A model generated the notes under the pieces. The model searched no databases, had not been told where the DNA came from, and saw only the letters and a program-made list of their open reading frames with translations. A stretch of DNA of 21,196 bases from positions 1 to 21,196 of the IMG/VR virus record IMGVR_UViG_3300020470_001401. One strand, written 5' to 3'. The DNA is from a virus. Position numbers and translations under genes: made by a program. Shown piece by piece: positions 1 to 21,196 of this stretch. Position 1 is the first letter of the stretch. Every line of letters begins with the position of its first letter.

Positions 1-240
1 TCGGCTACCCCTAAGTATACCGTTGATTGGTATATTAAATGGGTTGCAAGTGTATTCATTCTGAGTGCAATATCCGTTAGAGGTATAGACGGTTGGGTCT
101 TATATGATTTAATAGGGTCTACCATTGGTGTGTCTCTATGGTTGGTGGTGAGTATCTTGTGGAAGGACAGGGCACTCATTATGTTGAATGGTGCAGGGTT
201 AATATTTCTGATTCGTAACCTTGTGGAGTATGGAGTATAA
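1..240 (+). CDS. Small membrane protein, 5' end outside window
   Basis: The reading frame is open from base 1 to the TAA at 238-240, giving 79 residues whose N-terminus lies outside the window. It contains two or three hydrophobic stretches (around VFILSAISV, STIGVSLWLVVSILW and ALIMLNGAGLIFLI) separated by charged residues, so it is an integral membrane protein. It begins near a YTVDWYIKW segment that reminds me of small conserved membrane proteins of marine T4-like phages, but I cannot name a family with certainty. The stop codon is embedded in a TATAAATA late-promoter-like box that precedes the next gene. Function is unknown. Confidence 0.7.
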   Translation, partial: SATPKYTVDWYIKWVASVFILSAISVRGIDGWVLYDLIGSTIGVSLWLVVSILWKDRALIMLNGAGLIFLIRNLVEYGV

Positions 241-243
241 ATA
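236..243 (+). promoter_or_regulatory. T4-type late promoter box TATAAATA
   Basis: This is an exact match to the T4 late promoter consensus TATAAATA, which gp55 recognises with gp33 and the sliding clamp. It overlaps the stop codon of the upstream gene. In T4 the box spans -13 to -6, which would place +1 at 249, the A of the next ATG. Promoter activity is inferred, not shown. Confidence 0.5.
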
Positions 244-248
244 AAGAT

Positions 249-413
249 ATGATAGAATTTATAGACAGTTTTTTGAGTTTCCCGTTTTGGGTGGTAAAGG
301 AAACATTCATTTATGGATTTGGTATCCTGATGTACTGGTTGATATTTGAAGTATGCAGACATTACAAGCCTTGGGAATATGTAATCGAATGGTGGAGAGT
401 AAAGAGGAAATGA
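249..413 (+). CDS. Small membrane protein (54 aa)
   Basis: The ORF encodes 54 residues with one clear hydrophobic segment (about residues 8-35, FPFWVVKETFIYGFGILMYW onward) followed by a basic, tryptophan-rich tail (EWWRVKRK). That pattern suggests a single membrane span with a cytoplasmic C-terminus. There is no good Shine-Dalgarno sequence at normal spacing; a TATAAATA box instead ends 6 nt before the ATG. The gene lies in a run of four tiny membrane-protein genes. No family is recognised. Function may lie in envelope or host takeover, but nothing in the sequence proves it. Confidence 0.6.
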   Translation: MIEFIDSFLSFPFWVVKETFIYGFGILMYWLIFEVCRHYKPWEYVIEWWRVKRK

Positions 414-416
414 TAG

Positions 417-503
417 ATGAGTTTAATCACGAAAATAGTATTAGGAATCATGATAATCGATGAGTTTATTGTGTTGGGACTATTTGCGTTGGGTGTATTA
501 TAA
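417..503 (+). CDS. 28-aa hydrophobic peptide
   Basis: This very short ORF (MSLITKIVLGI... ending in ALGVL) is almost entirely one hydrophobic helix with a single acidic pair (DE) in the middle. It begins 3 nt after the upstream stop, and its TAA is followed immediately by the ATG of the next gene, so it tiles the space with no gap. That tiling is the main argument for it being real. Only weak purine-rich sequence precedes the start. It could be a one-span membrane peptide; no family is recognised. Confidence 0.45.
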   Translation: MSLITKIVLGIMIIDEFIVLGLFALGVL

Positions 504-680
504 ATGAGTGATACATTAATCGCAATACATATAGTGTATGTGGTCGCACTGGTGTGGTTCGTATGGAAGAGTGGGTATAAACATGGACGTAAAGAGTTGT
601 GTGAAGAATTACTCGATGCGAAATTGGTCACGTCAAAGGCATTAATCAACCATTACAAGATAGATAAGAAAGAATCCTAA
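504..680 (+). CDS. Small membrane-anchored protein (58 aa)
   Basis: The ORF starts directly after the preceding TAA (TAAATG). It encodes an N-terminal hydrophobic segment (about residues 5-22, LIAIHIVYVVALVWFVW) followed by a polar, charged tail rich in Lys and Glu (KHGRKELCEELLDAK...). This is the layout of a type III or signal-anchor membrane protein with a cytosolic helical tail. It ends 16 nt before the carbamoyltransferase start. An ORF on the opposite strand (362-649) covers the same bases but looks like a shadow. Function unknown. Confidence 0.6.
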   Translation: MSDTLIAIHIVYVVALVWFVWKSGYKHGRKELCEELLDAKLVTSKALINHYKIDKKES

Positions 681-696
681 AAATTAAAGGTATATT

Positions 697-1878
697 ATGA
701 CAGAATTGAAGAATACCATTCTTGGTATTAATATCTCACACGACACTTCAATCGCAGTGGTTCATAACGGTGAACTGGTGGACGTATTCGAAGAAGAACG
801 TTGCAGACGGTCAAAATATTGGTCTCCAAGTGCAGACGAAGAAATAAGACTCCAAAGTATCGAACAAAAGATAAACGTTGACTCCATTGACGAAGTGGTG
901 TTTGCGAGTTTCGATAGACGTGCATACGATTACAATGTACCTACGGATTTACCTTTTGACCGAATCAGAACAAGAGAATTTAGAAAAGACTTCACCGAAA
1001 CCCAAACATCAAGAGAAAGACTCAAAGAACTCGCAGAAAAGTGGGAAATGGAGTTTAATTTTTGGCCGAATACGGACGACCAAAAGATTTGTGACGATAT
1101 TGCGACTTCACAACTGGGTTTACCGAAAGGAGAGTACTATTTTAAACAAGACCACCATGTTCACCATGCGTGGTGTGGATTTAACCTCGCACCTATGGAA
1201 GAAGCACTCATAATTGTCATGGACGGTGGTGGTTGTCGTAAATTATGGGACGAATACCCTACGCACCAAGAAATTGAGTCCATTTACTACGGAATCAAGT
1301 CAAATGCAACCCATATCGAACCTTTATATCAAAAACTAACCAATCAAAGGTTTATTTGTGATATGTCCGATAAATTCCCGAATGAATTAGATGCATTCCT
1401 GCATTGTCCTCACCCTCAATTATATATTAGAGACGGAGTGGACTATGAACTGGTCTCGACTCCAAGTATGGGTATGAACTTCTCTAATATATCTCAAGCA
1501 CTAGGAACCGATAAGTTGGGTCGTGCAGCTGGTAAGGTCATGGGTATGGCAAGTTATGGACACCCTTTGGACAATTATTATAATCGATATAATATTGCAC
1601 ACCAATTAGAACTGGATTCTTATGAATACACTTGTGAATTAATTAGACGTGCGATTAAATATAAACCCGACTGTAAGAATATTATATTAAGTGGTGGGTT
1701 CAGTTTAAATTGCACTAACAATTATAAGTACCTTTACACCTTCCCTGAATATCAAATATTCGTTGACCCGATTCCTCATGACGGTGGAACTGCAGCTGGG
1801 GCTGCTTTGCAAATGTACGAAGAAATGAGACAAGGAAATAATCAGTATTGCAAACCTAGTGTATGGAGTGACTCATGA
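697..1878 (+). CDS. Carbamoyltransferase, N-terminal (Kae1-like) subunit
   Basis: This 393-aa protein matches the N-terminal domain of the NodU/TobZ/CmcH carbamoyltransferase family, an ASKHA/Kae1-like fold that forms carbamoyl-adenylate from carbamoyl phosphate and ATP. Visible marks are the opening GINISHDTS strand (residues 10-18), FEEER (31-35), the metal-binding HHVHHA motif (153-158) followed by the strand LIIVMDGGG, LSGGFSLNC and the DGGTAAGAA loop near the C-terminus. AAAGG at 686-690 is the ribosome-binding site. The ORF stops just where the family normally continues into its C-terminal domain. That domain is encoded by the next ORF, which overlaps by ATGA (1875-1878). The acceptor may be a hydroxylated DNA base, a sugar or another small molecule; the sequence does not decide. 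Confidence 0.85.
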   Translation: MTELKNTILGINISHDTSIAVVHNGELVDVFEEERCRRSKYWSPSADEEIRLQSIEQKINVDSIDEVVFASFDRRAYDYNVPTDLPFDRIRTREFRKDFTETQTSRERLKELAEKWEMEFNFWPNTDDQKICDDIATSQLGLPKGEYYFKQDHHVHHAWCGFNLAPMEEALIIVMDGGGCRKLWDEYPTHQEIESIYYGIKSNATHIEPLYQKLTNQRFICDMSDKFPNELDAFLHCPHPQLYIRDGVDYELVSTPSMGMNFSNISQALGTDKLGRAAGKVMGMASYGHPLDNYYNRYNIAHQLELDSYEYTCELIRRAIKYKPDCKNIILSGGFSLNCTNNYKYLYTFPEYQIFVDPIPHDGGTAAGAALQMYEEMRQGNNQYCKPSVWSDS

Positions 1879-2495
1879 TAACTAGAATAGTCAGAGACCT
1901 AGACAGAGTGTTAGACCTGTTAATAGACGAAGAACAAATCGTTGCAATCTTTCAGGGTAAAGGAGAATGGGGGCCGAGAGCACTAGGGAATCGTTCTATA
2001 CTGTTTGACCCAAGACACGAAGAAGCAAAACAGATTGTTAATAACGTAAAGAAGAGAGAACACTACAGACCTTTTGCAGGTAGTGTCATGTTAGAACACG
2101 CACACGATTGGTTTCATATGTTGCAACTTAAAGAATCGCCTTGGATGAGTTTTGCTATCCAAGCAAAGGATATTGCATATGAGAAAGTTCCGACACTGGT
2201 TCACGCAGACGGAACGTGTCGTATCCAAACAGTTACCTATGAACAGAATCCCAACTATTATAATTTAATCGAAGGGTTCTATAAGAGAACAGGTGTACCA
2301 ATGATATTCAACACTTCATTTAATTTAGGTGGAGAAGGATTAGTGGAAACCATAGAAGATGCAATCGACACTTGTAACAGGTCAGAAATAAATTGGTTGT
2401 ACGTTCCCGAAGACCAAGACATAGATATACCCGAACACCTCTTAAGATTTAAAAGACTAGAGGACGTGAATAAGAATGAGTTCGCAGATGGATAG
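1875..2495 (+). CDS. Carbamoyltransferase, C-terminal subunit
   Basis: These 206 residues match the carbamoyltransferase C-terminal domain. FQGKGEWGPRALGNRSIL is the family hallmark (Q-G-x-x-E-x-GPRALGNRSI), followed by DPR, the REHYRPFAGSV motif and the late FNTSFNLGGEGLVET motif. This domain normally performs carbamoyl transfer from carbamoyl-adenylate delivered by the N-terminal domain, and in single-chain enzymes the two are covalently linked. Here translation starts within the ATGA overlap, so coupled synthesis and assembly of a two-subunit enzyme is likely. All hallmark residues are present, so decay is unlikely. The alternative is one polypeptide joined by a frameshift; no slippery heptamer is evident at the junction. 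Confidence 0.85.
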   Translation: MITRIVRDLDRVLDLLIDEEQIVAIFQGKGEWGPRALGNRSILFDPRHEEAKQIVNNVKKREHYRPFAGSVMLEHAHDWFHMLQLKESPWMSFAIQAKDIAYEKVPTLVHADGTCRIQTVTYEQNPNYYNLIEGFYKRTGVPMIFNTSFNLGGEGLVETIEDAIDTCNRSEINWLYVPEDQDIDIPEHLLRFKRLEDVNKNEFADG

Positions 2496-3081
2496 AGTCT
2501 ATGACTTGATATGGGGTACTCCTATAACTGCAATAGAAATTGACCCAACCCCAATCGATGAATGGTTTAAGAATGTTCCCATATTAACTTTATGTACAGA
2601 GGAGTTTACATTCAGTCATTGTAAAACTTCACGAGGTACAAAAGAAAATGATGAAGTTGACTATACAACAATACTGGATATAGTAAATGAAGAGTTTGGA
2701 AAGTTCTTAGACTTTCTTGGGCCTAAGTGTGGAATCGACAGTAACTTTGAAGTGCCTTGGATTAACATATATGGGAAGAATGGGTTTCAAGATTCACATG
2801 ACCATCAAGGTGATAAGTATTCAGACTTCTCATATTGTTATGTACATGAATCAGGTGACTCGCACATTGTGTTCAAAAATAGATTTGCAACCAACAGTGA
2901 TATGTGTCTAAAAGATTTACTTCATGCCTATTATGCTCAAGACTATGTACCGACACTAAAGAAAAAAGGAACATTATATATTTTCCCGTCCACTGCATAT
3001 CATTCAGTATCACCCAACAAAAGTGACGAACCAAGAATTACAATTTCGGGTAATATTAAACTTACACCCGAAGATAAATAA
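2476..3081 (+). CDS. 2OG-Fe(II) oxygenase-like protein
   Basis: This 201-aa protein resembles the phage-type 2-oxoglutarate/Fe(II) dioxygenases that hydroxylate proteins, nucleobases or small molecules. After a PWINIYGKNGF segment comes HDH at 108-110 (first iron ligands; whether H108/H110 or H110/D113 is used is unclear). Next is a jelly-roll-like core, then GTLYIFPSTAYHSV with the distal His (H176), and EPRITISGNI with R187 as the likely 2OG-binding arginine. The purine-rich agaggac at about 2459-2465 serves as Shine-Dalgarno for the ATG at 2476. It overlaps the carbamoyltransferase C-subunit by 20 nt, so the two are co-translated and may work on the same substrate: hydroxylation, then O-carbamoylation. 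That link is inference. Confidence 0.75.
   Translation: MSSQMDRVYDLIWGTPITAIEIDPTPIDEWFKNVPILTLCTEEFTFSHCKTSRGTKENDEVDYTTILDIVNEEFGKFLDFLGPKCGIDSNFEVPWINIYGKNGFQDSHDHQGDKYSDFSYCYVHESGDSHIVFKNRFATNSDMCLKDLLHAYYAQDYVPTLKKKGTLYIFPSTAYHSVSPNKSDEPRITISGNIKLTPEDK
3073..3080 (+). promoter_or_regulatory. Late-type box GATAAATA before the Fe-S carrier gene
   Basis: GATAAATA matches the T4 late consensus in seven of eight positions, lies across the upstream stop codon and ends 6 nt before the A of the ATG at 3086. The same spacing is seen at 243/249, 3740/3746 and 10554/10560. It may be a late promoter giving a leaderless mRNA or an AU-rich translation-start element. Confidence 0.4.
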
Positions 3082-3085
3082 CTAC

Positions 3086-3421
3086 ATGGACTTAGAAGTT
3101 ACAGACATTGCAATTACAAAACTTATAGAGAAGAACGTTGACAAGGTGAGACTTGGAATCACTGGTGGTGGTTGTAGTGGTTATGAATATGTGTTTGTTG
3201 AAGACGAATTTAAAGACGGCGATTTAGAAATAGATTACGGTAAGTTTAAGTTTTTAATAGATACAATGAGTCAACCTTTTTTAAATGGGTTGACATTAGA
3301 TTACATAAAAGAAGGATTGCAGGAATCATTTACATTCCAAAATCCTAATGAAGAAGCCAGTTGTGGTTGTGGAGTGAGTATTACATTTAATGAAAACATC
3401 GTCAGCAAAAGCCAAGGGTAG
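3086..3421 (+). CDS. A-type iron-sulfur carrier (IscA/ErpA/HesB family)
   Basis: The 111-aa product fits the A-type carrier family, which holds and hands over [2Fe-2S]/[4Fe-4S] clusters. It shows the strand VRLGITGGGCSGYEYVF with the first ligand C30, and the C-terminal SCGCG with C93 and C95, giving the family's C-x(62)-C-x-C pattern. The frame is open further upstream to 3023, but those extra residues lie inside the previous gene and do not match the family. The ATG at 3086, five bases after the upstream stop, gives a normal-length protein. It has no Shine-Dalgarno. Possible clients are host Fe-S enzymes or the phage radical SAM protein at 9094. Confidence 0.88.
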   Translation: MDLEVTDIAITKLIEKNVDKVRLGITGGGCSGYEYVFVEDEFKDGDLEIDYGKFKFLIDTMSQPFLNGLTLDYIKEGLQESFTFQNPNEEASCGCGVSITFNENIVSKSQG

Positions 3422-3737
3422 AAAACTACAACAGTGGTTTACCAAAGTTCTTATCGAAGGACTTAATCTAAACGAAGACGATTTAGAATCAAGACCTATG
3501 GGTTCACAAGGTGAAGATATAATCATGGGTCGTGAATCAAGAGAACAGTTCCCCTACTCTATCGAATGCAAGAATCAAGAAGCAGTTAACGTATGGAAAG
3601 CATACGAACAGGCAGAATCCAACTGTAAAGGTTATGAACCTTTAGTTGTAATCAAACGTAATAGAAGTAAACCCCTTGTGTTAGTTGATGCAGAACATTT
3701 CGTCAAATTAATTGCAACAATTACCGAAAAGTCATAA
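3390..3737 (+). CDS. PD-(D/E)XK nuclease-like protein
   Basis: This 115-aa basic protein has the compact arrangement of small PD-(D/E)XK nucleases, as in archaeal-type Holliday junction resolvases: an N-terminal helix with conserved charged residues, PMGSQGEDII carrying the likely metal ligand D43, and the strand YSIECKNQE with the E59-x-K61 catalytic pair. Next come an AYEQAES helix and the strand PLVVIKRNRSKPLVLV. It overlaps the Fe-S carrier gene by 32 nt in another frame. It may resolve recombination intermediates during packaging-coupled replication, or cut host DNA. The fold assignment is fairly firm; the substrate is inferred. Confidence 0.65.
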   Translation: MKTSSAKAKGRKLQQWFTKVLIEGLNLNEDDLESRPMGSQGEDIIMGRESREQFPYSIECKNQEAVNVWKAYEQAESNCKGYEPLVVIKRNRSKPLVLVDAEHFVKLIATITEKS

Positions 3738-3740
3738 ATA
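3733..3740 (+). promoter_or_regulatory. Late-type box CATAAATA before the RimK-RimB fusion
   Basis: CATAAATA spans the stop codon of the nuclease gene and ends 6 nt before the ATG at 3746. With T4 late spacing the transcript would start at that A. Late expression would fit a protein packaged into capsids. No Shine-Dalgarno is visible in front of 3746. Confidence 0.45.
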
Positions 3741-3745
3741 GTAGA

Positions 3746-5140
3746 ATGAAGTCCTTTAACGAGATAATTACAGAAGCAAAAGACGTTTCAAAACGAGAAG
3801 ACCCATACAGACTGGTCGTACTTGCTGAGCGTCCAAAGAAAATTTCTAAGACAGGAACTTCTTTTAAACTCACGCAGAAAGCAGAGAAGTTAGGAATCAC
3901 AACTTACAACTGTAGAATCAACGGTGCGTTTCTTCGGTTTGACGAAGACAAACAGATTGTTACCATTCACAACGAAGGTGACGAGAAAGGATTTGAAATG
4001 GACGAGGACACTATAGTGTTCATTCGTGGTGACGTTACTAAGAAAGATTCCTACATGGATTTAATTTCTCAGATTGAGAGATACGGTATTCCATGCAATA
4101 ACACTAGGGAGTGTATTGAAGTGTGTTGCGACAAGTTCCGAACATATCTCCGTCTACAAGAAACAGGAATGAACCAACCACGCACGGTATTGATTCCAAA
4201 TGATTCACCTGAAGCAGTTGACGCTGCTCACGAAGCACTTGATAACAAATTCCCAATGGTACTTAAAACACTTAGTGGTTCAAAAGGTGTTGGTGTGATT
4301 CTAATTGAAACCGAAAGAAGTTTGCTGTCGCAGGTTTCTTTGATTTATAAGATTGACCCTTACACCGATATTCTATTACAAGAATATATTGAATCTGATT
4401 ATGACGTAAGGTGTGTAATCGTTAATCGTGAAATCGTTGGTGCAATGAAACGTAATAAGATTACAGACGACTTCAGAAGTAATGCATCTCAAGGTGCGAA
4501 GGTTGAGTTGATTGAAATGACTGAACTGGAAAAAGAAGAATGTCTGAAGGCTGCGAAAGGTGTAAACGGTCAGTGGGTTGGTGTTGATTTCATTCCTGCA
4601 AAGAATCGTGTTAAACAACCACCTTACATTCTAGAGGTTAACCATAGTGCAGGAAGTAAAGCAATTTCAGATGCAATCGAAGAGGACATTACTAAAATGG
4701 TTCTTAAACTTTATTTCGACAGAGAGATATGGAGAAAGGAACCTAAACAGTGTGGAGTGTTAGAAACGTTTACAGTGGACGGGCAGGAAATGACTGGTAA
4801 GTTAGATACTGGAAACTCGACTACAGTGTGTTCACTTCACGCAGACGAAGTAAGTGTAAAAGGTAAAACAGTCACTTGGACATTTAACGGAAAGAAACAT
4901 TCCAAACCATTACATAGAAAAGTTACACTTAAGAAACCTGCAGAGACAAGACCAGTTGTTTTGATTGACGTAGATTTTTTGAACACTACTTATAAAGACG
5001 TTGAAGTGTCACTTGACTCAAGAATATCAATTCCATTCCTAGTGAATCGTGATTTAATGCAACGTGCAAACGTCATGATTAACAGTGCAAGGAAGTTCAT
5101 GTTAACAAATAAATCAGACGAAACTATAGAAACCAGTTGA
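3746..5140 (+). CDS. RimK-like ATP-grasp ligase fused to RimB-like aspartic protease, with N-terminal capsid-targeting signal
   Basis: This 464-aa protein joins two opposing activities. Residues about 20-325 form a RimK-type ATP-grasp ligase: CCDKFRTYLRL helix, MVLKTLSGSKGVGV with the nucleotide-binding lysine (174), LLQEYIESDYDVRC, and the metal-binding VGVDF...ILEVNHSAGS end (278-304). RimK adds glutamates to the C-terminus of ribosomal protein bS6. Residues about 338-455 form a retropepsin-like aspartic protease domain of the RimB type, with GKLDTGNSTTVC (catalytic D354-T-G) and SRISIPFLVNRDLM; this family trims such tails. Residues 1-11 (MKSFNEIITEA) align without gaps to the T4 internal-protein signal MKTYQEFIAE/A, including the I-x-E/A cleavage site of the prohead protease. 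The protein is therefore likely packaged, processed and injected. The TAAATA box 6 nt before the start is consistent with late expression. Confidence 0.85.
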   Translation: MKSFNEIITEAKDVSKREDPYRLVVLAERPKKISKTGTSFKLTQKAEKLGITTYNCRINGAFLRFDEDKQIVTIHNEGDEKGFEMDEDTIVFIRGDVTKKDSYMDLISQIERYGIPCNNTRECIEVCCDKFRTYLRLQETGMNQPRTVLIPNDSPEAVDAAHEALDNKFPMVLKTLSGSKGVGVILIETERSLLSQVSLIYKIDPYTDILLQEYIESDYDVRCVIVNREIVGAMKRNKITDDFRSNASQGAKVELIEMTELEKEECLKAAKGVNGQWVGVDFIPAKNRVKQPPYILEVNHSAGSKAISDAIEEDITKMVLKLYFDREIWRKEPKQCGVLETFTVDGQEMTGKLDTGNSTTVCSLHADEVSVKGKTVTWTFNGKKHSKPLHRKVTLKKPAETRPVVLIDVDFLNTTYKDVEVSLDSRISIPFLVNRDLMQRANVMINSARKFMLTNKSDETIETS

Positions 5141-5166
5141 CTATGACCTAGACTTTTATATATAAT
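5137..5166 (+). promoter_or_regulatory. Sigma70-like promoter before the 239-aa gene
   Basis: TTGACT (5137-5142) and a perfect TATAAT (5161-5166) are separated by 18 bp. The -35 overlaps the stop codon of the RimK-RimB gene. The 13-mer GTTGACTATGACC is shared with the promoter at 12101. The expected start point (about 5173) falls right beside the ATG at 5174, so the mRNA would be leaderless or nearly so. Confidence 0.75.
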
Positions 5167-5173
5167 GTTTGTT

Positions 5174-5884
5174 ATGAAGAAAAAAAGTACCCCACAAATA
5201 TCAATTCAAGAAAGAATGAGGTTGAAGGCTTTAAATGCCTTAGACCCCGTTGAACTTGAAATCGATAAAGTTATGGATAAGAAAAAGAATCCTTTTTCTA
5301 TGTACAAGTATCTTTGTCAATTAGGTTACAGTAGTCGTGTTGTTAATTACATGAAAGGTTGGACACATGAAATGCAATTCGAAATAAAGAACGAAGAAGG
5401 TTGTGACCAACTTGAAGAAGCATATTCATTTCTCAACAAGAATCAAAAGAAGTACGCACTTAAATTCCTAGACGGAATAGAACAGGATATTGAAAAATAT
5501 TGTGACGTATACAAACCAGTTCGTAAAGTTAGAATTAAAACACCTGCACAAATGGTAAAGAAAATTACTTACTTGGACGAGTGGAAAAAATATAAATCAA
5601 TAGACCCTGTAGAAATACCTCGTGCAAGAATGTTATTCACCTATAACACTTCAAGTAAAAAATTAACAAAGTTCGAAGGACACTTATCTGCAAGAGGTTC
5701 TCGCATTACTGGATATGACGAATGTGTAGAAAAGACCTTGACAGATTTGAAGTTACTTGATAGGCTAGTAGAAGGTGGTAATATTATTGCTTCCAAATTT
5801 ATGGACGAGATTCCTAGAAGTAAACTAAAGGAAGGAAACGATTTACCGACAAAGAATACATTATTGTTAAAAGTGATTAAATGA
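5174..5884 (+). CDS. Conserved phage protein of unknown function
   Basis: This is a 236-aa basic, largely helical protein. The frame is also open from an ATG at 5165, but that codon overlaps the -10 box of the promoter, so the ATG at 5174 (MKKKSTPQIS) is preferred. The C-terminal half (EIPRARMLFTYNTSSKKLTKFEG ... SRITGYDECVEKTL) looks beta-rich and reminds me of a hypothetical protein widespread in T4-like marine phages, often near the RNase H gene; no function is known to me. It is translationally coupled to RNase H by ATGA (5881-5884), which points to a role in early DNA metabolism. Confidence 0.75.
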   Translation: MKKKSTPQISIQERMRLKALNALDPVELEIDKVMDKKKNPFSMYKYLCQLGYSSRVVNYMKGWTHEMQFEIKNEEGCDQLEEAYSFLNKNQKKYALKFLDGIEQDIEKYCDVYKPVRKVRIKTPAQMVKKITYLDEWKKYKSIDPVEIPRARMLFTYNTSSKKLTKFEGHLSARGSRITGYDECVEKTLTDLKLLDRLVEGGNIIASKFMDEIPRSKLKEGNDLPTKNTLLLKVIK

Positions 5885-6717
5885 TATTAATAGATTTTAC
5901 GCAGACCATAATCGCAGGTCTCATGGCACAATTAAAAATGAATGATGGTGAAGTATCAGAAGATATGTTACGACACATGATTCTAAATTCAGTAAGAAAT
6001 TATCAGAAGAGATATGCACCTGAATATGGTGAGATAGTTTTATGTACAGATGCACCGAACACTTGGAGAAGAGAGTTCATGCCTTTATATAAGGCTAATC
6101 GTAAGAAGACTAGAGATGCATCAGACCTTGATTGGAAAATGTTATTTGAAACACTCAATAAAGTAAAAGAAGAGATTAAAGAAAATTTCCCTTACAGATA
6201 TATGTATGTTGAACGTGCAGAAGCAGACGACATAATTGCAATACTGGTTAAACACGCAACAGAACCAGTTCTGATTGTAAGTGGAGATAAGGACTTTCAA
6301 CAACTGCATAAATATGACTATGTAAAACAATGGAGTCCTAACCTAAATAAATTAATAACTTGCGAGAACCCCGATTTGTTTTTAAAGGAACATATATTAA
6401 CTGGGGACAAGTCAGATGGTATTCCAAACATATTGTCTAATGATAATTGTTTTGCAGAGGGTATAAGACAGACCCCATTGAGAAAAGGTATTAAAGATTC
6501 CTATCTCAGAATGACCATTGAAAAGGACGATAAATACTATCGTAATTATTTAAGAAACCAAACTCTTATTGACCTAGAGTTTATTCCTCAAGATATAGAG
6601 GATACAATTCTTAAAGAGTATGAGAATGCAGTACCTGTAAGAGGTAAAGTGTTTGACTACTTAAGAACACATAGGTTAAATGAGTTACTAAATCATGTAG
6701 AGGACTTTACATTATGA
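5881..6717 (+). CDS. rnh: T4-type RNase H / FEN 5'-3' nuclease
   Basis: The 278-aa protein belongs to the flap endonuclease/5'-exonuclease family and corresponds to T4 RNase H, which removes RNA primers from Okazaki fragments together with gp32. Visible metal-site motifs are LIDFTQ (D5), MPLYKANRKK (bridge region, 67-76), ERAEADDIIA (E114, D116, D117), VSGDKDFQQL (D136, D138) and the helix-hairpin-helix region ILTGDKSDGIPNI (D176, D179). The C-terminal YLRTHRLNELLNHVEDF could contact gp32. It starts within the stop of the upstream gene and ends in ATGA with the next, so it is part of one translation unit with both. Confidence 0.92.
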   Translation: MILIDFTQTIIAGLMAQLKMNDGEVSEDMLRHMILNSVRNYQKRYAPEYGEIVLCTDAPNTWRREFMPLYKANRKKTRDASDLDWKMLFETLNKVKEEIKENFPYRYMYVERAEADDIIAILVKHATEPVLIVSGDKDFQQLHKYDYVKQWSPNLNKLITCENPDLFLKEHILTGDKSDGIPNILSNDNCFAEGIRQTPLRKGIKDSYLRMTIEKDDKYYRNYLRNQTLIDLEFIPQDIEDTILKEYENAVPVRGKVFDYLRTHRLNELLNHVEDFTL

Positions 6718-7226
6718 CAGAGAAAAGAGGAAGAGGGCGACCTAAAGGAGCTCCAAACAAACCATTAATGGAATTAGTTACCGAAAGAAAGGAACTAATG
6801 AATAATGCAGATGTATACGAGATTTTTTGCCAGGCAAATATCGTTGCAGAAGAATCACCTGAACTTGCAGTGCAAGGACTTCAAGTATTCAATCAAAGGA
6901 ACGGTGCAGTGAAACCAATCCTACAGTGGGTATTTGACAAGGACATTAATTCAACACTACCCGAAGGAAAGACTCCTTATGGTAGTAATGATGCACCTGC
7001 AACAGACCTAACAGAAACTTCTCTAAGGTTTGAACATAAGTTATTCAAGTACTTTGTAACGGAACAACTTCCAGTTGCGAAGAGAGAGAATATGTGGATA
7101 GGTATGCTTGAAGGTATTCCTTCAGAAGAAGCACAACTTATCGACTTGGTGAAAGACGGAAAGTGGCCGTTCAAAAATATCACTAAGGAAATCGCTAAAA
7201 CAGCGTTTTCGGACATTAACGTTTAA
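6714..7226 (+). CDS. AT-hook-bearing conserved phage protein
   Basis: This 170-aa protein begins with KRGRGRPKGAPNKP, a classical AT-hook (GRP core flanked by basic residues) that binds the minor groove of AT-rich DNA. The rest (EIFCQANIVAEESPELAVQGLQVF ... KDGKWPFKNITKEIAKTAF) is helical. It resembles a protein conserved next to RNase H in marine T4-like phages, which I recall as DUF6433; I cannot verify that. The ATGA overlap with rnh supports a role in DNA replication or late transcription. A late-type box AATAAATA overlaps its stop codon. Confidence 0.75.
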   Translation: MTEKRGRGRPKGAPNKPLMELVTERKELMNNADVYEIFCQANIVAEESPELAVQGLQVFNQRNGAVKPILQWVFDKDINSTLPEGKTPYGSNDAPATDLTETSLRFEHKLFKYFVTEQLPVAKRENMWIGMLEGIPSEEAQLIDLVKDGKWPFKNITKEIAKTAFSDINV

Positions 7227-7232
7227 TAAATA
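7225..7232 (+). promoter_or_regulatory. Late-type box AATAAATA before the 455-aa gene
   Basis: AATAAATA matches the T4 late consensus in seven of eight positions. Start of transcription near 7238 would give an approximately 100-nt leader for the gene at 7337, unlike the leaderless arrangement seen elsewhere. The leader carries the palindrome at 7309-7322. Confidence 0.4.
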
Positions 7233-7308
7233 TAAGTGTGGTTCGAGACTATACATAGACAAATGGGTCTTTAATAGTAAAGGTCAAATAACTTCAATAG
7301 TCGCATAC

Positions 7309-7322
7309 CACTCAGCTGAGTG
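7309..7322. promoter_or_regulatory. Perfect 14-bp palindrome in leader of 455-aa gene
   Basis: CACTCAGCTGAGTG is perfectly self-complementary. It sits in the 110-bp gap between two genes, about 14 bp before the ATG and abutting the GAGGA ribosome-binding site. It could be an operator for a dimeric DNA-binding protein or a compact mRNA hairpin limiting ribosome access. The rest of the gap (7227-7336) shows no ORF. Confidence 0.35.
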
Positions 7323-7336
7323 AGGATAAATTAAAT

Positions 7337-8704
7337 ATGGAAAATTCAGAAACCCAACCTACTGCGTTCGAGCAGGAACAAGTAGTTTCCGAACCTACGG
7401 AAATCGAAAGAATACAAAAGAGAGTCCAAGACTTTAAAGTAGGACTATCTCCAGCGTCAGCAGAAGCTACACTTGCTTCTCTTACTCTATTATTGAGTAA
7501 GGGATTAATTAAAGTGGAAGACTTAGATGCAGTTATAACGATTCGTGAAGAAGTTAATAAAGGACTTATTGATTACCAAACTACAGTTACGAATGCTGGT
7601 AAACAAATGGAACTCGCACAACAGAAACTTCTTGCAGAACAAGCTGAAGAACGTCAAAGAGTTCTTAACGAGAAAGACACTCAGATAGAAGACGAGAGAT
7701 TGTTAAGAAAGAGAACTGAAGATAACCTTCAACACCAAATGAATAGAGCTGCACAAATGGAAGCAGTTCTTAAATCACATGGTATCAATATCGACTTAGA
7801 CGGAGACGGAGTTGTTGGACTTAAAGAAGGACAAGTCGCAGATACACTAAGTGCATCAGAACAGGCAGAAGTTGATTCTATTGTTCACGGATATGATGCG
7901 AATGGTTCTCCAACTACAGAGACTGATACACCTAAAGAAACTAGTGGTGCATTCAAACTCGCAAGAATGATGAATCCTATTGAAGAAGGTGCGAATGGTA
8001 TAAAGGAAGAAGACTTCCCTATTACTGAAGACCCTGAACTTCAAGAAAAGATTGACGAGACTAAAGCTGCATTTGAAGAATACGAAGAATCAAAATACAT
8101 TCCTAAACCTGAGACTATACCCCAATCAGAAGTAGAACATTTACTTCCACCACAAGTTGCAGGTGGATTAATTTCAGGTGAAGACACTCAATCATTCCTA
8201 GACGAAGTTGATAGAGTTGCAGAAGTTGAAGAGATTGATGCAATGACTGAAGAAGAGGAACAAGAGAAGTTCGAAGAAGAATGGACTGAACCTACACTTG
8301 ATATAGGTTACGATAAACCTCAAACACCTTCTGCACCTGTTATAACAGATGGTAATGCACCAAACATAACTAGAGAAGAACTTGCAGACGGAGTGTTTAT
8401 CGAGAGAGAAAACATTAAATCGTTTGCAGAAGAAGAAGACCTAACCGATGAAGAAGATTTTGAAGAGGTTGTTATTCCAAATAGAACAGACCTAGAAGGA
8501 ATGACTAAGAAACAAATTTTACAATCTGCAGAAAACTTAAACTTTGAAGTTAGTAAAAATATAAACAAAGCTAAAATGATTGAAAGTTTTGAATCCCAAG
8601 CAAATACTCTCATAGAAGAGTTGACTGGTGGTGAAGACTTTGAATCCATTAGTGAGGAAGATGTAGATGGTGATGACGATAGGAGAGACGGCGGGTACTT
8701 TTAA
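7337..8704 (+). CDS. Large acidic coiled-coil protein with EF-hand-like loop and HeH/SAP-like motif
   Basis: The product is a 455-aa, strongly acidic protein not recognised as a named family. Residues about 85-145 (QMELAQQKLLAEQAEERQ... EDNLQHQMNRAAQMEAVL) form a long charged coiled coil. Immediately after it DLDGDGVVGLKE (153-164) fits the 12-residue EF-hand/dockerin calcium loop exactly (D153, D155, D157, E164). A long, low-complexity Glu-rich region follows (about 185-385). Near the C-terminus GMTKKQILQSAENLNFEVS and KAKMIESF have the helix-extended loop-helix pattern of HeH/SAP modules. GAGGA at 7322-7326 provides the ribosome-binding site. The composition would suit a scaffold or internal head protein, or a DNA-mimic, but this is inference. 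Confidence 0.7.
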   Translation: MENSETQPTAFEQEQVVSEPTEIERIQKRVQDFKVGLSPASAEATLASLTLLLSKGLIKVEDLDAVITIREEVNKGLIDYQTTVTNAGKQMELAQQKLLAEQAEERQRVLNEKDTQIEDERLLRKRTEDNLQHQMNRAAQMEAVLKSHGINIDLDGDGVVGLKEGQVADTLSASEQAEVDSIVHGYDANGSPTTETDTPKETSGAFKLARMMNPIEEGANGIKEEDFPITEDPELQEKIDETKAAFEEYEESKYIPKPETIPQSEVEHLLPPQVAGGLISGEDTQSFLDEVDRVAEVEEIDAMTEEEEQEKFEEEWTEPTLDIGYDKPQTPSAPVITDGNAPNITREELADGVFIERENIKSFAEEEDLTDEEDFEEVVIPNRTDLEGMTKKQILQSAENLNFEVSKNINKAKMIESFESQANTLIEELTGGEDFESISEEDVDGDDDRRDGGYF

Positions 8705-9101
8705 ATCCGTAGTAAGACCCCTTAAACTAAACGAAGTTTCTTATAATCTCAAAGATTTCTTTTACGGAACTGAACATACAGTTCTTCGTTTTGACTTACC
8801 CCAAGACCATACAGTTAGAATAGGTTCACACTATAACGGTGAAACTTTATTCTACTATGAGAAAGATAACGTAATAAAGTTTAGTTCATTTGGTGACCAT
8901 AACGCACGAGGTCAGCTATCTTGTTTTCTTTGGAAACCAAAAGGTGACCCACAATCAAATGAATTAAATGCAGATGACGATGCACAATTTGTCTGCATAC
9001 CAAAAGACCAAACTGATTTCAAAGAAGGTGACGAAATAGTTTATACACTTGTAAGGGAAACAGAAACTGAGGAACGTCATATCAGAGTTGACCATGTCTA
9101 G
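8667..9101 (+). CDS. Hypothetical beta-rich protein
   Basis: This is a 144-aa protein overlapping the previous gene by 38 nt in another frame. GAGGAAG at 8654-8660 is well placed for the ATG at 8667 and less so for the in-frame ATG at 8673. Alternating hydrophobic/polar strands (TVLRFDLPQ, TVRIGSHY, GETLFYYEKDNVIKFSSFG, QFVCIPKD, DEIVYTLVRE) suggest a beta-sandwich, possibly virion-associated. There are only two cysteines and no catalytic motif that I can see. It is followed directly by the radical SAM gene, so it is a candidate partner or substrate of that enzyme, without direct evidence. Confidence 0.65.
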   Translation: MVMTIGETAGTFKSVVRPLKLNEVSYNLKDFFYGTEHTVLRFDLPQDHTVRIGSHYNGETLFYYEKDNVIKFSSFGDHNARGQLSCFLWKPKGDPQSNELNADDDAQFVCIPKDQTDFKEGDEIVYTLVRETETEERHIRVDHV

Positions 9102-10026
9102 TAATATCCCAATAGTCGCAGTTGACCAATACGACTTTTTAGAACATAGAAAAGAACAGGAAAAGAAACACTGGTCAAAAAAATCAGAAAGAGAATCAAA
9201 TCCCCTCGACTCAATTCTTACAGTCGAGATTAACACTACAGAGTTATGTAACAGGACGTGTGTGTTTTGTCCAAGACATGACCCTGAAGTATTTCCAAAT
9301 AGAAACTTACACTTAACAATTAAAGGTGCAAATATAATTGCAGAAGAGTTAGGGTGTAATGGTTACACTGGTAAAATATCTTTTAGTGGATTTGGAGAGA
9401 ACTTACTCAACCCACACTTCCCTGAAATCATAAAGGCATTTAGATTTGAATTACCACAAGCAACAATCGAGTGTAACACTAACGGAGATAGGTTAGACGA
9501 AGAATATGTTACTAGACTTTATAGAAGTGGTTTAGATTTACTCTACATAAATCTATATGACGGTATTCATCAAATGGAACACTTCGACACTATGATGGCA
9601 AATGCAAGAATAAGAGAAGAGGATTATAAGTATCGAATGCACTGGGGTGATTTCGAGAAACACGGATTGATTTTAAATAACAGGAGTGGTGTAATTGATT
9701 GGGTTGGAATTGAAGAGTCGGATATTAAAAGTCTTGTTGGTAAGCCTTGTCATTACCCTTTCTATAAAATGTTTGTCGATTGGAACGGAGACGTATTATT
9801 CTGTTCAAACGATTGGGGAAGAGAACACGTTGTTGGAAACTTACTGCAACAATCCCTTCATGACGTTTGGTTTAGTAAACCTATGGCAAAGATACGAAAA
9901 AAACTTATGCGAGGAGACCGTAGTCTTTCTCCATGTAACAAGTGTAGTGTAGACGGTTCACTATTTGGAAAACCGTCATTTGACTTAGTTAAGGAGTATT
10001 ATGAAAGTAGTAATAACAGGAAGTAG
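9094..10026 (+). CDS. Radical SAM protein with SPASM-like C-terminal domain
   Basis: This 310-aa protein carries the radical SAM signature C52-NRT-C56-VF-C59 after an EINTTEL strand, the GE-type motif SFSGFGENLLNP (97-107), and a C-terminal auxiliary-cluster region with C219 (GKPCHYPF), C237 (GDVLFCSNDWG) and C281-NK-C284. Such SPASM proteins modify peptides, proteins or small molecules using 5'-deoxyadenosyl radicals. The frame extends to a TTG at 9088, but the ATG at 9094 is the natural start. The Shine-Dalgarno is weak. The reading frame overlaps the SDR gene by 26 nt. The pairing suggests a two-step modification pathway; the substrate is unknown. Confidence 0.85.
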   Translation: MSSNIPIVAVDQYDFLEHRKEQEKKHWSKKSERESNPLDSILTVEINTTELCNRTCVFCPRHDPEVFPNRNLHLTIKGANIIAEELGCNGYTGKISFSGFGENLLNPHFPEIIKAFRFELPQATIECNTNGDRLDEEYVTRLYRSGLDLLYINLYDGIHQMEHFDTMMANARIREEDYKYRMHWGDFEKHGLILNNRSGVIDWVGIEESDIKSLVGKPCHYPFYKMFVDWNGDVLFCSNDWGREHVVGNLLQQSLHDVWFSKPMAKIRKKLMRGDRSLSPCNKCSVDGSLFGKPSFDLVKEYYESSNNRK

Positions 10027-10555
10027 TGGACTTGCAAAAACAATCGGAGATGTGATTGTTAGAACTCCACACGCAGGAGAAGTACACCTAGTGTCTCATG
10101 TTCGTGCAGAGAGTACAATCAAATGGGACGACCACGAGGTTTTTATCAACTGTGCTCATGTCGGGTGGTGGCAAACAGAACTACTAATGGAAGCATATGA
10201 ACACTGGAAGAATGATAGTACGAAAACAATCATTAATATTTCAAGTCGTGCAAGTCAACCCAACATATCAAAAGGATATTTGTATGCTGCTCAGAAAGCT
10301 TCTTTAAACCATTTATCAAACAACCTAGTGTATAACTCAGATAAGAAGTGCCGTATCACTACACTAAATCTAGGACTGTTAGAACATGAACTTCCTTCAA
10401 TTACATATAATGAAGTCGCAAATTGGATTTACAAACACTGCACTGGAAGTAAACATATTGATATACCTGAAATGACATTCCAACACGCAGAGAACTATCG
10501 AAGTGTTCAAAGTGATAAAGAAACACTAAGAGAGTACGAAAACTTTACTAAATAA
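10001..10555 (+). CDS. Short-chain dehydrogenase/reductase (SDR)
   Basis: The 184-aa protein has the SDR Rossmann signature VVITGSSGLAKTIG (glycine pattern at 7-16), an INCAH segment at 49-53 in the place of NNAG, catalytic Ser in IINISSRAS (81-82) and the active-site Y95-x-x-x-K99 in YAAQKAS, so it is likely an active NAD(P)-dependent oxidoreductase. It is shorter than the usual 250 residues, with a trimmed C-terminal substrate region. AAGGAG at 9991-9996 is a strong ribosome-binding site located inside the radical SAM gene. It could reduce or oxidise a product of that enzyme. Confidence 0.82.
   Translation: MKVVITGSSGLAKTIGDVIVRTPHAGEVHLVSHVRAESTIKWDDHEVFINCAHVGWWQTELLMEAYEHWKNDSTKTIINISSRASQPNISKGYLYAAQKASLNHLSNNLVYNSDKKCRITTLNLGLLEHELPSITYNEVANWIYKHCTGSKHIDIPEMTFQHAENYRSVQSDKETLREYENFTK
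10547..10554 (+). promoter_or_regulatory. Late-type box ACTAAATA before the 82-aa gene
   Basis: ACTAAATA carries the TAAATA core, overlaps the upstream stop codon and ends exactly 6 nt before the ATG at 10560, like the boxes at 236, 3073 and 3733. There is no Shine-Dalgarno sequence in front of this ATG. Confidence 0.4.
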
Positions 10556-10559
10556 TAGT

Positions 10560-10808
10560 ATGAGTATAGAATACAACGATTTCGGTTTTACAGCTATGGA
10601 TGCAGAGGAACTTGCAACCGTAGATACAAAGATTGTAGAGAAGACTACTACTGCAACAGAAGTAATCAATAAACTAGACAATTTCGTAAGACCCCTTCTT
10701 GAGAATCTTGCAAAGGATTCAGACAAGGATTATATCTACTGGCCGAACAGGGTGGATATAATTAATAAGAAACTAAAAGAACTGGACGAAATTCAAAAAA
10801 ACCTCTAG
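10560..10808 (+). CDS. Small conserved phage protein (82 aa)
   Basis: This acidic helical protein begins MSIEYNDFGFTAMDAEEL and contains a DYIYWPNR motif before a C-terminal helix. I associate FGFT and YIYWPNR with a small protein common in T4-like marine phages, but I know no function for it. The start has no Shine-Dalgarno and follows a TAAATA box at 6 nt. It is the last gene before the independent 10907-12091 unit, whose promoter begins right at its stop codon. Confidence 0.7.
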   Translation: MSIEYNDFGFTAMDAEELATVDTKIVEKTTTATEVINKLDNFVRPLLENLAKDSDKDYIYWPNRVDIINKKLKELDEIQKNL

Positions 10809-10834
10809 TCAGATAGAGACATATTTGATATAAT
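10806..10834 (+). promoter_or_regulatory. Sigma70-like promoter of the 394-aa gene
   Basis: A perfect TATAAT (10829-10834) lies 17 bp after TAGTCA (10806-10811), a 4/6 match to the -35 consensus. Transcription would start near 10841, giving a 66-nt leader that contains the hairpin at 10851-10869. Confidence 0.5.
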
Positions 10835-10850
10835 AAGCCTATAGTCGAAG

Positions 10851-10869
10851 CAATAACGGTTAGTTATTG
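10851..10869 (+). promoter_or_regulatory. Leader hairpin CAATAAC-GGTTA-GTTATTG
   Basis: A perfect 7-bp inverted repeat with a 5-nt loop lies in the 5' leader of the 394-aa gene, between the predicted start point and the AGAGG ribosome-binding site. No T-run follows, so it is not a terminator. It could be an RNA stability element or a protein-binding site. Confidence 0.4.
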
Positions 10870-10906
10870 GGGACTGGGAACATTGCAAACAATAAGAGGT
10901 ACTTAT

Positions 10907-12091
10907 ATGGCAATAAAAAGAGAGTTTTATGTTGACTTAGATAACATAGCAGTCTTAACGGAAGACCACTTAAAAATAAGTAAGAAGGCTTTCAATAAAG
11001 ACACATACCCCGAATATTTTGACCTAGATTCTATGGGTCTTACATATGAAGGAACCATACTGGCAGAATCTGCCGACATTAACCCAATAATTAAATCAGG
11101 AATGAAACAAAAATTCCGTGTGGGTGCTAATAAAAAATACAAAGAAATAAAAGACAGTACTTGCAACAAAGGGTGGAACCTTCGAGCAAAACAATTTTTC
11201 GCTGTAGGTGAGTTAGACAAAAAAGGGGATTTGAAATTCTTAACAGAATTGTTTAGTGGTAATACGACTCATGATATACTTGGGAAGTATACAAATCTGC
11301 AAAATAGAATTGTTCATGTCTTTAGAAAGAACACTAATTTTTCAGAAGCAAGATTGAAGAATATCGGTGGTTTGTTTAATTCAATGGACGATGCATACGA
11401 TGGTATTGACTGGGTAACAGTTGAAGAAATTGTAAGGTTCAATGTTGAACAAAGAGAGATTGCACTTCCTGTAAATCCTAGACCAAAAGATAAAGAGAAA
11501 TTTGTTGCTGAGTCTAGAGAGTTAATCAGTTATGTTGCGAGTGGTAAGTTCGATGGTGAAGATGTAAAAATCAATACCCTAATGAATAACCTCATAGAAA
11601 GTCTAACTGGTCAGGTAGATATTAGCTCTATCAAAGAAGAAAAACAGTTAATAAAAATATTGAGAGCCAAAGACCCACAAAAATATCAAGATAGTAATTA
11701 TGCTATGTGGAAAGGGTCTTCAGTTATGGCGTCTAAACTTCTAACTTCCTTTTCTAAAGCTTGGGCAAGTACTGGGTGTAGTGATAAAATGAGAATAGAT
11801 ATGGTAATACATTTCTCTACACCAAATCCTGCTGACCCTATAAAATGGATTAAGGATAGTTTTATAAAGTTTCATAAAGTGTGGTACGTTTTACAAAAAT
11901 TCTTAAACGAGGCTTATTTCGCAAATGCAATTCCAACTAAAAGATTTGAAATTGAAGGTTTCTATCAACAATCCAAAGCACTTGAAGTTGTATCGAAAGG
12001 AGCTCTTCCATACGAAGAGGTTATCTCTTATGACGATATGTTTGAATATTTCAAAGACGATATTGAAAAGGAGTATGGTGGAAATAAGTGA
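10907..12091 (+). CDS. Unknown 394-aa protein in its own transcription unit
   Basis: The frame is open from a TTG at 10883, but the ATG at 10907 preceded by AGAGG (7 nt) is the likely start (MAIKREFYVDLDNI). I do not recognise a family with confidence. Residues about 1-150 have a layout faintly like ParB/Srx domains: a VDLDNI start, a DINPIIKSGMKQKF segment, NKGW, then FLTELFSGNTTHDIL in the place of the dGhtR motif. The arginine is missing, so the match is weak. The C-terminal half is helical. The gene has its own sigma70-like promoter, a leader hairpin and a terminator, so it is transcribed as a single gene, probably early. Confidence 0.8.
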   Translation: MAIKREFYVDLDNIAVLTEDHLKISKKAFNKDTYPEYFDLDSMGLTYEGTILAESADINPIIKSGMKQKFRVGANKKYKEIKDSTCNKGWNLRAKQFFAVGELDKKGDLKFLTELFSGNTTHDILGKYTNLQNRIVHVFRKNTNFSEARLKNIGGLFNSMDDAYDGIDWVTVEEIVRFNVEQREIALPVNPRPKDKEKFVAESRELISYVASGKFDGEDVKINTLMNNLIESLTGQVDISSIKEEKQLIKILRAKDPQKYQDSNYAMWKGSSVMASKLLTSFSKAWASTGCSDKMRIDMVIHFSTPNPADPIKWIKDSFIKFHKVWYVLQKFLNEAYFANAIPTKRFEIEGFYQQSKALEVVSKGALPYEEVISYDDMFEYFKDDIEKEYGGNK

Positions 12092-12126
12092 AAAAAAGGG
12101 GTTGACTATGACCCCTTCTTTTTCTT
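12092..12126 (+). terminator. Rho-independent terminator after the 394-aa gene
   Basis: AAGGGG (12096-12101) pairs with CCCCTT (12112-12117) around a 10-nt loop, preceded by an A-run and followed by CTTTTTCTT. It begins right after the stop codon at 12091. Unusually, the loop contains the TTGACT -35 element of the next promoter. Confidence 0.8.
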
Positions 12127-12131
12127 ATAAT
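12102..12131 (+). promoter_or_regulatory. Sigma70-like promoter nested in the terminator
   Basis: TTGACT (12102-12107), an 18-bp spacer and a perfect TATAAT (12126-12131) form a strong promoter with start point near 12138. The 13-mer GTTGACTATGACC is identical to that at 5136-5148. It would drive 12164 onward. Confidence 0.75.
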
Positions 12132-12142
12132 GAACACACTTT

Positions 12143-12150
12143 AATAAATA
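12143..12150 (+). promoter_or_regulatory. Late-type box AATAAATA
   Basis: AATAAATA lies in the leader of the gene at 12164, just upstream of its AAGGA ribosome-binding site. It could add late transcription to an otherwise early gene, but A/T-rich matches of this kind also occur by chance. Confidence 0.3.
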
Positions 12151-12163
12151 TAAGGATAATGTT

Positions 12164-12427
12164 ATGAAAGCAGGTGAATACTATGCAGAAGACCCAAAGG
12201 TCATGCAAGTGGTTCGGTTAGGTCAAGAACTTATAACTGCGTGTGAGAACGGTGAGTTATTTCCAGGCAACGATGATGAGTCGTATGAACTATGGAATGC
12301 AGCTGTCACTGCAGGTAATAAAATGACCACATACGGAATGGTTTGGAGCAATTTCAAATCTATAAATCAACTAGACAAGATACAGAAGAAGGCAGTACTA
12401 ACCTATTTGGATAGTAAAAAGAAATGA
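12164..12427 (+). CDS. Small hypothetical early protein (87 aa)
   Basis: This helical 87-aa protein (MKAGEYYAEDPKVMQVVRLG...) is the first gene of the small-gene region behind the promoter nested in the terminator. AAGGA at 12152-12156 is the ribosome-binding site. No family is recognised and no metal-binding or catalytic motif is visible. It is coupled by ATGA (12424-12427) to the next ORF. Probably a host-interaction protein, judging only by size and context. Confidence 0.7.
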   Translation: MKAGEYYAEDPKVMQVVRLGQELITACENGELFPGNDDESYELWNAAVTAGNKMTTYGMVWSNFKSINQLDKIQKKAVLTYLDSKKK

Positions 12428-12600
12428 GACTATTAGAAGAAAGTTATGGGGACGTTCGAATCTTTAGTGAACGACCTTACGGTTATAAACGGTTTGTCGT
12501 TGAATGGCAAGACCATACAGAGGTTTTTAGTAGTCTTTGGTACTCTCTAGACACTGTTAAAGAAAGAGTGGAGGCACGGTTAAATGAGAATGAGGCCTGA
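12424..12600 (+). CDS. Small hypothetical protein (58 aa)
   Basis: The ORF begins in the ATGA overlap with the preceding gene and encodes 58 residues (MRLLEESYGDVRIFSERPYG...). Three predicted strands (DVRIFSE, KRFVVEWQ, HTEVFSSLWYS) are followed by a charged helix. Its end overlaps the following 28-aa ORF by 17 nt. The compact tiling supports it as real. Function unknown. Confidence 0.6.
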   Translation: MRLLEESYGDVRIFSERPYGYKRFVVEWQDHTEVFSSLWYSLDTVKERVEARLNENEA

Positions 12601-12670
12601 CGATGAATATAGAACCCTTGCAATTATTGGGTTTCTTTTAGTCGCTTTTTATGCAATATTTCTCGCTTAA
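12584..12670 (+). CDS. 28-aa single-span membrane peptide
   Basis: MRMRPDDEYR followed by LAIIGFLLVAFYAIFLA gives a short charged N-terminus and one membrane span running to the C-terminus. GGAGG at about 12570-12574 is spaced plausibly for the ATG at 12584, with an alternative start at 12590. It ends beside the repeated promoter at 12671. Tail-anchored micropeptides of this kind are common in phage early regions, and the role here is unknown. Confidence 0.45.
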   Translation: MRMRPDDEYRTLAIIGFLLVAFYAIFLA

Positions 12671-12704
12671 AAGCTTGACAATGGGTGTCATTTTATGGTA
12701 GGCT
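12671..12704 (+). promoter_or_regulatory. Repeated early promoter, copy 1
   Basis: AAGC precedes TTGACA (12675-12680); an 18-bp spacer leads to a weak -10, TAGGCT (12699-12704). The 34-bp block is 31/34 identical to that at 13107-13140. TGACA (12676-12680) and TGTCA (12686-12690) form an inverted repeat followed by TTTT. Confidence 0.65.
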
Positions 12705-12736
12705 ATAACCATAGAATGAAAAAAAGTGAGAATAAT

Positions 12737-13108
12737 ATGAAAAAACTAGATGATGCTTTGGTCAAACTTTGCGATGATTTGACTAAACTACAACATGGGC
12801 GTTGGAAACACTGTAAAAACAATGGTGCTTTCTACGACTTCAAAAAGAATCGCAAATACATTAAAATAATCTCATACGATACTGCCGATAAAGGTGGTGC
12901 TTCTGTATGGGGTTTTATCAATTTAGGGAACCCTGATTTTGCAGTTGGTGACGTGTTACTTGCTGCTGGTTGGAAAACTCCTGCACTGAATAGACCAAGA
13001 GGTAATCTCTTAAAAGGTTACCCAATTATCGATGAAAGAATGATGTACGGGCCTGGTTATATATCAGGTTATTCTGCTGGTGGAGATAGAAATGGGAGAT
13101 TCATTTAA
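12737..13108 (+). CDS. Hypothetical early protein (123 aa)
   Basis: The frame is open from 12695 but that ATG lies inside the promoter. ATGs at 12716 and 12737 follow the predicted start point, and 12737 (MKKLDDALVKL) has GTGAG a few bases upstream and is preferred. The protein has an N-terminal helix, then a glycine-rich, aromatic C-terminal half (AVGDVLLAAGWKTPALNRPRG, GPGYISGYSAGG) that ends in NGRFI. No family is recognised. Its stop codon lies within the next copy of the repeated promoter. Confidence 0.65.
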   Translation: MKKLDDALVKLCDDLTKLQHGRWKHCKNNGAFYDFKKNRKYIKIISYDTADKGGASVWGFINLGNPDFAVGDVLLAAGWKTPALNRPRGNLLKGYPIIDERMMYGPGYISGYSAGGDRNGRFI

Positions 13109-13140
13109 GCTTGACAATGGGTGTCATTTTTTGGTATACT
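13107..13140 (+). promoter_or_regulatory. Repeated early promoter, copy 2
   Basis: TTGACA (13111-13116), an 18-bp spacer and TATACT (13135-13140) make a stronger promoter than copy 1; start point would be near 13147. The first 24 bp of the block are identical in both copies, and the TGACA/TGTCA inverted repeat is retained. Confidence 0.75.
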
Positions 13141-13174
13141 GGCTATGATGGGAAATAACTTAGGAGATAACAAA

Positions 13175-13570
13175 ATGGAAAAAGCACTTATAGTAAACAC
13201 ACAATATCTAGAAAATTACGACTTAGAGGGTGGTAATTACTGGAAGTTCAAAGGTGGTAAAGAGTACGTCATTTCATTTAGGGTTACTCATGAGATTTAT
13301 GAAGAGAACGCTTATGGGCCTGGTGAACATTCTTACTACGAGTGTCCTGAGATTTCTGAAGCAACTATACTTGCATTACTTAACCAATATGGTTTTGCAG
13401 GTAGTGACGGCTATCAAGAGTTTGTTAAAAGTTGGGAAACAACCAACTTACCTTCTGCCCTAACAGAGAATGAAAAGAAATGGGTAGACGATGAAGAGGC
13501 GTTTGACTTGTTCAAAGCAGAACGTATGACTTGGAAAGAATTAGAGAATAAGGTTAAGGAGGCCGCATGA
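13175..13570 (+). CDS. Hypothetical early protein (131 aa)
   Basis: The frame opens at a GTG at 13121, but this is inside the promoter; the ATG at 13175, 7 nt after AGGAGA (13162-13167), is the real start. The protein opens with the strand KALIVNTQYLENYD and has the motif EENAYGPGEHSYYECPEI. From about residue 60 it is helical and acidic (TENEKKWVDDEEAFDLFKAERMTWKELENK). I have seen similar N-QYLENY-type proteins in phages but cannot give a function. It is coupled to the next gene by ATGA with a strong AAGGAGG. Confidence 0.7.
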   Translation: MEKALIVNTQYLENYDLEGGNYWKFKGGKEYVISFRVTHEIYEENAYGPGEHSYYECPEISEATILALLNQYGFAGSDGYQEFVKSWETTNLPSALTENEKKWVDDEEAFDLFKAERMTWKELENKVKEAA

Positions 13571-13896
13571 AATTTAACGATTATATTATAATGGAAATTG
13601 CACAAAACCTAAAGGAGTGTGCAGTTGAACCCAAACTGAATCACCACTACTTCAAGACACCTTTAAATCCGATTATTAAAGAAGTGTCTAGAACAAGTTC
13701 TAGTGAGTCCAACTATGCAGTTGGCCCTCTCACTAAAACAGTATTTGTTTCAGATGACTTTGGTAACAGGTATAAGGTTTCTGTAGAAGACCTTAAGAAT
13801 GTCAAAGGAAAGGGTTGGATAACCCATAAAGAATTTGATAAAATCAATCCTTCACCGATATGGAATCGTGAAGAAAAAATATACGAGGTTGCGTAA
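13567..13896 (+). CDS. Hypothetical protein (109 aa)
   Basis: The start lies in the ATGA overlap with the previous gene, after an ideal AAGGAGG (about 13557-13563). An N-terminal helix ([13 protein letters not shown]) is followed by a strand pair typical of a small barrel: [24 protein letters not shown], which resembles an SH3-like or KOW-type turn, although that is only a structural impression. It overlaps the next gene by one base (TAATG). Function unknown. Confidence 0.65.
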
Positions 13897-14228
13897 TGTT
13901 AGTTGATTCATGGCCATTTTTTAATGGTATACAAAAACAATACAAATTTAGTAACGGTTATGGTGCAAGTGTTGTGTGCCATGATGGTTCATATGGTGGG
14001 CCTTATAAAAAGAACGGTAAGAACCTTTGGGAGATTGCAGTTCTTGACAGTGATAATGATATAACTTATCACACACCAATTACTCAAGATGTCATTGGAT
14101 ATTGTACTGAGGAAAAGGTGGAAGAGGTCTTAAAAGAAATAAGTGAATTGATTCCAGTTCAAGAAGTCCAACTAGAGTTGGAGTTTGGAGCAATGCATCA
14201 ATCACAATGTGATGAGGGAGTGATATGA
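13896..14228 (+). CDS. Hypothetical protein (110 aa)
   Basis: It starts in a TAATG overlap. The protein has a beta-rich N-terminal half ([20 protein letters not shown] ... NLWEIAVLD) and an acidic helical C-terminal half ([14 protein letters not shown]). The central [17 protein letters not shown] segment resembles small phage/bacterial proteins of unknown function that I cannot name. ATGA joins it to the next gene, so 13175-14425 is one coupled run of four genes. Confidence 0.65.
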
Positions 14229-14425
14229 AAAATCATTATGAAATCTTGTCTGAGACAAGTGGTGGAAAACTTACACCTGAAGAAGTTTACAATCTAGAAA
14301 CGTATGGTGCGAAACACCCAATGGAATTTGCACCCGACCCTAGTGATGAACCCAAAGAGGGTTATTGTATTTGTGGGGAAAAGAATTGTCCCGATGAATA
14401 TGCACATTACACAAGTGGATATTGA
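14225..14425 (+). CDS. Small Cys-containing hypothetical protein (66 aa)
   Basis: A 66-aa acidic protein starting in the ATGA overlap. Its C-terminal half has C-I-C-G-x-x-N-C (residues about 48-55) followed by an HY pair, which could bind one zinc ion or be a remnant of a zinc ribbon. The N-terminal half ([14 protein letters not shown]) is helical. Similar tiny metal-binding-like proteins occur in phage early regions. No function is assigned. Confidence 0.6.
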
Positions 14426-14426
14426 T

Positions 14427-14648
14427 ATGTTTGAAGTAGAAGGAATTGCAGAAAAACATACAGTCAATGGTGGACTTTACGATAGAGGCACTTGCGACTC
14501 TTATTATAGACGAGGTGTAAATCCTCACTATTATCCTAACGGAACATACAAAGGTAAAAGAGTTACAGAGTTGACTCCATACCAAATAAAGATTTACATG
14601 AAAGGATATAACGATAATGAAGCAGACGGCTTCTATAAGGAATGGTAA
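14427..14648 (+). CDS. Small hypothetical protein (73 aa)
   Basis: The frame extends upstream to 14304, but those residues lie inside the previous gene; the ATG at 14427, one base after its stop, is the sensible start. The protein contains GLYDRGTCDSYYRRGVNPHYYPNGTYKG, rich in Tyr and Arg, and then a C-terminal helix TPYQIKIYMKGYNDNEADGFYKEW. Ribosome-modulation-factor-like proteins have a related RGxxDxYYxRxxxPH(W/Y) and GYxxN pattern. That resemblance to RMF is by eye only, but would suit a ribosome-binding protein. Confidence 0.6.
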   Translation: MFEVEGIAEKHTVNGGLYDRGTCDSYYRRGVNPHYYPNGTYKGKRVTELTPYQIKIYMKGYNDNEADGFYKEW

Positions 14649-14649
14649 T

Positions 14650-14832
14650 ATGAATCAGAATCAAATCCCGTTTGAACCTGCAGAGTGGTTTCCTGAACTT
14701 GATGCACTACAACGAAGTGGTGTTATGAATATGTTTGGTGCTCCTCGTTGGTTACAAGATAATTTTGGATTTTCAAAAGAACAATCGCTCGTAGTGTTTA
14801 ATGCATGGTGCGATTACAAACAAGGGGAGTAA
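14650..14832 (+). CDS. Small conserved protein (60 aa)
   Basis: The frame is open from 14617, but the ATG at 14650 with AAGGA 8 nt upstream is the likely start. The protein is a compact helical unit: AEWFPELDALQRSGVMNMFGAPRWLQDNFGFSKEQSLVVFNAW. This pattern (ELxxLQxSGxTNMFGAxxxL followed by a helix) is familiar from short proteins in many phages and some plasmids. Its function is unknown to me. It is followed by the SleB-like hydrolase gene one base later. Confidence 0.65.
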   Translation: MNQNQIPFEPAEWFPELDALQRSGVMNMFGAPRWLQDNFGFSKEQSLVVFNAWCDYKQGE

Positions 14833-14833
14833 T

Positions 14834-15349
14834 ATGTCAGATAAAAGTATTAGTAATTATTTGAAGTACCTATGTGTTTTTGTAATAGGATTTTCTATTG
14901 GTATGTGGGCTGCACCAGCTCATGCATCAGACGAAAACGGTGACGAGTATTGTCTCGCACAAAACATTTATTTTGAGGCAGGTAATCAACCTCTTGCAGG
15001 TAAGATTGCAGTTGCACAAGTTGTCCTGAATAGATTAGAACATAACTCATATCCTGAAACTATTTGTGGTGTTATCTATCAGGCAAAATGGAAAGAGAAT
15101 TGGAGAGGCACTATGGTGCCGATTAGAAACCAATGTCAGTTTAGTTGGTTCTGCGATGGTAAATCAGATGAACCTTTAGACACTAAGACATGGTTATTGT
15201 CATTAATAGTTGCTCGTGATGTCGTAGATGGTTTCTACGGAGACATTACAGAAGGTGCAACACATTACCATAGTGTATATGTCAGTCCATATTGGGCAGA
15301 TTCATTGAATGAAACTGTAATTATTAACGAACACATATTTTATAAATGA
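14834..15349 (+). CDS. SleB/CwlJ-like cell wall hydrolase with signal peptide
   Basis: This 171-aa protein fits the SleB/CwlJ 'Hydrolase_2' family, which cuts peptidoglycan glycan strands. It shows CLAQNIYFEAGNQPLAGKIAVAQVVLNRL, with the glutamate in YFEA as likely catalytic acid, then QCQFSWFCDG and GATHYHSVYVSPYW. The N-terminus is a typical Sec signal: basic start, hydrophobic stretch (residues 10-27) and APAHA before the mature region. The ATG at 14834 follows GGGGAG and is chosen over the in-frame codon at 14801. The protein would be exported to the periplasm, so it is a candidate endolysin or superinfection/lysis-timing factor. Two further Cys pairs could form disulfides there. Confidence 0.88.
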   Translation: MSDKSISNYLKYLCVFVIGFSIGMWAAPAHASDENGDEYCLAQNIYFEAGNQPLAGKIAVAQVVLNRLEHNSYPETICGVIYQAKWKENWRGTMVPIRNQCQFSWFCDGKSDEPLDTKTWLLSLIVARDVVDGFYGDITEGATHYHSVYVSPYWADSLNETVIINEHIFYK

Positions 15350-15567
15350 GGAAAGAAGAATTAATACATTTAATTAACCACTTACATACAGACGACAAAC
15401 ATGGTATAATAGAAGCTATAGTTCATGATGTTAACGGTGGACAATTTACAACCGATAGTATCAGATTAGACATGGATAGTGGTAGACTTATTATATGTCA
15501 AATGAATAGTCCATGTTATGAGTCTAATAAAAACAACTGGAAAAAAGAGTTAGATTTTTTACCATAA
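15346..15567 (+). CDS. Small hypothetical protein (73 aa)
   Basis: It starts in an ATGA overlap with the hydrolase gene. The 73-aa product has an N-terminal helix (KEELIHLINHLHTD), two strands (GIIEAIVHDVNGG, DSGRLIICQMN) and a charged C-terminus. No signal peptide or membrane span is visible, so it is not an obvious holin or spanin partner to the hydrolase. Function unknown. Its stop codon overlaps a CATAAATA box. Confidence 0.6.
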   Translation: MRKEELIHLINHLHTDDKHGIIEAIVHDVNGGQFTTDSIRLDMDSGRLIICQMNSPCYESNKNNWKKELDFLP

Positions 15568-15570
15568 ATA
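15563..15570 (+). promoter_or_regulatory. Late-type box CATAAATA
   Basis: CATAAATA overlaps the stop of the upstream gene and ends 11 nt before the ATG at 15581, so T4 spacing would give a start point about 5 nt upstream of the ATG. Confidence 0.4.
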
Positions 15571-15580
15571 AGAGCACATT

Positions 15581-15889
15581 ATGCCAACATATGATTTTTA
15601 TAATGAAGAGACTGGTGAATTGACTGAATATACAATGTCATGGAAAGACCTTGACGATTTCAAACTAAACAATCCCCACCTCAAACAACAAGTATCTGCA
15701 CCTAATCTTATAGGTGGTCATGGTGACCGTGTCAAAACAGATGCAGGATTCAAAGAAGTATTATCTAACGTAGGGAAAGCATATCCAGGCTCTACAGTGG
15801 ATAAAAGATATAATGGTGTTGATATTAAGAAACAAAAAAGTATTGACGTGATTAAGAAACACATGGATATACAATCCAAAGATAAGTAG
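15581..15889 (+). CDS. Conserved T4-like phage protein, FmdB-like N-terminus (102 aa)
   Basis: MPTYDFYNEETGELTEYTMSWKDLDDF has the layout of FmdB-type zinc ribbons (MPxYxF...E.x.S) but lacks all their cysteines. The rest includes GGHGDRVKTDAGFKEVLSNVGKAYPGST, a pattern I recall as conserved in T4-like marine phages next to the recombination/replication genes. Loss of the cysteines means that zinc binding is not expected. It precedes the nuclease gene by one base. Confidence 0.75.
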   Translation: MPTYDFYNEETGELTEYTMSWKDLDDFKLNNPHLKQQVSAPNLIGGHGDRVKTDAGFKEVLSNVGKAYPGSTVDKRYNGVDIKKQKSIDVIKKHMDIQSKDK

Positions 15890-15890
15890 T

Positions 15891-16559
15891 ATGGAAAATT
15901 TAATTGCGATTAATGATTTAGAACACCTACAAGAAACTATGACTCGTGTCCAAGAGAACGGTCAAAGATTTTATCAGACACCCGAAGGTAAAAAGTATCC
16001 AAGTGTAACTACTGTTACAAGTCTACTCACTAGAGACCACATTAAGTTGTGGAGAGAACGAGTTGGTGAAGAAACTGCAAACAAAATTTCTTCTAGTGCT
16101 GCTAAACGTGGTACAAGAATGCACTCATTGTTTGAACAATATCTTCGTGCAGAAGAACCAATATTTTTTGATAACATTATAGAGTCCTCAATGTTTGAAG
16201 CAGTTCAACCTGTACTGGATTGTATTATACCTATCGCTTTGGAAGCAGGTATGTATAGTGATTCATTAGAAATGGCAGGACAAGTAGATTGTGTTGGAAT
16301 ATGGGACGATGAACTTTGTATTATAGATTTTAAAACTAGTTCAAAAATGAAAGAAGAATATATGGCAGAGCCTTGGTATTATCAAATGACTGCGTACGCA
16401 ATAATGGTCGAAGAACTTACAGGTGAAGAGATTAAAGATGTCGTTGCAGTAGTTGGTGTTGATGGTGGTCATTGTCAAGTGTTTGGAGCAGACCCTAGAG
16501 AATATGTCGATGAACTCTATAGTCTTAGAAAACGGTATCGAAATTTACATGGAGTATAA
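15891..16559 (+). CDS. PD-(D/E)XK exonuclease (MGME1/RecB-like)
   Basis: The 222-aa protein has the RecB-type exonuclease plan: YPSVTTVTSLL near the N-terminus, RGTRMHSLFEQYL (H78, E82), GQVDCVGIWDDELCIIDFKTSS (D133, D146-x-K148) and motif QxxxY at 165-169. This matches the mitochondrial-genome-maintenance-exonuclease-like nucleases of marine T4-like phages, acting on single-stranded DNA ends. Placement next to gp33, gp59 and gp32 supports a role in replication or recombination. It may also help degrade host DNA. Confidence 0.88.
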   Translation: MENLIAINDLEHLQETMTRVQENGQRFYQTPEGKKYPSVTTVTSLLTRDHIKLWRERVGEETANKISSSAAKRGTRMHSLFEQYLRAEEPIFFDNIIESSMFEAVQPVLDCIIPIALEAGMYSDSLEMAGQVDCVGIWDDELCIIDFKTSSKMKEEYMAEPWYYQMTAYAIMVEELTGEEIKDVVAVVGVDGGHCQVFGADPREYVDELYSLRKRYRNLHGV

Positions 16560-16561
16560 AT

Positions 16562-16795
16562 GTGATTAGTAAAAAAGAATTTACGGAACAAGTAGAACAA
16601 CTTCTACTTAGGTCAAAGACAGATGTTATGGATGCGATTATTTCAGTATGCGAAAAGAATAATCTAGAACCTGAATCTGCAAAAAGATTTATTTCTGCAC
16701 CACTAAAAGAAAAACTAGAAGCAGAGGCACAAGGTCTCAATATGGTTAATCGTGGAAAGGTGGGTAGAGCAAAGTTAACAAGTTTTTTCGAATAG
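16562..16795 (+). CDS. 33: gp33-like late transcription co-activator
   Basis: This 77-aa protein aligns by eye with T4 gp33, which binds RNA polymerase's beta-flap and the sliding clamp and works with gp55 at late promoters. The conserved helix region is DAIISVCEKNNLEPES followed by AKRFISAPLKEKLEAEAQ. The C-terminus, KLTSFFE, resembles the short hydrophobic clamp-binding tail of gp33/gp55. The start is GTG at 16562 (the overlapping ATG at 16560 is closed by an immediate TGA), with GGAG at 16551-16554. A shorter N-terminus than T4 gp33 is normal for marine relatives. Gene order 33-59-32 supports the call, and it fits the presence of TAAATA boxes. Confidence 0.82.
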   Translation: MISKKEFTEQVEQLLLRSKTDVMDAIISVCEKNNLEPESAKRFISAPLKEKLEAEAQGLNMVNRGKVGRAKLTSFFE

Positions 16796-16804
16796 GAGTA
16801 TATT

Positions 16805-17086
16805 ATGGAAAAAGGTGATATAGTAACAGTGGTTGCAATCAGTGGAGAGTATGTTGGTAAACTAGTCTCTATGGAAGATGCAACTGTTGAACTTGAAAAC
16901 CCAAGAATGATTCTTTCGAATCCCCAAGACGGTTCTATGGGATTTGCAAAAGGATTAGCTGCAACTGGTGAAGAGAATCCAACTAGTGCAGTGTTTCAAC
17001 AGGTAGTGTTCGTTGTTCCTTCAAATGAGAAGGTCGCAAATGCACACTTGGAAGCAACTAGTGGATTGACATTAGTTAAGTCGTAA
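16805..17086 (+). CDS. Small conserved protein, possibly Sm/Lsm-like (93 aa)
   Basis: After a good AGGAG site, 93 residues begin with KGDIVTVVAISGEYVGKLVSMEDATVELENPRMI, whose strand-turn-strand pattern recalls an Sm/Lsm or SH3-like barrel. QDGSMGFAKGLAATGEENP and VFQQVVFVVPSNEKV follow. I recall a similar protein near gp33/gp59 in marine T4-like phages, without known function. An RNA- or protein-binding adaptor is plausible; nothing catalytic is visible. It overlaps the gp59 gene by one base (TAATG). Confidence 0.7.
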   Translation: MEKGDIVTVVAISGEYVGKLVSMEDATVELENPRMILSNPQDGSMGFAKGLAATGEENPTSAVFQQVVFVVPSNEKVANAHLEATSGLTLVKS

Positions 17087-17679
17087 TGACTAGTCGAGAT
17101 GGATATGATGCGTATACACTTTATCTTGGGATAAAGTTACACTTCCATTCCGACTCATATGACTTTGTAAAATACAATGGTAAAGTTAAATCTGATATAA
17201 ACTCATTTCTGAAAAGAAAAGACAAGTATCATTTTGGTAAGTTATTTAAAACTTATAAACAAGACCTGCAAGATTTTTACGTTGCGAATCTTTCATATAA
17301 AGATTACTGGGCAGGTGATTTGTTAGATGAGGAATGTGACAAAAGATATAAAGAATGGAAAAAGAGAAATCAAAAATTATCTTATATGTTTAAAATGGAA
17401 GTGTCGGGACTATTACAAAAGAAACACATTAATAAATTGTTGGAGTGTAAAAATGGTCAACACCCTATCCTACTTAAACAGTATCTTGCGAAAAACGTTT
17501 CACTAGAGACACTTTGTATCATGGACGACATTATCAATATGTGCGACCAAGAATGGAAACATTTAATATCAGAACAGTTAGTGTATCCTGAAGTGCATAG
17601 ACTGGTGAAGAAATACAAAACATTTTTAAATTATGATTACCAAAAGTTTAGAACTACACTTATAGATTTATGTCGATAA
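17086..17679 (+). CDS. 59: gp59 helicase loader
   Basis: The 197-aa basic, helical protein matches T4 gp59 (217 aa), which loads gp41 helicase onto gp32-covered forks. Shared pattern: YTLYLGIKLHF near residue 10, then DFVKYNGKVK, KRKDKYHFGKLFKTYK (compare T4 KRRDKYFFQKLSEKYK), a WAGDL segment, and a C-terminal FLNYDYQKFRTTLIDLC resembling T4 ILNIDSQKAKNVFIETV. It is positioned just upstream of gene 32, separated only by the GNGPS-motif gene, which it overlaps by 10 nt. Confidence 0.88.
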   Translation: MTSRDGYDAYTLYLGIKLHFHSDSYDFVKYNGKVKSDINSFLKRKDKYHFGKLFKTYKQDLQDFYVANLSYKDYWAGDLLDEECDKRYKEWKKRNQKLSYMFKMEVSGLLQKKHINKLLECKNGQHPILLKQYLAKNVSLETLCIMDDIINMCDQEWKHLISEQLVYPEVHRLVKKYKTFLNYDYQKFRTTLIDLCR

Positions 17680-18383
17680 TAAAAGAAGTTACAATATTAG
17701 GAAACGGCCCAAGTAGGTTGGATTTTGATTTTGATGTGTCACACCCAGTTTGGGGTTGTAATGCAATCTATAGAGATACAGATAAATGTGATTTAGTATT
17801 TGCAGTTGATATGCCTGTACAAAAGGAGATAGTTGAATCAGGATACTACAGAGGTAATAAGGTTGCATTCGCAGACATTGACCCATTACCTATAGAACTG
17901 TTAGAAATGTTTGCACCCGATTTTAATAACCCTGTAATCAGTGTGAAGGAAGACGATTCACATTTTATTATTCAGGGAAACGACAGTAGAACAGATTTTC
18001 TTGGATTGAGAGAACCACACTTAATCACAACATACAACGAACCGAATTTAAAAAACCTAATGACGGGAATGTCTGCATTAGGATATGCAATGACACTAGG
18101 TGTTAAAACTATCAATCTAATTGGATTTGATGGTCTAGAATTTGAAGGGGAACCTTCAAATATTTACGAAGGTAGTAGTAATTACCCGACTAAATATACA
18201 ACAGAGGACGCTGTTCTACAAGTTCAACGTTCTCAGTTCATAGCACTATTAGAATGGTTCTATGGAAAAGGTTCAGTATATTGGAAAAACCCTCTAGACA
18301 AAGAGGACGAAATCAAGTATAATGAACTTAGTTATTATGAAAGTAGTGACAGGTGGATTTTAGGCGAAGGTCTAGAATCTTGA
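17670..18383 (+). CDS. GNGPS-motif protein, possibly glycosyltransferase-like
   Basis: The 237-aa protein begins EVTILGNGPSRLDFDFD and continues PVWGCNAIYRDTDKCDLVFAVD. This GNGPS...CN motif is found in DUF115-type proteins and in GT42-like sialyltransferases, where it forms part of a nucleotide-sugar (CMP) binding site. A later segment, TGMSALGYAMTLGVKTINLIGFDG, followed by IYEGSSNYPT, also matches that group's central Rossmann core. The family is likely; activity and substrate are not certain. It is inserted between gp59 and gp32, which are adjacent or near-adjacent in T4. The last bases overlap the gene 32 promoter. Confidence 0.6.
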   Translation: MSIIKEVTILGNGPSRLDFDFDVSHPVWGCNAIYRDTDKCDLVFAVDMPVQKEIVESGYYRGNKVAFADIDPLPIELLEMFAPDFNNPVISVKEDDSHFIIQGNDSRTDFLGLREPHLITTYNEPNLKNLMTGMSALGYAMTLGVKTINLIGFDGLEFEGEPSNIYEGSSNYPTKYTTEDAVLQVQRSQFIALLEWFYGKGSVYWKNPLDKEDEIKYNELSYYESSDRWILGEGLES

Positions 18384-18410
18384 TACAATGCTAATACAAT
18401 GCGATATAAT
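18380..18410 (+). promoter_or_regulatory. Gene 32 promoter with tandem ATACAATGC repeats
   Basis: TTGATA (18380-18385) and perfect TATAAT (18405-18410) are 19 bp apart. Between them ATACAATGC occurs twice (18384-18392 with one mismatch at the last base, TACAATGC core; and 18395-18402 core), one helical turn apart. ATACAATG appears a third time at the gp32 start codon. AGGAG near 18423 serves as ribosome-binding site. Confidence 0.6.
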
Positions 18411-18433
18411 TGTTAATATAATAGGAGAATACA

Positions 18434-19333
18434 ATGTCGAGTAGTTTAGATAAACTAAGAGCAGCTATGGAATCTGCTTCACCTTCTGAAGGTGCAAAAA
18501 AATCCTATCAAGACGACACAATGTGGAAACCCGAACTGGATAAAACTGGTAATGGTTACGCAGTGATTCGTTTCTTACCAACCCCTGAAGGAGAAGAGAT
18601 GCCATGGGTATCTTATTTCGACCACGGCTTTCAAGGCCCTGGCGGCTGGTACATTGAGAAGTCTTTAACGACTCTTAATAAGAAAGACCCTGTAAGCGAA
18701 TACAACACTTCGTTGTGGAATACTGGGATTGAAGCAAACAAAGAAATTGCGAGGAAACAAAAACGCAGACTGCATTATGTTTCTAACGTATATGTTGTTT
18801 CAGACCCTAAAAATCCTGATAACGAAGGGAAAGTGTTCAAATACAGATATGGTAAAAAAATCTTTGAAGCTCTTAAGGAAGCAATCTCACCTGCATTTGA
18901 AGATGAGAATGCAATCAATCCTTTTGACCTAAGAGGAGAAGGTGCTAACTTCAAAATTAAAATCAGAAAAGTTGATGGTTATTGGAACTACGACAAATCT
19001 GAGTTTGATTCTGTTGCACCATTGTTTGATAATGAAGAACAAATAAACCAAGTGTTTAGTCAAGTTCATTCGTTATCTGCCGTTATCGCACCCGAAGAGT
19101 TCAAGTCTTACGAAGAACTCAAAGAGAAACTTGAAAGAGTTCTCGGAACAGTCGGGTCTACCTCTACTGCTGAATCAGTTGCAGAAGACTTGGAAGAAGT
19201 GCCATGGTCTAATGTAAACACTGCTTCAACAGCGAGTGAACCAGTAATCGAATCTGCAGAAGTATCTGCAGGTGTATCTGCTTCTTCTGAAGACGATGCA
19301 ATGGATTACTTTAAGAAATTAGCTCAAGACTAA
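18434..19333 (+). CDS. 32: gp32 single-stranded DNA-binding protein, zinc-free form
   Basis: The 299-aa protein corresponds to T4 gp32 (301 aa). The N-terminal SSSLDKLRAAME acts as the cooperativity segment. The OB-fold core shows GNGYAVIRFLPT (T4: GNGQAVIRFLPS), DHGFQGPGGWYIE, NEGKVFKYRYGKKIFEAL (T4: NEGKVFKYRFGKKIWDKI), GANFKIKIRKVDGYWNYDKSEF and the EEFKSYEELKEKLERVLG helix. The C-terminus is an acidic tail for partner binding. H64 is retained but the three zinc cysteines of T4 (77, 87, 90) are not; position 77 is serine and there is no cysteine anywhere in the protein. Strong own promoter and AGGAG fit its high-level need. Confidence 0.95.
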   Translation: MSSSLDKLRAAMESASPSEGAKKSYQDDTMWKPELDKTGNGYAVIRFLPTPEGEEMPWVSYFDHGFQGPGGWYIEKSLTTLNKKDPVSEYNTSLWNTGIEANKEIARKQKRRLHYVSNVYVVSDPKNPDNEGKVFKYRYGKKIFEALKEAISPAFEDENAINPFDLRGEGANFKIKIRKVDGYWNYDKSEFDSVAPLFDNEEQINQVFSQVHSLSAVIAPEEFKSYEELKEKLERVLGTVGSTSTAESVAEDLEEVPWSNVNTASTASEPVIESAEVSAGVSASSEDDAMDYFKKLAQD

Positions 19334-19361
19334 TTTCGTTTGGGGTGCATAGGTTTTTATT

Positions 19362-19514
19362 ATGAATATAAATGACAAGACTATGCATTCACTGAGGCCG
19401 TGGATAAAAGTGGGGGTACTCAGTAAGGGTAAGATAGATAGCAAAATCAAAGCGGGTCTATCGGTGCAGAGCGGGTATGCTGTAAGGCGTGGGGCGACTG
19501 ACACACTTATTTAA
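19362..19514 (+). CDS. Short basic ORF before the methyltransferase (50 aa)
   Basis: The ORF MNINDKTMHSLRPWIKVG... GYAVRRGATDTLI fills nearly all of the 183-bp gap between gp32 and the methyltransferase gene and ends two bases before the latter's ATG, in keeping with the local tiling. It is basic (several K and R) and unusually G-rich compared with neighbours (runs such as GTGGGGGTAC and GCGTGGGGCG). AGG at 19350-19352 is a weak ribosome-binding site. It could instead be a non-coding leader or RNA element. No family recognised. Confidence 0.4.
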   Translation: MNINDKTMHSLRPWIKVGVLSKGKIDSKIKAGLSVQSGYAVRRGATDTLI

Positions 19515-19516
19515 TT

Positions 19517-20407
19517 ATGAAAAGTGAATTTTACAAAAACATTCTTCCATTCAACGAGAATGAAAGAGTGGTAGACCAATTTGGTTGGACACCTTTGAGT
19601 GTAATCACACCAACTAAATCTTCAAAGAACAACTGGAAAGATGCATACTTAACTGCATACGAAGAAAAGAGAGGTGAATGTCCTCGTCTTCCTAACGGTT
19701 TAATGATGTCTGAGTTCCACGCAGGATTGTGTGAGAATATTATTCATTATTGGAGTATGGTCGGAGATACTATCATTGACCCTTTTGCAGGGAGAATGAC
19801 AAGAGCATTTATATCTGCTTCATTGGGAAGAGATTATGTTGGTTATGATGTATCACCAACAACTGTAAGTAAAGTTAAAGAGGAAATGTCTAGACATTCC
19901 TTTGACGGTTGGTACGACATTATAGAGGGTGACGGTTGTGAAATGAAAGACACTGCAGACGAATGTGCGAACTTAGTTATGACTTGTCCACCTTACGGTG
20001 ATATAGAGAAATATGAAAGTGCAGAAGGTCAGTTATCTGATATAAGAGGGTACAGAAAATTTGCAGATAGAATACAAGTTTGTGGTGATAACATAGAAAG
20101 AGTTTTAAAACCTGGCGGGTTTTGTGTATGGGTATGTGGTGATTGGAGAAGAGACGGAGAATACATACCTTTTCACTCAGACTGCATAAATATGTTCACT
20201 CAGTCAGGTCTTAAATTACATGACGTTATTGTTATGAAGAATGATACGATATTTGCAGCCTTACAAATGGGTAAGTGTGCAAGTAAGAGATACACTAGTA
20301 AAGTACATGAGTATGTTCTAGTGTTTAGGAAGGAAGGAGAGTTAATACCAACTTCCGATAAAATTAAAAATAAAGAGGACGAAACTTTAGAACAGTTTTT
20401 TACATAA
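19517..20407 (+). CDS. DNA N6-adenine/N4-cytosine methyltransferase
   Basis: The 296-aa protein is a SAM-dependent amino-methyltransferase: IIDPFAGRMTRAF (motif I, 87-98), YVGYDVSP (motif II), ANLVMTCPPYGD (catalytic motif IV, 151-162), LKPGGFCVWVCGDWR, and HEYVLVFRKE at the end. Order is motif I before motif IV. The flanking sequence (MSEFHAGLCENIIHYWSMVGD) is typical of phage orphan methyltransferases. There is no neighbouring restriction endonuclease, so it probably protects phage DNA or alters packaging/gene control. Target base and site cannot be read from sequence. Confidence 0.88.
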   Translation: MKSEFYKNILPFNENERVVDQFGWTPLSVITPTKSSKNNWKDAYLTAYEEKRGECPRLPNGLMMSEFHAGLCENIIHYWSMVGDTIIDPFAGRMTRAFISASLGRDYVGYDVSPTTVSKVKEEMSRHSFDGWYDIIEGDGCEMKDTADECANLVMTCPPYGDIEKYESAEGQLSDIRGYRKFADRIQVCGDNIERVLKPGGFCVWVCGDWRRDGEYIPFHSDCINMFTQSGLKLHDVIVMKNDTIFAALQMGKCASKRYTSKVHEYVLVFRKEGELIPTSDKIKNKEDETLEQFFT

Positions 20408-20408
20408 A

Positions 20409-20546
20409 ATGACACGAGCTTGGAGAAACAAAAAAATCAACTTAAGACGAAAGGTTGCTCTTGATACATTAAAAATGGTTAAAGAACCCAACAAGAGAGA
20501 ACTCAAAGAGATTGAGATTCTAGAACAAAGGGTTAAGAATGCCTAG
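20409..20546 (+). CDS. Short basic helical protein (45 aa)
   Basis: It starts just after the methyltransferase stop (TAAAATG) and encodes [32 protein letters not shown] followed by a charged helix: a strongly basic, RNA-binding-like peptide. It overlaps the bS21 gene by 8 nt and is therefore likely coupled to it. The basic composition, like its neighbours at 20539 and 20782, would fit ribosome or nucleic-acid binding. No family recognised. Confidence 0.55.
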
Positions 20547-20778
20547 TGTAAAACCAAGATACAATCCAAAGAGAAGACAGACCGAAGGGTTTGACCAAAT
20601 GCTTAGGAGATTTAAAAAGGCGTGTGAGAATGCAGGTATTGTTCAAGAAGTTAGAGAAAGACAATACTACGTTAAACCTAATCAAAAGAGACATAAAAGA
20701 AATCAACAACAGAATCGTAGAAATAAACTTGATGCAATCAAGAGAGAAAATGCGAGTCGTCCAAAACGATGGATATAA
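20539..20778 (+). CDS. rpsU: Ribosomal protein bS21 homologue
   Basis: The 79-aa protein aligns with bacterial bS21: [19 protein letters not shown] corresponds to the bS21 core 'EPFDVALRRFKRSCEKAGV', then [17 protein letters not shown] to 'LAEVRRREFYEKPTTER', followed by a basic tail ending in [11 protein letters not shown]. bS21 sits on the 30S platform beside the anti-Shine-Dalgarno end of 16S rRNA and next to bS6/bS18 and helps initiation. Phage-encoded bS21 has been reported in marine phages, including pelagiphages. It could replace host bS21 and bias ribosomes to phage mRNAs. The N-terminal [15 protein letters not shown] extension is longer than in E. coli. Confidence 0.92.
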
Positions 20779-20781
20779 ACA

Positions 20782-20979
20782 ATGAGTCAATGGCACGGTG
20801 GAAAGGGTTCTCGAAGACGGAACTCAAAAGACAAGAACTATGCAGATGCGTGGGAGCGTATCTTTGGCAAACCCGAGCCTAAAATAAAAGAACACAAGAA
20901 GACTCCTTCACACGGACTTACTCAAGTCCATAAAGACAAAACAAAATATAATAGAAAGAAAGGTTGGTCTACTGATTAA
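20782..20979 (+). CDS. Small basic conserved phage protein (65 aa)
   Basis: MSQWHGGKGSRRRNSKDKNYADAWERIFGKP is a pattern I recall in many T4-like phages (M-S-x-WHGGKGSxxR...WDxIFG), function unknown. It is very basic and follows the bS21 gene by 3 nt, so it is in the same operon. Its stop codon TAA (20977-20979) overlaps the stop of the convergent minus-strand gene in a shared TTAA. Confidence 0.75.
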   Translation: MSQWHGGKGSRRRNSKDKNYADAWERIFGKPEPKIKEHKKTPSHGLTQVHKDKTKYNRKKGWSTD

Positions 20980-21185
20980 CTACTTTGTGCAAGTAAGAGT
21001 GCGCCTTGGTCAGGATTTTGTGCCCCTGTATCTGCAACAGAAAGAACCTCGCTGGTGGAGCTATTAATTTGTGTTTGAATGCTTGGTGGCATAAGTGCGA
21101 GCGCTGCTTCTTCTTCGGCGGATAATGTTTTTTCTTTAATATCTTCACCTTGTCTATTCTGAATATCTGAAACGTCTGTTTTCAT
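20976..21185 (-). CDS. Hypothetical protein on the minus strand (69 aa)
   Basis: This is the only minus-strand gene in the window. MKTDVSDIQNRQGEDIKEKTLSAEEEAALALMPPSIQTQINSS... is acidic and Ala/Ser/Gln-rich, with one helix and a disordered tail ending LLLAQSS. The ATG lies 12 bases from the window edge; only purine-rich AAAGAA is visible upstream. Composition (acidic) contrasts with the basic plus-strand neighbours. It may be the last gene of a leftward structural-gene module, but that is a guess. Confidence 0.6.
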   Translation of the reverse strand: MKTDVSDIQNRQGEDIKEKTLSAEEEAALALMPPSIQTQINSSTSEVLSVADTGAQNPDQGALLLAQSS

Positions 21186-21196
21186 TTCTTTCAGGT

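What the first reader, a model, noticed from the sequence alone, without database searches (positions are those of the whole stretch)
3746..5140. RimK ligase-RimB protease fusion carrying a T4-type capsid-targeting signal: a possible injected ribosome-modifying protein
Seen: residues 1-11, MKSFNEIITEA, align without gaps to the N-terminus of T4 internal proteins (MKTYQEFIAE/A), sharing M1, K2, E6, I8, E10, A11, and ending in the I-x-E/A site cut by the prohead protease. Known: in T4 this 10-residue tag sends IPI-IPIII into the capsid for later injection; RimK elongates bS6 with glutamate; the RimB-type aspartic protease (DTG at 354-356) trims it. Inference: the phage packages and injects a writer/eraser enzyme acting on the host ribosome (or another C-terminus) at once after infection.
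Basis: partly seen in the sequence, partly recalled or inferred. Interest (0 to 1): 0.9.

Follow-up and report, generated by a model that had tools for sequence, protein, structure and literature searches.

The report
Phage-packaged RimK–RimB fusion enzyme
Many ocean phages, and one Yersinia phage, carry a glutamate-adding enzyme fused to a glutamate-trimming protease with a short address tag that should send it into the virus particle, so it can probably enter the host cell together with the phage DNA; its target, perhaps the ribosome, is not yet known.

Summary
ORF 3746-5140 is a 464-aa protein. Residues 1-10/11 (MKSFNEIITE|A) match the T4 internal-protein capsid-targeting tag. Residues 21-328 are a RimK-family glutamate ligase, and 338-452 a RimB/PF05618 retropepsin-like protease (DTG 354-356). 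The RimK fold starts at residue 21, so tag and linker are an added extension. The tag is conserved: [I/L]-x-E is kept in 26 of 29 dereplicated members (shuffled mean 7.3, maximum 16) and in 66 of 66 Mosig-clade sequences, while the linker varies. Relatives' major capsid propeptides end at the same L-x-E|A site. Independently, the homologue in Yersinia phage YerA41 was detected in purified virions (published mass spectrometry) and carries that phage's own, different tag (L-N-x-KFE[A/S]), shared with six other proteins, mostly virion-detected, one matching an 'internal head protein' family. Packaging is therefore well supported and injection likely. The ribosome as target is not shown: the protein passes the RimK-family cutoff but is far below the S6-ligase model, and two active-site residues differ. 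Domain order is the reverse of the known bacterial RimBK hybrid. I found no report of a packaged RimK-RimB enzyme beyond an undiscussed YerA41 table entry.

The parts
3734..3740 (+). T4-type late-promoter-like ATAAATA, starting exactly 12 nt before the ATG
   Evidence: [A/C]TAAATA peaks sharply at -12 upstream of genes in G001 (12 genes), G002 (7) and Mosig (6). Present at -12 in the window, L005 and L006, not in all homologues.
3746..3775 (+). Capsid-targeting tag MKSFNEIITE (residues 1-10), predicted cut after E10 (I-x-E|A)
   Evidence: the MCP propeptide site L-x-E|A in relatives is of the same kind.
3776..3805 (+). Variable linker, residues 11-20
   Evidence: Residues 12-20 have mean column entropy 2.32 bits against 1.43 for residues 1-11 and 0.95-1.33 for the enzyme domains; residues 1-17 have pLDDT under 50.
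3806..4729 (+). RimK-family alpha-L-glutamate ligase (ATP-grasp), residues 21-328
   Evidence: Z 30.2 and rmsd 2.5 over 287 residues to P. syringae RimK 7qys; K130, K174, R244, N246, D281, E297 and N299 invariant.
4757..5101 (+). RimB/PF05618 retropepsin-like aspartic protease domain, residues 338-452
   Evidence: PF05618 in homologues; viral 'ATP-dependant zinc protease' model, rmsd 2.2 over 128 columns; YerA41 homologue matches retropep_RloA2 at 7.8e-6.
4805..4813 (+). Catalytic D354-T355-G356
   Evidence: Invariant in 29 of 29; for position.
5102..5137 (+). Variable acidic C-terminal tail, residues 453-464
   Evidence: mean entropy 2.02.

Best explanation
The gene encodes a virion-cargo enzyme. 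The N-terminal tag places the protein in the prohead core, the gp21-type prohead protease removes the tag after E10, and the mature RimK-RimB fusion is packaged with the DNA and enters the host at infection. There the RimK part adds glutamates to an acceptor, most likely the C-terminus of a host protein, and the RimB part trims the poly-glutamate and may stimulate the ligase, so one molecule writes and erases the mark. Shown here: the fusion, the tag, its conservation with the [I/L]-x-E site, and an equivalent, lineage-specific tag on a homologue found in virions by others. Inferred: cleavage, packaging in this phage, injection and catalysis. Open: the substrate; host bS6 is the leading guess, at about 35-40%.
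For: (1) Tag match to T4 IPII/IPIII. (2) [I/L]-x-E in 26 of 29 dereplicated family members, against 7.3 on average and at most 16 in 2000 shuffles. In 66 Mosig-clade sequences F6 and E12 never change while their codons vary, position P3 is only I or L, P2 varies freely (six residues), and the linker varies. This is the pattern of a prohead-protease site. (3) MCP propeptides of G001, G002, Mosig and Melnitz end in LEE|AAP or FLSE|AAP, as T4 gp23 ends FLTE|A. (4) Solved RimKs align from their own residue 1 to model residue 21: the tag and linker are an addition. (5) Related phage ATP-grasp ligases without the RimB domain (S-CAM8 and two contigs from faecal samples) lack the tag. (6) The YerA41 homologue was detected in virions (g112, asterisk in Table 3 of PMC7354516; GenBank 'structural protein'). 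It carries the tag LNKFEA, shared at the N-terminus by gp205, 206, 208, 209, 210 and 059; gp210 matches PHROG 'internal head protein'; tag and structural label go together (hypergeometric p 2e-4 to 3e-3). (7) Late-promoter-like element at the typical -12 position.
Against: No virion proteome of this phage or of a marine relative was available. The YerA41 virion list (63 proteins, 5% FDR) also holds enzymes such as ribonucleotide reductase and DNA ligase, so carry-over from lysate is possible. Melnitz has tag and ligase but no protease domain, so the eraser is not universal. The YerA41 homologue is transcribed in the middle phase, and the late element is not conserved in all homologues. Three of 29 representatives lack a literal [I/L]-x-E (YerA41 with its own tag, L093, and L112 with V-R-E). 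No substrate evidence.
Confidence: 0.72

Rival explanations
1. The protein is packaged but works during head assembly, for example glutamylating or trimming scaffold or internal proteins, or making acidic poly-glutamate inside the prohead; injection is incidental.
For: Packaging evidence is the same as for the main explanation. RimK can make free poly-alpha-glutamate. T4 heads contain acidic peptides cut from gp22/gp67 (background knowledge; gp67 is extremely acidic).
Against: The prohead core is built in the cytoplasm, where an untagged enzyme could act as well. The gene is absent from most T4-like phage records (only ten records match), so it is not a general assembly function.
Confidence: 0.13
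2. The N-terminal segment is not a targeting tag but a conserved amphipathic helix used for oligomerisation or regulation; the enzyme acts in the cytoplasm during middle or late infection.
For: The model gives a helix at 4-12. Middle-phase transcription of the YerA41 homologue. Other phage RimK-like ligases act without a tag.
Against: Residues 1-17 have pLDDT under 50 and no fixed place. The conserved pattern is that of a protease site. The YerA41 homologue has a different sequence there, shared with unrelated virion proteins, and was found in virions.
Confidence: 0.1
3. The ligase acts on a small molecule or a non-ribosomal protein (as MptN, CofF and LysX/ArgX do) rather than bS6. This is a rival on the substrate only; it is compatible with packaging and injection.
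For: It passes only the general rimK_fam cutoff; the second-best NCBIfam model is MptN (1.3e-36), ahead of S6 ligase (6.1e-24). H215/R216 of E. coli RimK, which line the active site, are S248/Q249 here. The RloA-RloC system shows RimB/RimK-like pairs with other roles.
Against: Nearest solved structures are protein-glutamylating RimKs. The RimB-type partner cuts poly-glutamate on proteins. Position and spacing of R402/R426 resemble the poly-Glu-binding arginines R114/R137 of RloA (my inference).
Confidence: 0.4

Closest known systems
T4 internal proteins IPI, IPII, IPIII (capsid targeting sequence)
   Same: Ten-residue N-terminal tag of the same pattern, ending in (I/L)-x-E|A.
   Different: T4 IPs are small proteins, IPI an inhibitor of gmrSD (PMC3012670); none is a two-domain ligase-protease.
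T4 Alt (packaged, injected ADP-ribosyltransferase; background knowledge)
   Same: Works like it: a host-modifying enzyme carried in the virion.
   Different: Unrelated enzyme and chemistry.
Yersinia phage YerA41 gp066 (g112)
   Same: Homologue over 95% of the length (32% identity), same domain order, detected in virions.
   Different: Carries another tag type (LNxKFE[A/S]); the passages read do not discuss it.
RimK (E. coli, Pseudomonas)
   Same: Fold over residues 21-328, ATP-grasp catalytic residues.
   Different: Added tag and linker, fused protease, H-R to S-Q in the active-site loop, far below the S6-ligase equivalog cutoff.
RimB / RloA retropepsin-like proteases (PF05618)
   Same: DTG, downstream H, R402 and R426 pattern.
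   Different: Fused to the C-terminus of the ligase; DTGN in place of the DTGA that I recall for RimB.
Bacterial RimBK hybrid (Desulfotalea psychrophila DP2392, PMC11957791)
   Same: One-chain ligase plus protease.
   Different: Order RimB-RimK there, RimK-RimB here; no tag is described for it; chromosomal.

Membership tests
T4-type capsid-targeted internal proteins | N-terminal ~10-residue targeting tag like MKTYQEFIAE | tested here: met
   (score 32, p 7.5e-6 per N-terminus).
T4-type capsid-targeted internal proteins | (I/L)-x-E prohead-protease site at the tag's end, conserved | tested here: met
T4-type capsid-targeted internal proteins | Phage encodes a gp21-type protease with a matching site in its capsid proteins | tested here: met
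   Met in relatives G001, G002, Mosig, Melnitz; no head gene was recognised in the 21-kb window itself, which is a fragment.
T4-type capsid-targeted internal proteins | Protein present in virions, cleaved, injected | not testable with these tools
   Only a published virion detection of the YerA41 homologue.
RimK-family alpha-L-glutamate ligases | Family model and ATP-grasp residues | tested here: met
   TIGR00768 156.5 vs 143.4; invariant K130, K174, D281, E297, N299.
30S ribosomal protein S6--L-glutamate ligase (RimK proper) | Equivalog model PRK10446 over its cutoff | tested here: not met
   84.8 vs 331.
RimB / PF05618 retropepsin-like proteases | PF05618 over gathering score | tested here: inconclusive
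   No match on the window domain, over the cutoff in homologues L030 and Mosig.
RimB / PF05618 retropepsin-like proteases | Catalytic DTG | tested here: met
   29 of 29.
Bacterial RimBK hybrid | Domain order RimB then RimK | tested here: not met
   Order here is RimK then RimB (hybrid).

The most novel reading that the evidence does not exclude
A widespread group of marine T4-like phages injects, with its DNA, a single-chain writer/eraser of poly-glutamate that remodels host ribosomes through bS6 before any phage gene is expressed: a translational counterpart of T4 Alt.
Probability: 0.33. Interest if true: 0.92.

Novelty: new variant of a known kind. Interest (0 to 1): 0.78.

Why it matters
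Phages known to inject host-modifying enzymes are few (T4 Alt is the classic case). This would add a new chemistry, protein glutamylation, to virion cargo. The family is common in the sea: one scan found 525 relatives and another 221, counts that may overlap. It also shows the same enzyme wearing different targeting tags in two phage lineages, which makes the tag a practical way to find injected effectors in uncultured phages. Two cultured marine phages (Mosig, Melnitz) and YerA41 make it directly testable.

Tried and rejected
Chance N-terminal resemblance was rejected. The idea that a bacterial genome carries the fusion was rejected: the one close hit, L143, is a phage contig binned into a Sphingobacteriales MAG with the same neighbours as the window. 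The first structure prediction, with a shallow alignment, was poor (pLDDT 60) and was replaced (pLDDT 82). PDB fold search lists were filled by the ATP-grasp domain, so the protease domain was barely tested there. A YerA41-based scan of viral contigs found no further relatives, so the second tag type rests on YerA41; its relative GN1 also carries the homologue, but its tag was not read. No bS6 gene was found in G001-G004. Late-promoter conservation was tried as evidence and kept as weak only. Literature searches for a packaged RimK found only the YerA41 table. PHROGs had no match to the window protein as a whole.

Full report
What is there. The ORF 3746-5140 (+) encodes 464 aa. Residues 129-320 match Pfam RimK (3.3e-31), and the protein passes the NCBIfam cutoff for the RimK family (156.5 vs 143.4). 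phmmer against the PDB gives RimK first (7qys, 4e-23), with the FRSN, GVD and EVN motifs aligned. The C-terminal part was tested separately. PF05618 is silent on the window domain, but over its gathering score in two homologues (6.5e-7 and 2.4e-7). D354, T355, G356, H365, R402 and R426 are invariant in 29 diverse homologues. The order RimK-RimB is the reverse of the published bacterial hybrid RimBK (PMC11957791).

The N-terminal extension. An AlphaFold2 model from 29 homologues (mean pLDDT 82) aligns with solved RimKs from model residue 21 onward, the first residue of those enzymes (Z 30.2, rmsd 2.5, 287 residues). Residues 1-20 are therefore added: a short helix (4-12), then an unstructured linker, with pLDDT under 50 for residues 1-17. 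Residues 1-11 match the T4 internal-protein tag; T4 IPII and IPIII read MKTYQEFIAEA in the record.

Is the tag more than chance? Against the T4 tag the window N-terminus scores 32, p = 7.5e-6 per N-terminus. It ranks first of 39 ORFs in the window, and no internal-Met 11-mer among 2121 from relatives reaches it. Across the family the tag stays while the linker changes: mean column entropy is 1.43 bits for residues 1-11, 2.32 for 12-20 and 0.95-1.33 in the enzyme domains. A literal [I/L]-x-E is kept in 26 of 29 dereplicated members, against 7.3 on average and a maximum of 16 in 2000 shuffles. Where the tag is one residue shorter (MKSFNEITEA, MKSFREIIEA), the site is still intact. In 66 Mosig-clade sequences the F and the E of the tag are invariant although their codons vary, P3 is I or L only, P2 is free, P1' is A, D, E or G.

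Fit to the phages' own maturation. No head gene was recognised in the window, so sister records were read: G001 (145.9 kb, homologue 72% identical) and G002 (120.7 kb, 84%). Both encode gp21-, gp22-, gp23- and gp20-like proteins, and their MCP propeptides carry L-E-E|A-A-P at residue 52; Mosig and Melnitz read F-L-S-E|A-A-P. T4 gp23 has FLTE|A. In G001 the three N-termini closest to the T4 tag are a 132-aa protein (MKKFNQFMAEQ), a 66-aa protein (MKSFKQFLEEE) and the RimK-RimB homologue. The 132-aa protein has a tagged 139-aa relative in G002 and a 137-aa relative in pelagiphage HTVC008M that starts MKSFKDFQ but lacks the I-x-E site. The tag is thus rare in these genomes and not a general feature of their proteins.

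An independent line: Yersinia phage YerA41. This phage is not close to the marine ones, yet carries a homologue over 95% of the length at 32% identity. Its authors list it as g112 'Ribosomal protein modification protein' with the asterisk that marks proteins found by LC-MS/MS in purified particles (PMC7354516). Gene order (RNR beta, RNR alpha, one gene, then the homologue) links g112 to GenBank YerA41_066, 'structural protein'. Its N-terminus, MNTLNQSPARRLLNKFEAADE, does not look like the T4 tag. But the same L-x-x-KFE[A/S/G] element stands at the N-termini of gp205, 206, 208, 209, 210 and 059. Seven of the eight occurrences of the pattern in 46,291 residues lie within the first 26 residues of a protein (p about 2.5e-6). 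Six of these seven proteins, the homologue included, are labelled structural (hypergeometric p 2e-4 to 3e-3, by the count of virion proteins used). gp210 matches PHROG 2667 'internal head protein' from residue 24 on, just behind the tag, and the cluster lies close to the MCP (200c) and maturation protease (202c) genes. So in a second lineage the same enzyme wears that lineage's own head-protein tag. I consider this the strongest evidence. Caveats: the YerA41 list was made at 5% FDR and contains metabolic enzymes, and the YerA41 pattern was chosen after seeing the sequences.

Controls. Phage RimK-like ligases without the RimB domain (S-CAM8 and two contigs from faecal samples) begin directly with the fold and have no tag. 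Melnitz has tag and ligase but no protease domain, so packaging follows the ligase, and the protease is optional in one lineage.

Expression. The window gene has ATAAATA starting 12 nt before its ATG. In G001, G002 and Mosig the motif [A/C]TAAATA peaks at exactly that distance (12, 7 and 6 genes). Not every homologue has it, so it is weak support for late expression of this copy.

What does it do? Catalytic residues of both domains are intact, so a ligase-protease pair acting on glutamate chains is the sound inference. The acceptor is open. For bS6: nearest structures are RimKs, and RimB-type proteases are specific for poly-glutamate on proteins. Against: the S6-ligase equivalog is far from met (84.8 vs 331) and MptN scores higher; the loop residues H215/R216 of E. 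coli RimK, reported to line the active site (PMC10092738), are S248/Q249 here; the bacterial hybrid did not glutamylate RpsF. I give bS6 about 35-40%.

Verdict. Observation confirmed; packaging well supported by two independent tag types plus published virion detection of a homologue; injection likely; ribosome target plausible but unproven. It works like T4's packaged host-modifying cargo, and it is a new enzyme in that role.

Noticed in passing
window 697-1878 and 1875-2495: A NolO-like carbamoyltransferase is split into two overlapping genes (N- and C-domain). The same split is in L143 (1525-2739, 2726-3343), so it is probably real and not a sequencing error.
   Followed up: partly
G001, G002, Mosig, genome-wide: The late-promoter-like [A/C]TAAATA sits exactly 12 nt before the start codon in many genes (12, 7 and 6), which suggests very short or leaderless late mRNAs.
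   Followed up: partly
G001 51417-51815, G002 113644-114063, HTVC008M 113582-113995: A 132-139-aa protein family with a T4-like N-terminus (MKKFNQFMAE, MKKFKDFLDES, MKSFKDFQ) and no PHROG match for the two members scanned: a candidate unknown internal head protein.
   Followed up: partly
L061 39741-43979 (YerA41 gp205-210): A cluster of small proteins sharing the N-terminal tag MSRISxLNKKFEA close to the head genes; looks like a set of packaged cargo proteins.
   Followed up: partly
L143: A phage contig of this group is binned in a Sphingobacteriales MAG; either contamination or a hint of host.
   Followed up: no
window 9088-10555: A radical SAM gene overlaps an SDR (FabG-like) gene; with the carbamoyltransferase and 2OG-Fe(II) oxygenase (2476-3081) the window carries several unexplained modification enzymes.
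   Followed up: no
window 5102-5137 and homologues: The variable C-terminal tail of the fusion ends in acidic residues in most homologues; self-glutamylation could be tested.
   Followed up: no
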